64,000 nt of DNA. Source: Clostridioides sp. ES-S-0010-02. GTDB lineage: Bacteria > Bacillota > Clostridia > Peptostreptococcales > Peptostreptococcaceae. Below, piece by piece: positions 1 through 64,000 of the stretch. The position numbers and the translations under genes are program-made. Below the pieces are notes generated by a model. The model was not told the origin of the DNA, did not search any database, and saw only the letters and a list, made by a program, of their open reading frames with translations. Within the stretch, counting starts at the first letter, position 1. Each line of letters starts with the position of its first letter. The stretch covers positions 1,109,317 through 1,173,316 of the forward strand of contig CP067345.1 in NCBI GenBank assembly GCA_020641055.1, written 5' to 3'.

Positions 1-1053
1 CTTGGTGGTGGTGAATTGTCAGGAACTTTTTGGACAACTTTGTACCATTATAATTTTATGAGTGGTATAGCATCCGTTATTTTTGGAGTAAGTTTACTTT
101 ATATGTTACTTGAAAAAAATACAAAACTAAAAATATGGATACTATTGGGTGAAGTAATTTCTTTTACAATGATATTAACTTCAACTTCATCAAGTGGATT
201 TATTACTATGATAATATCAATTCCTATTATACTAATTTTAGCATGGCGATTTGCAGATAAGAAAGATTTGTATATATGGACTGGAGTTACTTTTATTATA
301 AATTTAATCATATATGTAGTGTTGAATTCATTTAATTCTACAATTTATGAAGAATCATTCTCTATGCTTGGTAAGTTAAATAGTATCTCTATACTTATAA
401 TTCCAGGATTAATTTTAATAATTGTTGCCCTTTTAATGATTATGAAATTCGTAAATAAAAAGAAATTTTTTAATTATACAATGATATTATTTGTAGGATT
501 TATATCTATAGGATTAATACTATTTTCATATAATCTAGAAAAAGAGAATAAAGCTATAGAAGCAAATCCAAATTCAACTATAACTAAAATTTCAGATTCT
601 AAAATTTTTCAAAAAGTTAATGAACTGAGTACTGATAGATTGAATATCTGGTCTAAGACAATAGAGTTGATTGATAATCCAATACTAGGAAATGGGTTTG
701 ATACCCTACCATATAAAATATTAAGTGAAGGTAAACATGGTACTCTTAACTCATTTGGTGATACTATAGATAAACCGCATAATTGGTATATGACAGTACT
801 TTATGGAAGTGGTGTTGTTGGTCTAATAGGTTTGATTGGTACAATATTAGTTTTAATAAAAGGATCATTTTATAGTTGTGTTGATAGAGTAGAAAATAAA
901 TATTTATATATATTTACTATAGGTGTATTAGCATATGCAATACAAGGTATGTTTAATGATAGTTTTGCAGGCACATCTGTTATTTTTTGGATATTTGCTG
1001 GATTAGTAGCTAATCAGATATTAAAAACTGAAGATATGAAAAATGAATCTTAG
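1..1053 (+). CDS. O-antigen ligase/polymerase-like membrane protein (5' partial)
   Basis: The frame is open from base 1, so this is the C-terminal part of a longer gene; the TTG at base 16 is not a convincing start because no ribosome site precedes it. The protein has about eight hydrophobic helices and a large extracellular loop around residues 185-260 containing NPILGNGFDTLPY and then KPHNWYM, the Gly-rich and His-Asn pattern of the Wzy_C/O-antigen ligase family. Members either polymerise lipid-linked repeats or transfer a finished glycan to an acceptor. Next to a Wzm/Wzt exporter, the transfer role is favoured, as for WsfB-type oligosaccharyltransferases of S-layer glycan clusters (inference). 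The family is well supported; polymerase versus ligase cannot be decided from sequence. Confidence 0.8.
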   Translation, partial: LGGGELSGTFWTTLYHYNFMSGIASVIFGVSLLYMLLEKNTKLKIWILLGEVISFTMILTSTSSSGFITMIISIPIILILAWRFADKKDLYIWTGVTFIINLIIYVVLNSFNSTIYEESFSMLGKLNSISILIIPGLILIIVALLMIMKFVNKKKFFNYTMILFVGFISIGLILFSYNLEKENKAIEANPNSTITKISDSKIFQKVNELSTDRLNIWSKTIELIDNPILGNGFDTLPYKILSEGKHGTLNSFGDTIDKPHNWYMTVLYGSGVVGLIGLIGTILVLIKGSFYSCVDRVENKYLYIFTIGVLAYAIQGMFNDSFAGTSVIFWIFAGLVANQILKTEDMKNES

Positions 1054-1097
1054 TAACTTTTATTTATGAATTTAATTTAGAGGAGATAGAGTAAATT

Positions 1098-2249
1098 ATG
1101 AAAGTAAAAATAGCATTAATTTCAGAAGCATTAGGAGGAGGAGTGAGAAGACATATAATCGATCTTATGGAAAATCTAAATAAAGATAAATTTGATATTT
1201 ATTTTCTATATAACTCCCATAGAGCGGATGATATAATGCAAGAAAAGATTCAAAATTTAATGAATTTAGGTGTTCATTTGGTAGAAATTAAGAATCTAAG
1301 TAATAAAATAGGTTTAAGTGATATTTTTGCACTTAAAAATATTTATAGAGAGTTAAAAAAGATAAATCCAGATATAGTACATTGTCATAGTTCAAAAGCT
1401 GGGGCAGTAGGTAGAATTGCAGCTAAGTTTATTGGAGTTAAATTTATATATTATACACCACATGCATATATTTTTCAAAATACTAAGTTATCTAGAATGA
1501 AAAAAGAAATATATATATTCATAGAAAAAATTTTAAGTAGATATTTTACAACTAAAACTATAAATGTTTCTGTTGGTGAGAAAAATTATGCGTTAAATTA
1601 TAATATAGATAAAAAGGATAAATTTATTGTAATTTATAATGGTGTTAAAGAAAATTACAGTATAAGTAATATTTTGATTAAAAATAAATTAAAGAAAGAA
1701 TTTGATGTGGATAAAGAAAGTATGGTTGTAGGTGTTGTATCAAGAGTTGATGAACAAAAAGATCCTAATACATTTATCAATATAGCTAAATATACATTAA
1801 ATAAATATTCAAATGTAAAATTTATTTATGTTGGAGATGGTGATTTATATAAATCTATGAAAGAATGTGTATTACATGAGAGATTAGAAGAAAAAATACT
1901 ATTTACAGGGTTTAGAAAAGATACAGAAGATATACTGAGTATTTTTGATATAGTGTTGACTACATCACTGTATGAAGGTATGCCATATGTGCTAGTCGAA
2001 TCTCTTGCTTCCTCCTTACCAATTATTGCTACAGATGTTATTGGAAATAATGAAATAGTTGTTAATAATAAAAATGGGTTATTATTTGAAGTTGGTAATC
2101 ATATTCAAGGATTTGATTGTTTGGAAAAATTGCTTGAAAACAAAAATATGATTAAAAGTATGAGATTAAAATCTTTGGAAATATATGAAGAGAAGTTTAC
2201 TTTGGACATAATGATGAATGAATATGAAAAATTATATAATATCAATTAA
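1098..2249 (+). CDS. GT4-family glycosyltransferase
   Basis: This 383-residue retaining glycosyltransferase has the GT-B fold. The N-terminal domain starts with a Rossmann strand and the Gly-rich loop ALGGGVRRHI (residues 11-20), followed by PDIVHCHSSKAG near residue 95. The C-terminal domain carries the donor-binding E-x7-E signature, E293 and E301 in EGMPYVLVESLASS. No membrane segment is seen, so it acts in the cytoplasm on a lipid-linked acceptor. A good GGAG site lies about 10 bases before the ATG. It sits between the ligase-like gene and the exporter genes. Donor sugar and linkage cannot be read from the sequence. Confidence 0.88.
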   Translation: MKVKIALISEALGGGVRRHIIDLMENLNKDKFDIYFLYNSHRADDIMQEKIQNLMNLGVHLVEIKNLSNKIGLSDIFALKNIYRELKKINPDIVHCHSSKAGAVGRIAAKFIGVKFIYYTPHAYIFQNTKLSRMKKEIYIFIEKILSRYFTTKTINVSVGEKNYALNYNIDKKDKFIVIYNGVKENYSISNILIKNKLKKEFDVDKESMVVGVVSRVDEQKDPNTFINIAKYTLNKYSNVKFIYVGDGDLYKSMKECVLHERLEEKILFTGFRKDTEDILSIFDIVLTTSLYEGMPYVLVESLASSLPIIATDVIGNNEIVVNNKNGLLFEVGNHIQGFDCLEKLLENKNMIKSMRLKSLEIYEEKFTLDIMMNEYEKLYNIN

Positions 2250-2283
2250 TATAATTGAAATACAGTAAAGAATAGGTGTGTGT

Positions 2284-3069
2284 ATGAATAAATTAAAGAT
2301 AATGTTATTAGGTTTTTATAAGTATAAAGATCTTTTATACGAACTTGTAACAAGAGATATTAAAATTAGATATAGACGTTCAGTTTTGGGTCTTTTATGG
2401 ACTATATTAAATCCTATTTTAATGATGTTAGTAATGACAGTTGTATTTTCACAATTATTTAGGTTTGAAATTGAAAATTATCCAATATATTTTTTTGCTG
2501 GGAATATATTATTTTCGTTTCTAACAGAATCTACAACAAATTCTTTGCATTCTATGATAGAAAGTAGTAGTTTAATTAAAAAGGTTTATATACCTAAATA
2601 TTTATTTCCTTTATCAAAGGTAATATCTAGCTTAGTGAATTTATTTTTTTCATATGTTGCTATGATGATTGTAATGATTATTACTAATGTACCTTTTAAG
2701 GTTACCATGTTGCTTTCTCCAATATTAATTTTATATATTAGCATGTTTGCGATAGGTTTAGGTCTTATTTTATCAACAATGATGGTATTTTTTAGAGATA
2801 TAGCACATTTGTACAGTGTAATAACTTTATTATGGATGTATTTAACACCAATTTTTTATCCTGTATCTATATTAAAGGAAAAAACTACTTTAGCATTAAC
2901 ATTGAATCCAATGTATCATTTTATAACCTATTTAAGAGAACTTGTACTATATGGAACTATTCCAAGTTATCAAGATAATATTATTTGTTTTTTAATTGGA
3001 TTAACATTTTTAATATTTGGATTGTTTGTTTTTTATAGAAAACAAGATAAATTTATTTTATATATATAA
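2284..3069 (+). CDS. ABC-2 polysaccharide exporter permease (Wzm-like)
   Basis: This is the membrane subunit of an ABC transporter that exports lipid-linked glycan. About 261 residues with six hydrophobic helices; the cytoplasmic N-terminus has the typical ELVTRDIKIRYRRSVLGLLW segment of TagG/Wzm/RfbA permeases. The ATG at 2284 is preferred over the GTG at 2278 because AGGTG at 2274-2278 then sits five bases upstream. The stop overlaps or abuts the ATPase gene, so the two are translationally coupled. Together they indicate that the glycan is assembled inside the cell and exported as a chain, unlike the Wzy-type PSII pathway encoded downstream. Confidence 0.9.
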   Translation: MNKLKIMLLGFYKYKDLLYELVTRDIKIRYRRSVLGLLWTILNPILMMLVMTVVFSQLFRFEIENYPIYFFAGNILFSFLTESTTNSLHSMIESSSLIKKVYIPKYLFPLSKVISSLVNLFFSYVAMMIVMIITNVPFKVTMLLSPILILYISMFAIGLGLILSTMMVFFRDIAHLYSVITLLWMYLTPIFYPVSILKEKTTLALTLNPMYHFITYLRELVLYGTIPSYQDNIICFLIGLTFLIFGLFVFYRKQDKFILYI

Positions 3070-3083
3070 TGAGGTGTTTAGTT

Positions 3084-3815
3084 TTGGAAAATATTATTGA
3101 AGTTAAAAATGTTTCTATGATGTTTAATAAAAGCCCTGAAAAAATTGATAATATTAAGGAATATTTTGTTAGATTATTAAAAAAGCAACTTATGTTTGAA
3201 GAATTTTGGGCTCTTAAAGATTTATCATTTTGTATAAAAAAAGGAGAAGCTGTTGGAATTGTAGGTTTTAATGGTTCTGGAAAAAGTACAATTTTAAAAA
3301 TTATTGCTCAAGTAATGAAACCAACAGTAGGAATTGTTGAAGTTAAAGGAAATGTTGCACCATTAATAGAGCTTGGGGCGGGTTTTGATGTAAATCTTTC
3401 TGCGAAAGAAAATATATTCTTGAATGGAGCAGTACTTGGATATAGTAGGAAAGATATGAAGAGTAGATTTGAAAGCATTATAGATTTTGCGGAACTTTGG
3501 GATTTTGTTGATACTCCATTAAAAAATTATTCATCTGGTATGGTAGCTAGACTAGGTTTTTCTATAGCTACATCAATTGTTCCAGATATACTTATTGTAG
3601 ATGAAGTTCTAGGTGTAGGAGATTATAAATTTCAAGAGAAATGTCAAAAGAGAATGAATGAGATAATTTCAAATGGAACAACCGTTATTTTTGTTTCTCA
3701 TACAATTGATCAGGTTAGAGAACTATGTAATAAAGTAATATGGCTTGAAAAAGGAACTTTAAAAATGATTGGAGATACAAAAGAGGTATGTGATAGATAT
3801 ATGGGCATATCATAA
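3084..3815 (+). CDS. ABC polysaccharide exporter ATPase (Wzt-like, short form)
   Basis: This is the ATPase partner of the preceding permease. It shows Walker A GFNGSGKST (from residue 61), the signature NYSSGMVARLGFS near residue 150, Walker B DILIVDEVLGVGD near 170, and the H-loop VSH near 206. The N-terminal MFNKSPEK..KEYFVRLLKKQ stretch is typical of TagH/Wzt proteins. I chose the TTG at 3084 because GAGGTG at 3071-3076 lies seven bases before it; an ATG at 3069 in the same frame would add five residues. It ends about where the nucleotide-binding domain ends, so the C-terminal carbohydrate-binding domain found in many Wzt proteins is absent. Confidence 0.9.
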   Translation: MENIIEVKNVSMMFNKSPEKIDNIKEYFVRLLKKQLMFEEFWALKDLSFCIKKGEAVGIVGFNGSGKSTILKIIAQVMKPTVGIVEVKGNVAPLIELGAGFDVNLSAKENIFLNGAVLGYSRKDMKSRFESIIDFAELWDFVDTPLKNYSSGMVARLGFSIATSIVPDILIVDEVLGVGDYKFQEKCQKRMNEIISNGTTVIFVSHTIDQVRELCNKVIWLEKGTLKMIGDTKEVCDRYMGIS

Positions 3816-3827
3816 GGAGTTGAATAT

Positions 3828-5099
3828 ATGTATGAATATAAAATTAGTGTAATAGTCCCAATATATAATGCAGAAAAGTATATAGAACATGCAATTTCAT
3901 CACTTTTAAATCAGAGTATAGGTTTTGAAGTTCTAGAAGTAATTTTAGTAGATGATTGTTCTACAGATAGAAGTGGACTTATTATAGATAAATATGCAAA
4001 TAGATATGATAATATAAAAGTAATACATTTGGAAAAAAATAGTGGATTGCCAGGAAAACCAAGAAATAAAGGTTTAGAAATTGCAACATGTGAATATGTA
4101 ATGTTCTTAGATCAAGATGATTTTTTTGATCAAAATGCATGTGAGATATTATATAATAAGATTGAAGATACTGATGCTGATGTAGCATTTGGTTATTATA
4201 ACTATGTTAATGAGGAAAATGTCACAATTGATAGAAACCCAATATCAGATAAATATGTAAATTATTTAAATGATGATAGTTCTGATTTTGAAGTGATTGA
4301 ATTAAAAGATAAGTTAAATTTTGTTATTCCATTATTTAATAAGATATATAAAAGAGAATTAATTGAAAAAAATAATATTAAATTTCAAGAATCTGTTTTA
4401 GGAGAAGATAGAATATTTGCTTGTGAATATTTTATGTTATGTGAAAGAATTGTATATGAGAATGCTTTGATTTTAAATTATAGATTGAGAAATAAAGGAG
4501 AAAAGTCAACCAGTCAAAATATGAATGTTAACTTTTTCTTAAGCGTAATGGATTCATATAAATTAATGTATAAGGTATTTTTAAAGTATGATATCATTGA
4601 GCATTTTAGAATTGTTTTTGATGAATGTGTAGAAGATATTGTTTTTAGAATATTAGCCTCAAGATTAGATGACAAAGAATTGATTTTAGTAATAGAAAAT
4701 TTATATAATCTAATTAATTATGTTGAAGTATATACTTATAATAAAAAATTTGTATATATTAATCTGATTCTTGATGAACTGTTAAAAAAAGAATTTAATA
4801 ATGTAGTTAATATATTAAAAAAAATTATACCATTATATGAGAAGTTAAATGACTCTTATATCGGAAATGCATGGATAAATATTCAATTATATAATGGAAA
4901 TAATGAAATAACTAATCTTTTGAAAATAATAGATTGTATGAAGAAAGAAAATACAACCTTAGAAGAAGAAATTATTGAGCTTAAAAATATAAATTTTGAA
5001 TTAAAGAAAAAATATTTGAAAATAGAAAAAGATATTAACGAAATTGTTAATACAAAGACTTATAAAGTTATTAAAAAATTTTATGCTCTTTTTAAGTAA
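3828..5099 (+). CDS. GT2-family glycosyltransferase with C-terminal coiled coil
   Basis: The protein has 423 residues and a GT-A catalytic domain over about the first 230: SVIVPIYNAEKYIEHAISSLLNQS at the start, the nucleotide-binding VDDCSTDRSG, and the metal-binding DQDD near residue 100. A later GEDRIFACEYF segment fits the catalytic-base region of CpsJ/EpsH-like enzymes. The last 60 residues are rich in Lys, Glu, Asn and Ile, probably a coiled coil, and end in a basic helix that may rest on the membrane. AAGGAG overlaps the stop of the ATPase gene, so it is cotranscribed with the exporter. Donor unknown. Confidence 0.87.
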   Translation: MYEYKISVIVPIYNAEKYIEHAISSLLNQSIGFEVLEVILVDDCSTDRSGLIIDKYANRYDNIKVIHLEKNSGLPGKPRNKGLEIATCEYVMFLDQDDFFDQNACEILYNKIEDTDADVAFGYYNYVNEENVTIDRNPISDKYVNYLNDDSSDFEVIELKDKLNFVIPLFNKIYKRELIEKNNIKFQESVLGEDRIFACEYFMLCERIVYENALILNYRLRNKGEKSTSQNMNVNFFLSVMDSYKLMYKVFLKYDIIEHFRIVFDECVEDIVFRILASRLDDKELILVIENLYNLINYVEVYTYNKKFVYINLILDELLKKEFNNVVNILKKIIPLYEKLNDSYIGNAWINIQLYNGNNEITNLLKIIDCMKKENTTLEEEIIELKNINFELKKKYLKIEKDINEIVNTKTYKVIKKFYALFK

Positions 5100-5170
5100 A
5101 CATGTTATATAGTATTAAAGTGTAACATATAAAAATAATTAAATGAGTTTTTATATTAAGGAGTAGATTG

Positions 5171-8044
5171 ATGAAATTAATAGATAAAGCTAGGTATTTA
5201 AAAAAAGCCTATTTTAAAATAGGCAATAAAAAGTCTCTACTAAAAAAAATATTCTATTCTATACATGAAGGAGGAATAAAAAATTTAAAGAATCGTACTT
5301 TAGGTGTTATATATGCAGCTTATAAAGAAGAAAACTTGTATAATGAAAGAAATAACATATATGAAAATCAACAAAAAGAAATTATTGTTTTGGATGATGT
5401 GTTTGAAAAAATATCAGTAATAGTTTGTATTTATAATGATTTTAGTAACATTGAACGAGTAGAGAAAAGTTTAGGAGAGCAAGTGTATAAAAATTTTGAT
5501 ATCATATATTTAATGGCTGAAAAATATAAACAAAGTATAAACTTTAAAGAAAAAAATGTTCATTATTGTAATAAGATTGATGGCTCCGCTTTGAATGAAG
5601 TTATTAACAAAATAGAAAGTTCATACTTTTTAGTAATAAATATAGATGATTATCTTTCTCCAAATGCAATATTAAATTTTACTAAAGTATCCCAAAATGA
5701 TGAGTTTATATTGATATATAGTGATGAATGTTTGTATGATTTTGATAATAAAACGGTGAATAGATATTTTTTAAAGCCTAAATTCTCACCAGTTTACTTT
5801 TACAATAAGCTGTATATAGAGCATTCTATCTTATTAAAGAAGAAAGAGTTTATGGAATGTGGAGGATTTGATAATAAAGTCGAGAATCTTGATACACTGT
5901 TAAAAGGTGCTACTTTAAATATGTTAGAATTTTCAGATAAAATAGCGCATATAGAAAAAATATTATTATTAAGAGATGTAACAAAACAAAGCATATGTGA
6001 AAGTATGTACAATTCAAGTATGATAAAAAAACATTTGAGAAATATTGGTATAGAGTCAAATGTTAGACAAAATATTGTTTATGATTCTTATGATATAGAC
6101 TTACCTGTAGATGATTTAGAAACAGTTTCTTTAATAATTATTAGTGACTGCAAGGAAGATACATTTGCATGTATTGATAGTATTGTAAAAAGTACAAGAT
6201 GGATAAATTTTGAAATTATAGTAGTTGCTGAAGAGAGTGTATGTGAATATCTTTATAAAGAATTTACATTTTTAGATAATTTTAAATTATGTAAATACAA
6301 TAAAACTTTAAGTTATGCTCAAAAATGTAATTTGGGAAATTCGAAAGCAATGGGCAAATACGTAACTATTTTAAAGGATTATATATCTATAGAAGATGAG
6401 AACTGGTTAAGTGAAATGATTCAATGTTTTAAATTTAAAAATGTTGGTGCTGTGTCCCCAAAAATTATTAATAAATATAATGGTATAAAATACTCTGGAA
6501 TTATTTCAGGTGGATATGGTTTTTTCCCAATTCCATTTGATGGTGAAAAAAATATAGTACATAAAGGCTATAATGAAATAGCATTTGCTACAAGAGAAAT
6601 ATCAGTTCTTTCTTCAAGTTGTTTTGTAATTAAAAGAGAATTGTTTAATGATATTTCTGGATTTGATGAAAAAAATATACCTAATGAGTTTTCAAATACA
6701 GAACTATCTTTTAAAATTCAAGAAAATAATAATAAATGTATATTTTGTTCTAAAAGTTTAGTTATTTCAACTAAAAAAGATGATGAATATGATAGTTGGT
6801 ATAATACAAAGAATAAAACAGGGTATTTATATATGTTAAAAAATTGGGCTAACTATTTGTTAGATGATCCATACTATACAAAAACAATGCAAAAGCAAAT
6901 AATTAGTAATTTTCCTTATGAATTTAATATATTTAAAGATAACAAAATTAAAATTAATAATACTAATTTTTCAGGAAGAAATATTCTAATTATTAGTCAT
7001 GAGCTATCTATGACAGGAGCTCCAATTACTTTACAGTATGTTATAAAGGCTTTAATAAAAAATGGTGACTATCCAGTAATTTTATCACCAAAAGATGGAA
7101 AATTGAAAGAAGAATTTTTAAAAGAAGGTATCCCTGTTATAATTGATGATTCAATATATAGTAGTAATAATTGGATGAATTATGCAGAAAATTTTGATAT
7201 AGTTATAGTAAATACAATAGTGCAATATTTGAATATAATTGAATTAAGTAAAACAGAAATACCAACCCTATGGTGGATTCATGATGCTAGAGAAGGATAT
7301 GAATTATATATGAAAGATATAATTCCTAGTGAGATAGGAAATAATATTCATACATTTTGTGCTGGCATTTATGCTAAGAATGTATTAAATGACTATAGAC
7401 CTTCTTATAAACCTAATGTTCTTTTGTATGGTTTACCAGATTTTTCAACTGAAATACCAAATATTCCTAAGTATAAGTTAGAAAATGAAAAGGAAAGAGT
7501 AATATTTGTAAATGTAGGAACAATTGAAAAAAGAAAAGGGCAAGATGTATTTTCACAGGCTATTTCTAGTTTGCCTGACTATTATATAGATAAGTGTAAA
7601 TTTATTTTTATTGGTAGAAAAGTTTCTGATACTATTTATGATAGTCTAATTGATATAAAAAATAAATTTCCTGAAAATATAGAGCTTATTGACGAAGTAA
7701 AAAGAAATGAAATTATGGATATTTTTAAACAAGCAACATGTATAGTTTGTTCTTCTAGAGATGATCCAATGCCTGTTTTTATGACTGAAGGTATGATGAT
7801 GTCTAAAATATGTATTTGTTCTGAAAATACAGGAACAGCTACATTGATTGAGAATGGAAAAAATGGATTTGTATATGCAAATAACGATTATAAAGAATTA
7901 GCAAATAAGATTATGTATGTTATTGATAATAATGATAAAATTGATTCTTTGAAAATAGAAAGTAGAAAAACTTATGAGAAATATTTCTCTATGGATGTAT
8001 TTGATAGTAATTTGTTAAATATAATTTCCAATATTGTTAAGTAA
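5171..8044 (+). CDS. Three-domain glycosyltransferase (GT2-GT2-GT4)
   Basis: About 957 residues that look like three glycosyltransferases fused. Domain 1 (from about residue 80) begins ISVIVCIYNDFSN and has an acidic INIDDYLSP site near 160. Domain 2 (from about 317) begins VSLIIISDCKED and contains GAVSPKIINKYNGIKYSG, typical of GT2 domains in rhamnan-type synthases. Domain 3 (from about 600) starts NILIISHELSMTGAP and has GTIEKRKGQDVF and an E-x7-E-like PVFMTEGMMMSKICICSE near 867, a GT4 domain. The ATG at 5171 has AAGGAG seven bases upstream. Such multidomain enzymes often add consecutive sugars of one repeat (inference). Confidence 0.87.
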   Translation: MKLIDKARYLKKAYFKIGNKKSLLKKIFYSIHEGGIKNLKNRTLGVIYAAYKEENLYNERNNIYENQQKEIIVLDDVFEKISVIVCIYNDFSNIERVEKSLGEQVYKNFDIIYLMAEKYKQSINFKEKNVHYCNKIDGSALNEVINKIESSYFLVINIDDYLSPNAILNFTKVSQNDEFILIYSDECLYDFDNKTVNRYFLKPKFSPVYFYNKLYIEHSILLKKKEFMECGGFDNKVENLDTLLKGATLNMLEFSDKIAHIEKILLLRDVTKQSICESMYNSSMIKKHLRNIGIESNVRQNIVYDSYDIDLPVDDLETVSLIIISDCKEDTFACIDSIVKSTRWINFEIIVVAEESVCEYLYKEFTFLDNFKLCKYNKTLSYAQKCNLGNSKAMGKYVTILKDYISIEDENWLSEMIQCFKFKNVGAVSPKIINKYNGIKYSGIISGGYGFFPIPFDGEKNIVHKGYNEIAFATREISVLSSSCFVIKRELFNDISGFDEKNIPNEFSNTELSFKIQENNNKCIFCSKSLVISTKKDDEYDSWYNTKNKTGYLYMLKNWANYLLDDPYYTKTMQKQIISNFPYEFNIFKDNKIKINNTNFSGRNILIISHELSMTGAPITLQYVIKALIKNGDYPVILSPKDGKLKEEFLKEGIPVIIDDSIYSSNNWMNYAENFDIVIVNTIVQYLNIIELSKTEIPTLWWIHDAREGYELYMKDIIPSEIGNNIHTFCAGIYAKNVLNDYRPSYKPNVLLYGLPDFSTEIPNIPKYKLENEKERVIFVNVGTIEKRKGQDVFSQAISSLPDYYIDKCKFIFIGRKVSDTIYDSLIDIKNKFPENIELIDEVKRNEIMDIFKQATCIVCSSRDDPMPVFMTEGMMMSKICICSENTGTATLIENGKNGFVYANNDYKELANKIMYVIDNNDKIDSLKIESRKTYEKYFSMDVFDSNLLNIISNIVK

Positions 8045-8135
8045 GCTATTTTACAGTAATTGAATTTTTATTTTAAATAAGTTTTAGGTATTCACATTTT
8101 GATAATATACTTAAAATAAAGATTGGAGGAAATAT

Positions 8136-10043
8136 ATGAGCTGTATTAATAAAAAAAATAATATGGAATATAAAAAATTAGAATATTTTTTAATTCTAAT
8201 ATTTTTAACTTTAATTATTCTATTAAATTTAGAATTTAAATCTATCATTGGAATAACTATTATCCTTTTAATAGTTATTAGTATTTATAGTTTATTTTAT
8301 TTTGCTTTAAAGATGAGTAATAGTATAGAAATTTTAAAGTCACTTAGTAAAAAAGAAAAAAACTGTATACTTTTGCTATCTATTATATCTATAATATTTG
8401 TATATTCAGAAATAAGTAGAGATAAATTTATATATTATGGGGATTTTTCTAATTTCTGGAGTCTTGCTTTACAACAGATGGATATTTTTTTAAAGGAGCC
8501 TTTACTAGCATTAAAAAATTCTTATATTAATATATGTTATGCAGAACATAATGTTTTTATGCCAACCATGATAGCTATACCATTAAAGATTTTAGGTGGA
8601 AGTTATATGAGTTATGTTCTCATTTTAGAAGTTATATTTATTATACCAACTTGTATTACATATGCACTTATTATGAAAAAAATTATTATAAAAATGAACT
8701 ATAAAAATGTAAATTTTTCAATATTATTTTTATTTTTTCTAATATTACCAAGTTTGTATTATCCAACATTAAGCGGTTATATAGATATTGTATGTGTTTT
8801 TATAGTTTCGTTATGTATACTTCTAACTATGGAAATTGATTTTTTGAAGTTTGAAAAGAGAAAATGTTTAGCTCTTTCTGGATTATTATTAGTATTAGTT
8901 TTAATGAGAAGAGCTTATGGATATTGGATTGTAGGATATGCGATTAGTTTATTTGTATATATGATTTTTAATATATTAACAAATAGAAAAGATTTAAAAA
9001 TAATTATTAAAGCATATATGAAAAATCTTTTATTTATTTTTATTGTTTGCAGTCTTGTTTTAGTGATAATGTTTCCAAATTTTTTGAAAAACATAGCAAC
9101 TAGTAATATAAGAGTTGTCCATTCAGCATGGAATATGACTTCATCAAAAGAAAAAATAATTGAATTTGTAAATTATTATGGTGTATATATGATAATACTT
9201 TCAATATTGTCAATAATAACATCATTTAAGGATAAGTATTTAATGAGTTTTGTAGTAAAAAATATTGTAAATATAATAATAGTAGCAATATTGTTTTCTA
9301 ATATACAAATGGGACCACATCAATACTATCAAATTACAGGACAATTATCTTTATTGGTTGCAGTTACTATTTTAAAAATATATAATTCAGAGATTAGTAA
9401 AAGAAATATAATAGTATTAACTATTGGTATCTTGCATATATATAACTTTTTATATGCACATAATCTTGTTAAACAATACGCATTTGAAAGATATATATTT
9501 ACAGAAAGAATCTATGAACCAAGAAAAAGATATGATATAGAACAAATGAACATTTTATATGAAAAAATTGAAAGATTAATAGAAAAAGACAGTCTAGTAT
9601 ATGTTCTATCAAGTTCAGATATATTAAACGATGATTTGATACGATGTCTTAAGTTACCAGAAAGAATAAGTTTTGAAAATAAATTGGTGGGTAGTTATCA
9701 AGTAGATTTAAGAGATGGATTTCCAGTATCATTCCTTAATTCTGATATAATTATTGTTCCTGATCCAATACAGTATCATTTGAAACCTAATGATCAACAA
9801 GTTGTAATAAAGCTTGCAAAAGAGATATTAGATAAAAATTCAATAATAGGAGACAATTTTAAGTTGGTTGATAGTGTATCATTAGAGAAAGATGTAAAAG
9901 CAAAAATTTATATAAAAAACAAAGATTTTTCTTTAAAAGAAATAAACTATTTAGAAAATATGTTTGATTTTTCATATAAGGAATACCCTGATTTATTTAA
10001 AAATAGATTTGAAGAATTTAAACAACAAGAAAATCTAAAATAG
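8136..10043 (+). CDS. Multi-spanning membrane glycosyltransferase, GT-C-like
   Basis: 635 residues with about 11-13 hydrophobic helices in the first two thirds and a soluble C-terminal domain from about residue 450. An acidic first outer loop (YYGDFSNFWSLAL, near residue 90) sits where GT-C enzymes carry their catalytic Asp. I did not recognise a named family. It lies directly before a GtrB-like gene, and a GtrA-like gene follows in the same cluster; in Gtr systems the third member is a membrane enzyme of this size that moves a sugar from undecaprenyl phosphate to a glycan outside the membrane. GGAGGA lies five bases before the ATG. Confidence 0.65.
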   Translation: MSCINKKNNMEYKKLEYFLILIFLTLIILLNLEFKSIIGITIILLIVISIYSLFYFALKMSNSIEILKSLSKKEKNCILLLSIISIIFVYSEISRDKFIYYGDFSNFWSLALQQMDIFLKEPLLALKNSYINICYAEHNVFMPTMIAIPLKILGGSYMSYVLILEVIFIIPTCITYALIMKKIIIKMNYKNVNFSILFLFFLILPSLYYPTLSGYIDIVCVFIVSLCILLTMEIDFLKFEKRKCLALSGLLLVLVLMRRAYGYWIVGYAISLFVYMIFNILTNRKDLKIIIKAYMKNLLFIFIVCSLVLVIMFPNFLKNIATSNIRVVHSAWNMTSSKEKIIEFVNYYGVYMIILSILSIITSFKDKYLMSFVVKNIVNIIIVAILFSNIQMGPHQYYQITGQLSLLVAVTILKIYNSEISKRNIIVLTIGILHIYNFLYAHNLVKQYAFERYIFTERIYEPRKRYDIEQMNILYEKIERLIEKDSLVYVLSSSDILNDDLIRCLKLPERISFENKLVGSYQVDLRDGFPVSFLNSDIIIVPDPIQYHLKPNDQQVVIKLAKEILDKNSIIGDNFKLVDSVSLEKDVKAKIYIKNKDFSLKEINYLENMFDFSYKEYPDLFKNRFEEFKQQENLK

Positions 10044-10094
10044 GGTTATAGAGTATTTATTATTTATAATTAAAAATTTTGAAAGGATAAGCTT

Positions 10095-11063
10095 ATGAAA
10101 AAGATAAGTATAATTGTACCATGTTTTAATGAGGAAAAAAGTGTACATATTATGCATGAAAAAATTACTAACATGTTTCATAAAGAATTGAAAGATTTTG
10201 ATTACGAATTGATATTTGTTGATGACTATTCTATGGATAATACTAGAAATGAATTAGAAAAAATATGTATTTTAGATAAAAAAGTAAAAGCTATTTTTAA
10301 TGCTAAAAATTTTGGATTTAATAGAAATGTTTTTTATTCATTGATGCAAGGTAGTGGAGATGCAGTATTTTTAGTGTTTGGAGATTTACAAGACCCTCCA
10401 GAATTACTTTTAGAATTTGTTGAAAAATGGAGAGAAGGTCACAAAGTTATACTTGGTCAAAAAATAAAAAGTAAAGAGAATAAATTTGTTTATTTGCTTA
10501 GGACTCTATTTTATAAAATGATGGACAATATGTCACAAGTAAAGCAAATACAACATTTTAATGGGTTTGGTTTGTATGATAAAGATTTTATTGATGTAAT
10601 AAAATCTATTGACGATTCTCAGCCATATTTAAAAGGTATTGTTGGAGAATTTGGAATGAAACAAAGTATTATAAACTACAAACAAGAAAAAAGTGCAAGA
10701 GGAAAATCTAATTTTAACTTCTTTAAATATTATGATGTTGTTATGTTAGCAGTTACTTCATATACAAAAATATTAATGAGAATAGCTACTTTTATAGGCG
10801 GTTTTGTAGGGATAATTAGCTTAATAATAGCAATAATCATATTTATAAATAAAATATTGAATTGGAATACTTACCCAATTGGAGTTGCTGCTCTAACTGT
10901 GGGAGTGTTTTTTATAGGAGCAGTTCAATTGTTTTTTATAGGAATTCTTGGAGAATACATATTGAGTATTAATACACGTACATTAAAAAGACCATTAGTA
11001 GTAGCAGAGAAAAAAATTAACTTTGAAGATGGAGATGCAAAAATTGAAGAATATAATAGTTAA
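10095..11063 (+). CDS. GtrB-like polyprenyl-phosphate glycosyltransferase
   Basis: 322 residues: a GT2 domain followed by two C-terminal membrane helices (about 225-290). It begins KKISIIVPCFNEEKSV, has FVDDYSMDNTRNEL, and the metal site FGDLQDPPE near residue 96, which is diagnostic for the GtrB/DPM1/ArnC group. These enzymes make undecaprenyl-phosphate-sugar from a nucleotide sugar on the inner face of the membrane. The late helices contain the conserved GVFFIGAVQLFFIGILGEYI-like pattern. It supplies the activated lipid sugar probably used by the preceding membrane transferase, with the GtrA-like protein at 16.1 kb as likely flippase. Confidence 0.88.
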   Translation: MKKISIIVPCFNEEKSVHIMHEKITNMFHKELKDFDYELIFVDDYSMDNTRNELEKICILDKKVKAIFNAKNFGFNRNVFYSLMQGSGDAVFLVFGDLQDPPELLLEFVEKWREGHKVILGQKIKSKENKFVYLLRTLFYKMMDNMSQVKQIQHFNGFGLYDKDFIDVIKSIDDSQPYLKGIVGEFGMKQSIINYKQEKSARGKSNFNFFKYYDVVMLAVTSYTKILMRIATFIGGFVGIISLIIAIIIFINKILNWNTYPIGVAALTVGVFFIGAVQLFFIGILGEYILSINTRTLKRPLVVAEKKINFEDGDAKIEEYNS

Positions 11064-11064
11064 A

Positions 11065-12435
11065 ATGGTTGAATCTTGGTCTAATAATACAGGAAATATA
11101 AATGCTATAGAAGATATAATAAATTGGGTTGATTTTTTAAACAAAAACATATGTGTAAATGTAAATAAAATAAGTTTAGATGATAGTGAGTTTTGGTATT
11201 ATGATAAATTAGAAGGTGGAATTGTAAACACAAATAGAAGTTTCTTTTCAATTAAAGGAATTATAAAAAAAGTAAATGATGAAATACTTTTAGAGCAACC
11301 TATAATAATTCAAAATGAAATTGGATATTTAGGGATATTGTGTAAAGAGTTTGATGGAGTTTTAAATTTTCTTATGCAAGCCAAAATTGAACCTGGAAAT
11401 TTAAATAAAATTCAAATTTCGCCAACAATACAAGCAACTAAAAGTAATTTTACACAAAAGCATGGTGGAAATAAACCAAAGTATTTAGATTATTTTATAA
11501 AGTCATCTAATCATGAAATTATAGTAGACCAAATTCAATCTGAACAATCTTCTAGATTTTATAAAAAAAGAAATAGGAATATAATTATAAAGGTTGATGA
11601 AGATATAGATGTTTTACCAAATTATAAATGGATGACATTAGGACAAATTAAGAAATTGATGAAGGTTGATAATCTGGTAAATATGGATACTAGAACTGTA
11701 CTTTCATGTATTCCATTTTCAAATATTAAATTAGATGAAATACAGCTTGAAAATATATATAAATTATTTAGAGATAAGTCACTTTTTCATTCTATTTTTT
11801 ATGGAGCAAATGAAAACTTATTTCCCAAAGTGTATCATCAGATAAACAATTATAAAATGTTTGATAATAGTGAAATAGAAATTGTTAGTTTAGAAAAATT
11901 GAACTTGTGGAAAATGAAAGAAAAAGAATTTATATCTAAAGAACCATATAATTTTAAAGTGATATTTTGTGATATTTCAATTGAAGGAAGAGAAGTAAGT
12001 CAATGGACGCAACCATTATTTGAAGCAGATGGAGTGGCAATATTTGGGCTTTTAATGTGTAATGATGAGGGAATAAAAAAGTTTCTAGTTAATTTAAATT
12101 CTGAAGTTGGGTGTTTTGATTCAATTGAATTAGGTCCAAGTGTTCAAATTGAGTCAATTGACAAAGATAAGATATATAATGAAGTTACAAGCTTATTTTT
12201 CAATTATTTAGATTGTGGGAAAAATATTATTTTTGACAATCTATTATCTGAAGAAGGTGGTAGATTCTATCATGAACAAAATAGAAATGTCATTATTGAA
12301 GTTGAAAAATCAGATTTAGTAAATGTACCAGAAGGATATTTATGGATTGATTATAAATCTTTAAATATAATGGTACAATTCAATAATTGTTTAAACATTC
12401 AATTAAGGAATTTATTATCTCTTTTGGAGGTGTAA
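11065..12435 (+). CDS. NDP-hexose 2,3-dehydratase
   Basis: This protein matches the NDP-hexose 2,3-dehydratase family (TylX3/OleV/SpnO type), which removes water from dTDP-4-keto-6-deoxyglucose and so creates the 2-deoxy position. The family is an internal duplication, and both copies are visible: QSEQSSRFYKKRNRN near residue 157 and LSEEGGRFYHEQNRN near 394, each with the conserved E/Q-Ser-Arg-Phe-Tyr and Arg-Asn-Arg residues. The ATG at 11065 follows the previous stop by one base; in-frame starts at 11023, 11029 and 11035 would overlap the upstream gene, and none has a strong ribosome site. A 3-ketoreductase follows directly, completing the 2-deoxygenation pair. Confidence 0.87.
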   Translation: MVESWSNNTGNINAIEDIINWVDFLNKNICVNVNKISLDDSEFWYYDKLEGGIVNTNRSFFSIKGIIKKVNDEILLEQPIIIQNEIGYLGILCKEFDGVLNFLMQAKIEPGNLNKIQISPTIQATKSNFTQKHGGNKPKYLDYFIKSSNHEIIVDQIQSEQSSRFYKKRNRNIIIKVDEDIDVLPNYKWMTLGQIKKLMKVDNLVNMDTRTVLSCIPFSNIKLDEIQLENIYKLFRDKSLFHSIFYGANENLFPKVYHQINNYKMFDNSEIEIVSLEKLNLWKMKEKEFISKEPYNFKVIFCDISIEGREVSQWTQPLFEADGVAIFGLLMCNDEGIKKFLVNLNSEVGCFDSIELGPSVQIESIDKDKIYNEVTSLFFNYLDCGKNIIFDNLLSEEGGRFYHEQNRNVIIEVEKSDLVNVPEGYLWIDYKSLNIMVQFNNCLNIQLRNLLSLLEV

Positions 12436-12438
12436 GAT

Positions 12439-13428
12439 TTGAATAAAATAAAAATTGGAATTATAGGAGCTTCAGATATTGCTTTTAGAAGGTTTCTGCC
12501 AGCTCTTATTAAGAATGATAAATTTGAATATGTTGGAATAGCTTCAAGAAATCCAGAAAAAGCAAAGAAATTCATAAAAGAATATAAGGGAATGATTTTT
12601 TCTAATTATGATGAAATCATTTCTAGCAATGAGATAGATGCATTGTATATACCTTTACCACCAGCACTTCATTACGAATGGGCTAGTAAAGCTTTAGAAA
12701 ATGGTAAACATGTTTTTTTAGAAAAACCATTTACGACAAGTAATGACGATACTAACAAATTGATAAATTTAGCAAAAGAAAAAAAATTGGCTTTACATGA
12801 AAATTACATGTTTAAGTTCCATAGTCAATTAGAATATATTAGAAACTTAATTGATAAAAAGTCTATAGGTGAAATAAGGTTGATTAAAACATCTTTTGGA
12901 TTTCCAATGAGAGCATCTAATGATTTTAGATATAATAAACAATTAGGTGGAGGAGCATTATTTGATTGTGGTGGTTATACAATTAAACTTGCATCTTATT
13001 TGATGGGAAACAAGACTAGAGTTGTAACATCAAAGCTAAACTATTTAGAGAGTTTTGATGTTGATATTTTTGGTTCTGCTGTACTTGAGAATGAAAAAGG
13101 AATTATAACGCAAGTTTCTTTTGGTATGGATAATTCGTATAAATGTGATTTGGAGGTTTGGGGAAGTAATGGTTGTATTATTACAACAAGAATTTTTACA
13201 GCTCCTACTGATTTTAACCCAAAGGTCATGATTAAAATTGGTAATGAGGAGAAAGTAATTAATTTACAGTCAGATGATCAGTTTTTTAATTCAATTGATT
13301 ATTTTAATGATTGCATAAATAATGTAAATACTAGAATAGATTCATATATTGAAATTATGAATCAAAGCCATTTAATTCAAACTATAATTGAATCGAACAA
13401 AGGAGTGATAAAATATGAAAATTACTGA
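12439..13428 (+). CDS. Gfo/Idh/MocA oxidoreductase, probable NDP-hexose 3-ketoreductase
   Basis: 329 residues with an N-terminal NAD(P)-binding fold (IGIIGASDIAFRRFLPAL, residues 6-23), the family EKP motif at 95-97, and GGGALFDCGGYTIKLA near 175 where the catalytic His/Tyr region of the family lies. In 2,6-dideoxyhexose pathways a member of this family (SpnN, OleW, TylC1) reduces the unstable 3-keto product of the 2,3-dehydratase. The placement three bases after that gene makes this role likely. The TTG start has GGAGGTG seven bases upstream. Product stereochemistry at C3 cannot be deduced. Confidence 0.85.
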   Translation: MNKIKIGIIGASDIAFRRFLPALIKNDKFEYVGIASRNPEKAKKFIKEYKGMIFSNYDEIISSNEIDALYIPLPPALHYEWASKALENGKHVFLEKPFTTSNDDTNKLINLAKEKKLALHENYMFKFHSQLEYIRNLIDKKSIGEIRLIKTSFGFPMRASNDFRYNKQLGGGALFDCGGYTIKLASYLMGNKTRVVTSKLNYLESFDVDIFGSAVLENEKGIITQVSFGMDNSYKCDLEVWGSNGCIITTRIFTAPTDFNPKVMIKIGNEEKVINLQSDDQFFNSIDYFNDCINNVNTRIDSYIEIMNQSHLIQTIIESNKGVIKYENY

Positions 13429-13984
13429 TTTAGGTTTAGAAGGTGTAAAATTAGTAGAATCAATTGTACATGAAGATTTTAGAGGATATTATATGGAATC
13501 TTACTCTCTGAGAAGTTTTTCAGATGTTGGTATAAAGAATACTTTTGTACAAGATAATCATTTACTATCACTCAAAAAAGGTACAATAAGAGGCATACAC
13601 TTTCAGAATATGCCTAAAGCTCAAGCTAAGTTAGTTAGATGTACTAAGGGTAAAATTATGGACTTTGCTATAGACTTGAGAAAAAGTTCGCCTACATATA
13701 AAAAATGGGTCTCTGTTGAATTGAGTGCTGATAATAAGAGACAAATATTTATACCTAAAGGTTTTGGGCATGCATGTATTTCACTTGTTGATGATACAGA
13801 GGTTCAGTATAAGGTTGATGAATTATATCATCCTGAACTTGATAGAGCTATATTATGGAATGATCCTGAATTTAATATAGATTGGGGTATGGAATCTATT
13901 ATAGTATCTGAAAAGGATAAAAATGCACCATATTTAAAAAATAGTGATGTAAATTTTGTTTATGGAGAATGTAGATATGAATAG
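13415..13984 (+). CDS. RmlC-like dTDP-4-keto-6-deoxyhexose epimerase
   Basis: 189 residues, the normal length of RmlC cupin epimerases. Family marks are all present: FRGYYMESY (residues 23-31), the catalytic-His loop IRGIHFQ near 58-64, KGKIMDFAIDLRKSSPTY, PKGFGHACISL, VQYKVDELYHPELDRAILWND. It epimerises C5, or C3 and C5, of the 4-keto sugar and so gives an L-configured product. Its start overlaps the preceding ketoreductase by 14 bases, with AAGGAGTG upstream. It could serve L-rhamnose, but the neighbours argue for an L-2,6-dideoxyhexose; the two uses are not exclusive. Confidence 0.88.
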   Translation: MKITDLGLEGVKLVESIVHEDFRGYYMESYSLRSFSDVGIKNTFVQDNHLLSLKKGTIRGIHFQNMPKAQAKLVRCTKGKIMDFAIDLRKSSPTYKKWVSVELSADNKRQIFIPKGFGHACISLVDDTEVQYKVDELYHPELDRAILWNDPEFNIDWGMESIIVSEKDKNAPYLKNSDVNFVYGECRYE

Positions 13985-14891
13985 AGTAGTTATTACTGGT
14001 GCAAGTGGATTTATAGGAAAATCTCTTTGTAAAGCGTTAATTGAGAGTAAAGTATTTACATATGCTATTGTTAGAGACTCATATAAAATGAAAGATTTAG
14101 TATCTAATAAATATATTAAAATTATTGAAGCTGATTTTAATTGCTATGAGCAGATTATATCTAATATAGAAGGAGATATAGATGTGTTTTACCATTTCGC
14201 GTGGGATGGAACATATGGTCAAAAGCTTACAAACTATGAATTACAATTAAGTAATGTTAAAAATACTTGTGATACATTGATGTTGGCTACTAAATTAGGA
14301 TGTAAAAAATTTATTTTTGCAGGAACAATTAATCAACTTGAAATAAAAAAATATATGAATATGGAAACTTGTGAACCTAGATTAGCTTGTATTTATGGAA
14401 CTTCAAAACTTGCATGTGAAATGATGTGTAAAACTTTGGCATATAATAATAATATAGAATTTAATACAGCTATTATTAGTAGTGTTTTTGGGCCAGGAGA
14501 TAAATCTAAAATGATACAAAATGTGCTAATTAAAAAATTTATTGATAACGAAAAGCCTAAACTAGTTAAAGGAAATTACTTGTATGATTGGATATATATT
14601 GATGATGTTGTTAATATGCTAATTGAAATTGGGAAGAAAAGTGTAAATTTCAGAGAATATTATATTGGAAATATTGAGTTAAGAACATTTAAAGATATAA
14701 TTTTAGAAGTGAAAAATATTATTAACCCTAATTTAGAAATTACTTTTGGAGAATTAAATGATACATCTGTTATAGATTATTCACAAATAAACTTAAATTC
14801 TGTATATGAAGATACAGGATATTTGCCAAAATGTGATTTTAGAGAGAGTATTTTAAAGACAGTTGAATGGGTAAAGACATTGAATTTTTAG
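13977..14891 (+). CDS. NAD-dependent epimerase/dehydratase (SDR), probable 4-ketoreductase
   Basis: Extended SDR of about 304 residues. The nucleotide site is VVITGASGFIGKSLCKAL at the N-terminus, and the catalytic Tyr-x3-Lys is in IYGTSKLACEM. The start at 13977 uses GGAGA at 13964-13968 and overlaps the RmlC-like gene by eight bases, showing tight coupling. It lacks the typical RmlD N-terminus, so it is not a plain dTDP-L-rhamnose synthase. In this operon it most likely reduces C4 of the dTDP-4-keto-2,6-dideoxy sugar and finishes the donor. An epimerase role is the alternative. Confidence 0.82.
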   Translation: MNRVVITGASGFIGKSLCKALIESKVFTYAIVRDSYKMKDLVSNKYIKIIEADFNCYEQIISNIEGDIDVFYHFAWDGTYGQKLTNYELQLSNVKNTCDTLMLATKLGCKKFIFAGTINQLEIKKYMNMETCEPRLACIYGTSKLACEMMCKTLAYNNNIEFNTAIISSVFGPGDKSKMIQNVLIKKFIDNEKPKLVKGNYLYDWIYIDDVVNMLIEIGKKSVNFREYYIGNIELRTFKDIILEVKNIINPNLEITFGELNDTSVIDYSQINLNSVYEDTGYLPKCDFRESILKTVEWVKTLNF

Positions 14892-14903
14892 AGGAGTGAA
14901 AGC

Positions 14904-16085
14904 ATGTTTGATGTTATAGTTGTAGGAGCTGGATTTTCAGGGAGCGTAATAAGTAGAAAATTAGCAGAAGAAAAAAATTTAAAAGTTTTGCTTTTAGAAC
15001 AAAGAAATCATATAGCTGGAAATATGTATGATGAGATTGATGAATATGGTGTTTTGGTGCAGAGGTATGGACCACATTCACTGACTACTAATAAGCCTTG
15101 GATTATAGAATATCTAAATAAATATGGAGAATGGTTTGAACATGATATAAAAGGATTTAGTTTTTTTGATAATAAATATATTAGATTACCATATAATTTT
15201 AAAACTGTAAAACAATTATTACCTATAAATGAAGCTAATTATGTAATAAATAAGTTGCGTGAAAAATTTCGAGGTAGGGACAGGATTTCTATTTTTGAAA
15301 TGCTTGAAGAAAAAGATATTAAGATTAGAAATTTTGGAGAATTAATTTTTGAAAAAGCCTATAAGCCATATGTTTCAAAACAATGGGGATTAAATACAGA
15401 TGAAATAGATAGAAGTGTGCTAAATAGAGTACAAATGACACTATCGTATGATGAGCGTTATATAAATAAAGATTTTCAGTATATGCCATGTGGAGGATTT
15501 ACAAATATATTTAAAAATCTATTAAACCATAAGAATATAGAGGTAAGACTAAATTGTAATGCTATAGAAGCTTTAATTTTAGATAAAGAAAGTAGTATTG
15601 TTACACACAAGGAAGAAAAATCTAAATGTATAGTTTTTACAGGTGCAATAGATGAACTATTAAATTGTAAATATGGGAATTTACCTTATAGGTCATTAGA
15701 CATAAAATATTATACAGAGAAAACTGATGCTTTATTGCCATCAGATATAGTGTCATATCCACAGGTTGATGGATATACAAGAAAAACTGAATATAAAAAG
15801 TTTAATGGACAAAAGAATATACCTTATACTACAATATCAATAGAATATCCTCTGGAGTATAATAAAGAAAATGAAAAGGGAAATATGCCATATTATCCAG
15901 TTATAAATGACAAAAATAGGTTGATTTATGAGAAGTATCATAATGAGTGTAAGATATATAAGAACTTATTTTTGTGTGGAAGATTAGCTGAATACAGATA
16001 CTATAATATGGATGATGTGATAGAACATGCATTTGATGTTTTTGATGATATTGTAGCGTATTTGGAGAAAAATGATGAATACTAA
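14904..16085 (+). CDS. glf: UDP-galactopyranose mutase
   Basis: 393 residues, the usual length for this flavoenzyme, which converts UDP-galactopyranose to UDP-galactofuranose. The FAD-binding start FDVIVVGAGFSGSVISRKLAE is canonical, followed by LLEQRNHIAGNMYDE and the substrate-site segment YGPHSLTTNKPWIIEY. Later RYYNMDDVIEHAFD matches the conserved C-terminal FAD contact region. It is soluble and cytoplasmic. Its presence predicts a galactofuranose residue in the glycan, or in a side branch added by one of the neighbouring transferases. AGAGGAG lies before the ATG. Confidence 0.93.
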   Translation: MFDVIVVGAGFSGSVISRKLAEEKNLKVLLLEQRNHIAGNMYDEIDEYGVLVQRYGPHSLTTNKPWIIEYLNKYGEWFEHDIKGFSFFDNKYIRLPYNFKTVKQLLPINEANYVINKLREKFRGRDRISIFEMLEEKDIKIRNFGELIFEKAYKPYVSKQWGLNTDEIDRSVLNRVQMTLSYDERYINKDFQYMPCGGFTNIFKNLLNHKNIEVRLNCNAIEALILDKESSIVTHKEEKSKCIVFTGAIDELLNCKYGNLPYRSLDIKYYTEKTDALLPSDIVSYPQVDGYTRKTEYKKFNGQKNIPYTTISIEYPLEYNKENEKGNMPYYPVINDKNRLIYEKYHNECKIYKNLFLCGRLAEYRYYNMDDVIEHAFDVFDDIVAYLEKNDEY

Positions 16086-16464
16086 TTTTAAGCATTTGTT
16101 GGCTAAGTATAATGAAGGAATTGCATACATTATATTTGGTATACTTACAGTAATAGTTAATACTGTTGCCTTTATGTTAAGCAGTAACTTTTTTGGTATT
16201 CTTGAAGCAAATACAATTGCTTTTTTTATAGCAGTATTATTTGCCTATTTTACGAATACTAAATATGTTTTTAAAACAAAAAATACTTTTAAAAAGTTTA
16301 TTGCTTTTTTAGGAATGCGACTTTTCACACTTATTTTTGATAATTTAGGGATGTTAATTTTAATAAATATAAGTATAGATGAACTTATATCAAAAATAAG
16401 TGTGAATTTTTTAGTTATACTATTAAATTATATTTTTAGTAAATTTATGATATTTAAAAACTAA
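16072..16464 (+). CDS. GtrA-like membrane protein
   Basis: 130 residues with four hydrophobic helices, the size and layout of the GtrA family. Family marks are [18 protein letters not shown] in helix 1, [15 protein letters not shown] between helices 2 and 3, and the C-terminal [12 protein letters not shown]. GtrA proteins are thought to flip undecaprenyl-phosphate sugars made by GtrB. The gene overlaps the end of glf by 14 bases, so the flipped sugar may be galactofuranose, though the link is only positional. A second ATG at 16075 is equally possible. A decayed copy of the same family lies on the other strand at 21.2-21.6 kb. Confidence 0.85.
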
Positions 16465-16481
16465 TTTGGAGGATATATTAT

Positions 16482-17348
16482 ATGAAAGGAATTATACTTG
16501 CAGGAGGATCTGGTACACGCCTATATCCACTGACTAAATCTGTATCAAAACAGATGTTACCAATATATGATAAGCCGATGATATATTATCCATTATCAAC
16601 ACTTATGCTTGCTGGTATAAGAGATATATTAATCATATCTACTAATCGAGACATCTCTATGTTTGAAAATTTGTTGGGAAGTGGTAATGATTTAGGAATA
16701 AGATTAACTTATAAAATTCAAGAAGAACCAAAGGGATTAGCAGAAGCTTTTATAATAGGCGAAGATTTTATTGGAAAAGACAGAGTTGCTTTAGTTCTTG
16801 GAGACAATGTGTTTTATGCAAGAGGATTTTCTGAGATGCTACAAAATGCTGTAGATATAAAATCTGGAGCTGTAATATTTGGATATAATGTTCCAGACCC
16901 ATCTCAATTTGGAGTAGTAGAATTTGATAAGAAGTGGAATGTAATTTCATTAGAAGAAAAGCCAAAAAATCCAAAATCTACATATGCAGTTCCTGGATTA
17001 TATTTTTATGATAATGAAGTAGTTGAAATAGCAAAGAAAATAAAGCCATCTGAAAGAGGAGAGCTAGAAATAACAAGTATAAATAATGAATACTTAAAAA
17101 GAAAAAAATTAAGAGTAGAGCTTTTCGGCAGAGGCATGGCGTGGCTTGATACAGGAACATCAGAAGGTTTGTTAGAAGCAGCAAACTTTGTTTCTATAGT
17201 ACAAAAAAGACAAGGTCTTTATGTAGCATGTATAGAGGAGATAGCATATAGAAAAGGTTATATAACAAAAAATGACCTTGTTAGATTGGCTAGTCCGATG
17301 TTAAAGACTGATTATGGTAAATATCTGATTCATATAGCGGAGGAATAA
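16482..17348 (+). CDS. rmlA: Glucose-1-phosphate thymidylyltransferase
   Basis: 288 residues, the standard RmlA length. It shows [20 protein letters not shown] with the nucleotide-binding G-x-G-T-R and catalytic Lys, [15 protein letters not shown], the acidic [11 protein letters not shown], and [20 protein letters not shown]. It couples dTTP and glucose 1-phosphate to give dTDP-glucose, the first step for all dTDP-6-deoxysugars here. GGAGGA precedes the ATG. The rmlB gene follows after three bases. The pair lies downstream of the deoxysugar genes it feeds, in the same transcription direction. Confidence 0.95.
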
Positions 17349-17351
17349 TCA

Positions 17352-18410
17352 ATGAAAAATATTTTAGTTACTGGTGGCGCTGGTTTTATAGGTTCCAACT
17401 TTATTAGACATATGTTGAGTCTATATGATTATAACATAATAAATTTAGATTTACTTACATATGCTGGAAATCTTGAAAATTTGATAGAATTTGAAAATTA
17501 TAATAATTACTTTTTTATAAAAGGTGATATTACAAATAAAATGTTAATTGAAGATATATTTGACAAGTATTTTATTGATACAGTTATAAATTTTGCAGCT
17601 GAGTCTCATGTAGATAGAAGTATAAATAATCCAGAAGTATTTTTGAAAACGAATGTTCTTGGGACTCAAGTACTTTTAGATGTAGCTAAAAATAAATGGA
17701 AATGCAATCCAGAGGATAAATATTGCTTTAAATTTATGAATGGTGTTAGATTTATACAAGTTTCAACTGATGAAGTTTATGGAACATTAGGAGAAAAAGG
17801 TCTATTTACAGAAGAAACACCAATATCTCCTAATAGTCCATATTCTGCATCAAAGGCAAGTGCAGATATGTTTGTAAGAGCATATTATGAGACATTTAAA
17901 TTACCTATTAATATCACAAGATGTTCTAATAATTATGGACCATATCAATTTCCAGAAAAATTGATACCTTTAATGATAAATAATTGTGAAAATAATAAAC
18001 TATTGCCTATTTATGGTGATGGTATGCAAATTCGTGATTGGCTTCATGTAAAAGATCATTGCAGAGGAATTGATTCTGTTTTACATAAAGGCGAAATTGG
18101 AGAAATATATAATATTGGTGGAAATAATGAAAAAGCAAATATAGATATAGTAAAAATTATAATCAAAAAACTTAATAAAAATAAAGATTTAATTACTTAT
18201 GTAAATGATAGGCCAGGACATGATAGACGATATGCAATTGATAATACAAAAATAACCAAAGAGCTTGGATGGAAGCCACTATATACATTTGAAGATGGTA
18301 TATATGAAACTATTGATTGGTACATGAATAATAAAAAATGGCTAGAAAGAGTTGTTTCAGGTGATTACTTAAAATATTATTCTAGTATGTATGCTTTGTC
18401 TTATAGATAA
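17352..18410 (+). CDS. rmlB: dTDP-glucose 4,6-dehydratase
   Basis: 352 residues. NAD site TGGAGFIGSNFIRHM, NFAAESHVDRSI, the active-site STDEVYGTLGE, and the Tyr-x3-Lys in YSASKASADMFVRAYYETF are all those of RmlB. It makes dTDP-4-keto-6-deoxyglucose, the branch point for rhamnose or for the 2,3-dehydratase route encoded at 11.1 kb. No RmlD-type reductase is present between here and the window start, which favours the dideoxy route, unless rmlD lies upstream of the window. Confidence 0.95.
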   Translation: MKNILVTGGAGFIGSNFIRHMLSLYDYNIINLDLLTYAGNLENLIEFENYNNYFFIKGDITNKMLIEDIFDKYFIDTVINFAAESHVDRSINNPEVFLKTNVLGTQVLLDVAKNKWKCNPEDKYCFKFMNGVRFIQVSTDEVYGTLGEKGLFTEETPISPNSPYSASKASADMFVRAYYETFKLPINITRCSNNYGPYQFPEKLIPLMINNCENNKLLPIYGDGMQIRDWLHVKDHCRGIDSVLHKGEIGEIYNIGGNNEKANIDIVKIIIKKLNKNKDLITYVNDRPGHDRRYAIDNTKITKELGWKPLYTFEDGIYETIDWYMNNKKWLERVVSGDYLKYYSSMYALSYR

Positions 18411-18537
18411 TAAGGATTTTATGTGTTACTTTGACTTATTTAAATTTTATTTTTGATTAAGATTATTTTACAAAAAATTATAAGTTATGATAAAATAATT
18501 AGGTAAAGAAATATAATTTTTAGAAAAAGGTGTTTGT

Positions 18538-19932
18538 ATGATAAAAGAAAATCAGAAAATCCTAAATAGAATACAGATTATATTAGATATGATAGCTATA
18601 ATATTTTCATACTTTTTAGCATATTGTACAAGGTTTTATATTCTAGATGGAATTAATTCTATTGGATTAAAAGGATACATATTGACAGCTTTATTTTCTG
18701 TGCCAATGTATTTTATATTATATCATGTAGTTAATTTATATAATGCAAAGAGAACTATTAATGTGTATAAAGAGTGTAGACATATTGTAAATGCTAATAT
18801 GTTTGGAGCATTAATCTTAATATTAATATTATTTATACTCAAATTGATTAATTACTCTAGATTAGTGTTATTGTTGTTCATATTTTATAATATAACATTA
18901 ACTAGTTTAATTAGAATAATAAAAAGATTTTTATTAAGAAAGTATAGATCAAAAGGTTTTAATCAGAAACATTGTTTGATAATTGGGACTACAAGTATGG
19001 CCAATGAACTTACAGATAAGATAAATAAAAATAAACAGTGGGGATATAATATTGTAGGGTATTTAAGTGAGGAAAAAGAAGCAGATAATATAGTTGAAAA
19101 AAATGATATATTAGGTAATCTAGATAATTTGGAATATATATTGAAAAATACATATTTAGACATGGTATTTATAACATTAGCTCCAAAGGATTTTATTAGA
19201 TTAGAATATATAATAAAACAATGTGAAAAGGCTGGAGTAAAAACTAATATGGTTCCTTACTATTACAATTATATACCATCAAAGCCATATATAGATGATT
19301 TAGATGGTATACCAATAATAGACACAAGACATGTGCCTTTAGATAACTATTTTAATAGTGCATGTAAAAGATTATTTGATATATTTTTTTCTGTATTTGC
19401 TATATTATTAACATCTCCAATAATGTTAGTAACAATAATATTAATAAAGTTAACATCTCCAGGACCAATAATTTATAAGCAGACAAGAGTAGGATTAAAT
19501 AGAAAGAACTTTGATATGTATAAATTTAGGTCTATGAGAGTTCAAGAAGAGAAAGTAGAAAAAACTCAATGGACAACTAAAAATGATCCTAGAAAAACAA
19601 AGTGGGGGTCTATAATTAGAAAAACAAGTATAGATGAGTTACCACAATTTTTTAATGTTTTAAAAGGTGATATGTCAATAGTAGGCCCAAGACCAGAAAG
19701 ACCTTTTTTTGTGGAAAAGTTTAAAGATGAAATCCCAAGATATATGATAAAACATCAAGTAAGACCTGGAATAACTGGATGGGCTCAAGTAAATGGATAT
19801 AGAGGGGATACTTCAATAGAGAAGAGAATAGAGCATGATTTATATTACATAGAAAATTGGACATTTTTGTTTGATATAAAAATAATATTTTTAACAATAT
19901 TTAAAGGAATTGTAAATCAAAATGCATATTAG
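18538..19932 (+). CDS. Initiating undecaprenyl-phosphate sugar-1-phosphate transferase (WbaP/WsaP-like)
   Basis: 464 residues: four N-terminal membrane helices, a nucleotide-fold middle domain (HCLIIGTTSMANEL near 145), a fifth hydrophobic helix near 285 and the catalytic PNPT domain. The latter has KQTRVGLNRKNFDMYKFRSMR, IDELPQFFNVLKGDMSIVGPRPERP and GITGWAQVNGYRGDT, the full signature of this family. Such enzymes start a glycan by placing a hexose-1-phosphate, often galactose, on undecaprenyl phosphate. WsaP of Geobacillus S-layer clusters has the same architecture. A separate short transferase for PSII lies at 29.8 kb, so two glycans are started independently. Confidence 0.9.
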   Translation: MIKENQKILNRIQIILDMIAIIFSYFLAYCTRFYILDGINSIGLKGYILTALFSVPMYFILYHVVNLYNAKRTINVYKECRHIVNANMFGALILILILFILKLINYSRLVLLLFIFYNITLTSLIRIIKRFLLRKYRSKGFNQKHCLIIGTTSMANELTDKINKNKQWGYNIVGYLSEEKEADNIVEKNDILGNLDNLEYILKNTYLDMVFITLAPKDFIRLEYIIKQCEKAGVKTNMVPYYYNYIPSKPYIDDLDGIPIIDTRHVPLDNYFNSACKRLFDIFFSVFAILLTSPIMLVTIILIKLTSPGPIIYKQTRVGLNRKNFDMYKFRSMRVQEEKVEKTQWTTKNDPRKTKWGSIIRKTSIDELPQFFNVLKGDMSIVGPRPERPFFVEKFKDEIPRYMIKHQVRPGITGWAQVNGYRGDTSIEKRIEHDLYYIENWTFLFDIKIIFLTIFKGIVNQNAY

Positions 19933-19979
19933 AGTAATAAGTAGTGTTTTTAAGAAATATAAATACAAGGAGAGATATA

Positions 19980-20417
19980 TTGGAATATATAAATTTAATA
20001 TTTTTTTCTATGATACCAGTCATAGAACTTAGAGGGGCTATACCTATGGGGCTGGCATTAGATTTAAATCCATTATTGGTATATTTATCATGTTTAATTG
20101 GTTCTACTATAATAGGCATACCAATATTACTAACATTTAGATATATATTAAATTATTTCAAAGTGAAGGGATATTTTAAGTATTTAATTGATTTGCTTGA
20201 AAATAAATTACGTAAGAGAGCAAAACAATTAAAGTCCATAAGTGTAATTGGAATAATTTTGTTTGTTGGAATTCCACTACCAACTACAGGAACTTGGAGT
20301 GCAGCTGGAATTGCATCATTACTTGAAATGAGATTGAAAGATGCAATTTTAGGCATATTTTTAGGTAATGTTTTATCTGGAGGTATTGTATTTGCAATAG
20401 CATATCATGTATTTTAA
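19980..20417 (+). CDS. Small multidrug-export-family membrane protein
   Basis: About 145 residues with four hydrophobic helices, matching the Sm_multidrug_ex family: SMIPVIELRGAIPMG near the N-terminus and GIPLPTTGTWSAAGIASLL in the middle. I chose the TTG at 19980 because AAGGAGAG at 19967-19974 stands five bases before it; the frame is open back to a GTG at 19944 that has no ribosome site. The true function of this family is unclear and the export name is historical. It sits at the 3' end of the glycosylation cluster, 47 bases after the initiating transferase. Confidence 0.78.
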   Translation: MEYINLIFFSMIPVIELRGAIPMGLALDLNPLLVYLSCLIGSTIIGIPILLTFRYILNYFKVKGYFKYLIDLLENKLRKRAKQLKSISVIGIILFVGIPLPTTGTWSAAGIASLLEMRLKDAILGIFLGNVLSGGIVFAIAYHVF

Positions 20418-20467
20418 GAAAAAATTATAATATTAACGGATTTTTTATTAAAAGGGAGGACATAAGA

Positions 20468-21175
20468 TTGGTAGAAGTAACTTTATTTTTTTCACCACAT
20501 CAAGATGATGAAACTTTAAGCATGGGAAATGCAATAATTGAACATGTTGAAAAAAGTGATACACATGTAATACTATGTACAGATGGTAGTAAATCAATAA
20601 TAAGAAAGGTATTAGATGATGGAGGAACATGTTCATATCATATAAAAGACATACATAAATATTCTCTGCCAGAAGAAGAATTCTCAAAAGACAGAGATGA
20701 AGAATTTAAAGGTAGTTGTAAGGAAATGGGAGTTAAAGAAAATAATATACATATAGAAGAAAATAGAGCTCATGATGGAGAGTTGAGTAAAGAAAAAGCA
20801 AAAGAAATAATATTGAAATATCTAGATAAATATCCAAATGCAAAAGTAAAAACAGTGACCCCATATAAAGCTAGTGGAATACATGAAGACCATAGAGCTT
20901 TAGGTGAAGCAGCATTAGAGTTATATAAAGAAGGAAAAATAAAGGATTTAAGATTTTATGTAGAACCATATGACTATAATGATTTCACAAAAGTTAATCC
21001 AAATGTAGAAGTATGGGAAGTTTTAAATAGTCAAGAAAATAAACTACTGAGTGCTATGAATGCTTATAAAAAATGGAATCCAGAGAATGGACAGTACGCA
21101 ATAGGATATCATTCTGTAAAATCACACTTTGACGAATTAAAGGAAAATAAGATTCAATATGTACATACACCTTAA
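20468..21175 (+). CDS. PIG-L (LmbE-like) deacetylase family protein
   Basis: 235 residues of the zinc-dependent PIG-L/LmbE fold. Near the N-terminus SPHQDDETLSMG gives the His-x2-Asp-Asp metal motif, and GIHEDHRALGEAA near residue 140 gives the His-x2-His partner. Family enzymes remove N-acetyl groups from GlcNAc-containing substrates. There is no signal peptide, so it acts in the cytoplasm. The TTG start has GGGAGGA seven bases upstream. A clear terminator follows at 21212. Its placement between the glycosylation genes and cwp84 suggests a sugar-modifying role, but the substrate is unknown. Confidence 0.85.
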   Translation: MVEVTLFFSPHQDDETLSMGNAIIEHVEKSDTHVILCTDGSKSIIRKVLDDGGTCSYHIKDIHKYSLPEEEFSKDRDEEFKGSCKEMGVKENNIHIEENRAHDGELSKEKAKEIILKYLDKYPNAKVKTVTPYKASGIHEDHRALGEAALELYKEGKIKDLRFYVEPYDYNDFTKVNPNVEVWEVLNSQENKLLSAMNAYKKWNPENGQYAIGYHSVKSHFDELKENKIQYVHTP

Positions 21176-21211
21176 TATCTAATATATTTATATTACTTAA
21201 ATATATAGCGA

Positions 21212-21240
21212 AGCCTGCTGAAATAGTAGGCTATTTTTTT
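21212..21240 (+). terminator. Rho-independent terminator after the PIG-L gene
   Basis: Eight-base stem AGCCTGCT / AGTAGGCT with one G-T pair and a five-base loop, followed by seven T. It closes the left-hand operon. Confidence 0.85.
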
Positions 21241-21640
21241 ATTTAAGATTCTTAAAAATTATCATCTTAATAAATAAATAATTTAAAATTATAACAATTA
21301 TATTTGTAATCACTTTAACTATAACATCATTTACAAAAAGTAAATCAATCATTATATATATTATTACCATTTCAATAACACCAGAAAGCAACTTAAAGTT
21401 AAGAAAAGATAAAAATTCTTTAAATAAGAAGATTATCTCAACCCTCATACTTTTGAATACAAAAAACTTATTTGTAACATAAGCAAATAAAACTGCAATT
21501 GTCTATAATAAAGCATTTGCAATCATAAAATTAAATAAAATAACTCAAGTAAAAAATAAATATGAAATTATATTGATAAGGGCAGTAAATGCTCCAAAAA
21601 ATAAATATAATATTGTCTCTCTATGCTTTTTTTAAATCAA
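21239..21640 (-). pseudogene. Decayed gtrA-like gene, antisense
   Basis: Reading the minus strand in one frame gives a GtrA-like protein with stops inside. The upstream part reads ETILYLFFGAFTALINIISY, then a TGA, then IANALL, a TAG, then IAVLFAYVTNKFFVFKS, and finally an open stretch of 69 codons ending NYLFIKMIIFKN. These match the intact GtrA at 16.1 kb ([27 protein letters not shown]) in order and spacing. An AGGAAGG site lies just upstream, next to a run of seven A where a further disruption seems to occur. It points opposite to every neighbour and looks like the remnant of another glycosylation module. Confidence 0.78.
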
Positions 21641-21811
21641 ATATAACCTTCCTAAACTAATTAAATATAACTATCTTTAAATAAAAATTAAAACATTCTA
21701 GTATAATATATCCATTAATAAATCAATAGATTTTAAAATACTATAAAGAATAAAGCTATAAGATTATATAATTAATATATACTTATAATCCATATTTTAT
21801 AAAAATAAAAT
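21641..21811. other. AT-rich gap, no feature seen
   Basis: No open frame with a ribosome site and no strong hairpin between the gtrA remnant and the cwp84 promoter. Confidence 0.6.
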
Positions 21812-21840
21812 ATGACCTAGATTTAGAAATCTGATATAAT
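21812..21840 (+). promoter_or_regulatory. Candidate promoter of cwp84
   Basis: Extended -10 TGATATAAT (TATAAT at 21835-21840) with a weak -35 near 21812; the ATG follows 30 bases later behind AGGGGGT. Confidence 0.55.
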
Positions 21841-21869
21841 AAAAATTAAATACATACAAGGGGGTAAAT

Positions 21870-24281
21870 ATGAGAAAGTACAAATTAAAAAAATTGTCAA
21901 AGCTACTGGCATTGTTGACAGTTTGCTTTTTAATAGTGTCAACAATACATGTCTCAGCAGAAAACAATAAAACTTTAGATGGAGTAGAAACTGCAGAGTA
22001 TTCTGAAAGCTATCTTCAATACTTAGAAGATGTTAAAAATGGAGACACAGCAAAATATAATGGAGTAATACCAGTTCCATATGAAATGGAAGGGACAATA
22101 CTTCAAAATAAGGGAAGAAGTACTCTTCCATCATCATACAAATCAAGTGTAGCATACAATCCAATGAACTTAGGCTTAACTACACCAGCGAAAAATCAAG
22201 GAGAGCTTAATACCTGTTGGGCATTTTCTAGTATGTCAACTTTAGAATCATATTTAAAGTTAAAAGGTTATGGAACTTATGACCTCTCAGAAGAACACTT
22301 TAGATGGTGGTCAACTGGTGGAACACATGGATGGGACTTAGATGATATGTCAGGTAGTTCAAATGTAACAGCTATAGGATATCTTACAGCATGGGCAGGT
22401 CCTAAATTAGAAAAGGACATACCATATAATCTTAAATCTGAAGAACAAGGTGCAACGAGACCTTCAAATATGGATACTGCACCTACACAGTTTAATGTGA
22501 CAGATGTTGTACGTCTTAATAAAGATAAAAATACCGTAAAAAATGCAATAATGCAATATGGTGCAGTAACATCAGGCTATGCTCACTATAAAAGCTATTT
22601 TAATAGCAATGAAACAGCATATAACTGCACAAATAGAAGTGCACCTTTAAATCACTCTGTATCAATAGTGGGATGGGATGATAATTATTCAAAAGATAAC
22701 TTTGCATCTGATGTTAAACCAGAATCAAATGGAGCATGGTTAGTAAAAAGTAGTTGGGGAGAATTCAACTCTATGAAAGGATTCTTCTGGATTTCTTATG
22801 AAGATAAAACTCTTTTAACAGATACAGATAACTATTCAATGAAATCAGTATCAAAACCAGATAGTGATAAAAAAATGTACCAACTTGAATATGCTGGTCT
22901 TAGCAAGATAATGTCAAATAAGATAACAGCAGCAAATGTATTTGATTTTAGTAGAGACTCTGAAAAACTTGACTCAGTTATGTTTGAAACAGACTCTGTA
23001 GGAGCAAAATATGAAGTATATTATGCACCAGTAGTAAATGGAGTTCCTCAAAATAACTCAATGACAAAACTTGCAAATGGAACAGTATCATACTCTGGAT
23101 ACATAAATGTGTCTACTAACTCTTATAACCTTCCAAAAGGTAAAGGTGCAATAGTAGTAGTTATAGACAACACAGCAAATCCTAATAGAGAAAAATCAAC
23201 TTTAGCATATGAAACTAACATAGATGGATACTATCTATACGAAGCTAAAGCAAACTTAGGTGAAAGTTACATACTTCAAAACAATAAATTTGAAGATATA
23301 AATACATATAGTGAATTTTCTCCTTGTAACTTTGTTATAAAAGCTATAACAAAAACATCTTCTGGACAAGCTACTTCAGGAGAATCTTTAACTGGAGCAG
23401 ATAGATATGAAACAGCAGTTAAAGTTAGTCAGAAAGGATGGACTTCTTCACAAAATGCAGTATTAGTAAATGGAAATGCAATAGTGGATGCTTTAACAGC
23501 TACACCATTTACAGCAGCAATTGATTCTCCAATCCTTTTAACAGGAAAAGATAATTTAGACTCAAAAACTAAATCAGAATTACAAAGATTAGGAACTAAA
23601 AAGGTTTATCTAATAGGTGGAGAAAATTCTCTAAGTAAGAATATACAAACTCAACTTAGCAATATGGGTATATCAATAGAGAGAATTAGTGGTAGTGATA
23701 GATACAAGACTAGTATATCTCTAGCTCAAAAACTAAATAGTATAAAATCTGTTTCACAAGTTGCAGTGGCAAATGGTGTCAATGGACTTGCAGATGCAAT
23801 TAGTGTTGGCGCAGCAGCTGCTGACAACAATATGCCAATAATACTTACTAATGAAAAGAGTGAGTTACAAGGTGCTGATGAGTTTTTAAATTCATCAAAA
23901 ATAACTAAGTCTTATATAATTGGTGGTACAGCTACTTTATCATCAAACTTAGAAAGTAAGCTTTCAAATCCAACAAGACTTGCAGGAAGCAATAGAAATG
24001 AAACTAATGCTAAGATAATAGATAAGTTCTATACTAATTCAGATTTAAAATATGCTTTTGTTGTTAAAGATGGTTCAAAAAGTCAAGGTGACTTAATAGA
24101 TGGACTAGCAGTAGGAGCATTAGGTGCTAAAACTGATTCACCAGTAGTTCTAGTTGGAAATAAATTAGATGAAAGTCAAAAAACTGTACTTAAATCTAAG
24201 AAAATAGAAACTCCAATTAGAATTGGTGGAAATGGAAATGAAAGTGCTTTTAATGAATTAAATAATCTTTTAGGAAAATAA
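21870..24281 (+). CDS. cwp84: Cwp84 surface cysteine protease
   Basis: 803 residues, the length of Cwp84, the papain-type protease that cleaves the SlpA precursor into the two S-layer subunits. A signal peptide covers about residues 1-30. The catalytic triad is in place: C116 in GELNTCWAF, H262 in LNHSVSIVGW, and N287 in ESNGAW. A lectin-like region follows (about 330-490), then three CWB2 domains from about residue 500, starting LTGADRYETAVK. The first has the SPILL motif linked to PSII binding. It has its own promoter and terminator. The protein is exported and held non-covalently in the wall. Confidence 0.97.
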   Translation: MRKYKLKKLSKLLALLTVCFLIVSTIHVSAENNKTLDGVETAEYSESYLQYLEDVKNGDTAKYNGVIPVPYEMEGTILQNKGRSTLPSSYKSSVAYNPMNLGLTTPAKNQGELNTCWAFSSMSTLESYLKLKGYGTYDLSEEHFRWWSTGGTHGWDLDDMSGSSNVTAIGYLTAWAGPKLEKDIPYNLKSEEQGATRPSNMDTAPTQFNVTDVVRLNKDKNTVKNAIMQYGAVTSGYAHYKSYFNSNETAYNCTNRSAPLNHSVSIVGWDDNYSKDNFASDVKPESNGAWLVKSSWGEFNSMKGFFWISYEDKTLLTDTDNYSMKSVSKPDSDKKMYQLEYAGLSKIMSNKITAANVFDFSRDSEKLDSVMFETDSVGAKYEVYYAPVVNGVPQNNSMTKLANGTVSYSGYINVSTNSYNLPKGKGAIVVVIDNTANPNREKSTLAYETNIDGYYLYEAKANLGESYILQNNKFEDINTYSEFSPCNFVIKAITKTSSGQATSGESLTGADRYETAVKVSQKGWTSSQNAVLVNGNAIVDALTATPFTAAIDSPILLTGKDNLDSKTKSELQRLGTKKVYLIGGENSLSKNIQTQLSNMGISIERISGSDRYKTSISLAQKLNSIKSVSQVAVANGVNGLADAISVGAAAADNNMPIILTNEKSELQGADEFLNSSKITKSYIIGGTATLSSNLESKLSNPTRLAGSNRNETNAKIIDKFYTNSDLKYAFVVKDGSKSQGDLIDGLAVGALGAKTDSPVVLVGNKLDESQKTVLKSKKIETPIRIGGNGNESAFNELNNLLGK

Positions 24282-24345
24282 TAATGTTAAATGTTTTATA
24301 GTTTAAAAAATATTTAATATTGCTTTAAAAATATATAAAGGAGAT

Positions 24346-24382
24346 AAGCCCTAACTGTTAATATGGTTGGGGCTTATTTCTT
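24346..24382 (+). terminator. Terminator after cwp84
   Basis: Ten-base stem AAGCCCTAAC / GTTGGGGCTT with one G-T pair and a loop of about ten bases, followed by a T-rich tail. Confidence 0.75.
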
Positions 24383-24419
24383 GAGAAATTTTTATAGATA
24401 AAAATGTAATAATTTTAAA

Positions 24420-24449
24420 CTGTAAAATAGTGTAAAGATATTCTATAAT
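24420..24449 (+). promoter_or_regulatory. Candidate promoter of cwp5
   Basis: TATAAT at 24444-24449, with TGTAAA copies at 24421 and 24431 occupying the -35 region. The repeat spacing is four bases, one short of the WalR consensus. Confidence 0.5.
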
Positions 24450-24490
24450 ATAATATAGTAAGATTTTAAACGAAATAAGGGGGTAATAAA

Positions 24491-26068
24491 ATGAAAGCAC
24501 CAAAAACTATTTTAACAATATTGACAATAGCGCTTACTTTAAGTGGGATTTCTATAACTTCATCATATGCACTTACAGAAGAAAAATTAATAGGTGAAGG
24601 GAGATATGAAACTGCTGTGAAGATAAGCCAAAAAGCATATAGTTCTAGTAATAATGCTGTATTAGTCAATGATAGCTCTTTGGCTGATGCTCTTTCAGCT
24701 ACACCATTTGCAAAATCTAAAGGAGCTCCAATACTTTTAACAGAAAGCAATAAACTGGATGATAGAACCAAAACAGAGCTAAAGCGTTTGGGAGCTAAGG
24801 ATATTTATTTAATTGGTGGGACTGCCGTGTTAAACAAGGATATAGAGAATCAATTAAAAAGTGATGGATTAAATGTAGAAAGAATTAGTGGTAATGATAG
24901 ATATGAAACTTCATTACTTTTAGCAAATAAACTAAAAGATATTAAAGATGTTAAGGAGATAGCTGTTGTAAATGGCGAAAAAGGGCTAAGTGATGCTGTA
25001 AGTGTTGGGGCACCTTCTGCTCAAAATAATATGCCTGTAGTTTTATCTAGTCCAAAGAATGGAGTAGAAGCGTTTGAGAAATTTATAAAAGATGAGAAAG
25101 TTATAAAGGCATATGTAATAGGAGGTACAAATTCTGTTTCAAGAACTATAGAAAAAAGCCTCCCTAATGCAGAAAGATTGAGTGGAAAGGATAGAAATGA
25201 AACTAATGCCAAGGTTATAGAAAAGTTTTACTCTGATGTAGATTTAAACAATCTATATGTAACTAAAGATGGAAGTAAAAATGAAAATCAACTTATTGAT
25301 TCATTGGCAGTTGGAGTATTGGCAGCAAAGAATGAATCACCTGTTGTTTTGGTCGGTGATAAACTAAATACAAAGCAAAGGGATATACTTAGTACTAAAA
25401 AATTAAGTACTATAACACAAGTTGGTGGAAATGGAAATGAAGAAGCTTTTAATGAAATTAAGACTTTACAAGATAAAACTATCTTTGAAGCTAAAACCGT
25501 TGAGGAATTAACTAATATGATAAATATTGCAAGTCCTAATGACATTATTAACTTTAATCCAAAAGAGGATACTGTAAATGAAGCTTTTAGAATGGTAACA
25601 AATAAGCCAATAACTGTGAATATAAAAGGTGATTGTTCAAAGACTATCACTATTGATATGCCTAATGGTGAGGTAAATAACTATGCTACTTTAGTAAATG
25701 TTATAGTGAGAAATATTGGAGAAGGTGGATTTAACAATCATGATACAATAACTATATTGTCAGTTCGTGACAAAAATGGTAGAGTTATAGAAAATACTAG
25801 AAATTCAGATATAGAAACAATGATGATATTGGCATCTGCTAATGATACAAAATTGATTAATGATGGTTATATAGGAAAGCTTATAGATAACTCATCTAAT
25901 AGTGACATCACTAATCATGGTACTATAGACAAAAAAGTAAATCAGGTTGAAGATTTAGAAGCTAAGGTTGATTCAATTGAAAAAGCTATAGATTCTATAA
26001 GCCAGAAAATTAATAAGATACAAGATATATTAGATAAACTTGGATTTCTAAAGAAATTTCTTAACTAA
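24491..26068 (+). CDS. cwp5: Cell wall protein, Cwp5-like
   Basis: 525 residues with a signal peptide ending near residue 28. Unlike Cwp84, the three CWB2 domains are N-terminal (about 33-335), beginning LIGEGRYETAVKISQK; APILL in the first and PVVL in the other two are the PSII-binding positions. The remaining 180 residues are unique: a mixed segment (about 345-480) with repeated Asn/Thr/Ile turns that may form a short beta-helix, and a final coiled coil of heptads (VEDLEAKVDSIEKAI and onward). The function of this part is unknown. The assignment to Cwp5 rests on position after cwp84 and domain order. Confidence 0.85.
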   Translation: MKAPKTILTILTIALTLSGISITSSYALTEEKLIGEGRYETAVKISQKAYSSSNNAVLVNDSSLADALSATPFAKSKGAPILLTESNKLDDRTKTELKRLGAKDIYLIGGTAVLNKDIENQLKSDGLNVERISGNDRYETSLLLANKLKDIKDVKEIAVVNGEKGLSDAVSVGAPSAQNNMPVVLSSPKNGVEAFEKFIKDEKVIKAYVIGGTNSVSRTIEKSLPNAERLSGKDRNETNAKVIEKFYSDVDLNNLYVTKDGSKNENQLIDSLAVGVLAAKNESPVVLVGDKLNTKQRDILSTKKLSTITQVGGNGNEEAFNEIKTLQDKTIFEAKTVEELTNMINIASPNDIINFNPKEDTVNEAFRMVTNKPITVNIKGDCSKTITIDMPNGEVNNYATLVNVIVRNIGEGGFNNHDTITILSVRDKNGRVIENTRNSDIETMMILASANDTKLINDGYIGKLIDNSSNSDITNHGTIDKKVNQVEDLEAKVDSIEKAIDSISQKINKIQDILDKLGFLKKFLN

Positions 26069-26176
26069 AAAGATGTATATTTAAGAAAGCTATATTTTAT
26101 ACTTATATTTGAAAATATATAGTTAGATTGATTCATAGCTAAAGATAAATATACAATTAAATCTTGGGGAGGTAAT

Positions 26177-27328
26177 ATGGAGAGTGGATTTGAAAGTAAA
26201 TTAGATACAAAAATTATGAAAAATAGAGTTAAATCAATTGATATAATAAGAGGGCTATCAATAGCCCTCATGATAGTTTGCAATAATCCTGGGACTTGGA
26301 TGAGAATGTATCCACAACTTAGACATGCTATATGGCATGGTGTAACACTTGCAGATTTTGCATTTCCTTTCTTTGTTATATCCTTAGGTGTTACAATTCC
26401 AATATCAATAAACAGTAAACTAAAGAATAATAAATCTACAATACGAATAATACTAAGTATATTTAAGAGAAGTATTTTACTAATGTTGTTTGGATTTTTC
26501 TTAAATTACCTAGGAAATCATGACTTAAGTACTGTAAGAATACTTGGGGTGCTTCAACGTATGGGATTAGTATACCTTGTAACTAGTCTAGTGTATTTAC
26601 TACTAAAAAAACTGAATGTAGGAAGCACTGCAACTATAATTACTTTCTTATGTATATCTGCATTTATCATAGTGGGATATTATATAGTGGCAAAACCATA
26701 TGGATTTGAGCTAGAAGGTTCTCTTGCACAATTGGTGGATTTCCATTTTTTCAAAGGACATTTGTACAAGCCAGAGTTTGAACCAGATGGATTTTTAACA
26801 AGTATAGTAGCAATTTCTTCAGGTATGTTAGGCTGTACTATGGGGTGTGTACTTCTAAAAGAAAATATAGGACAGTATAAAAAATTCTTTAAAATATTAA
26901 TTATGAGTATCATTTTACTTATATGTGCTTTTGCTTTTAATCAATATTTTCCATTTAATAAGAGATTATGGTCAAGTTCATTCGTACTTTTAATGGCTGG
27001 AAGTTATGGTATTTTATTGGCAATATTTTACTTTATATGTGACATCAAAAATAAAAGCAAAATATTTACTCCAATAATAGCACTTGGAAGTAGCCCTATT
27101 TTTACATATATGTGTCTTGAAATATTGAGCCATGTGTTTTGGAATTTACCAAAACTTACTGATAAAGTAGATTATCCTACTACTTTGGTGGAATGGACTA
27201 CATATGAATTTATAACACCTTGGGCAGGTACAACATGGGATTCTCTTGTATTTTCTCTCTTGTATGTATTGTTTTGGGTTATAATAATGTCGTTTATGTA
27301 TAAAAAGAAAATATTTATTAAAATTTAA
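26177..27328 (+). CDS. Membrane acyltransferase-like protein (DUF5009/HGSNAT-like)
   Basis: 383 residues with about ten hydrophobic helices. The N-terminal SIDIIRGLSIALMIVCNNPG followed by WHGVTLADFAFPFFVISLGV is the signature of the DUF5009/heparan-alpha-glucosaminide acetyltransferase-like group, in which a membrane protein passes an acetyl group to a glucosamine outside the cell. GGGGAGG precedes the ATG. Lying between two cell-wall-protein genes, it may acetylate wall polymer or PSII sugars, but this is only positional. Note the PIG-L deacetylase 6 kb upstream as a possible opposite activity. Confidence 0.78.
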   Translation: MESGFESKLDTKIMKNRVKSIDIIRGLSIALMIVCNNPGTWMRMYPQLRHAIWHGVTLADFAFPFFVISLGVTIPISINSKLKNNKSTIRIILSIFKRSILLMLFGFFLNYLGNHDLSTVRILGVLQRMGLVYLVTSLVYLLLKKLNVGSTATIITFLCISAFIIVGYYIVAKPYGFELEGSLAQLVDFHFFKGHLYKPEFEPDGFLTSIVAISSGMLGCTMGCVLLKENIGQYKKFFKILIMSIILLICAFAFNQYFPFNKRLWSSSFVLLMAGSYGILLAIFYFICDIKNKSKIFTPIIALGSSPIFTYMCLEILSHVFWNLPKLTDKVDYPTTLVEWTTYEFITPWAGTTWDSLVFSLLYVLFWVIIMSFMYKKKIFIKI

Positions 27329-27438
27329 TGTAGTGTTTTGTTTAAAAAAATATTTATTCAATTTGTTTAAATATGCAGAAATTCTCAGTAATAATCCAGT
27401 TTTTCCCTAGCGAAAATTAAAAAAACATGCCATAAAAG

Positions 27439-27455
27439 ATTACAAAAAGATTACA
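27439..27455 (+). promoter_or_regulatory. WalR-like direct repeat before cwp6
   Basis: ATTACA at 27439-27444 and 27450-27455 separated by AAAAG, which fits the reverse complement of the WalR/YycF consensus TGTWAH-N5-TGTWAH. The second copy overlaps the -35 box. CAAAAA, the CamA target, lies inside at 27443-27448. Confidence 0.6.
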
Positions 27456-27469
27456 ATTTGTAATCTTTT
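27445..27469. promoter_or_regulatory. Perfect 12-1-12 dyad over the cwp6 promoter
   Basis: The 12-base arm AAAAGATTACAA (27445-27456) is repeated inverted as TTGTAATCTTTT (27458-27469) around one T. It covers the -35 box and half of the spacer, so it is placed as a repressor site. It lacks the T-run and GC stem of a terminator. Confidence 0.6.
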
Positions 27470-27479
27470 GTGCTATAAT
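27451..27479 (+). promoter_or_regulatory. Promoter of cwp6
   Basis: -35 TTACAA (27451-27456), 17-base spacer, -10 TATAAT (27474-27479); the leader to the ATG is about 90 bases and ends in AGGGGGG. Confidence 0.7.
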
Positions 27480-27576
27480 GAAAAAAGATTTACATAATAT
27501 TGAATTTATGTAATATAAAACAAGTTCAAGAAGAATTAAATAAGATTTAAAGATCTAAAAATCTAGGGGGGATACG

Positions 27577-29601
27577 ATGAGAAAGAGAACAAAATTATTA
27601 GCAACAGGAATGTTGTCTATAGCAATGGTGGCACCAAACGTGGCTTTAGCAGCGGAAAATACTACTGCAAATACAGAATCTAATTCAGATATTAATATAA
27701 ATTTACAAAGAAAAAGTGTTGTGTTAGGAAGTAAATCGAATGCAAGTGTAAAGTTTAAAGAAAAATTAAATGCTGATTCAATAACATTAAACTTTATGTG
27801 TTATGATATGCCACTTGAAGCTACTTTAAATTACAATGAAAAAACAGATACATATGAAGGTGTAATAAACTATAACAAAGACCCAGAATACTTAAATGTA
27901 TGGGAACTTCAAAGCATAAAAGTAAATGGTAAAGATGGACAGAAGGTTTTAAATAAAGAAGATTTAGAATCTATGGGGTTAAATCTTAAAGATTATGATG
28001 TTACACAAGAGTTTATAATAAGTGATGCTAACTCAACAAAAGCAGTGAATGAATATATGAGAAAAACTTCTGCACCAGTAAAAAAACTTGCAGGAGCTAC
28101 TAGATTTGAGACAGCAGTTGAGATAAGTAAACAAGGATGGAAAGATGGAGCTAGTAAGGTTGTAATAGTTAATGGAGAACTAGCAGCAGATGGAATCACA
28201 GCTACTCCACTTGCTTCTACATATGATGCACCAATATTACTTGCAAATAAAGATGATATACCAGAAAGTACAAAGGCTGAATTAAAACGTCTAAACCCAA
28301 GTGATGTAATAATCATAGGTGATGATGGTTCAGTTTCACAAAAGGCAGTATCTCAAATAAAATCTGCTGTAGATGTAAATGTAACTCGTATTGGTGGAGT
28401 TGATAGACATGAAACATCTTTACTTATAGCAAAAGAAATCGATAAGTATCATGATGTTAATAAGATATATATAGCAAATGGATATGCTGGTGAGTACGAT
28501 GCTCTTAATATTTCATCAAAAGCAGGTGAAGACCAACAACCTATAATATTAGCTAATAAAGATTCTGTACCAGAAAGTACATATAATTGGCTATCTTCAC
28601 AAGGTTTAGAAGAAGCTTATTACATAGGTGGAGACCAAAGTCTATCATCAAAACTTATAGATAAAATATCTAAGATAGCAAAAAATGGGACTTCAAAAAA
28701 CAGAGTATCTGGAGCTGATAGACATGAAACTAATGCGAAGGTAATTAAGACTTTCTATCCAGATAAAGAATTGAGTGCAATGTTAGTTGCAAAATCTGAC
28801 ATAATAGTTGACTCAATAACAGCAGGACCTTTAGCAGCTAAGTTGAAATCTCCAATACTTATAACTCCAAAAACTTACGTTTCTGCATACCATAGTACAA
28901 ATTTATCAGAAAAAACAGCAGGAACAGTATATCAAATTGGTGATGGAATGAAGGATAGTGTTATAAATTCTATAGCATCTAGTTTATCAAAACACAATGC
29001 ACCAACAGAACCAGAAAATCCAGGTTCAGCAGCAGGAAAAACTGTAGTGATAGACCCAGGTCATGGGGGTTCTGACTCAGGAGCAACAAGTGGATTAAAT
29101 GGTGGAGCTCAAGAAAAGAAATATACTCTTAATACAGCACTAGCAACTACTGAATATTTACGTTCAAAAGGTATAAATGTTGTTATGACTAGAGATACAG
29201 ATAAAACAATGGCTTTAGGAGAAAGAACGACATTATCAAACACTATAAAGCCAGATTTATTTACAAGTATACATTACAATGCATCTAATGGAGCTGGTAA
29301 TGGTGTGGAAATTTTTTACAAAGTAAAAGATAAAAATGGTGGAACAACTAAGACTGCGGCATCAAATATATTAAAAAGAATATTAGAGAAATTTAATATG
29401 CAAAATAGAGGAATCAAGACAAGAACACTTGCTAATGGAAATGATTACCTATATGTATTAAGAAACAATAAATATCCTGCAATACTTGTAGAATGCGCAT
29501 TTATAGACAATAAGAGCGACATGGATAAGTTAAATACAGCAGAAAAAGTAAAGACAATGGGAACTCAAATTGGAATAGGAATAGAAGATACAGTAAAATA
29601 A
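27577..29601 (+). CDS. cwp6: Cwp6 surface N-acetylmuramoyl-L-alanine amidase
   Basis: 674 residues. Signal peptide to about residue 26, then a 130-residue beta-type segment, three CWB2 domains (about 168-480, with APILL, QPIIL and SPILI), and a C-terminal Amidase_3 domain from residue 488. The amidase zinc and catalytic motifs are present: VIDPGHGGSDSG, QEKKYTLN, SIHYNAS and LVECAFIDN. It cuts the bond between muramic acid and the peptide of peptidoglycan from the outside. The promoter holds a WalR-like repeat, in keeping with control of wall hydrolases by the WalRK system (inference). Confidence 0.95.
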   Translation: MRKRTKLLATGMLSIAMVAPNVALAAENTTANTESNSDININLQRKSVVLGSKSNASVKFKEKLNADSITLNFMCYDMPLEATLNYNEKTDTYEGVINYNKDPEYLNVWELQSIKVNGKDGQKVLNKEDLESMGLNLKDYDVTQEFIISDANSTKAVNEYMRKTSAPVKKLAGATRFETAVEISKQGWKDGASKVVIVNGELAADGITATPLASTYDAPILLANKDDIPESTKAELKRLNPSDVIIIGDDGSVSQKAVSQIKSAVDVNVTRIGGVDRHETSLLIAKEIDKYHDVNKIYIANGYAGEYDALNISSKAGEDQQPIILANKDSVPESTYNWLSSQGLEEAYYIGGDQSLSSKLIDKISKIAKNGTSKNRVSGADRHETNAKVIKTFYPDKELSAMLVAKSDIIVDSITAGPLAAKLKSPILITPKTYVSAYHSTNLSEKTAGTVYQIGDGMKDSVINSIASSLSKHNAPTEPENPGSAAGKTVVIDPGHGGSDSGATSGLNGGAQEKKYTLNTALATTEYLRSKGINVVMTRDTDKTMALGERTTLSNTIKPDLFTSIHYNASNGAGNGVEIFYKVKDKNGGTTKTAASNILKRILEKFNMQNRGIKTRTLANGNDYLYVLRNNKYPAILVECAFIDNKSDMDKLNTAEKVKTMGTQIGIGIEDTVK

Positions 29602-29619
29602 AATAAAAAATATTAAAGC

Positions 29620-29674
29620 AAAATATATCATCTCCTGTTATAATGTAAAATATAGCAAGAGATGATATATTTTT
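29620..29674. terminator. Terminator after cwp6
   Basis: Long inverted repeat AAATATATCATCTC / GAGATGATATATTTTT around a 24-base loop, ending in T. Confidence 0.7.
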
Positions 29675-29711
29675 GCAAAGAATCAAATTGTTTACAATGA
29701 CGTTTATTGTA

Positions 29712-29740
29712 TTGATAAACTTCTCATTATTGAGTATAAT
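29712..29740 (+). promoter_or_regulatory. Promoter of the PSII-type sugar transferase gene
   Basis: -35 TTGATA (29712-29717), 17-base spacer, -10 TATAAT (29735-29740), 80 bases before the start codon. Confidence 0.7.
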
Positions 29741-29820
29741 ATAGAAATAAGTCAAAAATAAGATAGAAATACGTTGAAATTAAGAATTTAAAAATTTTTT
29801 ATTCCAATATGGAGGTAACT

Positions 29821-30507
29821 ATGTCTGGATATACTAATGATGAATGTGAAATACCTAAAGTTACAAGCTATCCAGGGGCAGATAAAGAAATTGCAAGTGA
29901 GATTGACTATAGCATAGTAAAAGGCACAGTGTTGTTTGACTTGTACCAAAGAGTTGTGGATTTAGTTTTATCTATATTAGGACTTGTAGTAGGTTTACCT
30001 TTAATAGCAATATTTGGAATTCTTATTAAAATAGAGGACAAAGGACCAATAACTTATAAGCAAGAAAGACTAGGAAAATGCGGGAGAAGATTCTATATAT
30101 ATAAATTGAGATCTATGAGAACAGACGCAGAAAAATTTGGCGCACAATGGGCTGAAAAAGATGATCCTAGAATAACTAAGGTTGGAAAGTTTATTAGGAA
30201 AACTAGAATTGATGAGATTCCACAGCTGTTTAATATATTAAAGGGGGACATGGGCTTAATAGGTCCTAGACCAGAGAGACCAAACTTTACTGTTCAATTT
30301 AATGAGGAAATACCTGGATTTATCAACAGGCTTGCTATAAAACCTGGACTTACAGGTTGGGCACAAGTAAATGGTGGATACGAAATCACTCCTGAAGAAA
30401 AACTTAAAGAAGATATTTACTATATAAAAAATAGGAGTATATTACTTGACTTTAAGATACTCTTTAAAACTGTTAAAGTAGTATTGACAGGAGACGGAGC
30501 TAGATAA
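29821..30507 (+). CDS. Short initiating sugar transferase (PNPT family)
   Basis: About 228 residues: one hydrophobic helix (about 45-70) and the PNPT catalytic domain, without the four-helix N-terminal part of the enzyme at 18.5 kb. Signatures are KQERLGKCGRRFYIYKLRSMR, IDEIPQLFNILKGDMGLIGPRPERP and GLTGWAQVNGGY. The ATG at 29821 is chosen because GGAGGT (29811-29816) fits it; an in-frame ATG at 29809 would overlap that site. It probably places the first hexose-1-phosphate of PSII on undecaprenyl phosphate. It has its own promoter and terminator and stands apart from the main PSII block. Confidence 0.9.
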   Translation: MSGYTNDECEIPKVTSYPGADKEIASEIDYSIVKGTVLFDLYQRVVDLVLSILGLVVGLPLIAIFGILIKIEDKGPITYKQERLGKCGRRFYIYKLRSMRTDAEKFGAQWAEKDDPRITKVGKFIRKTRIDEIPQLFNILKGDMGLIGPRPERPNFTVQFNEEIPGFINRLAIKPGLTGWAQVNGGYEITPEEKLKEDIYYIKNRSILLDFKILFKTVKVVLTGDGAR

Positions 30508-30535
30508 TTTTAAAATATTAGATTATTAATCAATG

Positions 30536-30563
30536 AAAAAGCTCTTTAAAAAAGAGCTTTTTT
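30536..30563 (+). terminator. Terminator after the short sugar transferase
   Basis: Compact hairpin AAAAAGCTCTTT / AAAGAGCTTTTTT with a tiny loop and a T-run. Confidence 0.85.
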
Positions 30564-30601
30564 ATTGTCAAAAAATACAAAAAGAAAAGGAATGAGAACT
30601 T

Positions 30602-31657
30602 ATGATTAAAAAAATTTCTACTATATTATCGTTAGTTTTGCTAATCTCTATTTCTAGTACAGTGGGGGTATTTGCAGATGTAAGTCCTAAAAAAGAGTTG
30701 ATAGAAGGTAGTATACCAGAGATTTCAACAGAATTAAATAAAAGAGTGTTCAAGAATTCTAAAGAAGTAATTCTTGTAAATGAAGAGTCAATTGTAGATA
30801 GTATAAGTGCAACACCTTTGGCATATGTAAAAAATGCTCCGATAGTTGTAACTAAGAGTAAAAATGTTGGTAGAGTAACAAGAAATTATCTAAAAGAGCT
30901 AGGTCCAGAGAAGGTTACGATAATAGGTGGTTTAAAGGCAGTATCTAAAGATGCTGAACGTAATATAGAGAAAATGGGAATTAAAGTGGAAAGAATAAGA
31001 GGAAAAGACAGATATGATACATCTTTAAAGATAGCTAGAGAAATGTACAGAACAGTAGGATTCGATAAGGCATTTTTACTTAGCTCAACTACAGGATTAG
31101 AGAATGCCATATCTGTATATTCTTATGCAGCTAAAAATGGAATGCCAATAATATGGGCTCAAGATGAAGGTTTTGAAGAACAAATTGACTTCTTAAAAAG
31201 TAAAAACCTTGAAAAAATATATGCATTAGGTGATTCAAAAGAGTTTATTGCAGACATTGATTCTAGCTTAAAGAATATAGAAGGTATAAAGCAAATAAAT
31301 AAGTCAAGCACAAATGTCGATTTAATAAAGAAGTTTTATGATGAAAAAGATATAAAGAAAATCTATACTGCTAAATTAGATTTTGGAAGTAGATCTGATG
31401 TAAACGAATATATTTCTTTGGGAGTAGTATCGGCCAAAGAAAATATGCCAATACTGATTTGTAGTGATAATTTAAGTCATGCACAAGATAAATTTTTGAA
31501 AGATAACAACATAAGTGATGTAATTGAAGTTGGATATACAGTAGGTAATTATAGTCTGTTAAAGAGTATACTTAATTTAACATCCTTATCTTGTATAATA
31601 TTAATACTATTATTACTATTGATTGTATTTAGAGCGCTTAGATATGAGTCAAGATAG
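30602..31657 (+). CDS. cwp7: Cwp7-like cell wall protein with degenerate CWB2 domains
   Basis: 351 residues. Signal peptide to about residue 27, then three CWB2-like domains that are eroded. Where its relatives have PILL in the first domain, this protein has APIVV; the second has MPIIW and the third MPILI. The usual L-x-G-x-x-R-Y-E-T opening is also lost in domain 1. It ends with a strongly hydrophobic helix of about 18 residues (LSCIILILLLLLIVF) and a short basic tail, which would hold it in the membrane. It lies straight after a terminator with only a ribosome site (AAGGAATGAG) visible. Assignment to Cwp7 is by position. Confidence 0.85.
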   Translation: MIKKISTILSLVLLISISSTVGVFADVSPKKELIEGSIPEISTELNKRVFKNSKEVILVNEESIVDSISATPLAYVKNAPIVVTKSKNVGRVTRNYLKELGPEKVTIIGGLKAVSKDAERNIEKMGIKVERIRGKDRYDTSLKIAREMYRTVGFDKAFLLSSTTGLENAISVYSYAAKNGMPIIWAQDEGFEEQIDFLKSKNLEKIYALGDSKEFIADIDSSLKNIEGIKQINKSSTNVDLIKKFYDEKDIKKIYTAKLDFGSRSDVNEYISLGVVSAKENMPILICSDNLSHAQDKFLKDNNISDVIEVGYTVGNYSLLKSILNLTSLSCIILILLLLLIVFRALRYESR

Positions 31658-31772
31658 TCTTTAATTTATTAAGGAAGCTTTTCATAGGTTAAATTTACTT
31701 AATCAGAATAATGTTTATAAGCAGTTTTAAAAGTTCTACTTTTAGAGTTTAAATTAGAGAAGGAGAAAGAAA

Positions 31773-33329
31773 ATGTCAAAAACAGCTAAAGCAGCATTGT
31801 GGATTATGGCGGCCACTATGTTTTCAAAAGTATTAGGTTTCCTTAGAGAACTTGTACTTGCAAATTTCTATGGAACAGGTATGTATGCAGACGTATTTGT
31901 ATTAACATTAAATATACCTGGTTTAATCATAGCAGTCATAGGTTCTGCAATTGCTACAACTTATATACCTATGTACTTTGAGACAAAGAAAAGACTCGGA
32001 GATGAAGGTGCCTTAAAATTTACTAACAATGTTTTAAATATATGCTATATAATGGCTATAATAATAGCTATTTTGGGGCTTTTATTTACAGAGCAATTTG
32101 TTACAGTATTTGCAGCAGGATTTAGAAGTGACCCTGCTAAGTTTCAAGCAGCAATACTATTTACTAAAATAATGATTTCAGGAGTTTTGTTCTTGAGTGG
32201 AAGTAAAATATTTAGTTCATTTTTACAGGTGAATGACAGTTTTGTAATTCCAGGTCTTATAGGAATTCCATATAATATCATAATAATAGCAGCAATAGCA
32301 CTAAGTGCAGGTAAAAATGTATGGATACTACCAGCAGGAGCATTGGTTGCCATGGCAAGTCAGTTATTGTTTCAACTCCCATTTGCATTTAAGAAGTCCT
32401 ACAAGTATAAACCATATATAAATTTAAAGGATGAGTCCATAAAAGAATTAGTGAATCTAGTCTTGCCTATGTTAATAGGTGTAGCTGTTGGACAGTTAAA
32501 TATATTTGTTGACAGGTTATTGGCAACTACTTTGGGGGATGGAAAGTTGTCTGCCCTTAACTATGCAAATAGACTAAATGAGTTTGTTATGGCATTATTT
32601 GTTACATCTATAATAACAGTTATATATCCTAAGTTAGCAAAAATGTCGGGTAAAGATAATAAAGAAGGCTTTATAAGTACTATTGTAAAGTCATCAAATT
32701 GTATTATATTGGTAGTGCTTCCAATATCCATAGGAGCTATTATATTAGCAGAACCTCTAGTTAGAATACTATTCCAAAGGGGTAAGTTTGATGCATTATC
32801 AACAGACCTTACATCTATAGCTCTTAGATTATATTCGTTAGGTTTATTGGCTTGTGGGGTAAGAGATGTTTTATATAGAGCATTCTATTCTCTTTCAGAT
32901 ACAAAGACACCAATGATAAATGGAAGTATCGCGCTAATAATAAATATAGTTCTTAATTTAATATTGATAAGACCACTTGGTCATGCAGGTATTGCTATAT
33001 CAACTAGTACGTCTAATATAATTACAGTTATATTATTGTTTATATCTCTTAAAAAGAAAACTGGATATTTTGGAGGAGATAAAATCATAAAGACTGGTCT
33101 TAAAAGTTTGGTAGCATCAGGTGTGATGGCAGTAGTCACTTTATTGATATATAACAATCTATATGCATTTATAGGTGCAGGAACAATTAAAGAAATTATA
33201 GCAGTTGGAACTGGAGTATTAGGTGGGGCTTCTGTATATACGATATTGATAGTTTTATTTAAGGTAGAAGAGATGGACTTAGCTTTTGAATTTTTAAAAA
33301 AAGGAAAGCAAAAACTACTTAAAAGATAG
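31773..33329 (+). CDS. mviN: MurJ/MviN-family lipid-linked glycan flippase
   Basis: 518 residues with about 14 hydrophobic helices, typical of the MOP exporter family. The start TAKAALWIMAATMFSKVLGFLRE is the MurJ signature, and later ADVFVLTLNIPG and FYSLSDTKTPM are also characteristic. MurJ proteins flip lipid II. As the first gene of the PSII block, this copy is more likely to flip the lipid-linked PSII repeat for outside polymerisation by the Wzy-like protein at 36.9 kb (inference). AGAAGGAGAAAG precedes the ATG. Confidence 0.9.
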   Translation: MSKTAKAALWIMAATMFSKVLGFLRELVLANFYGTGMYADVFVLTLNIPGLIIAVIGSAIATTYIPMYFETKKRLGDEGALKFTNNVLNICYIMAIIIAILGLLFTEQFVTVFAAGFRSDPAKFQAAILFTKIMISGVLFLSGSKIFSSFLQVNDSFVIPGLIGIPYNIIIIAAIALSAGKNVWILPAGALVAMASQLLFQLPFAFKKSYKYKPYINLKDESIKELVNLVLPMLIGVAVGQLNIFVDRLLATTLGDGKLSALNYANRLNEFVMALFVTSIITVIYPKLAKMSGKDNKEGFISTIVKSSNCIILVVLPISIGAIILAEPLVRILFQRGKFDALSTDLTSIALRLYSLGLLACGVRDVLYRAFYSLSDTKTPMINGSIALIINIVLNLILIRPLGHAGIAISTSTSNIITVILLFISLKKKTGYFGGDKIIKTGLKSLVASGVMAVVTLLIYNNLYAFIGAGTIKEIIAVGTGVLGGASVYTILIVLFKVEEMDLAFEFLKKGKQKLLKR

Positions 33330-33374
33330 ACATTTACCTTAAAAAATTAAAATAGAGTCAGAAAGGATGAAAAT

Positions 33375-35081
33375 ATGGATTATAAAAATAATTATGAGAT
33401 GTGGTTAAATTCTCCTTATTTTGATGAACAAACCAAAGAAGAGCTATTAAGTATAAAGGATGATGACAAAGAAATACAAGATAGATTCTATAAAAATTTA
33501 GAATTTGGTACAGGTGGTCTAAGGGGTATAATAGGAGCGGGAACTAATAGAATCAATATTTATACTGTTAGACGTGCAACACTTGGAATTTCAAATTATA
33601 TTATGAAGACGCAAGGTGAAGAAGGAAAGCAAAAAGGAATTGTTATAGCATATGATAGTAGATACATGTCAAGAGAGTTTTGTATAGAAGTAGCTAAAAC
33701 TTTAAGTGCATATGGTGTAAAGGCTTATATTTTTGAAGAGTTAAAGCCTACACCAGAACTTTCTTTTGCTGTTAGATATTTAAAGTGTGCTATGGGAATA
33801 GTAATAACAGCAAGTCATAATCCTAAAGAGTATAATGGATATAAGGTATATGACTCAGATGGAGGTCAAATCTGTATAGATATGGCCAATGATATAATTG
33901 CAGAAGTTAATAAGATTGATGATTACAGTATCATTAAAAGTGTAGATTTTGAAGAAGCTTTATCTAAAAATTTAATAACTATATTAGATAATGAAATAGA
34001 TGATGAGTTTATAAAGGCTGTTAAGAAGCAAGTTTTAAGACAAAGCACGATAGATGAATATGGAAAAAAATTAAAAATAATATATACACCTATTCATGGA
34101 ACCGGAAATAAACCAGTAAGAAGAGTCTTAAATGAATGTGGCTTTGAAAATGTAATGGTGGTTAAGGAGCAAGAATTGCCAGATTCTAATTTTTCAACAG
34201 TTAAGTATCCTAATCCTGAAGAAAAGTCAGTATTTAATATAGCTATTGAAATGGCAAAGAGTAATGGTACTGATTTGATAATAGGGACAGACCCTGATTG
34301 TGACAGAGTAGGTGTTGTTGTAAAAGATTCTAGTGGTGAGTATGTAGTCTTAAATGGAAACCAAGTTGGCTCACTTTTAGTTAGATATATAGTAGAGAGT
34401 TTAGTTGAAGAAAATAAACTTCCTAAAAACAATCCTACAATAATAAAAACTATAGTTACATCAGAACTAGGTGCAAAAATAGCAAAGGCTTATAATGTAG
34501 ATTGTTTGAATACTTTAACAGGGTTCAAATTTATAGGAGAAAAAATAAAAGCGTTTGAAGAAAGTAATGATAGAAGCTTTATAATGGGATATGAGGAAAG
34601 CTATGGTTACTTAATTGGAACTCATGCTAGAGATAAAGATGGTGTTGTATCTTCGCTTATGATATGTGAAATGGCAGCATACTATTTTTCAAAAGGTATG
34701 AACTTGTATGAAGCCTTGATAGATACATATAATAAATTTGGGTACTACAAAGAGGAATTAAAGTCAGTGACTTTAAAAGGCATAGAAGGAATAAAAAAAA
34801 TAAAAGAGATGATGCTTTACTTTAGAAGTGTTAAAATAGATAATGTGGCTGATGTAAAAGTAGATAAGATTTTAGATTATAAAGATGGAGTAGATGATTT
34901 ACCTAAATCAGATGTACTTAAATTTTTACTTGAAGATGGTTCTTGGATAGCTATAAGACCTTCAGGTACAGAACCTAAAATTAAATTTTACTTTGGAGCA
35001 AATTCAGATAACCAAGAAGATGTAGAATCTAAGTTGAATAATTTAATATCTTATATATTAAATGTGGTGGATTCTATATAA
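33375..35081 (+). CDS. Phosphomannomutase/phosphoglucomutase
   Basis: 568 residues, the long form common in Firmicutes. All four active-site loops can be read: the phosphoserine loop [15 protein letters not shown], the metal loop [11 protein letters not shown], the sugar loop [12 protein letters not shown], and the phosphate loop [13 protein letters not shown]. It interconverts hexose 6- and 1-phosphates and supplies mannose 1-phosphate for the next enzyme, and probably glucose 1-phosphate too. It lies 45 bases after the flippase and 21 bases before manC. Confidence 0.94.
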
Positions 35082-35102
35082 AGAGCTAAGGGGAGATAAA
35101 CG

Positions 35103-36176
35103 ATGAAAGTATATAATGTCATAATGGCTGGAGGAGGCGGAACTCGTTTCTGGCCACTTAGTAGACAAGAAGTACCTAAGCAGCTTATAAATTTAAGTGG
35201 AGAAGATGCTTTAATAAATGAAACTATAAACAGAATAGATTCTCTAGCAAACAAAGAGGATTTATTTATAGTAACTAATGAGAAGCAAATGGACGCTTTA
35301 AAAGATACAGTGAAAGATAAATGTTTATACAGCAATATCTTACCAGAACCATGTGCCAGAAATACGGCAGCAGCTATAGGTTTTGCAGCCTTTAACATAA
35401 TGAAAAAATATGGTGATGGTGTTATGTGTGTATATCCAGCTGACCATTATATAAAAGATGAAAAAGAATTTAAAGCTATTTTAGAAAAAGCTATTTATAT
35501 AGCAGAAAATAATGATAAACTAGTAACTATTGGGATAAATCCTACATTCCCATCAACAGGATATGGATACATAAACTTTAGTAGAGAAAATACAATAGAA
35601 AATGTTGCATATGAAGTAGTGGAGTTTGTAGAAAAGCCAAACTATGAAATTGCTAAAGAGTATGTAAATTCTAAGAAATATGTGTGGAATAGTGGTATGT
35701 TTGTATGGAAGGTATCCAAGATATTGGAAGATTTTAAGAGATACTTACCAAAAGTATATGAAAAATTAGAGGAAATCAGTAATTACTTAGGAACAGAAGA
35801 AGAAATAGAAAAAATAAGAGAAATCTATCCAACAATACAATCAATCTCTATAGATTATGGTATTATGGAAAGAAGTAATGACGTTATAGTAGTTCCTGGT
35901 GATTTTGGTTGGAATGACGTTGGTTCTTGGGACTCCCTAGGTGCGATATATCCAACTGATGATGAAGGTAACATCAAAAGAGGTGAAAATATTACTATAG
36001 ATACTAAAAACTCAATTATATATTCAGATGACAAATTAATATCGACAATAGGTATTAGTGATTTGATAGTAGTATCTACAAATGATGCAGTTATGGTTTG
36101 TAGAAAAGATAAAGCTCAAGATGTCAAAAAGATAGTAGAGCAATTAAAAGAAGAAGATAGACAAGAATATATGTAG
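35103..36176 (+). CDS. manC: Mannose-1-phosphate guanylyltransferase
   Basis: 357 residues, the short form that has only the nucleotidyltransferase domain and no fused isomerase cupin. It shows AGGGGTRFWPLSRQEVPKQL, VYPADHYI, EFVEKPN, VWNSGMFVWK and FGWNDVGSWDSL, all canonical. It makes GDP-mannose, and mannose is a known constituent of C. difficile PSII, in which it links through phosphate. GGGGAG lies before the ATG. It is part of the same run as the mutase and flippase. Confidence 0.94.
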   Translation: MKVYNVIMAGGGGTRFWPLSRQEVPKQLINLSGEDALINETINRIDSLANKEDLFIVTNEKQMDALKDTVKDKCLYSNILPEPCARNTAAAIGFAAFNIMKKYGDGVMCVYPADHYIKDEKEFKAILEKAIYIAENNDKLVTIGINPTFPSTGYGYINFSRENTIENVAYEVVEFVEKPNYEIAKEYVNSKKYVWNSGMFVWKVSKILEDFKRYLPKVYEKLEEISNYLGTEEEIEKIREIYPTIQSISIDYGIMERSNDVIVVPGDFGWNDVGSWDSLGAIYPTDDEGNIKRGENITIDTKNSIIYSDDKLISTIGISDLIVVSTNDAVMVCRKDKAQDVKKIVEQLKEEDRQEYM

Positions 36177-36187
36177 GAGGTGTTCAT

Positions 36188-36910
36188 TTGATTCCTAAAA
36201 AAATACATTATGTATGGTTTGGTGGTCCAAAAGGAAATATAGAAAATATATGTATAAATTCATGGAAAGAAAAACTTCCAGAATATGAGATAGTAGAGTG
36301 GAATGAAAAAAACTTTGATATAGAGAAAGAAATAAAAGGAAATAAGTTTTTGGAAGAATGTTATAAAAGAAAGCTTTGGGCATTCATATCAGATTATACA
36401 AGAGTAAGGGTACTCTATGAACAAGGTGGAGTTTATCTGGATACAGATATGCAGATATTAAAGGATATAACTCCTCTTTTAGAAAATAATAGGCTTATAT
36501 GTGGATATGAAGATGATGGAGAATACATGAATGCAGCCATAGTAGGTGTAGAAAAAGGACATCCTTTCTTTAAAGATTTATTAGAGTACTACGAAAAAGA
36601 GGTGCTTACTTCTTCATTGTTTACAATACCAAAGGTTATGACTCATCTTATGGAAAAAAATTATAAAAAGATTGACCAAAATAACTATGAAGAAGGCATT
36701 CGTGTCTACGATAAAGAATATTTTTATCCTTTTGGATTTAAAGAAGACTTTACACCAGAATGTATTACAGAAAATACTTATGGAATACATTGGTGGGGAA
36801 AAAGTTGGGCTAAGAAAAGAAATTATTTCTTAGAAAGCAAGCACTTAACAGGTGTAAATAAGATATGGAAGTGTTGTAAAATATTTGCAAGTAATACTTT
36901 AAGAAGCTAA
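36188..36910 (+). CDS. DXD-motif glycosyltransferase (Gly_transf_sug family)
   Basis: 240 residues beginning PKKIHYVWFGGPKG, with the family core SDYTRVRVLYEQGGVYLDTD near residues 75-95; the final Asp-Thr-Asp is the metal-binding DXD. This fold is shared with OCH1-like enzymes and with the glucosyltransferase domain of large clostridial toxins. Here it is a small cytoplasmic sugar transferase for PSII. The TTG start is supported by AGGAGG at 36175-36180, which overlaps the manC stop. Confidence 0.88.
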   Translation: MIPKKIHYVWFGGPKGNIENICINSWKEKLPEYEIVEWNEKNFDIEKEIKGNKFLEECYKRKLWAFISDYTRVRVLYEQGGVYLDTDMQILKDITPLLENNRLICGYEDDGEYMNAAIVGVEKGHPFFKDLLEYYEKEVLTSSLFTIPKVMTHLMEKNYKKIDQNNYEEGIRVYDKEYFYPFGFKEDFTPECITENTYGIHWWGKSWAKKRNYFLESKHLTGVNKIWKCCKIFASNTLRS

Positions 36911-36925
36911 AAGGGAGAAAGTGAA

Positions 36926-38083
36926 ATGAAGACTTTAAACGATGATAGAAATATTATGATTAAAAAATATCTTTATATATTTGTTTTGTTTATCATAGTA
37001 CTTAGAAAGTATATGATATCATTTATTGACCCAGATATGAGTATAGGGATAATTAAATCAGCGTTATTTTATTCTTCAATAGGAATACTAATGCTACTTT
37101 TTTTATTTGATAAGAGAAAAAGTATAACAGAAATGGTGCTAGTTGGAGCTTGTGTATTACTTTATATATTAAATAGAGAAGGAGCTATATTATTAATTGT
37201 TTTGTTAGCTGTATCAGCTAAACAAATAGATGATAAATGTATAGTTAAAAGTTATTTAATAATATCTGTATGTTTTTTAATAGGAGCTATATTATTATTT
37301 AATTTATTTCCTTCATTAGTATTTAATCAGGAAGTCCACTATAGATATATAGGAAAATTAGATACGCTTGTTACAAGAATGGATTTTGGACTTGGTAATC
37401 CAAATGGAGTATTTTATTATATGGTTACTATATATGCAGCATATATATTCTTAAGATATAAAAACTATAATAAATGGGATAGAATAATTTTATTTGGATC
37501 TGCATTCTTTGTTTATCAAACTACATATAGTAGAACTGGCTTTTTTACTATATTAGCAGGATTAATATTTGTAGAGATAATAAGAGTGATAGACCTAAAA
37601 AAAATAAAAGTACTACCAATGCTTATAAAGACATCACCGATAATACTTACTTTATTTAGTGTAATTATTGGTATGATGTTTTCTAAAAGTAGTGTACTAA
37701 ATAGATTATTAGCAAGTAGACCTAAGTTCTGGAATGTATACTTAGCTCAAGAGGGAAATTTTATGAAACCTTTTGGAAATTCATATAGTGCTGCTATAAA
37801 AGCAACTAATCCATTAGACAGTTCTTATATATATATAATTAGTGTACTAGGAGTAATTGCTTGCATCTTATTTATGTTTTTGATGTATAAAGGTATACAA
37901 AGCTTTATAGAAAAAGATAAAAAAGAGTATTTAGTAGCTTTGTTCATATTTTTACTATATTCTTTTGCAGAAAATTTATTATTAGAAGCTTCATTTAGTT
38001 TCACAATAGTATTACTAATAAAAGAAGTAATATTAAATGATAAAAGAGAGGTAGATTTGTGGAAAATGAAAAGTAGGAGGTAG
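36926..38083 (+). CDS. Wzy-like polysaccharide polymerase
   Basis: 385 residues with about ten to eleven hydrophobic helices and a large outer loop (about 230-290) that contains RLLASRPKFWNVYLAQE and PFGNSYS, the R-x-x-x-W/L type pattern of Wzy polymerases. With a MurJ-type flippase in the same operon, it would join lipid-linked PSII repeats outside the membrane. Family identity comes from topology and this loop, as sequence identity among Wzy proteins is low. AAAGGGAG precedes the ATG; the next gene begins two bases after the stop. Confidence 0.78.
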   Translation: MKTLNDDRNIMIKKYLYIFVLFIIVLRKYMISFIDPDMSIGIIKSALFYSSIGILMLLFLFDKRKSITEMVLVGACVLLYILNREGAILLIVLLAVSAKQIDDKCIVKSYLIISVCFLIGAILLFNLFPSLVFNQEVHYRYIGKLDTLVTRMDFGLGNPNGVFYYMVTIYAAYIFLRYKNYNKWDRIILFGSAFFVYQTTYSRTGFFTILAGLIFVEIIRVIDLKKIKVLPMLIKTSPIILTLFSVIIGMMFSKSSVLNRLLASRPKFWNVYLAQEGNFMKPFGNSYSAAIKATNPLDSSYIYIISVLGVIACILFMFLMYKGIQSFIEKDKKEYLVALFIFLLYSFAENLLLEASFSFTIVLLIKEVILNDKREVDLWKMKSRR

Positions 38084-38085
38084 TA

Positions 38086-38925
38086 ATGTTAATATCATTA
38101 ATAATGCCAACATTAAATAGATATGATGATATATACTTACTTATGGATAGCTTAGAAAATCAAACTTACAAAAACTTTGAACTTATAGTAATAGATCAAA
38201 ATGATAATAACAAAGTTAAGGAGATAGTTGATAAATACGTTGATAAGTTAGATATAAAGTATATAAAAAGCGATAAGCTAGGATTAAGTTATAACAGAAA
38301 TGTAGGCATAGATAATGCTAAAGGGCAAATTATAGGTTTTCCTGATGATGACTGTGTCTACGAAAATGATACATTAGAAAAAGTTACAAACTTCTTTAAT
38401 AAAAATAAAGATTATAAAATATACAGCTGTAAAACTATGGATGCAAATAAAATTGATGCATTTAAGAAAATGTATGATGGAACTTGTGATATCACAAGTT
38501 CCAACGTTTTAAATACTATAACATCCATAACTTTTTTTGTTGATTTTGGAGAAAAAGAATATACACGATTTGACGAAAAATTAGGTGTTGGTGGAGATTT
38601 TGGTGCTGGTGAAGAGATAGATTATGTTTTAAACCTGTTGAGTTTAGGATTTAAAGGAAAATACTTTGGGAATGATATAATTTACCATCCTGCAAAAAAA
38701 CATTCTAAATCTAAAGAAAAGTATCAAAAAGATTATAACTATGGAAGAGGTTTTGGAGCCATTTGCAAAAAAGAAATAGTCTATAGAAAGAATTATAAGT
38801 TTGTAAAGGTTATGGCATCAAAGCTTGTAAGAAATATAGGCGGTCTTATATTGAGTTCCAACAAAGATTATCATAGTGCCACTATAAAAGGAAGAATTAA
38901 TGGATTTAGACAGTATAAGTTATAA
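38086..38925 (+). CDS. GT2-family glycosyltransferase
   Basis: 279 residues of the GT-A fold. SLIMPTLNRYDDIYLLMDSL at the start, LIVIDQND, then LGLSYNRNVGIDNAKGQIIGFPDDDC, which gives the metal-binding acidic cluster near residue 90. GGDFGAGEEIDYVLNLLSLG near 170-190 is typical of the catalytic-base region. No membrane helix. AGGAGG overlaps the end of the polymerase gene and the stop overlaps or abuts the next gene, so it is fully embedded in the PSII operon. Confidence 0.88.
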   Translation: MLISLIMPTLNRYDDIYLLMDSLENQTYKNFELIVIDQNDNNKVKEIVDKYVDKLDIKYIKSDKLGLSYNRNVGIDNAKGQIIGFPDDDCVYENDTLEKVTNFFNKNKDYKIYSCKTMDANKIDAFKKMYDGTCDITSSNVLNTITSITFFVDFGEKEYTRFDEKLGVGGDFGAGEEIDYVLNLLSLGFKGKYFGNDIIYHPAKKHSKSKEKYQKDYNYGRGFGAICKKEIVYRKNYKFVKVMASKLVRNIGGLILSSNKDYHSATIKGRINGFRQYKL

Positions 38926-38939
38926 TGAGGATGGTGTTT

Positions 38940-40115
38940 ATGGACAAGGTTAAATTTTTAATAAATATGCTTTTGGCTTTTTTTATGTATCCATTTAATA
39001 AGCATAAGTTTAATGGTAGAAATATTTGGCTTATAGGTGGACATTCAGGAGATATATACAATGATAATGCCAAGTTCTTTTATGAGTATATGTTGAAAGA
39101 ACATAATGATGTAGAAACTTATTGGGTAGTAAATAAAGACAGTAAAGTATTCAATAAAATTCCAGGCAAGAAATTAATAAGAGGAAGTGTAGAAAACTAT
39201 CTATATTATTACAATTCAAAAGCTATAGTATTTTCACATGCGCCATCAGCAGATATAGCACCTTATAACTTTGCTGTACCTGTTCTTAATTATTTCCATA
39301 AAAAGACGATAAAAGTGTTCTTAAATCATGGAACGATAAGTTTTAAAAAGAGAAAGCCAATGAATAAAAAGTTTAAAAATATTATAGATAACCTATATAA
39401 AAGTTATAATATAGTTACAGCAAGTTCTGAGTTTGAAAGAGATGTTATGGTAAATGATTGGGGAATGTTAGATGACTCAGTTTATATAATTGGAAATGCA
39501 AGATATGACAATTTACCAACAAATGAAGTTGCACAAACACGAGATATATTATATACTCCTACATGGAGAGACTGGATAAAATTTAGTTCAGGAAAATTTA
39601 CAGATACAGATTATTTTAAAAATATAATGAATTTCTTGAATGATGATAAATTAAATAAAATATTAGATGAGAAAGATATAAATGTAAAAATTTATATGCA
39701 TCATCTTATGCATGAGTTTATAGATGACATAAAAGAAAACATAACTGGTAAACGAATTGTATTTTTAGATAAAGGGGTAACTCTAGCAAATGAAATAAGA
39801 AAATCAGCTGCAAACATAACTGATTATTCAAGTGTTGCCATAGATTTTCTATATATGAACAGACCTATTTTATTTTATCAATTTGATTTAGATGAATATA
39901 TGGAAAAAGTTGACTCGTATATAGATTTAAAAAGCGAAATGTTTGGGTCTTTGGCTTATAATAATGATGAAGCTGTGAATAAACTTATTGATATTATTGA
40001 AAATAATTTTGAGGTTATGGGTAACCAAAAAAATGAAAGAAATAAGTTTTTCAGATATAATGACAATAAGAACTGCAAGAGGATATATGATTGTGTATTA
40101 AGTAAAATTAAATAA
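38940..40115 (+). CDS. CDP-glycerol glycerophosphotransferase-family protein
   Basis: About 391 residues of the TagB/TagF fold (Glyphos_transf). Family marks: FLNHGTISFKKRKP, LYTPTWRDW, MHHLMHEF and ITDYSSVAIDFLYMNRPILFYQ. The His of LNHGT and the later His and Ser-Ser are expected active-site positions. Family members transfer glycerol phosphate or other sugar phosphates; PSII has a phosphate between repeats, so this may be the phosphate-transferring enzyme (inference). The ATG at 38940 is preferred with GAGG upstream, but 38925, overlapping the preceding stop, and 38931 are in frame. Confidence 0.85.
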   Translation: MDKVKFLINMLLAFFMYPFNKHKFNGRNIWLIGGHSGDIYNDNAKFFYEYMLKEHNDVETYWVVNKDSKVFNKIPGKKLIRGSVENYLYYYNSKAIVFSHAPSADIAPYNFAVPVLNYFHKKTIKVFLNHGTISFKKRKPMNKKFKNIIDNLYKSYNIVTASSEFERDVMVNDWGMLDDSVYIIGNARYDNLPTNEVAQTRDILYTPTWRDWIKFSSGKFTDTDYFKNIMNFLNDDKLNKILDEKDINVKIYMHHLMHEFIDDIKENITGKRIVFLDKGVTLANEIRKSAANITDYSSVAIDFLYMNRPILFYQFDLDEYMEKVDSYIDLKSEMFGSLAYNNDEAVNKLIDIIENNFEVMGNQKNERNKFFRYNDNKNCKRIYDCVLSKIK

Positions 40116-40143
40116 ATATTTTATAAATGATGAGGAAGGTAAT

Positions 40144-40893
40144 ATGAAGAAGAATTTAGTATCTATAATTACTCCCATGTATAATTCTGAAAAATTTATT
40201 GAAGCAACCATAAAATCAGTATTAAACCAAACTTATCAAGAATGGGAAATGTTAATTATTGATGATTGCTCAACAGATAATAGTCCTAGTATAGTCAAAT
40301 CTTATATGCAACAAGATAGTAGAATAAAATGCATAAAGACTGAGACTAATAAGGGTGTCTCTAATGCTAGAAATCTAGCATTAAGTAATGCGACAGGACA
40401 ATTTATAGCTTTTTTAGATAGTGATGACCAGTGGAATAGTAGTAAGTTAGAAAAACAAGTAAACTTTATGTTAGAAAATGACTATGTAATCTCATTTACT
40501 TCATATGAACTGATGGACGAAAATGATAAAAAGTTAAATAAAGTAATAAAAGTGCCACCTAATGTAGATTATAGAAGGTTATTAAAGGGAAATATTTTGG
40601 GATGTCTTACTGTTGTAATTGATAAGTCTAAATTGGATTTTGAAATTAAAATGAGTGGTGTAAGACATGAAGATTATGTCTTGTGGTTATCTATATTGAA
40701 AAGAGGACATATCGCTCATGGAATAAATGAAGTTTTAGCATTATATAGAAAATCTAGTAACTCCCTTAGTGGTAATAAGATAAAGGCTGCTATGTGGACT
40801 TGGAATATATATAGAAATATAGAAAAAATACCTCTATACAAAGCTATATACTACTTTATTAATTATGGAATAAATGGAATTAAAAAAAGTTAG
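40144..40893 (+). CDS. GT2-family glycosyltransferase
   Basis: 249 residues: VSIITPMYNSEKFIEATIKS, IIDDCSTDNSPSI, VSNARNLALSNATGQFIAFLDSDD with the DSDD metal site near residue 95, and SGVRHEDYVLWLSILK, where HED fits the catalytic-base segment. It is a clear paralogue of the enzyme at 41.9 kb, with the same length and matching blocks throughout, which suggests local duplication and a related donor or acceptor. AGGAAGG lies before the ATG. Confidence 0.9.
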   Translation: MKKNLVSIITPMYNSEKFIEATIKSVLNQTYQEWEMLIIDDCSTDNSPSIVKSYMQQDSRIKCIKTETNKGVSNARNLALSNATGQFIAFLDSDDQWNSSKLEKQVNFMLENDYVISFTSYELMDENDKKLNKVIKVPPNVDYRRLLKGNILGCLTVVIDKSKLDFEIKMSGVRHEDYVLWLSILKRGHIAHGINEVLALYRKSSNSLSGNKIKAAMWTWNIYRNIEKIPLYKAIYYFINYGINGIKKS

Positions 40894-40914
40894 ATAGAGA
40901 GGAAGATTTAATTA

Positions 40915-41823
40915 ATGTATAAATATAAATTTACTGTATTTACTCCAACATATAATAGAGCACATTTACTTGAAAATTTGTATAATGATTTAAAAGCTCA
41001 AACATATGATTTCAACGACTTTGAATGGTTGATTGTTGATGATGGAAGTAGTGACGGTACTAAAGAATTAGTTGAAAAATTTATATCAGAAGATAAATTA
41101 AATATAAGATATATATACAAAGAAAATGGAGGAAAGCATACTGCAATAAATCTAGGTGTAAAAAATGCAGATGGAGAACTATTTTTCATTGTAGATAGTG
41201 ATGATGGTTTAATTAAAGATTCTCTTGAAATTGCTAATGATGAATGGAATTCTGTAGAAAATAAAGAAGGATTTAGTGGGGTTGTTGGACTTTGTGTATA
41301 CCCAAGTGGAGATTTAATAGGCACAGAAATGCCTGAGGATAAAAAAATATGTCACTTTGCAGACCTATATTTTAAATATGGTGTTAAGGGAGATAAAAGC
41401 ATAGTATTTGTAACTGATGAGCTTATAAAATTTCCTTTTCCAGAAAGAAAAGAAGTGAGATTTTTACCAGAAAGTGTAGTATGGAATGAAATGTCTAAAT
41501 ACTATAATGTTAAATGTGTAAACAAACCTATGATAATAAGAGATTATTTGGATGATGGTTTGACTAAGAATATATTAAATAAAAATGCATTAAAAGGTAG
41601 AGCATTAGAGTTTTTATATTTAATAAATCAAAATACATATCCTTTAGGTAGATATCCATATATGTGGATAAAGAATTACATAAATTTAGCTAGATACTCA
41701 TTGTTATCTGACAGTCATTATTTTGGCGAAATCAAAAAAATATCTGATAAATTATTGTATTTAGTGTTATTCCCATTAGGATATTACAAATATATTGGAC
41801 AAAAAAAGTTAGTATCTAAGTAA
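40915..41823 (+). CDS. GT2-family glycosyltransferase
   Basis: 302 residues: FTVFTPTYNRAHLLENLY, WLIVDDGSSDGTKELV, GGKHTAINLGVKNADGELFFIVDSDDG (acidic metal site near residue 100), and FLPESVVWNEMSKYY in the catalytic-base region. It differs from its two neighbours and belongs to a GT2 subgroup with a longer C-terminal helical part, including KNYINLARYSLLSDSHYF. GAGAGGAAG precedes the ATG. It lies between two paralogous GT2 genes in the PSII operon. Donor unknown. Confidence 0.88.
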   Translation: MYKYKFTVFTPTYNRAHLLENLYNDLKAQTYDFNDFEWLIVDDGSSDGTKELVEKFISEDKLNIRYIYKENGGKHTAINLGVKNADGELFFIVDSDDGLIKDSLEIANDEWNSVENKEGFSGVVGLCVYPSGDLIGTEMPEDKKICHFADLYFKYGVKGDKSIVFVTDELIKFPFPERKEVRFLPESVVWNEMSKYYNVKCVNKPMIIRDYLDDGLTKNILNKNALKGRALEFLYLINQNTYPLGRYPYMWIKNYINLARYSLLSDSHYFGEIKKISDKLLYLVLFPLGYYKYIGQKKLVSK

Positions 41824-41870
41824 ACTTGTTGGTATAGTACTGCTAGTTGCTATATAAGGAGAGTAAAAAT

Positions 41871-42623
41871 ATGAATGAGCCTTTAGTATCGATAATTACT
41901 CCTGTATATAATTCAGAAGAGTTTTTATCAGAGACAATAAAGTCAATCCAAAATCAAACTTATAAAAATTGGCAGCTTTTATTAGTGGATGATTGTTCTA
42001 AGGACAATTCAAGTGAAATTATAAAAAGTTTTCAAAAAGAAGATGCTAGAATAAAATATATAAAGCTTGAAAAAAATTCTGGAGCTGCAGTATCTAGGAA
42101 TGTTGGTATTGAAAATGCGGAAGGTAGATTTATTGCATTTGTAGATAGTGATGATTTATGGGAGAGTAAAAAGTTAGAAATTCAGATAGGATATATGTTA
42201 AAAGAAAATATCGGGTTTTCTTTTACATCTTATAGATATATGAGACAAGATGGAACAAAAACGAGTAAAGTTGCAAGAGCACCTAAAAAGATTGACTATG
42301 AAGGATTACTTAGAAATACTATAATAGGGTGTTCTACTGTAGTCATCGATAAGGATGTCATAGGTGAATTTAGTATGCCTTTAGTAAGAAGAGGACAAGA
42401 TACTGCAACTTGGTTACAATTACTTAAAAAGGAAAAATATGCATATGGAATTCAAGAAGATTTAGTGAATTATAGGCTAGTTGGGAATTCTATATCAAGC
42501 AATAAGATAAAAGCATTAAAACGAACTTGGAATACTTATAGAAATGTTGAAAATTTAAGTTTACCAAAAAGTCTATATGTATTTTGTTTCTATGTTTTTA
42601 ATGCCATTAAAAAAAGAGTATAA
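41871..42623 (+). CDS. GT2-family glycosyltransferase, paralogue of the 40.1-kb gene
   Basis: 250 residues from the ATG at 41871, which has AAGGAGAG six bases upstream; the frame is open further back without a ribosome site. VSIITPVYNSEEFLSETIKS, LVDDCSKDNSSEI, and GRFIAFVDSDDLW repeat the pattern of the gene at 40.1 kb, while RRGQDTATWLQLLKKE replaces the HED segment with GQD, a sign of changed specificity. It is the last of the three clustered GT2 genes. Confidence 0.9.
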   Translation: MNEPLVSIITPVYNSEEFLSETIKSIQNQTYKNWQLLLVDDCSKDNSSEIIKSFQKEDARIKYIKLEKNSGAAVSRNVGIENAEGRFIAFVDSDDLWESKKLEIQIGYMLKENIGFSFTSYRYMRQDGTKTSKVARAPKKIDYEGLLRNTIIGCSTVVIDKDVIGEFSMPLVRRGQDTATWLQLLKKEKYAYGIQEDLVNYRLVGNSISSNKIKALKRTWNTYRNVENLSLPKSLYVFCFYVFNAIKKRV

Positions 42624-42648
42624 GTTTTATATACTTGGAGGTAAAAAA

Positions 42649-43944
42649 ATGAAAATAGCTATAGCTGGGACTGGATATGTAGGGCTAGTAACAGGTGTTT
42701 GTCTAGCAGAGGTAGGCAATGAAAATGTAATTTGTGTTGATATAGATGAACACAAAGTTAAATCGATGCAACTTGGGATAGCACCTATATATGAAGAAGG
42801 CCTAGAAGAACTTATGGTTAGAAATTATAAAAAAGGAAGAATAAATTATACTACAGATTATAAAAAAGCTTATGAAGATGTAGATATAATACTAATAGCT
42901 GTGGGAACTCCTGAAAGAAGTGATGGTTCAGCTAATTTAGATTATATAAAGGCAGTTGCAAAGCAAATAGCTGAAACTGTAACAAAAGATACTTTAGTAG
43001 TAATAAAATCTACAGTACCAATTGGAACAAATGAAGAAATAGAAGATTATATAAATAGAAACTTAAAAAATGATGTGAAAGTTGAACTTGCATCTAATCC
43101 AGAGTTTTTATCACAAGGTAGCGCAGTAAGAGATACTTTACATGCTTCAAGAATCGTTATAGGAGTGGAAAGTGAGTGGGCAAGAGAAATACTGGAAGAA
43201 ATCTATAAACCTTTTAATCAACCTATAATAGTAACTAATAGAAATAGTGCTGAAATGATAAAATATGCATCAAATAATTTTTTAGCACTTAAGATATCTT
43301 TTATGAATGATATTGCAAATCTTTGTGAGATAGCAGGAGCTAATGTGGAAGATGTTGCCTTAGGAATGAGTTATGATGATAGAATAGGAAGTAAATTCTT
43401 AAAAGCAGGTATAGGTTATGGAGGTTCTTGTTTCCCTAAAGATACAAAAGCTCTTCACTGGTTGTCTGAACATAATGGATATGAGTTAAAAACAGTAAAA
43501 GCTGCTATAGAAGTGAATGAAAGCCAAAAACTTAAATTAGTTAGAAAGGCATCTAAACTAGTAGAGAGCTTTCAAGATATGAAAGTTGCTGTTTTAGGAC
43601 TAACATTTAAGCCAGATACTGATGATATAAGAGAAGCTCCATCTATCCCAAATATAAAATATTTGCTTGAAAGAGGAGCAAAAGTTACTGCATTTGACCC
43701 AATAGGAGTTGAAAATACTAAGAAAATATTTGGAGATTCTATACTTTATGCTAAATCTATAGATGATACAATAGAAGATGCAGAGATATGTTTTATAATG
43801 ACAGAGTGGAAAGATGTCTTAAATTATGATATACATAAGTATAAGGAAAAGATGAAAAATCCTTTAGTTCTAGATGGAAGAAATTGCTATAAGCTTGAAG
43901 ATATGAAAGAACTAGGTATTGAGTATTATTCGATAGGAAGGTAA
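42649..43944 (+). CDS. UDP-glucose/GDP-mannose 6-dehydrogenase family (UDP-glucose 6-dehydrogenase)
   Basis: 431 residues from the ATG at 42649 with TTGGAGGT just upstream. NAD site IAIAGTGYVGLVTGVCLAEVGN, IIAVGTPERSDGSAN, and the catalytic Cys in GGSCFPKDTKAL near residue 260; the C-terminal domain has LTFKPDTDDIREAPS. The family oxidises UDP-glucose to UDP-glucuronate. C. difficile PSII as described has no uronic acid, so the need for this gene in the operon is unclear; the product may serve another polymer. Often annotated rkpK/ugd in this species. Confidence 0.92.
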   Translation: MKIAIAGTGYVGLVTGVCLAEVGNENVICVDIDEHKVKSMQLGIAPIYEEGLEELMVRNYKKGRINYTTDYKKAYEDVDIILIAVGTPERSDGSANLDYIKAVAKQIAETVTKDTLVVIKSTVPIGTNEEIEDYINRNLKNDVKVELASNPEFLSQGSAVRDTLHASRIVIGVESEWAREILEEIYKPFNQPIIVTNRNSAEMIKYASNNFLALKISFMNDIANLCEIAGANVEDVALGMSYDDRIGSKFLKAGIGYGGSCFPKDTKALHWLSEHNGYELKTVKAAIEVNESQKLKLVRKASKLVESFQDMKVAVLGLTFKPDTDDIREAPSIPNIKYLLERGAKVTAFDPIGVENTKKIFGDSILYAKSIDDTIEDAEICFIMTEWKDVLNYDIHKYKEKMKNPLVLDGRNCYKLEDMKELGIEYYSIGR

Positions 43945-43949
43945 ATATT

Positions 43950-45041
43950 ATGAAGACTGTTTGTTATTTGGCTGATGGGTCAAATCCTCATACTTTGAAA
44001 TGGTGTAGTTTTTTTAAAAATAAAGGATATGACATTCATGTAATCTCTTTAAATGGAGGTCACATGGAAGGAATTAAAATATATGATTTTGGTTCTAACG
44101 TAGAAGAACTGAAAAATGAAAATATTTCTAAAAAAACAGGATACTTAGGTTCAATAAAACAAATAAAGAAACTAGTAAATGAAATAAAGCCAGATATACT
44201 TCATGCACAATATGCAAGTAGCTATGGATTTATAGGGAGTTTACTTGGGTATCATCCATATATTATTTCTGTTTGGGGTACTGATATTTACGATTTCCCA
44301 AACAATGGTTTTATACAAAAACAAATTATAAAACATAACTTTAGAAAAGCAGATTATATATTTTCAAATAGTAGAGACATGGCTAAAGAAGCTAATAAAT
44401 ATACAACTAAGCATGTAGATGTAACCTTTTTCGGAGTAGATATGGATAGATTTAAACCTATGGAAGTAGAAAAAGAAGATGCTTTTGTAATAGGAATTAT
44501 AAAGAGTTTGGAAAAAAAATATGGAATTGAATATTTAGTACAAGCATTTAAGATGTTGAAAGATGAATATAAAGAAAAGAAAATAATTTTAAAAATAGGT
44601 GGTTCTGGAAGTCAAATGGATAACTTAGTGAATTTGACTAAGGAATTAGGACTAGAAGAAGATGTTCAATTTTTAGGTAGAATATCTCCAGAGGATGTAA
44701 GTAAGACTTTTAATTCTTTTGATGTAACTGTATTTCCTTCTTTGAGAGAGGGTTTTGGTGTAGCTGCAATAGAATCAGAGTCTTGTGAAGTTCCTGTCAT
44801 TGTTACAAATGTAGGTGGACATCCAGAATCTGTATTGAAAAATGAAACTGGGCTAATTGTAGAGCCAAAGCAACCAGAAGAAATAAAAAATGCTATAATA
44901 AAGCTAATGGAAAATGATGAACTTAGACTTAATATGGGTAAAAAAGGGCGTCAGTTTGTTAGAGAAAATTATGAAGTTAATTTAAACTTTAATGATATAG
45001 CAAAAATATACGACTCTATATTAGATAAATATAAAAAATAA
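43950..45041 (+). CDS. GT4-family glycosyltransferase
   Basis: 363 residues, GT-B fold. N-terminal GSNPHTLKWCSFFKNKGYDIHVIS, LHAQYASSYGFIGSLLGYHPYIISVWGTD (acceptor-side loop), KIGGSGSQMDNL, and the E-x7-E in REGFGVAAIESESCEVP near residue 265-280. Soluble and cytoplasmic. It follows the dehydrogenase after five bases and is the last gene before a hairpin, so it probably ends the main PSII transcript. Donor unknown. Confidence 0.9.
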   Translation: MKTVCYLADGSNPHTLKWCSFFKNKGYDIHVISLNGGHMEGIKIYDFGSNVEELKNENISKKTGYLGSIKQIKKLVNEIKPDILHAQYASSYGFIGSLLGYHPYIISVWGTDIYDFPNNGFIQKQIIKHNFRKADYIFSNSRDMAKEANKYTTKHVDVTFFGVDMDRFKPMEVEKEDAFVIGIIKSLEKKYGIEYLVQAFKMLKDEYKEKKIILKIGGSGSQMDNLVNLTKELGLEEDVQFLGRISPEDVSKTFNSFDVTVFPSLREGFGVAAIESESCEVPVIVTNVGGHPESVLKNETGLIVEPKQPEEIKNAIIKLMENDELRLNMGKKGRQFVRENYEVNLNFNDIAKIYDSILDKYKK

Positions 45042-45053
45042 GAATTGAAAAAT

Positions 45054-45107
45054 ACAGCAAAAGATAGATGTTGTTGGCTATGCTTAGGTGCGTAGCTTTT
45101 GCTGTTT
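45054..45107 (+). terminator. Hairpin before the capD-like gene
   Basis: ACAGCAAAAG (45054-45063) pairs with CTTTTGCTGT (45096-45105) around a 32-base loop that can form its own stem (GCTATGC / GCGTAGC). The T-run is short and the next ribosome site follows within ten bases, so it could terminate weakly or attenuate. Confidence 0.6.
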
Positions 45108-45125
45108 AATGGAGGGCTTCTAGTT

Positions 45126-47039
45126 ATGCGAGAAAGTATAGATTTAGAGAAAGAAAGCTTTTTTAATAAGCTTTTTAAAAAATATAAATTTAGACAACTA
45201 ACATTATTAATTCTAGATATTTGTAGCGTGCTAGTAGCATTTCGAATGTCTTTGAGTTTGACAGGAAATTTAGATGTATTCAATGTTAATAATGTAATAA
45301 TTTCAGTTTGTATATATATTGTACTCCATATAGTATCATTTAGATTGTTTAAATGTTACAACACATTGTGGAGATATGCAGGAGAAGAAGAAATTATTTC
45401 GATTTTTATTGCAACTTTAGCTTATCTAATTCCAGCTTATGTGATAAATAGAATATTGGGACTCGATTATCCTATAATGCTTTATGTATTAAATACGATA
45501 TTCATTATAATGTTTACAAGTGGAGTGAGAATAGGGTACAGAGCTATAAGAATAGTCATGAATAAAACCTATTCTAGAGGGAAGGTTTCTAACATTCTTA
45601 TAATTGGAGCAGGAGATGCTGGAGAGATGGTTATACAAGAATTAAAGCGAAATCCAGAACTTAAAAAAGTCGCAGTAGCTATAATCGATGATGATAAAAA
45701 TAAAATCGGAAGAATAATTCATAATGTAAAGATTGTAGGAACAACTTCAAAGATAAATGATATAGTTGAAGAATATAAAGTAGATGAAATAATTTTTTCT
45801 ATTGCCAACATAGAAAAACGCAGAAAAAAAGAAATTATTGATATGTGTAAAAATACTAATTGTAAAATAAAGACAATACCAGGGATTTATGAAATTATAG
45901 ATGGAAAAGTTGACATAAAACAGATTAGAGAGGTAGAAATAGAAGACTTATTGGGTAGAGAGCCTATAAGAACAAATTTAAAAGAGATAAGTAACTACAT
46001 TGAAGGAAAAGTAATCCTTGTAACTGGAGGAGGAGGCTCAATTGGTTCAGAGCTTTGCAGACAGATTGCAGGATTTAATCCTAAAGAGCTTATTATAGTT
46101 GATAATTATGAGAATAATGCTTATGCAATACAACAAGAATTGCTTAGAAAATATAAAAACAAGCTGGATTTAAAAGCAATAATAGCTTCAATAAGAGAAG
46201 AAAAAAGAATGGATGAAATATTTAATAAATATAAGCCAGAAGTAGTGTTCCATGCAGCAGCTCATAAACATGTTCCTCTTATGGAGTCAAGCCCTGGTGA
46301 AGCTATAAAGAATAATATATTTGGAACTTTAAATATAGCAGGTTTATCTTCAAAATATAAAGCTAAGAAGTTTGTCCTTATATCTACAGATAAAGCTGTA
46401 AATCCTACAAATATAATGGGAGCTACTAAAAGAGCTGCTGAGATGATTATACAGACAATGAATGATGAAAGTCAGACTGAGTTTGTTGCAGTTAGATTTG
46501 GAAATGTACTTGGAAGTAATGGAAGTGTAATTCCCCTTTTTAAGAAGCAAATTGAAGATGGAGGACCAGTAACTGTTACACATCCAGATATCATTAGATA
46601 TTTTATGACGATACCAGAGGCTGTAGGACTTGTTATACAGGCTGGAGCTATGGCTAAAGGTGGAGAAGTATTTGTGCTTGATATGGGAGAGCCTGTAAAA
46701 ATATTGGATTTAGCAAAAAATTTAATAAAATTTAGTGGGTTTGAACCAGATGTTGATATAAAAATTGAATTTTCTGGTCTTAGACCAGGAGAAAAATTGT
46801 ATGAAGAACTTCTTATGTCAGAAGAAGGTCTGTTAGATACAGAGCATAAAAAGATTTTTATTGGTAGGCCAATAGATGTTGATAGAGAAGAAATAACAAA
46901 ATACTTAAAACTTTTAAAAGAAATTACAAACAATGAAGAAACTGAAAAAATAGATAGTGTAATGAGAAAATTAGTACCAACTTACATTAAACCAGAAGAT
47001 GCTAATATCAAGGAAATTGCAATAACTCGAGATAAGTAG
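45126..47039 (+). CDS. Membrane nucleotide-sugar dehydratase/epimerase (CapD/WbpM-like)
   Basis: 637 residues. Four N-terminal membrane helices, a nucleotide-binding domain (ILIIGAGDAGEMVIQEL near 160), and a C-terminal SDR domain with ILVTGGGGSIGSELCRQI near 300 and STDKAVNPTNIMGATKRAAEM, in which Met replaces the usual catalytic Tyr as in long WbpM-type UDP-GlcNAc 4,6-dehydratases. The ATG at 45126 uses GGAGGG upstream. Likely makes a UDP-4-keto-6-deoxy intermediate or an epimerised HexNAc for the surface polymer. PSII contains GalNAc, but a direct link is not shown. Confidence 0.9.
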   Translation: MRESIDLEKESFFNKLFKKYKFRQLTLLILDICSVLVAFRMSLSLTGNLDVFNVNNVIISVCIYIVLHIVSFRLFKCYNTLWRYAGEEEIISIFIATLAYLIPAYVINRILGLDYPIMLYVLNTIFIIMFTSGVRIGYRAIRIVMNKTYSRGKVSNILIIGAGDAGEMVIQELKRNPELKKVAVAIIDDDKNKIGRIIHNVKIVGTTSKINDIVEEYKVDEIIFSIANIEKRRKKEIIDMCKNTNCKIKTIPGIYEIIDGKVDIKQIREVEIEDLLGREPIRTNLKEISNYIEGKVILVTGGGGSIGSELCRQIAGFNPKELIIVDNYENNAYAIQQELLRKYKNKLDLKAIIASIREEKRMDEIFNKYKPEVVFHAAAHKHVPLMESSPGEAIKNNIFGTLNIAGLSSKYKAKKFVLISTDKAVNPTNIMGATKRAAEMIIQTMNDESQTEFVAVRFGNVLGSNGSVIPLFKKQIEDGGPVTVTHPDIIRYFMTIPEAVGLVIQAGAMAKGGEVFVLDMGEPVKILDLAKNLIKFSGFEPDVDIKIEFSGLRPGEKLYEELLMSEEGLLDTEHKKIFIGRPIDVDREEITKYLKLLKEITNNEETEKIDSVMRKLVPTYIKPEDANIKEIAITRDK

Positions 47040-47106
47040 AATATATTTCTAATTTGTAACCAGGGGGAGCAAAAAGAAACAAATAGAGACTAAAAAGAAA
47101 CAAAAG

Positions 47107-47134
47107 ATTACAAAAAGATTACAAAAAGATTACA
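47107..47134 (+). promoter_or_regulatory. Triple WalR-like box with CamA motifs before cwlA
   Basis: ATTACA occurs at 47107, 47118 and 47129, each separated by AAAAG, giving two overlapping matches to the WalR consensus (reverse complement of TGTWAH-N5-TGTWAH). A weaker GTTGCA follows at 47141. The 11-base period puts all copies on one DNA face, just upstream of the -35 box. CAAAAA occurs at 47070, 47111, 47122 and 47133. Confidence 0.65.
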
Positions 47135-47141
47135 AAAAAGG

Positions 47142-47170
47142 TTGCAATTTATTTTGATGTAAGTTAGAAT
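47142..47170 (+). promoter_or_regulatory. Promoter of cwlA-like gene
   Basis: -35 TTGCAA (47142-47147), 17-base spacer, -10 TAGAAT (47165-47170), immediately downstream of the ATTACA repeats. Confidence 0.65.
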
Positions 47171-47237
47171 GTTAATTAGGAATTGGAAACGAAGGAACAA
47201 AATGTTAAATTTTCGAAAGGATTAGGTATTTGAGATT

Positions 47238-47945
47238 ATGATGAATATTAAAAATAAAAAACATATATTGAAAAAATTTATAGCGATGGTGTTAATAGCA
47301 GGAGTTGTTACAGTGGAGGCGGGAGCAATAACAGCTAGTGCAGCAGAGTTATCTAATTCACCTATGACTGCGACAGTAGATCAATGTGACTTCTTAAACA
47401 TGAGAAGTGGAGCTAGTGCAAATGATGCAATAGTAGGAAAGATAAACACAGGTGACAAAGTTGAAGTTTTAGAATTACATTCAAATGGATGGATAAAAAT
47501 AAAAACAGTTGACAATGTTACAGGATGGGTAAATGGAGATTATTTAACTATTGAAGGTGGAAATGTAGACGCAAAGGTACAAAATGTTTTAAACTTAGCA
47601 TTTAAGCAACAAGGTAAACCATATAGATGGGGAGCAACTGGACCAAACTCTTTTGATTGTTCTGGGTTCACTTCTTATGTTTACAAAAATGGAGCAGGAG
47701 TTAATTTGCCAAGAGTATCAAGATCACAAGCAACAGTAGGAAAGAAAGTATCTAGAGCAGAATTAAAAGCAGGAGATTTAGTTTTCTTTGGTTCAGGTGG
47801 TTCAATAAATCATGTTGGGTTGTATATAGGAGATTCTAAATTTATACATTCACCACAAACAGGAGATGTAGTAAAAGTTACTAGTATGGCTCCAGGAACT
47901 AATTATGCTAGAAGACTTATAACTGCTACACGTGTTTTACAATAA
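47238..47945 (+). CDS. cwlA: Secreted NlpC/P60 peptidoglycan endopeptidase (CwlA-like)
   Basis: 235 residues. Signal peptide ending near residue 36 (ASAAEL), one bacterial SH3 domain (about 42-105; FLNMRSGAS, GWVNGDYL), and a C-terminal NlpC/P60 domain with the triad C141 (FDCSGF), H192 (NHVGLYIG) and H204 (IHSPQTGD). Such enzymes cut between D-Glu and meso-DAP in stem peptides. Position and layout match the C. difficile cell-separation hydrolase CwlA. It has no CWB2 domain, so it is held only by SH3 binding or secreted. Preceded by WalR-like boxes. Confidence 0.92.
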   Translation: MMNIKNKKHILKKFIAMVLIAGVVTVEAGAITASAAELSNSPMTATVDQCDFLNMRSGASANDAIVGKINTGDKVEVLELHSNGWIKIKTVDNVTGWVNGDYLTIEGGNVDAKVQNVLNLAFKQQGKPYRWGATGPNSFDCSGFTSYVYKNGAGVNLPRVSRSQATVGKKVSRAELKAGDLVFFGSGGSINHVGLYIGDSKFIHSPQTGDVVKVTSMAPGTNYARRLITATRVLQ

Positions 47946-48057
47946 TAATAGATTTAATTTACATAGGATTGAATATTAACATTAAATACAGTTATGTTTA
48001 ATGTTTTACATAGAGAGTGAAGTATTAATTAATATTAAAATAGTGATGAACGTTATA

Positions 48058-48096
48058 AAAACAGCAAAGAAGATAAATTTCTTTGCTGTTTTTTTA
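48058..48096 (+). terminator. Terminator after the cwlA-like gene
   Basis: ACAGCAAAGAA / TTCTTTGCTGT stem of 11 bases with a seven-base loop and a run of T. Confidence 0.9.
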
Positions 48097-48159
48097 TAAT
48101 AAATTATTTCATATTATAATCAAATATTAAATATAAATATTAACTATATTATTCAATAT

Positions 48160-48189
48160 TTGACAGATAATATGAATTTTAGATATACT
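48160..48189 (+). promoter_or_regulatory. Promoter of cwp19
   Basis: -35 TTGACA (48160-48165), 18-base spacer, -10 TATACT (48184-48189); AGGGGG lies before the ATG. Confidence 0.65.
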
Positions 48190-48242
48190 TAGTAAGGAGT
48201 ATATTGTAGAAAAAATAAATTTAAGAAATTAAGGGGGATGAA

Positions 48243-50357
48243 ATGAAAAAGATAAGTATATTACTATTATCGTTGGTAATGACACTTACAATGTGTAGTG
48301 TAAGTTCATTTGCTGATTCGTCAAATGATAAGGAAATGAGAGCAGCTTGGATATCTACAGTTTATAACTTAGATTGGCCTAAGACTAAAAATAATGAAGC
48401 CAAGCAAAAAAAGGAATACACAGACCTATTAGACAAATTAAAAAGTTCAGGGATAAACACAGCAGTGGTTCAAGTAAGACCAAAATCAGATGCTTTATAT
48501 AAATCAAATATAAATCCATGGTCTGAATATCTTACAGGTACTCAAGGTAAAGACCCTGGATATGACCCATTACCATTTTTAATAGAAGAAGCACACAAAA
48601 GAGGAATGGAATTTCACGCATGGTTTAATCCATACAGAATAACTATGGCAGATGAGAGCATAGATAAGTTGCCAGCAAACCATCCAGCAAAGAAAAACCC
48701 AAGCTGGGTAGTTAAACATGGAAATAAGTATTACTATGACCCAGGTCTACCAGAAGTTAGAAAGTACATAGTTGATAGTATAGCAGAGGTAGTTCAAAAT
48801 TATGATATAGATGGTGTTCATTTCGATGATTATTTCTATCCAGGAGTAAGCTTCAATGATACTGCTACATATCAAAAATATGGACAAGGACAAAACAAAG
48901 ACAATTGGAGAAGAGAAAATGTAAATACTCTACTTAGAGATGTAAAGGCATCTATAAAGAGTATAAAGCCTGAAGTTGTGTTTGGTGTGAGTCCAGCTGG
49001 AATATGGAGAAATAAGAGTAGTGACCCAACAGGTTCAGATACATCAGGTAATGAAAGTTATGTAGGTACATATGCAGATACAAGAGCATGGATAAAACAA
49101 GGATTAGTTGATTACGTAGTTCCACAACTTTACTGGCCAATTGGTCTTAAAGCTGCAGATTACTCTAAATTAGTAGCATGGTGGGCAAATGAAGTAAAAG
49201 GAACAAATGTAGATTTATACATAGGACAAGGTATATATAAGCAAGGGCAATCAAGTTATAATGGGCAAAACATAGCAAAAGAAATAGTTAAGCAAGTAAC
49301 ATTAAATAGAAAATATAGTGAAATAAAGGGTAGTATGTATTTTTCAGCTAAAGATATAGCAAATAGTACATCTATACAAAATGATTTAAAGAGCTTGTAC
49401 TCTGACAGCAATGAACAGCCAGTGACTCCACCATCTAATGTCAAGGTGGAAAAATTAAGAGGTGCTGAAAGATATGATACAGCAGTTGCAATAAGTAAAA
49501 AAGGATGGGCTACAAATTCAGATACAGTAGTATTAGTAAATGGATATTCTATAGTAGATGGTATAACATCAACTCCACTTGCTACTGCAAATGATGCACC
49601 TATATTATTAGTAAATAAGGGTGACATACCAACATCTACCAAAAATGAAATAAAAAGACTTAATCCAAGTAAAGTTATCTTAATAGGAGGAAATAGTTCT
49701 ATTGGAGATAAAATTGAAAGTGAGATAAAAGATACATTATCAAATGTATCAATAAACAGAGTAGGTGGCTCAGATAGATATAGCACATCTCTTTTAATAG
49801 CAAAAGAATTAGCTAAGACTAATCCAGTAGACAAACTATATATAACAAGTGGTACAGGTGAAGCAGATTCTCTTTCTATAGCTTCAAAAGCAGGAGAAGA
49901 AAAACAGCCAATCGTATTAGTATCAAAAGATAATGTAAGTGATGAAATCTATAACTGGGTATCAGACTTAAATGTAAAAGATGCATACTTTATAGGTGGT
50001 AATTTAAGTATATCTGATTCAGTAATAAGTAAATTAGATAAAGTTATTACTAATGATGTATCTAAAAATAGAATAGCTGGAGAAAATAGAGAAGAAACAA
50101 ATGGAAAAGTAATACAGAAATTCTATCCAAATGTTGAATATTCATCAATATTTGTAAGTAAGAGTAATCAGTTAGTAGATGCATTAACATCAGGACCTTT
50201 AGCAGCAAAATTAAAATCACCAGTAGTTATGCTTGGAAATAGTGTAACATCTGCTCAGAAAACTGCTCTAGAGCCTAAAAAGACAAGTCTAGTATATGAA
50301 GCTGGAGATGGCATAAATCAAACTGCATTAAACAGTTTATTAAACTTAGTTCAGTAG
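48243..50357 (+). CDS. cwp19: Cwp19 peptidoglycan lytic enzyme
   Basis: 704 residues. Signal peptide to about residue 24, a glycosyl-hydrolase-like GHL10 (DUF187) domain over about 33-390 and three CWB2 domains from about 400 (LRGAERYDTAVAISKKGW). In the catalytic part, EMRAAWISTVYNLDWP, HAWFNPYRI, DGVHFDDYFYPG and VVPQLYWPIG are family marks, with the paired Asp of HFDDY as likely active residues. Cwp19 is known as a lytic transglycosylase involved in stationary-phase autolysis and toxin release. CWB2 domains have APILL, QPIVL and SPVVM at the PSII-binding positions. Confidence 0.95.
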   Translation: MKKISILLLSLVMTLTMCSVSSFADSSNDKEMRAAWISTVYNLDWPKTKNNEAKQKKEYTDLLDKLKSSGINTAVVQVRPKSDALYKSNINPWSEYLTGTQGKDPGYDPLPFLIEEAHKRGMEFHAWFNPYRITMADESIDKLPANHPAKKNPSWVVKHGNKYYYDPGLPEVRKYIVDSIAEVVQNYDIDGVHFDDYFYPGVSFNDTATYQKYGQGQNKDNWRRENVNTLLRDVKASIKSIKPEVVFGVSPAGIWRNKSSDPTGSDTSGNESYVGTYADTRAWIKQGLVDYVVPQLYWPIGLKAADYSKLVAWWANEVKGTNVDLYIGQGIYKQGQSSYNGQNIAKEIVKQVTLNRKYSEIKGSMYFSAKDIANSTSIQNDLKSLYSDSNEQPVTPPSNVKVEKLRGAERYDTAVAISKKGWATNSDTVVLVNGYSIVDGITSTPLATANDAPILLVNKGDIPTSTKNEIKRLNPSKVILIGGNSSIGDKIESEIKDTLSNVSINRVGGSDRYSTSLLIAKELAKTNPVDKLYITSGTGEADSLSIASKAGEEKQPIVLVSKDNVSDEIYNWVSDLNVKDAYFIGGNLSISDSVISKLDKVITNDVSKNRIAGENREETNGKVIQKFYPNVEYSSIFVSKSNQLVDALTSGPLAAKLKSPVVMLGNSVTSAQKTALEPKKTSLVYEAGDGINQTALNSLLNLVQ

Positions 50358-50468
50358 TAAGAATTTAATAAAGATGCTATATTATAAATTCTATAAAGGC
50401 AAATTAAAATAAAAGTATCAAATTGGAAAATGTTAAATTAAAAAGTATTAAATAAAAGTAGAAATTAA

Positions 50469-50542
50469 AAAAAGAACTATATACATTTTATAATCAAGCA
50501 TGGATAACAACTTGAAAATAATTATGTAATATAGTTCTTTTT
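50469..50542. terminator. Bidirectional terminator between cwp19 and the LCP gene
   Basis: AAAAGAACTATAT and ATATAGTTCTTTT form a 13-base stem with a long loop; T-runs occur on both strands, as expected between converging genes. Confidence 0.6.
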
Positions 50543-50598
50543 CTATATTTAATCTTATATTTTATAATAATATTTGTATTAAATGTTTTTTAGTGTTA

Positions 50599-51564
50599 TT
50601 ATTGTTTAAATTCTATATCATTAAATATAAAATTATGTAATATATCTAAAGTATCTGGGTCAAATCTAAGAACCCAACCAGCCTTTCCATATATACCACC
50701 TGTACTATGAATTTCATCATCAATAGGGAATTCAAATTGTTTAACATTTAAGTCGCCCATTTTTAAAACTTGAGCTCCTAGAGAAAGTATTGCATTAGGC
50801 TTCATATTAGTTTTAACATATGGAAGAACAGCATCTAATAAACCTGGATATTTAGTAACAGGTAAGGTTTCTGTTTTCTTGATTATAGCTTGTATAATCT
50901 CTCTTTGTCTTCCATCTCTTGCAAAAGCTGTATCATTATGTCTGATACGTGCAAAAGATAATGCTTGATATCCATTTAAAGTTTGTACTCCAGATTTTCT
51001 AATATATTGTATGCTACCTTTATCATCACTTTTATTCCAACCATAAGTTTCAGGAATAAATTTATTTAATTCACTTATTTCTCCTTTTTCAATTGTAACT
51101 TCAACGCCACCAATAGCATCAATTATATACATAAATGATTCGAAATTAACACAAGCATAATTTTGAATATCAACATTAAAGTTCTCTTCAATTGTTTGTA
51201 TTAATAAATCAGCTTGTCCATAAGCATAGGCATGAGTAAGTTTTTGTTTACCATGACCAGGGATGTCTACATAGCTATCACGAGCTAATGATGTAAGTTT
51301 GATATCATTATGTTTGTTATCAATAGTTAATATCATCATAGCATCTGACCTTGAAGAATCTTCATTTGGTCTAGCATCTGTTCCCATAAGTAGTATGTTA
51401 GTTATCCCATTTTCATTTTTATGGTCATTATTATCTAATAAATCACTATTTATGCTTGAGTCATGAATAGTAGATAATTTATAATAAAAATATCCATAGA
51501 CGCTTATAGGGAATATTACTACCAAGAAAGCCAGTAGTATAACAAATTTCTTTAATTTTGACAA
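50599..51564 (-). CDS. LytR-CpsA-Psr (LCP) family wall-polymer ligase
   Basis: 321 residues: one N-terminal membrane helix (about 5-28) and an outside LCP domain. Conserved residues are in LLMGTDARP, SRSDAMMILTIDN, SLARDSYVDIPGHGKQKLTHAYAYG and FARIRHNDTAFARDGRQREII, where the Arg and Asp bind the lipid pyrophosphate. LCP enzymes transfer lipid-linked polymers onto peptidoglycan. The start is TTG, with AAGGGG upstream on this strand. It is a tandem paralogue of the next gene; C. difficile has LcpA and LcpB near the PSII cluster, and I do not assign which is which. Probable substrate: PSII. Confidence 0.92.
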   Translation of the reverse strand: MSKLKKFVILLAFLVVIFPISVYGYFYYKLSTIHDSSINSDLLDNNDHKNENGITNILLMGTDARPNEDSSRSDAMMILTIDNKHNDIKLTSLARDSYVDIPGHGKQKLTHAYAYGQADLLIQTIEENFNVDIQNYACVNFESFMYIIDAIGGVEVTIEKGEISELNKFIPETYGWNKSDDKGSIQYIRKSGVQTLNGYQALSFARIRHNDTAFARDGRQREIIQAIIKKTETLPVTKYPGLLDAVLPYVKTNMKPNAILSLGAQVLKMGDLNVKQFEFPIDDEIHSTGGIYGKAGWVLRFDPDTLDILHNFIFNDIEFKQ

Positions 51565-51617
51565 AAGTACCCCTTCTTTCTTCTTTTTCCTGTATATTTT
51601 TTAATAGCATACACTTA

Positions 51618-51651
51618 ATTATATTAAAGTATTGAGATATATTCAATACTT
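51618..51651 (-). promoter_or_regulatory. Promoter with operator-like dyad, first LCP gene
   Basis: On the minus strand, -35 TTGAAT (51641-51646), 17-base spacer, -10 TATAAT (51618-51623). The dyad AAGTATTGA (51627-51635) / TCAATACTT (51643-51651) covers the -35 box and spacer. Confidence 0.5.
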
Positions 51652-51899
51652 GTTTCAGTTACAAAAAAAAGACAATGGCATAATTTATAAGAAAATTTGT
51701 CAATTTATATATAATTAAAAGTATGTGTAGTATACTCTTTAAAAAATTAATTAAATTTTTAAAGAAAAATAAGATTTATATGTTTTTTTACAATAAAAAT
51801 AAGTACACACCTATCAATTACAAAATAATTTGCTTCTTGAAAGGCATGCACTTACTGTCAAATTCTGTATATAACTTTTTATTAATATAAATAAATATT
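51652..51899. other. AT-rich gap between the two LCP genes
   Basis: No open frame with a ribosome site. A TTGACA on the minus strand near 51698 has no good partner. No clear terminator for the upstream LCP gene, so readthrough is possible. Confidence 0.5.
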
Positions 51900-52856
51900 T
51901 TACTCTTCAACCATAATATCTTCAAATATGAAGTCGTGCATTGCATCTAATTCATATTCTTCAAAAGGAATTACATAGCCTGCACTACCAATTTTTCTAC
52001 CATTTTCAGTAGAAAGAGGGAATTCCATTGATTTTAAGTCTAAGTTTCCAATACTTAAAAGTTTTGTTCCTAGAGAAATTATTTCATTAGGACTCATATT
52101 AGTTTTAACATATGGAAGTATAGTATTAACTAGATTAGGATATTTGGTAACTGGTAAATCCTTAACACCATTTATTAAACTTTGTATAACACTTCTTTGT
52201 CTTCTATCTCTCTCATCTGTACTATCATTTTTTCTTATACGAGAAAATGCAAGTGTTTGATATCCATTTAGTTTTTGCTCACCTGAACTTCTTATATACT
52301 CAAGAGAGCCTTTGTCAGAATTTTTATGCCATTTATAAGTTTCAGGTATAAATTTGTTTAATTCTCTTATTTCACTCTTATCAACTGTAACAGTAACCCC
52401 TCCTAGAGCATCAACTATATCCATAAAAGAGAAAAAGTCAACTACAGCATAATTCTGTATATCGAGTTGGAAATTTTCTTCTATAGTTTCTATTAATAAA
52501 TTAGCTTGACCATATACATAAGCATGTGTTAATTTTTGCTCTCCATGTCCTGGTATATTAACGTACGTATCTCTATTTAATGATGTTAATTTAAGACTTT
52601 TATTTTTATTATCAATAGTTAATATCATCATGGCATCAGAACGAGAAACTTCTTCTCCTGGTCTTGCATCTGTACCTAATAATAATATATTTGTAATATC
52701 TTCTTCATTTTTATAGTCATTACTGCTAAGAGCCTCTGTATTTATACTATCATCTTGGATAGTTTTTAATTTAGTAAAAACATATCCGTATACACTGACA
52801 GGAAATGCTATGACTAAAAGGGCTAGAAATATAACAAATTTTTTGAGTCCTGACAA
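51900..52856 (-). CDS. LytR-CpsA-Psr (LCP) family wall-polymer ligase
   Basis: 318 residues, with about the same sequence blocks as the neighbouring LCP protein: N-terminal helix, LLLGTDARPGEEVSRSDAMMIL, SLNRDTYVNIPGHGEQKLTHAYVYG and FSRIRKNDSTDERDRRQRSVI. It too starts with TTG behind AGGGGAT. The shared start codon and context show that the pair arose by tandem duplication. It attaches a lipid-linked polymer to peptidoglycan outside the membrane; PSII is the probable substrate given the cluster. It has its own promoter. Confidence 0.92.
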   Translation of the reverse strand: MSGLKKFVIFLALLVIAFPVSVYGYVFTKLKTIQDDSINTEALSSNDYKNEEDITNILLLGTDARPGEEVSRSDAMMILTIDNKNKSLKLTSLNRDTYVNIPGHGEQKLTHAYVYGQANLLIETIEENFQLDIQNYAVVDFFSFMDIVDALGGVTVTVDKSEIRELNKFIPETYKWHKNSDKGSLEYIRSSGEQKLNGYQTLAFSRIRKNDSTDERDRRQRSVIQSLINGVKDLPVTKYPNLVNTILPYVKTNMSPNEIISLGTKLLSIGNLDLKSMEFPLSTENGRKIGSAGYVIPFEEYELDAMHDFIFEDIMVEE

Positions 52857-52898
52857 TAATATCCCCTACTTTCTAAATTTTTTAATTACACATAGTTA

Positions 52899-52927
52899 AT
52901 TATATTAAAAAATTGTTACATAAGCAA
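52899..52927 (-). promoter_or_regulatory. Promoter of the second LCP gene
   Basis: Minus strand: -35 TTGCTT (52922-52927), 17-base spacer, -10 TATAAT (52899-52904). Confidence 0.6.
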
Positions 52928-53122
52928 TAAAAAACACAATAAATTAGCATAAGTTTGTCATAATATAATTATTTTTATAATATTTTATAGAAGGAAGTGT
53001 GTAGTTATTATTAATTTTCTTGGAATATAATTATATGAAGATTTAAATTTTTATAAATTACTGTATATATTGGAAAAAATATTTTCCTGATTGTAGTTAT
53101 ATCATCTTACAAAAGGTGTAAA
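52928..53122. other. Divergent intergenic region
   Basis: Between the LCP and HAD promoters; AT-rich, no gene or hairpin seen. Confidence 0.5.
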
Positions 53123-53150
53123 TTGTAATTTAGAATTTTTGGTGTATAAT
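53123..53150 (+). promoter_or_regulatory. Promoter of the HAD phosphatase gene
   Basis: -35 TTGTAA (53123-53128), 16-base spacer, -10 TATAAT (53145-53150). Confidence 0.55.
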
Positions 53151-53224
53151 AGGAATTGAAAATTTAAACTGATAAAAATTAATAAAAAATAATCATAAAT
53201 TATATAATTTGGGGGAGGAAATGT

Positions 53225-54013
53225 ATGATAAAATTAATAGCAACAGACTTAGATGGAACTTTGTTAGATGAAAAGAGCGAAATAAATCCAGAATTTTATA
53301 AAGTATTTAAAAAATTAAGAGAGAGGGGAATAATGTTTTCTGCTGCAAGTGGCAGGCAGTATCAAAATCTTATAAAAAAATTTGAAGATATAAAAGATGA
53401 TATGATGTTTATCTCAGAGAATGGAACATTAGTAGTATATAAAGGAGAAGAAATATTATCAAATCCTTTGGATAAAGAGTTAGTAAATGAAATCATAGAG
53501 ACAACAAGAAGTATAAAAGGGAAAAAAATTGTAATGAGTGGTAAAAAATACGCCTATATAGAGAGCAAAGATGAAGCTTTTATAGAAGAAGTTAATACTT
53601 ACTATGCAAAGTTTAAAATTGTAGATGACTTGACTGAAGTAGAAGGTGATATATTAAAGATAGCTATACATGATTTCAAAGGTGCAGAACATAACAATAG
53701 TATCTACTTTGATAAGTTTTCTGATAGAGCTCAAGTATGTATTTCTGGGGTAGAGTGGCTTGACTTAACTGCAAAAGGTGCGAATAAAGGAAGTGCCATA
53801 AAAAAAGTACAAAGAATGTTAGATATAAAATATGAAGAAACTATGGTATTTGGTGACCAATTGAATGATGTGGAAATGATGAAGAGTGCTTATCATAGCT
53901 ATGCCATGGAGAATGCAAATGAGTATTTGAAAGAAATTGCTAGATTTAGAGCAAAAAGAAATACTGAAAATGGTGTTGTAGATAAGATAAAAGAAGTCAT
54001 AAAAATTGGATAG
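53225..54013 (+). CDS. HAD-superfamily phosphatase, Cof type
   Basis: 262 residues. HAD motif I IATDLDGTLLDE at residues 4-15 (nucleophile D8), motif II in FSAASGRQ, the Lys before GANKGSAIKKVQ (motif III), and motif IV VFGDQLNDVEMM. A type IIB cap lies between. Members dephosphorylate sugar phosphates, nucleotides or flavin mononucleotide; the substrate is unknown here. GGGGGAGGA precedes the ATG. It lies divergent from the LCP genes and is probably a single-gene unit. Confidence 0.92.
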   Translation: MIKLIATDLDGTLLDEKSEINPEFYKVFKKLRERGIMFSAASGRQYQNLIKKFEDIKDDMMFISENGTLVVYKGEEILSNPLDKELVNEIIETTRSIKGKKIVMSGKKYAYIESKDEAFIEEVNTYYAKFKIVDDLTEVEGDILKIAIHDFKGAEHNNSIYFDKFSDRAQVCISGVEWLDLTAKGANKGSAIKKVQRMLDIKYEETMVFGDQLNDVEMMKSAYHSYAMENANEYLKEIARFRAKRNTENGVVDKIKEVIKIG

Positions 54014-54034
54014 CCATCTATGATGGGGTTCTAA

Positions 54035-54271
54035 ATGAAAAAGATTATTTTGGCTGGTATAAATGATAAATTAAAGGAAGCATATAAATTACAGCTTGAA
54101 GAAGTATTGGGAGAAATTGCAGAAATAGAAACTAACTAACTATATGATATGTCTGGTGGATATACATTAGCATGGATGACATACTTAGTATTGACTGTAA
54201 TTATGGTCGATTTGATATTAATAAGTTTAGTTTTAGGAAAAAAGAAAAATATAAATATCAAAGAGAGTTAA
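54035..54271 (+). other. Two short in-frame ORFs split by a stop; small protein or remnant
   Basis: An ATG at 54035 opens 34 codons (MKKIILAGINDKLKEAYKLQ and on) to a TAA at 54137. The same frame then continues from an ATG at 54149 for 40 codons with one clear membrane helix (TYLVLTVIMVDLILISLVLG) and a basic tail, ending at 54271. Because both parts share one frame, this may be an old gene with a premature stop, or two small proteins. GATGGGG before the first ATG is a fair ribosome site; the second has none. I do not recognise either part. Confidence 0.35.
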
Positions 54272-54294
54272 ATGATACTAATTGAATAAATAAA

Positions 54295-54354
54295 AAATAT
54301 CAATGTAATTTTTGATAAAATAAATTTATTTATATAAAAATTACATTGATATTT
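54295..54354. terminator. Perfect 19-base inverted repeat, bidirectional terminator
   Basis: Arms at 54295-54313 and 54336-54354, 19 bases each, perfectly complementary, around a 22-base loop. T-rich on both strands and located between converging genes. Confidence 0.7.
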
Positions 54355-54375
54355 AATAAACATCAATAAAGATAT

Positions 54376-54846
54376 TTATTTTTTTATGATACTCAGTATT
54401 TTGTCCTCTATTTGAGATACATTTTCTGCGGAAATCAAATAAACATATTTACCTGCTTTTTCAACAATAGTACTGTTTGCTATTTCAGAATTGTTTTTTT
54501 CTCCATGTCCTTCTCCAAAAGGTGCTTGAATCATGTCTCTTTTATAATTTTCTAGAGTTTTATAGATTTTATTTACATCGTCAGTTTTTATGACAATGAT
54601 ATCTTCTAGATATAATTTTTCAGAAGAATTGATTACAAAACCTTGTGTAATGTCTTCTTCTACATCGTTAAAATAATTAAATTCTTTTGCATCAAAAAAT
54701 TTTGATTCTTTTATAAGCAAATCAGAAGACTTTAATGCTTTTTCAATTTTTGATGTAGAAACGTTTTTATAATCGCTACTTGAAGAACAACTAACCATTC
54801 CAAAGGATAAGATTATTGAAAAAAACAACATTAAAATTTTTTTCAT
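54376..54846 (-). CDS. Putative lipoprotein, DUF4358-like
   Basis: 156 residues. N-terminal signal with lipobox FGMVSC (Cys at about residue 20) followed by a Ser-rich linker. The mature part of about 130 residues is acidic and has alternating helices and strands, with YLEDIIVIKTDDVNKIYKTL and a C-terminal KYVYLISAENVSQIEDKIL, typical of DUF4358 lipoproteins of clostridia. The role is unknown. It would sit on the outer face of the membrane. GGAGGT precedes the start on this strand. It is transcribed against both neighbours. Confidence 0.82.
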   Translation of the reverse strand: MKKILMLFFSIILSFGMVSCSSSSDYKNVSTSKIEKALKSSDLLIKESKFFDAKEFNYFNDVEEDITQGFVINSSEKLYLEDIIVIKTDDVNKIYKTLENYKRDMIQAPFGEGHGEKNNSEIANSTIVEKAGKYVYLISAENVSQIEDKILSIIKK

Positions 54847-54931
54847 GAGAAACCTCCAAGTTTTTTTAACTCTATCTTAATTTAGTTTACTACATAATTA
54901 TATAAAAATAAATGTATTTAATGTTACAGTT

Positions 54932-54959
54932 TTGATTAATAATGTAAGAATTTGATAAT
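54932..54959 (+). promoter_or_regulatory. Candidate promoter of the UppS-family gene
   Basis: -35 TTGATT (54932-54937), 16-base spacer, -10 GATAAT (54954-54959). Confidence 0.4.
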
Positions 54960-54984
54960 AATACCTATTAAGAGGTGATTAAAA

Positions 54985-55629
54985 ATGAGAGTACCAAAAC
55001 ATGTAGGAATTATCCCAGATGGAAACAGAAGATGGGCAAGTCAAAATGGAATGACAAAGGATAGAGGATATGAAAGTGGAATAAATCCTGGACTAGAATC
55101 TTATAGATTATGTAGAGATTTAGGTTGTGAAGAAGTAACTTTTTATGGATTTACAACTGATAATACAAGACGTCCATCAGTCCAGACAAAAGCGTTTACA
55201 AAAGCATGTATTGATGCAGCAAATATATTGATAGAAGAAGGTGCAGCTTTACTAGTTGTTGGAAACACAAAATCTCCAATGTTCCCAGAAGAATTATTAC
55301 CATATACAAATCGAATTCAAGCTAAAGATGGACAGATAAGAGCAAATTTACTGGTAAATTATGGATGGTATTGGGATTTAAATAATATATCAGGAGTAGA
55401 AAATGTAAATAAGAATAACATACAGGATTACATACAGTCATTTGATGTGTCAAGACTGGATTTGATAATTAGATGGGGAGGAAGACGCAGATTAAGCGGT
55501 TTCTTGCCTGTGCAATCAATTTATGCAGACTTTTATGTTATAGATAATTATTGGCCAGATTTCAAAGGTGATGATATAAAAGATGCCTTTAGTTGGTATG
55601 ATACACAAGATGTCACTTTAGGCGGATAA
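54985..55629 (+). CDS. Divergent undecaprenyl-diphosphate-synthase-family protein
   Basis: 214 residues, about 30 shorter than usual UppS. The N-terminal HVGIIPDGNRRWASQNG keeps the catalytic Asp, and FYGFTTDNTRRP matches the second block. In the C-terminal block, IRWGGRRRLSGFLPVQSIYADF replaces the usual R-T-S/G-G-E-x-R-L-S-N-F and AYAE: the first Glu is Arg and the metal-binding Glu is Asp. The two pyrophosphate-binding Arg remain. So it is a cis-prenyltransferase homologue with an altered site, either short-chain or non-canonical. A normal uppS is expected elsewhere in the genome. AGAGGTG precedes the ATG. Confidence 0.82.
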   Translation: MRVPKHVGIIPDGNRRWASQNGMTKDRGYESGINPGLESYRLCRDLGCEEVTFYGFTTDNTRRPSVQTKAFTKACIDAANILIEEGAALLVVGNTKSPMFPEELLPYTNRIQAKDGQIRANLLVNYGWYWDLNNISGVENVNKNNIQDYIQSFDVSRLDLIIRWGGRRRLSGFLPVQSIYADFYVIDNYWPDFKGDDIKDAFSWYDTQDVTLGG

Positions 55630-55683
55630 TTAAGAAATTTCAGTTTTTAGATTGTAGAGTATTTTAAATTATTGAAAAAAAAA

Positions 55684-55743
55684 CTTCTTGGTGGTAAAAT
55701 AACACTAATAATATGAAAAAATGTAAAAATCTATACCAAGAAG
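55684..55743 (+). promoter_or_regulatory. Inverted repeat reaching the amidase ribosome site
   Basis: CTTCTTGGT (55684-55692) is complementary to ACCAAGAAG (55735-55743), whose end overlaps the AAGGGTG ribosome site of the next gene. The loop is 42 bases. It may fold in the leader and limit translation. Confidence 0.4.
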
Positions 55744-55752
55744 GGTGAAGAA

Positions 55753-56577
55753 ATGTCGAAAAGCAATAATAACAATAATTCAAGAAACAAATCTAAAAAT
55801 ACCAGCTATCTAAATAGAAAAAAAAGAAAAATAAATAAAAAAAAGTTAGTAGTACTGATTTGCTTTACAGCGTTATTTTTATTTATTGCATTTAAGGCTA
55901 CTCAAGGTGTAGTAGCTTTGGTCAAAGGGATGGATAAAAATAATAAAGCAAATCAACAACAAAAAGTTGACTCAGAACAATTTGACCTTGGTGATGAAAA
56001 CGAAAATAAAAACAAAAAATATACTGTATTTATAGACCCAGGTCATGGAGGAAATGATAAAGGAACTCAAAGTAAAACTAGTAACAGATATGAAAAAGAC
56101 CTTACTTTACAAATTTCAAAGAAATTAGCAAATAAATTAGCTAAGCAAAAGGACATTCAAGTAGTTGTATCTAGAACTGATGATACATATGTATCATTAA
56201 TGGATAGAGTAAACTTAGCAAAAAATAGCTCTGCTGATGTACTTGTTTCTATACACTTAAATGCAGAAAAAAATGGAAATACAGCAACGGGTATAGAAAC
56301 ATGGTATAGAAATAAAGCTACAGATGGCTCAAAAGAATTTGCACAAACAGTTCAAAGTACAATAGCATCTTATGTTAAAGTAAGGGATAGGGGAATAATT
56401 GAAAATAATTTTGAAGTACTTAGAGAATCAAATATGCCAGCTATATTAATAGAGTGTGGTTTTTTAACAACGCCTTCAGAAGAGCAAAAAATAATAAATG
56501 CGAAATATCAAGAGCAACTTACAGAGGGAATTGTTCAAGGTATACTTTCATATTTGGATTCTAAGGGAAACAAATAA
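55753..56577 (+). CDS. Membrane-anchored N-acetylmuramoyl-L-alanine amidase
   Basis: 274 residues. A basic Asn/Ser/Lys-rich cytoplasmic start, a membrane helix at about 33-53, a linker, and an Amidase_3 domain from about 92. Zinc ligands and catalytic Glu are in VFIDPGHGGNDKGTQS, NRYEKDLTLQ, VSIHLNAEKNG and LIECGFLTTPSEEQ. It cleaves the muramoyl-alanine bond on the outer membrane face. It differs from Cwp6 in being held by a helix instead of CWB2 domains. The leader contains an inverted repeat overlapping the ribosome site. Confidence 0.93.
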   Translation: MSKSNNNNNSRNKSKNTSYLNRKKRKINKKKLVVLICFTALFLFIAFKATQGVVALVKGMDKNNKANQQQKVDSEQFDLGDENENKNKKYTVFIDPGHGGNDKGTQSKTSNRYEKDLTLQISKKLANKLAKQKDIQVVVSRTDDTYVSLMDRVNLAKNSSADVLVSIHLNAEKNGNTATGIETWYRNKATDGSKEFAQTVQSTIASYVKVRDRGIIENNFEVLRESNMPAILIECGFLTTPSEEQKIINAKYQEQLTEGIVQGILSYLDSKGNK

Positions 56578-56675
56578 TTTAATTATTATCTAAATGTAAA
56601 AGTTAAATTAAAAATGCAAAGGTGTGAATTATATTAAAAGTATGATTTCATACTGAAAAGATTATTTAGATTCAA

Positions 56676-56728
56676 GAACTATGAAACTACAGACTGTTTT
56701 ATGTATGTCTGTCTTCATAGTTTTTTTT
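56676..56728 (+). terminator. Terminator after the amidase gene
   Basis: AACTATGAA... / ...TTCATAGTT stem, extended inside by ACAGAC / GTCTGT, then a run of eight T. Confidence 0.85.
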
Positions 56729-56809
56729 GTCAAAATTAGTTGGTATTTGAAAAAAATAGAGAAATAAAATCGTAGAAATAGAGTTATTTATATGTGATTT
56801 TAAGTTAGA

Positions 56810-56838
56810 TTGATTTACTAGCAATTGTGCCTTATAAT
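56810..56838 (+). promoter_or_regulatory. Promoter of the EAL gene
   Basis: -35 TTGATT (56810-56815), 17-base spacer, -10 TATAAT (56833-56838). The rest of the 325-base gap holds the upstream terminator and nothing else I can see. Confidence 0.6.
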
Positions 56839-56902
56839 TAATATATAATATAAAAAAAGTTTGATTGTAAAATAATTTAAAAAATAATATAGGGGAATTT
56901 AT

Positions 56903-58453
56903 ATGAATAAAAAAAGTATAATGAAAATTTGTTGGTTAAATAAAATAGTTTTTATTATAATTGGTGTTTTGGGAATAGTTTTACTTACAAAGCATATTGG
57001 AATAGACATTAAGAGTCAAATTTTGCTTTTATTAATCTTATTTAGCATAAGTATGTTTATTTCATACCTTAAGGTTAAGGCATATGAAGACGAAATTAAT
57101 TTAGATATCACAAGTAATTTGGATAAACTTATAAACATCACTAAGGATGATGACTTTTTACAACATATTCAAAGTTATATATTTGCTAATAAGAGAGAAA
57201 ATTGTGTGTTAGCATGCTTTGATTTATGCAGACTTAAACTTATAAATGAGATATATGGTTATAAGCTAGGGGATGAAGCATTAGACAATATCTCAAACAA
57301 CTTAAAAAATTATTTTGGAAATGAAGCTATTTATGGAAAGTTAAAAAGCGATGTCTTTTTATTAATAATAAAACTTGAAGATAGAGATGAAAAGATTCCT
57401 AATTTGGCAAACCTTATTAAAAATAAAATTGTGACCTTGAGTCAGATAGATAGTTTTAAAATGAATATAAACATTGAAGCTTCTATTGGTATTTATAAAT
57501 TTAATAATGATGAAATTGACATAAAAAAAGCCATAGATAATGCTGATATGGCAAGAATTAAATCAAAAGGATTAAAGCATATAGAATATGTTGAATTTGA
57601 TGATGCTATGGAAAAAGAAATAAAATCACTTATGAAAATAGAACAAGATTTATTTTTAGCTATTAAAAACAAAGAGTTCATAATTCACTACCAACCTAAA
57701 TTTGATTCAAGTACAAATAAAATTATAGGTTCAGAAGCATTAATAAGATGGATTCATCCAACCTTAGGTATGGTTGCTCCAAATAATTTTATACCTATAG
57801 CTGAGAAAAGTGGTTTGATAAATAATATTGGTAGATGGGTGATTGAAGAAGTTTTTATTACTATTGATAAATGGATTTCAGAAGGGATAAATGTTTTACC
57901 AGTTTCAATAAATTTATCTAGAGTAGAACTTTATAAGAATGATTTAGTAGATTTTTTTAAGTCGATGTTTGATACATATAATGTTCCTAGAAAACTTGTA
58001 GAAATAGAAATAACAGAAACAACAGCTTTAAATGATGTAAAATTTATTAGTGAGAGACTTTATGAAATTAAATCTTTAGGTATGAATATATCATTGGATG
58101 ACTTTGGCATAGGGAACTCAAATTTTATCAATCTTAAGGGGATACCAGTAGATGTTATAAAAATTGATAGGTCACTTATATTAGATATAGTAACCAACTC
58201 AAAAACAAAGGTTATGATAAAAGCCATTGTTAATCTTTCGCACGATTTAAATTTAGCTGTTATATGTGAAGGTGTAGAGGATATGGAACAAGTTAAAGTT
58301 TTAAATAATATGGGATGTAATTTTATACAAGGTTATGTATTTTCTAAGCCAATAGAAGAATGTAGTTACAAGGAACTTCTTACTGGAAGAAGTAATATAA
58401 GTTTAGAAGAGAGTCTTTTGAAAGAATATATGGCAGTTGAGGAGGTGGAATAA
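56903..58453 (+). CDS. Cyclic-di-GMP phosphodiesterase with degenerate GGDEF and EAL domains
   Basis: 516 residues: two membrane helices (about 12-55), a GGDEF-like domain (about 95-235) in which the GGDEF loop reads KSDVF and so cannot make c-di-GMP, and a full EAL domain (about 250-505). The EAL domain keeps its metal and catalytic residues: SEALIRW, NLSRVE, EITETTALND, LDDFGIGNSN, VIKIDRSL and CEGVED. It should hydrolyse c-di-GMP, with the degenerate domain perhaps sensing GTP. In C. difficile c-di-GMP controls motility, toxin and adhesion genes. Its stop overlaps the Rrf2 gene. Confidence 0.92.
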   Translation: MNKKSIMKICWLNKIVFIIIGVLGIVLLTKHIGIDIKSQILLLLILFSISMFISYLKVKAYEDEINLDITSNLDKLINITKDDDFLQHIQSYIFANKRENCVLACFDLCRLKLINEIYGYKLGDEALDNISNNLKNYFGNEAIYGKLKSDVFLLIIKLEDRDEKIPNLANLIKNKIVTLSQIDSFKMNINIEASIGIYKFNNDEIDIKKAIDNADMARIKSKGLKHIEYVEFDDAMEKEIKSLMKIEQDLFLAIKNKEFIIHYQPKFDSSTNKIIGSEALIRWIHPTLGMVAPNNFIPIAEKSGLINNIGRWVIEEVFITIDKWISEGINVLPVSINLSRVELYKNDLVDFFKSMFDTYNVPRKLVEIEITETTALNDVKFISERLYEIKSLGMNISLDDFGIGNSNFINLKGIPVDVIKIDRSLILDIVTNSKTKVMIKAIVNLSHDLNLAVICEGVEDMEQVKVLNNMGCNFIQGYVFSKPIEECSYKELLTGRSNISLEESLLKEYMAVEEVE

Positions 58454-58851
58454 TGATTTCAGAAGACGTAGATTATGCAATAAGAATTGTAAGAGCTATA
58501 TTTAATAATGGAGAAAATAATCCAATAGATGTCAAAACAATATTAAAGAATGAAGATATACCAATATTAACACTATATAAACTACTTAGAAAACTTTGTG
58601 CAAATAATTTACTTACTTTTAATAAAGAAGATGGAAAGAAATACATGTTAAATGTATCATTGGATACAATAAGTTTGAGAACAATTGTAGAAATAATTGA
58701 TGGGAAAATATATATAAATAAATGTACTAGATATGTATCTAATTGTAGTAATTGTTTAAAAGGTTGCAAGGTAAATCAGGAATTACTAGAGATAGAAAAA
58801 GAAATCTATAAACTTTTATCAAGAAAATCTATAAGACAGATATTAGAATAA
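58453..58851 (+). CDS. Rrf2-family transcription regulator
   Basis: 132 residues. N-terminal winged-helix DNA-binding part with the Rrf2 opening MISEDVDYAIRIVRAIF and helix-turn-helix around residues 25-50 (DIPILTLYKLLRKL). Four Cys in CTRYVSNCSNCLKGC (about residues 93-107) are placed as in Rrf2 proteins that bind an iron-sulfur cluster. The ATG overlaps the last bases of the EAL gene, so the two are coupled, and camA starts 40 bases downstream. It may sense redox or iron state and regulate its own operon; target genes are unknown. Confidence 0.88.
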   Translation: MISEDVDYAIRIVRAIFNNGENNPIDVKTILKNEDIPILTLYKLLRKLCANNLLTFNKEDGKKYMLNVSLDTISLRTIVEIIDGKIYINKCTRYVSNCSNCLKGCKVNQELLEIEKEIYKLLSRKSIRQILE

Positions 58852-58858
58852 TAAATTT

Positions 58859-58871
58859 TTAGCTTAGCTAA
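58859..58871. promoter_or_regulatory. Small palindrome before camA
   Basis: TTAGCT-T-AGCTAA, a 13-base dyad between the Rrf2 stop and the camA ribosome site; a possible operator. Confidence 0.3.
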
Positions 58872-58890
58872 TAGTTGGAGGTTTTCAGTT

Positions 58891-60624
58891 ATGGATGATA
58901 TATCTCAAGATAATTTTCTATTATCTAAAGAGTATGAGAATAGTTTAGATGTAGATACTAAAAAAGCAGGTGGAATATACTATACACCTAAAATCATTGT
59001 CGATTATATTGTTAAAAAAACCTTGAGAAATCACGATATAATTAAAAATCCATATCCGAGAATTCTTGACATATCTTGTGGATGTGGGAACTTTCTTTTA
59101 GAAGTATATGATATTTTATATGACTTATTTGAAAAAAATATTTATGAATTAAAAAATAAATATGATGAAAATTATTGGCAGATTGATAATATACACAATC
59201 ATATATTGAACTATTGTATATATGGTGCTGATATCGATGAAAATGCTATAAATATACTAAAGGATAGCTTAAAAAACAAAAAGACAACGAATGATTTAGA
59301 AGATGAAGGTATTAAAATCAACCTATTTTGTTGTGATAGTCTAAAGAAAAACTGGCGATATAAGTTTGATTACATAGTTGGTAATCCTCCGTATATTGGA
59401 CATAAAAAACTTGAAAAAAAATATAAAAAATTTCTTTTAGAAAAGTACAGTGAAGTTTATAAAGATAAAGCTGACTTATATTTTTGTTTTTATAAAAAGA
59501 TTATAGATATCTTAAAATGTGGAGGAACTGGAAGTGTTATAACGCCGAGATATTTCTTAGAAAGTTTGTCAGGAAAAGATTTGAGAGATTATATTAAGTC
59601 AAATGTTAATATTAAAGAAATAGTAGATTTTTTGGGTGCAAATATATTTAAAAATATAGGTGTTTCTAGTTGTATTCTTACTTTTAATAAAAAAAAATTG
59701 AATGATACGCCTATAGATATATTTAGAATAAAGAATGAAGATGTATCTATAAATAAATTTGAAACACTAGAAGAACTTTTAAATAGTAGTAAATTTGAAT
59801 ATTTTAATATAAATCAAAACTTGCTTTCTGATGAATGGATAATTGTAAATAAGGATAATGAATCTTTTTATAATAAAATACAAGAAAAAGGTAAATATAG
59901 CCTAGAAGACATAGCTGTAAGCTTTCAAGGCATAATTACAGGATGTGATAAGGCTTTTATTTTAAGTGAAGGGGATTTAAAATTAAATTTTGTAGATGAG
60001 AAGCTTTTAAAAGATTGGATAAAAAGCAAAAATATAAACAAGTATGTAGTAGAGAAAAGTAAATATAAGTTAATATACTCAAATGATATAGATGACGAGG
60101 TTAAAAACAAAAAAATACTTGATGAAATTATAGGTGTGTATAAGACTAAATTAGAAAACAGAAGAGAATGTAAAAGTGGAATAAGAAAGTGGTATGAGCT
60201 TCAATGGGGTAGAGAAAAGCTTTTTTTCGAAAGAAAAAAGATAATGTATCCATATAAATCCAAAGAAAATAGGTTTGCTATAGATTATGATAATAATTTT
60301 TCAAGTGCAGATGTATATTCTTTTTTCATAAAAGATGAGTATTTAGATAAATTTTCATATGAATATTTAGTTGGAATTTTAAATTCTAGTGTATATGATA
60401 AATACTTTAAAATAACAGCTAAAAAAATGAGTAAAAATATATATGATTATTATCCTAATAAGGTTATGAAGATAAGAATTTTTAGAGATAATAATTATGA
60501 AGCAATAGAGGATTTATCAAAACAAATAATATCAATTTTATTAAATGAAACAATAGACAAAGACAGAGTAGAAAAATTGCAGATAAAAATAGATAAATTA
60601 GTAATAGATTCTTTGGGAATATAA
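58891..60624 (+). CDS. camA: CamA solitary DNA adenine methyltransferase
   Basis: 577 residues, the length of CamA, which methylates the last A of CAAAAA and is conserved across C. difficile. S-adenosylmethionine motif I is ILDISCGCGNFLLEVY (from residue 58), and the catalytic motif IV is NPPY at 165-168 in IVGNPPYIGHKKL. The C-terminal part (about 330-577) is a TaqI/Eco57I-type target recognition region, with LQWGREKLFFERKKIMYPYK near 435. There is no restriction gene beside it. GGAGG stands before the ATG. In published work, loss of CamA lowers sporulation. Confidence 0.95.
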   Translation: MDDISQDNFLLSKEYENSLDVDTKKAGGIYYTPKIIVDYIVKKTLRNHDIIKNPYPRILDISCGCGNFLLEVYDILYDLFEKNIYELKNKYDENYWQIDNIHNHILNYCIYGADIDENAINILKDSLKNKKTTNDLEDEGIKINLFCCDSLKKNWRYKFDYIVGNPPYIGHKKLEKKYKKFLLEKYSEVYKDKADLYFCFYKKIIDILKCGGTGSVITPRYFLESLSGKDLRDYIKSNVNIKEIVDFLGANIFKNIGVSSCILTFNKKKLNDTPIDIFRIKNEDVSINKFETLEELLNSSKFEYFNINQNLLSDEWIIVNKDNESFYNKIQEKGKYSLEDIAVSFQGIITGCDKAFILSEGDLKLNFVDEKLLKDWIKSKNINKYVVEKSKYKLIYSNDIDDEVKNKKILDEIIGVYKTKLENRRECKSGIRKWYELQWGREKLFFERKKIMYPYKSKENRFAIDYDNNFSSADVYSFFIKDEYLDKFSYEYLVGILNSSVYDKYFKITAKKMSKNIYDYYPNKVMKIRIFRDNNYEAIEDLSKQIISILLNETIDKDRVEKLQIKIDKLVIDSLGI

Positions 60625-60698
60625 ATAAGTATGGATATGAAAAAATATGTTGAATGTTAATAATTTATCTAAATTGATAAAGAAAAAGTTAACCATAT

Positions 60699-60736
60699 AA
60701 AAAATATTAAAAATATATACTTTTGAATATTTTTTT
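60699..60736 (+). terminator. Weak terminator after camA
   Basis: A/T-only stem AAAAATATT / AATATTTTT extended by AAAA / TTTT with one mismatch, followed by T. Confidence 0.45.
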
Positions 60737-60795
60737 GATAAAATAAAAATAAATTTGTACAATTTTATTTTTCTCCAATAGCTAAAAGTAGTTTT

Positions 60796-60824
60796 TTGAA
60801 TTAATATTTGCTGAGGAATATAAA
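60796..60824 (+). promoter_or_regulatory. Promoter of the patatin-like gene
   Basis: -35 TTGAAT (60796-60801), 17-base spacer, -10 TATAAA (60819-60824). Confidence 0.55.
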
Positions 60825-60854
60825 TTAGGAACGCTTTAAATAGTAGGTGATAAT

Positions 60855-62066
60855 ATGAAAGGATTAGTTTTAGAAGGTGGAGGAACAAAAGGAGCTTATC
60901 AAATAGGTGCGTATAAAGCTTTAAGAGAACTTGGTATAGAATTTCAAGGAGTAACAGGAACATCAATTGGGGCTTTGAATGGAGCATATATAATTCAAAA
61001 CGATATTGAGGTAATGGAAGATATATGGCTAAACTATGATTATACTCATTTTATGAATATTGACAAAGAAAGCTATGAGAGATTTAAAAATGTAGATTTT
61101 ACTACGAAAAATATCAATGCAGTTTTTGAACTTATAAATAAAGCCAGAAAAAATGAAGGTATAGATATAAGCCCATTAAGACACTTGATGGAAACTACAT
61201 TAAATGAAGATATAATAAGAAAATCAAAAAAAGACTTTGGACTTGTTACGGTTTGGTGGGATAAAAAAATTAATCCTCATCCATTGTATATAGAAGATAT
61301 GCCACAAGGTAGATTGGTTGATTATTTAATTGCTAGTTCTAGTTTGCCTATTTTCCAAACAAATGTAATGGATGATAAATTGTATTTGGATGGAATGTTT
61401 TGTGATAATATGCCAATAGGGCTTTTAGAAGATAAAGGATATGAAGATGTTGTTGTAATTAGGTTAATTGATGATTTTCTTGGAAAAATGAACCTAAATA
61501 AACATCAAAATATAAATATAAAAACCATAATACCATCAGAATATTTAGGCGGTTCTCTTAATAAAGATAGAGATAATGTAGAAAAAAATATTCGATTAGG
61601 ATATTTAGATACCATGAAAGCTTATGAAAGATGCGATGGTATTAAGTATTACTTTGATGTAGAGTATAAGTATGATGAAGAGTATTGTTTTGATAGATTT
61701 AGAAGAATGAGTAATGAAACAATACAATGTATTTGTAACTTATTGAATATAAAAAGAGATGTTTCGCTTAGAACTGTTATGGAAAATGTAATACCAAAGC
61801 TTGGTGAGACACTTGGTTTACCCAAAAATTTTTCATATAAAGATTTATTTTACTGTGTATATGAGAAAAAACTTGAAGAAAATAGTATAAATAGGGTAAA
61901 ATTATATGATTTTAATAAGGTTATAGATGTTGTAAATACAAATATTGATTCTAATAAGAATTTAGCATCAAATTTTGAAATTAGACCTAAAATCAGTATT
62001 AAAAAGAACAAAAACACAAAATTATTGACAAATTGTATTATAAAAGACTTAAAAAGTCAAAGTTAA
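60855..62066 (+). CDS. Patatin-like phospholipase
   Basis: 403 residues. The patatin fold covers about 1-200: oxyanion loop LEGGGTKGAYQIGAYKAL, nucleophile S37 in GTSIGALNGAY, and the dyad Asp D179 in LDGMFCDNMP. Family enzymes cut acyl groups from phospholipids. The C-terminal half is unusual for short bacterial patatins and is helical and basic, with a Lys-rich tail. No signal peptide, so it works inside the cell. AGGTGA precedes the ATG. The gene lies between camA and ptsH with its own promoter. Confidence 0.92.
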   Translation: MKGLVLEGGGTKGAYQIGAYKALRELGIEFQGVTGTSIGALNGAYIIQNDIEVMEDIWLNYDYTHFMNIDKESYERFKNVDFTTKNINAVFELINKARKNEGIDISPLRHLMETTLNEDIIRKSKKDFGLVTVWWDKKINPHPLYIEDMPQGRLVDYLIASSSLPIFQTNVMDDKLYLDGMFCDNMPIGLLEDKGYEDVVVIRLIDDFLGKMNLNKHQNINIKTIIPSEYLGGSLNKDRDNVEKNIRLGYLDTMKAYERCDGIKYYFDVEYKYDEEYCFDRFRRMSNETIQCICNLLNIKRDVSLRTVMENVIPKLGETLGLPKNFSYKDLFYCVYEKKLEENSINRVKLYDFNKVIDVVNTNIDSNKNLASNFEIRPKISIKKNKNTKLLTNCIIKDLKSQS

Positions 62067-62085
62067 ATAAAAAACAAAAAAAAAT

Positions 62086-62126
62086 TTGTAATTATACTCG
62101 AAAAAAGTGTATATTAGTAGTATAAT
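62086..62126 (+). promoter_or_regulatory. Candidate promoter(s) of ptsH
   Basis: TTGTAA (62086-62091), 18-base spacer, TATATT (62110-62115); a better -10, TATAAT at 62121-62126, has only a poor -35. Confidence 0.4.
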
Positions 62127-62135
62127 ATTTTTGTA

Positions 62136-62187
62136 GCACTAGTGGGAACAAAAAATGACCATAGGACAAAAAAGTACCACTAAGTGC
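62136..62187 (+). promoter_or_regulatory. Leader hairpin with imperfect direct repeat before ptsH
   Basis: GCACTAGTGG (62136-62145) pairs with CCACTAAGTGC (62177-62187) with one bulge. The loop holds two imperfect copies of GGAACAAAAAATGACCA and GGACAAAAAAGTACCA, each with a CAAAAA motif (62149, 62167). Not a terminator, since no T-run follows. Confidence 0.45.
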
Positions 62188-62257
62188 CATTAAAGTAAAA
62201 AATAGGAAAACAATTTTAAAAAATATAAAATGTTAGGTTTATAGGAGGATTTAAAAA

Positions 62258-62518
62258 ATGGAAAAAGTAGTTAGTATCAAAAATGCAAGTGGATTACATG
62301 CTAGACCAGCAGGAATGTTTGTTAAGAAGGCTGCTGAGTTTAAATCAACAGTAGAAGTTGTGGCAAAAGACAAAACTGTAAATGCAAAATCAATCATGGG
62401 AATAATGAGTTTAGGTTTAGCTCAAGGAGAAGAATTAAAATTAGTTGTAAATGGAGAAGATGAAGAAGTAGCTTTAGCAGCAATGGTTGAATTAGTTGAA
62501 AGTGGATTTGGAGAGTAG
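62258..62518 (+). CDS. ptsH: Phosphocarrier protein HPr
   Basis: 86 residues. The active His is H14 in ASGLHARPAG, and S45 in AKSIMGIMSLG is the regulatory site phosphorylated by HPr kinase in Firmicutes. It carries phosphate from enzyme I to the sugar-specific PTS enzymes and, as the Ser-phosphorylated form, works with CcpA in carbon catabolite control. AGGAGG precedes the ATG. A strong hairpin separates it from ptsI. Confidence 0.97.
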   Translation: MEKVVSIKNASGLHARPAGMFVKKAAEFKSTVEVVAKDKTVNAKSIMGIMSLGLAQGEELKLVVNGEDEEVALAAMVELVESGFGE

Positions 62519-62572
62519 ATATAATAATTTCTAAAAATTTGGTATTTATAATCTAATCATTGCTTAGAGTAA

Positions 62573-62638
62573 AAGTAACAGAGAAACATTAAAAATATAC
62601 AGACAAAAGTTTGTAAATATTTAGTTTCTTTGTTACTT
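62573..62638 (+). terminator. Hairpin between ptsH and ptsI
   Basis: A 15-base stem, AAGTAACAGAGAAAC / GTTTCTTTGTTACTT with one G-T pair, around a 36-base loop that itself contains ACAAA / TTTGT. The T-run after it is weak, so partial termination is likely. Confidence 0.6.
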
Positions 62639-62779
62639 TCATGTTTATTTAATCAGAAGATTAAGATTATTATTAATTGGGTATGAAAATATAAATATTT
62701 TAAATGATGAAATAAGTAAGATATTTTTAATTATAAATTTGGAATCAAAATACAGAAGATATTTTTAGGAGGTAGGGTT

Positions 62780-64000
62780 ATGGCTTACAAAGGAATAGGA
62801 GCTTCTCCTGGTATTGCTTTAGGGAAAGCGTTAGTAGTTGAGCATAGTGAGTTAGTAATTGAGAAAAAAACTATAGATAATGTTGAAGCGGAAGTTGCTA
62901 AATTAGAAAATGCAGTTGTAGTTTCTAAAGAAGAATTAATAAAAGTTAAGGAAAAAGCTTCTCAAGAATTAGGAGAAGAAGAGGCAGAAATATTTGAAGC
63001 ACATTTATTAGTTTTAGAAGATCCAGAGTTAATTGGTTCTGCAATTGATAAAATCAAAACTGAAAATGTAAATGCAGAATATGCTTTAAATGAAATAAAA
63101 GAAATGTTTGTTAGTATGTTTGAGTCTATGGACAATGAATATATGAAAGAAAGAGCAGCAGACATAAAGGACGTTACAAATAGAATACTTAGACATATAC
63201 TAGGAATCAAAGTTGTTGATTTATCTGCTTTAAGTGAAGAAGTAGTATTAATAGCACATGATTTAACTCCATCAGATACAGCAACTATGAACAAAAAAAT
63301 GGTTTTAGGATTTTTAACTGACATAGGTGGAAGAACTTCTCATACAGCTATAATGTCTAGAACTTTAGAAATCGCTGCAATCGTTGGACTAAGTGATATA
63401 ACTTCAAATGTTAAAGATGGAGATTTTGTAGTTTTCAATGGAGATACTGGTGAAGTAATCGTTAATCCAGATGAAGAAACTATAAGCAAATACACTGAGT
63501 TAAAAGCTAAGTATGAAGAGGAAAGAAAAGCATTACAATTATTAAAAGGAAAGCAATCAGTAACTCTTGATGGGAAACACGTGGAATTAGCTGGTAATAT
63601 AGGAACTCCTAATGATATAGAAGGTCTAATAAAGAATGATGCTGAAGGTGTTGGTCTTTATAGAACAGAATTTTTATATATGGATAGAGATTCTTTCCCA
63701 ACTGAGGAAATACAATATGAAGCTTATAAAGCTGTATTAGAAGGAATGGAAGGTAAACCTATAGTTATAAGAACATTAGATATAGGTGGAGATAAAGAGT
63801 TAAGTTACTTGACTATGGAACCTGAAATGAATCCATTTTTAGGTTACAGAGCAATAAGACTTTGTTTAGATAGAACAGATATATTTAAGACTCAATTAAG
63901 AGCTTTATATAGAGCAAGTGTTCATGGAAGATTGAGAATAATGTTCCCTATGATTTCATCTTTAGAAGAATTATTACAAGCTAAAGAAGTTGTAAAAGAA
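62780..64000 (+). CDS. ptsI: PTS enzyme I (3' partial)
   Basis: The gene runs off the window end; 407 of about 570 codons are present. AGGAGGTAGGG precedes the ATG. The N-terminal HPr-binding domain contains the phosphorylated H188 in GGRTSHTAIMSRTLE, and the start of the PEP-binding barrel follows, with GVGLYRTEFLYMDR and VIRTLDIGGDKEL. Enzyme I takes phosphate from PEP and gives it to HPr, encoded directly upstream. No frameshift is seen in the available part. Confidence 0.96.
   Translation, partial: MAYKGIGASPGIALGKALVVEHSELVIEKKTIDNVEAEVAKLENAVVVSKEELIKVKEKASQELGEEEAEIFEAHLLVLEDPELIGSAIDKIKTENVNAEYALNEIKEMFVSMFESMDNEYMKERAADIKDVTNRILRHILGIKVVDLSALSEEVVLIAHDLTPSDTATMNKKMVLGFLTDIGGRTSHTAIMSRTLEIAAIVGLSDITSNVKDGDFVVFNGDTGEVIVNPDEETISKYTELKAKYEEERKALQLLKGKQSVTLDGKHVELAGNIGTPNDIEGLIKNDAEGVGLYRTEFLYMDRDSFPTEEIQYEAYKAVLEGMEGKPIVIRTLDIGGDKELSYLTMEPEMNPFLGYRAIRLCLDRTDIFKTQLRALYRASVHGRLRIMFPMISSLEELLQAKEVVKE

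Follow-up and report, generated by a model that had tools for sequence, protein, structure and literature searches.

A conserved array of WalR-type boxes overlapping CamA target sites in front of the wall-hydrolase gene CD2768 of Clostridioides

The best-described counterparts of the locus analysed here are the WalR (YycF) promoters of Bacillus subtilis, whose consensus is quoted as TGTWAH-N5-TGTWAH (PMC9210968) and is matched exactly in front of the gene CD2768. The CD2768 promoter also shares with the B. subtilis promoters its tandem boxes in 11-base steps, a wall hydrolase as target and an adjoining sigma-A-type promoter. It differs from them in having three boxes, in A-tract spacers that spell CAAAAA and in the reported direction of control, which is repression; binding of WalR at CD2768 is putative. 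Under the name CD630_27680 the gene already figures in the WalR literature (PMC9210968). Overexpression of WalR takes it down about 4-fold (log2 -2.06 and -2.29; Table 2 of that paper), CRISPRi of the wal operon leaves it unchanged, and ‘two putative WalR binding sites’ are noted about 100 nt upstream. The direction in print is repression by overexpressed WalR. Since putative sites have been proposed, WalR boxes at this gene are not new, and the two sites fit the two overlapping box pairs described below. In the portion of PMC9210968 that treats CD630_27680 we found nothing on CamA sites, on a third box or on how far the element is conserved, all of which are described here.

CamA methylates the last A of CAAAAA (PMC8187626), and at the spoIIE promoter one CamA site controls sporulation (PMC13395437). 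Like CD2768, spoIIE has a CAAAAA cluster near its -35 element, adjoining a response-regulator site (there a putative Spo0A box). Mutation has shown that the single spoIIE site matters, whereas the sites at CD2768 are known from sequence alone and follow from the letters of the boxes. We found no literature linking WalR and CamA at CD2768. A third type of relative is the phased A-tract promoter, exemplified by C. perfringens plc. In plc-type promoters the A-tracts lie in helical phase 5' of the -35, as they do at CD2768; the A-tracts of CD2768 differ in being the spacers of a recognised regulator motif.

The CD2768 element is real, strongly conserved and largely anticipated in print, and the overlap of WalR-type and CamA sites can be explained more simply than by an epigenetic switch. 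The promoter offers a sharply conserved test case in which the target of an orphan methylase is built into the spacer of a regulator's site. If methylation does nothing at CD2768, the lesson is a useful warning that A-rich boxes in AT-rich genomes yield CAAAAA clusters without epigenetic meaning.

Layout of the promoter and identity of the gene

The window, by which we mean the whole 64-kb stretch of DNA analysed, contains three ATTACA boxes at 47107-47134 with AAAAG spacers between them (Table 1). Read on the minus strand, the array is TGTAAT-N5-TGTAAT-N5-TGTAAT, an exact fit to TGTWAH-N5-TGTWAH, and the three boxes form two overlapping pairs at the promoter, the arrangement of a WalR-controlled promoter. 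The same DNA places CAAAAA close to the -35 and to a regulator box, as in CamA-controlled promoters of the spoIIE type, and combines A-tracts at the helical period 5' of the -35 with predicted curvature, as in phased A-tract promoters. The first-pass annotation had described the boxes, their spacers, the exact consensus fit and the seven bases to a TTGCAA/TAGAAT promoter, and its coordinates are confirmed. Four CAAAAA sites do lie within 69 bases (47070-47138), with starts at 47070, 47111, 47122 and 47133. The background rate assumed there, roughly one CAAAAA per kb per strand, is about right: the 64 kb hold 91 on the plus strand (1.42/kb) and 46 on the minus strand (0.72/kb). The core proposal, a wall-hydrolase promoter with a WalR-type tandem array that physically overlaps CamA targets, is supported. 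Because the array repeats one 11-base unit (AAAAGATTACA, 3.4 copies), its CAAAAA copies cannot be counted as independent. The final CA of each box, joined to the A-tract, automatically yields CAAAAA.

Table 1. Features of the window at CD2768, cwp6 and camA
Feature	Position	Strand	Basis
WalR-type box 1 (ATTACA on +, TGTAAT on -)	47107..47112	-	sequence; pattern DTWACA-N5-DTWACA
WalR-type box 2	47118..47123	-	sequence; pattern DTWACA-N5-DTWACA
WalR-type box 3, 7 bases 5' of the -35 hexamer (gap 47135-47141)	47129..47134	-	sequence; family comparison
AAAAG spacers 1 and 2	47113-47117, 47124-47128		sequence
-35-like hexamer TTGCAA	47142..47147	+	sequence; invariant in 8/8 genomes
-10-like hexamer TAGAAT, 17 bases 3' of the -35	47165..47170	+	sequence; invariant in 8/8 genomes
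CAAAAA 1; target A 47116, base 4 of spacer 1	47111..47116	+	sequence; target base as reported in PMC8187626
CAAAAA 2; target A 47127, base 4 of spacer 2	47122..47127	+	sequence
CAAAAA 3; target A 47138, base 4 of the 7-base gap that follows box 3	47133..47138	+	sequence
CAAAAA 4, outside the array, kept in 6/8 genomes	47070..47075	+	sequence; alignment
Invariant 72-base block: boxes, spacers, -35 hexamer	47092..47163	+	alignment of 8 Clostridioides genomes, no gaps
CD2768/CD630_27680: SH3_3 + NlpC/P60 wall hydrolase, 235 aa, reported as exported	47238..47945	+	Pfam, translation, SPQTG motif
Second ATTACAAAAAGATTACA of the window, before cwp6; second box overlaps a -35-like TTACAA (by eye)	27439..27455	-	pattern match
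cwp6 (Cwp6_N, Amidase_3, CWB2)	27577..29601	+	Pfam domains
camA, 577 aa, with all 15 CamA base-contact residues named in PMC8187626	58891..60624	+	Pfam; residue comparison

The gene behind the array had been called cwlA, a name that proves to be wrong. CwlA is CD1135 and has three SH3_3 domains (PMC8262956), and a cwlA gene should accordingly encode three SH3_3 domains and NlpC/P60 in about 430 aa; Pfam and translation give the ORF at 47238-47945 one SH3_3, one NlpC/P60 and 235 aa. It carries SPQTG, which is reported for CD2768, a putative sortase substrate (PMC5569036), and tagged CD2768, when expressed, was detected only in the culture supernatant (PMC5569036). The locus number CD2768 is assigned here by description, not from a record, and its equivalence to CD630_27680 is assumed from number and description. 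A probable cwlA (three SH3_3 plus NlpC/P60; locus L236) lies elsewhere on the chromosome, at about 3.218 Mb. The 260 bases 5' of its predicted start contain no WalR pair and one CAAAAA, which falls inside the preceding ORF. The accompanying idea that the hydrolase is needed for cell separation is not supported for CD2768, because CRISPRi silencing of CD630_27680 affected neither growth, morphology nor lysis (PMC9210968).

Conservation and chance expectation

The 72-base block is invariant in all eight Clostridioides genomes. When the 19 variable sites were scattered at random over the 198 non-coding bases, a run of this length appeared in 42 of 20000 trials, and the longest invariant run in the CD2768 coding sequence is shorter, at 37 bases. 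Conservation of the block clearly exceeds chance. The CAAAAA sites of the array are kept in 24 of 24 instances in the genus, and the site at 47070 in six of the eight genomes. Within the genus, methylation sites cannot be separated from boxes because the whole block is invariant.

Comparison outside the genus drew on 46 genomes with a CD2768-like match at E 1e-40, of which the 22 with a returned locus were read. The start codon of each was picked by a mechanical rule, and the box count covers the ATTACA orientation within 260 bases. Tandem arrays are present at 15 of these 22 loci (33 boxes in total) and absent from seven, and CAAAAA occurs on 16 of the 33 boxes. Box 3, or its equivalent, stands 7 bases before a TTG at all eight genus loci and at eight of the 15 other family loci with arrays. 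Three genomes (G053, G054 and G055) have paired boxes without CAAAAA, though they encode CamA orthologues of 61-63% identity in which 13 of the 15 base-contact residues are kept. Judged from these loci, the boxes are conserved more deeply than the methylation sites, because relatives outside the genus keep boxes more often than CAAAAA and some that encode CamA lack CAAAAA.

Shuffling and reversed patterns served as controls for how much of this could arise from base composition. In 200 dinucleotide shuffles of the 64-kb window, four CAAAAA within 69 bases of one strand arose once and three or more in 30 shuffles; a WalR triple arose in four of the 200. A chromosome-wide scan for triple CAAAAA clusters, with gaps of at most 30 bases, gave 26 matches, some of them overlapping, against 21 for the reversed pattern, and on this ground we rejected CAAAAA density as stand-alone evidence. 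The CD2768 cluster, at 28 bases, is the tightest of the 26 matches. The pattern DTWACA-N5-DTWACA has 93 matches on the chromosome against 76 for its control, so that most single matches are chance; the stricter RTTACA-N5-RTTACA has 15 against 4. The promoter hexamers TTGCAA/TAGAAT match 9/12. Promoter-like matches around CD2768 (11) are hardly above those in shuffles (7.9, sd 2.4), so support for the hexamers comes from their conservation.

A probable WalR-type control region and its alternatives

We consider it about 70% probable that the array is a WalR-type control region of CD2768, at which WalR binds against the -35 and sets output. WalR would sit side by side on the three direct boxes, in 11-base steps along one face of the helix, where it would adjoin RNA polymerase and thereby set the amount of CD2768 hydrolase; the published overexpression would correspond to a lowering. 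Curvature from the A-tracts may help WalR binding or polymerase contact. The spacers are short A-tracts, a form of WalR-type site that recurs in the family, and with the boxes they create CamA sites; CAAAAA in the array would be methylated like nearly all other copies, with no regulatory role needed. The sequence, its spacing, its conservation and the A-tract spacers of genomes in which no CamA match was detected were observed here, and the response to WalR dosage comes from print; we infer direct WalR binding, its geometry, the direction of direct action and the position of methylation as a bystander. Tandem boxes with A-tracts also precede cwp6, an SH3/NlpC/P60 gene and a gene for a G5/3D-domain protein, which speaks for WalR. 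Against it stand the published finding that CD2768 does not change on wal CRISPRi and the absence of cwp6 from both regulon tables (PMC9210968). Boxes placed next to the -35 would be compatible with activation no less than with repression, and the reported effect is repression.

The A-tract spacers were followed across genomes with and without CamA. Pairs of the form RTTACA-N5-RTTACA outnumber matches to the reversed pattern in all three groups of genomes: 106 vs 44 for the genus, 500 vs 123 for the remaining family members in which CamA has a match, and 51 vs 19 for the 12 family members where it has none at E 1e-40. For the A-tract form RTTACAAAAANRTTACA, with the same groups and threshold, the counts for pattern and control are 39 and 0 (8 genomes of the genus), 100 and 4 (51 genomes with CamA) and 6 and 0 (12 genomes lacking a match). 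The A-tract share of pairs is highest in Clostridioides (39/106), lower in the other CamA-bearing genomes (100/500) and lowest in those without a match (6/51). This order is the one that would suit a CamA effect; the difference between the latter two shares is not significant (Fisher p = 0.19). Judged by identical strings, the 39 genus matches seem to represent some five loci, each present in as many as eight species, and one of these strings lies inside an rpsL-like gene in the source genome. After AAA, the fourth base is A in 17 of 31 cases with CamA and in 6 of 10 without (p = 1.0); for this comparison the CamA-bearing set consisted of 89 rows, taken from the first nine genomes. Neither comparison shows a CamA effect, though at low power.

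In the rest of the order, RTTACAAAAANRTTACA has 30 matches in 21 genomes against 9 for the control, so many single A-tract matches there may be chance. In thirteen of the 21, CamA has no match at E 1e-20, and the remaining eight have CamA matches of 29-37% identity only. Two or more A-tract sites are carried by six of the 13; some of these genomes are incomplete (two of them at 72% and 84%), so that CamA may have been missed in individual cases. In the stretches of the source genome that were read, AAAA follows the first box in 6 of 51 intergenic pairs and after 10 of 309 intergenic single boxes. A-tract spacers seem to be enriched in WalR-like pairs, an enrichment that says nothing about CamA. 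CAAAAA inside the boxes is probably a by-product of A-rich box design, not an epigenetic switch.

The A-tracts could alternatively act through DNA shape, with tracts at 11-base steps bending the DNA 5' of the -35 to the benefit of polymerase contact and with WalR binding secondary or absent. The bend predicted for the array by a wedge model is reached by 0.02% of 42-base and <0.005% of 63-base stretches of the 64-kb window, and the clostridial plc promoters provide a precedent. Some relatives keep the letters of the boxes while the A-tracts are broken, as in GTTACAATAAGATTACA and GTTACAGAAATGTTACA, and CD2768 responds in print to WalR overexpression (PMC9210968); we regard curvature as an unlikely basis for the element.

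The first-pass annotation had suggested that the overlap could be a methylation switch. In such a switch CamA would methylate the spacer adenines and alter binding of WalR or polymerase, so that hydrolase output would track methylation state; bound WalR may in turn protect the sites, so that a fraction of them stays unmethylated and is inherited in that form. The overlap is exact, each target A falling on base 4 of a spacer or gap, and the three sites are invariant in the eight genomes. The spoIIE promoter supplies a precedent, A-tract spacers are most frequent in Clostridioides, and cwp16/cwp17 are both up without camA (PMC13395437) and induced by WalR (PMC9210968). However, the boxes outlast CAAAAA in CamA-bearing relatives, A-tract boxes are present in genomes without a detected CamA match, the 47070 copy is not fixed in the genus, and the invariance of the whole genus block makes sites and boxes indistinguishable there. 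CAAAAA clusters at cwp16/cwp17-like genes are not conserved (see below). Methylated and plain DNA showed no appreciable difference in affinity for Spo0A in vitro (PMC13395437), and in log phase an average of only 21.5 of 7,721 CAAAAA sites per genome (0.3%) are unmethylated (PMC8187626). A switch is not supported by this evidence, and we think it improbable.

We are just as sceptical of a broader version, in which the Clostridioides A-tract box RTTACAAAAARRTTACA would be a composite WalR/CamA site before several wall-lytic genes and occupancy and methylation would interact. The genes concerned would be CD2768, cwp6, the G5/3D gene and the second SH3/NlpC/P60 gene (with a one-letter variant of the first box), and such a site, if true, would make wall turnover depend in part on how the cell's DNA is methylated. 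In the family, this type of box looks ancestral, as does a CamA-like enzyme. That the array is a functionless chance repeat in AT-rich DNA is very improbable: short AT-rich tandem repeats are common (79 rows at score 30 or more) and WalR-pattern pairs in the window number 4 against 1.8 expected, with up to 5 in 200 shuffles, but the array is invariant in eight genomes and keeps its distance to a -35-like TTG in other genera.

Related loci and the camA neighbourhood

In the source genome, eight intergenic pairs overlap CAAAAA, and wall genes are prominent among those downstream. They comprise cwp6, CD2768 (two pairs), the gene for the G5/3D-domain protein and a second SH3/NlpC/P60 gene, together with genes for a small membrane-type protein without a Pfam match, a maf-like and a lipoprotein-like product. 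A further three matches that overlap CAAAAA fall within ORFs, and one of these ORFs is rpsL-like (labels for maf, lipoprotein and rpsL were assigned by eye). At the second SH3/NlpC/P60 gene, which we take to be CD0183, TTTACAAAAAAGTTACA starts 125 bases upstream and forms a WalR-like A-tract pair whose first box is a one-letter variant. The ATTACAAAAAGATTACA pair before cwp6 is followed by an inverted TGTAAT and is predicted to be strongly curved. In PMC9210968, cwp6 is absent from both regulon tables.

The genes treated here as cwp16/cwp17 are two tandem Amidase_3 genes, taken by domain and arrangement, not from a record. Two of the 26 triple CAAAAA clusters lie 93 and 100 bases before their predicted starts. 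A search of the genus returned eleven matches in seven of the eight genomes; the five leaders for which a start codon was found contain 3, 5, 4, 3 and 1 CAAAAA, and the six other matches were dropped as having no start. None of the five leaders, which are T-rich and drift between species, contains a TGTWAH-N5 pair, and one has two TGTAAT boxes 17 bases apart. As a second conserved CamA element these genes were rejected, since their CAAAAA sites drift between species.

The gene camA had been placed 11 kb from the array, and the distance is indeed about 11.8 kb; this closeness means little because CamA acts on thousands of sites. Across the family, CamA has a match in 59 of 71 genomes at E 1e-40 or better, with 40-100% identity. 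Of the 15 base-contact residues, between 12 and 15 are retained in the orthologues fetched from outside the genus (20 of 51, mostly the better matches; L239-L258). From these comparisons CamA does not look specific to C. difficile but seems to go back to the ancestor of the family. To our knowledge it has been called rare or specific in print, and we found no report of its family-wide spread in the literature.

Of the 48 family genomes with matches to both, 33 have a CD2768-like gene and camA no more than 20 kb apart on a single contig; paralogues may be among the CD2768 matches, and contig breaks account for some of the misses. By this measure the two genes appear to form an old neighbourhood. 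One genome (G011, contig C4) has a CamA match interrupted by 20 stop codons, apparently a decayed copy, and its CD2768-like gene still has paired boxes.
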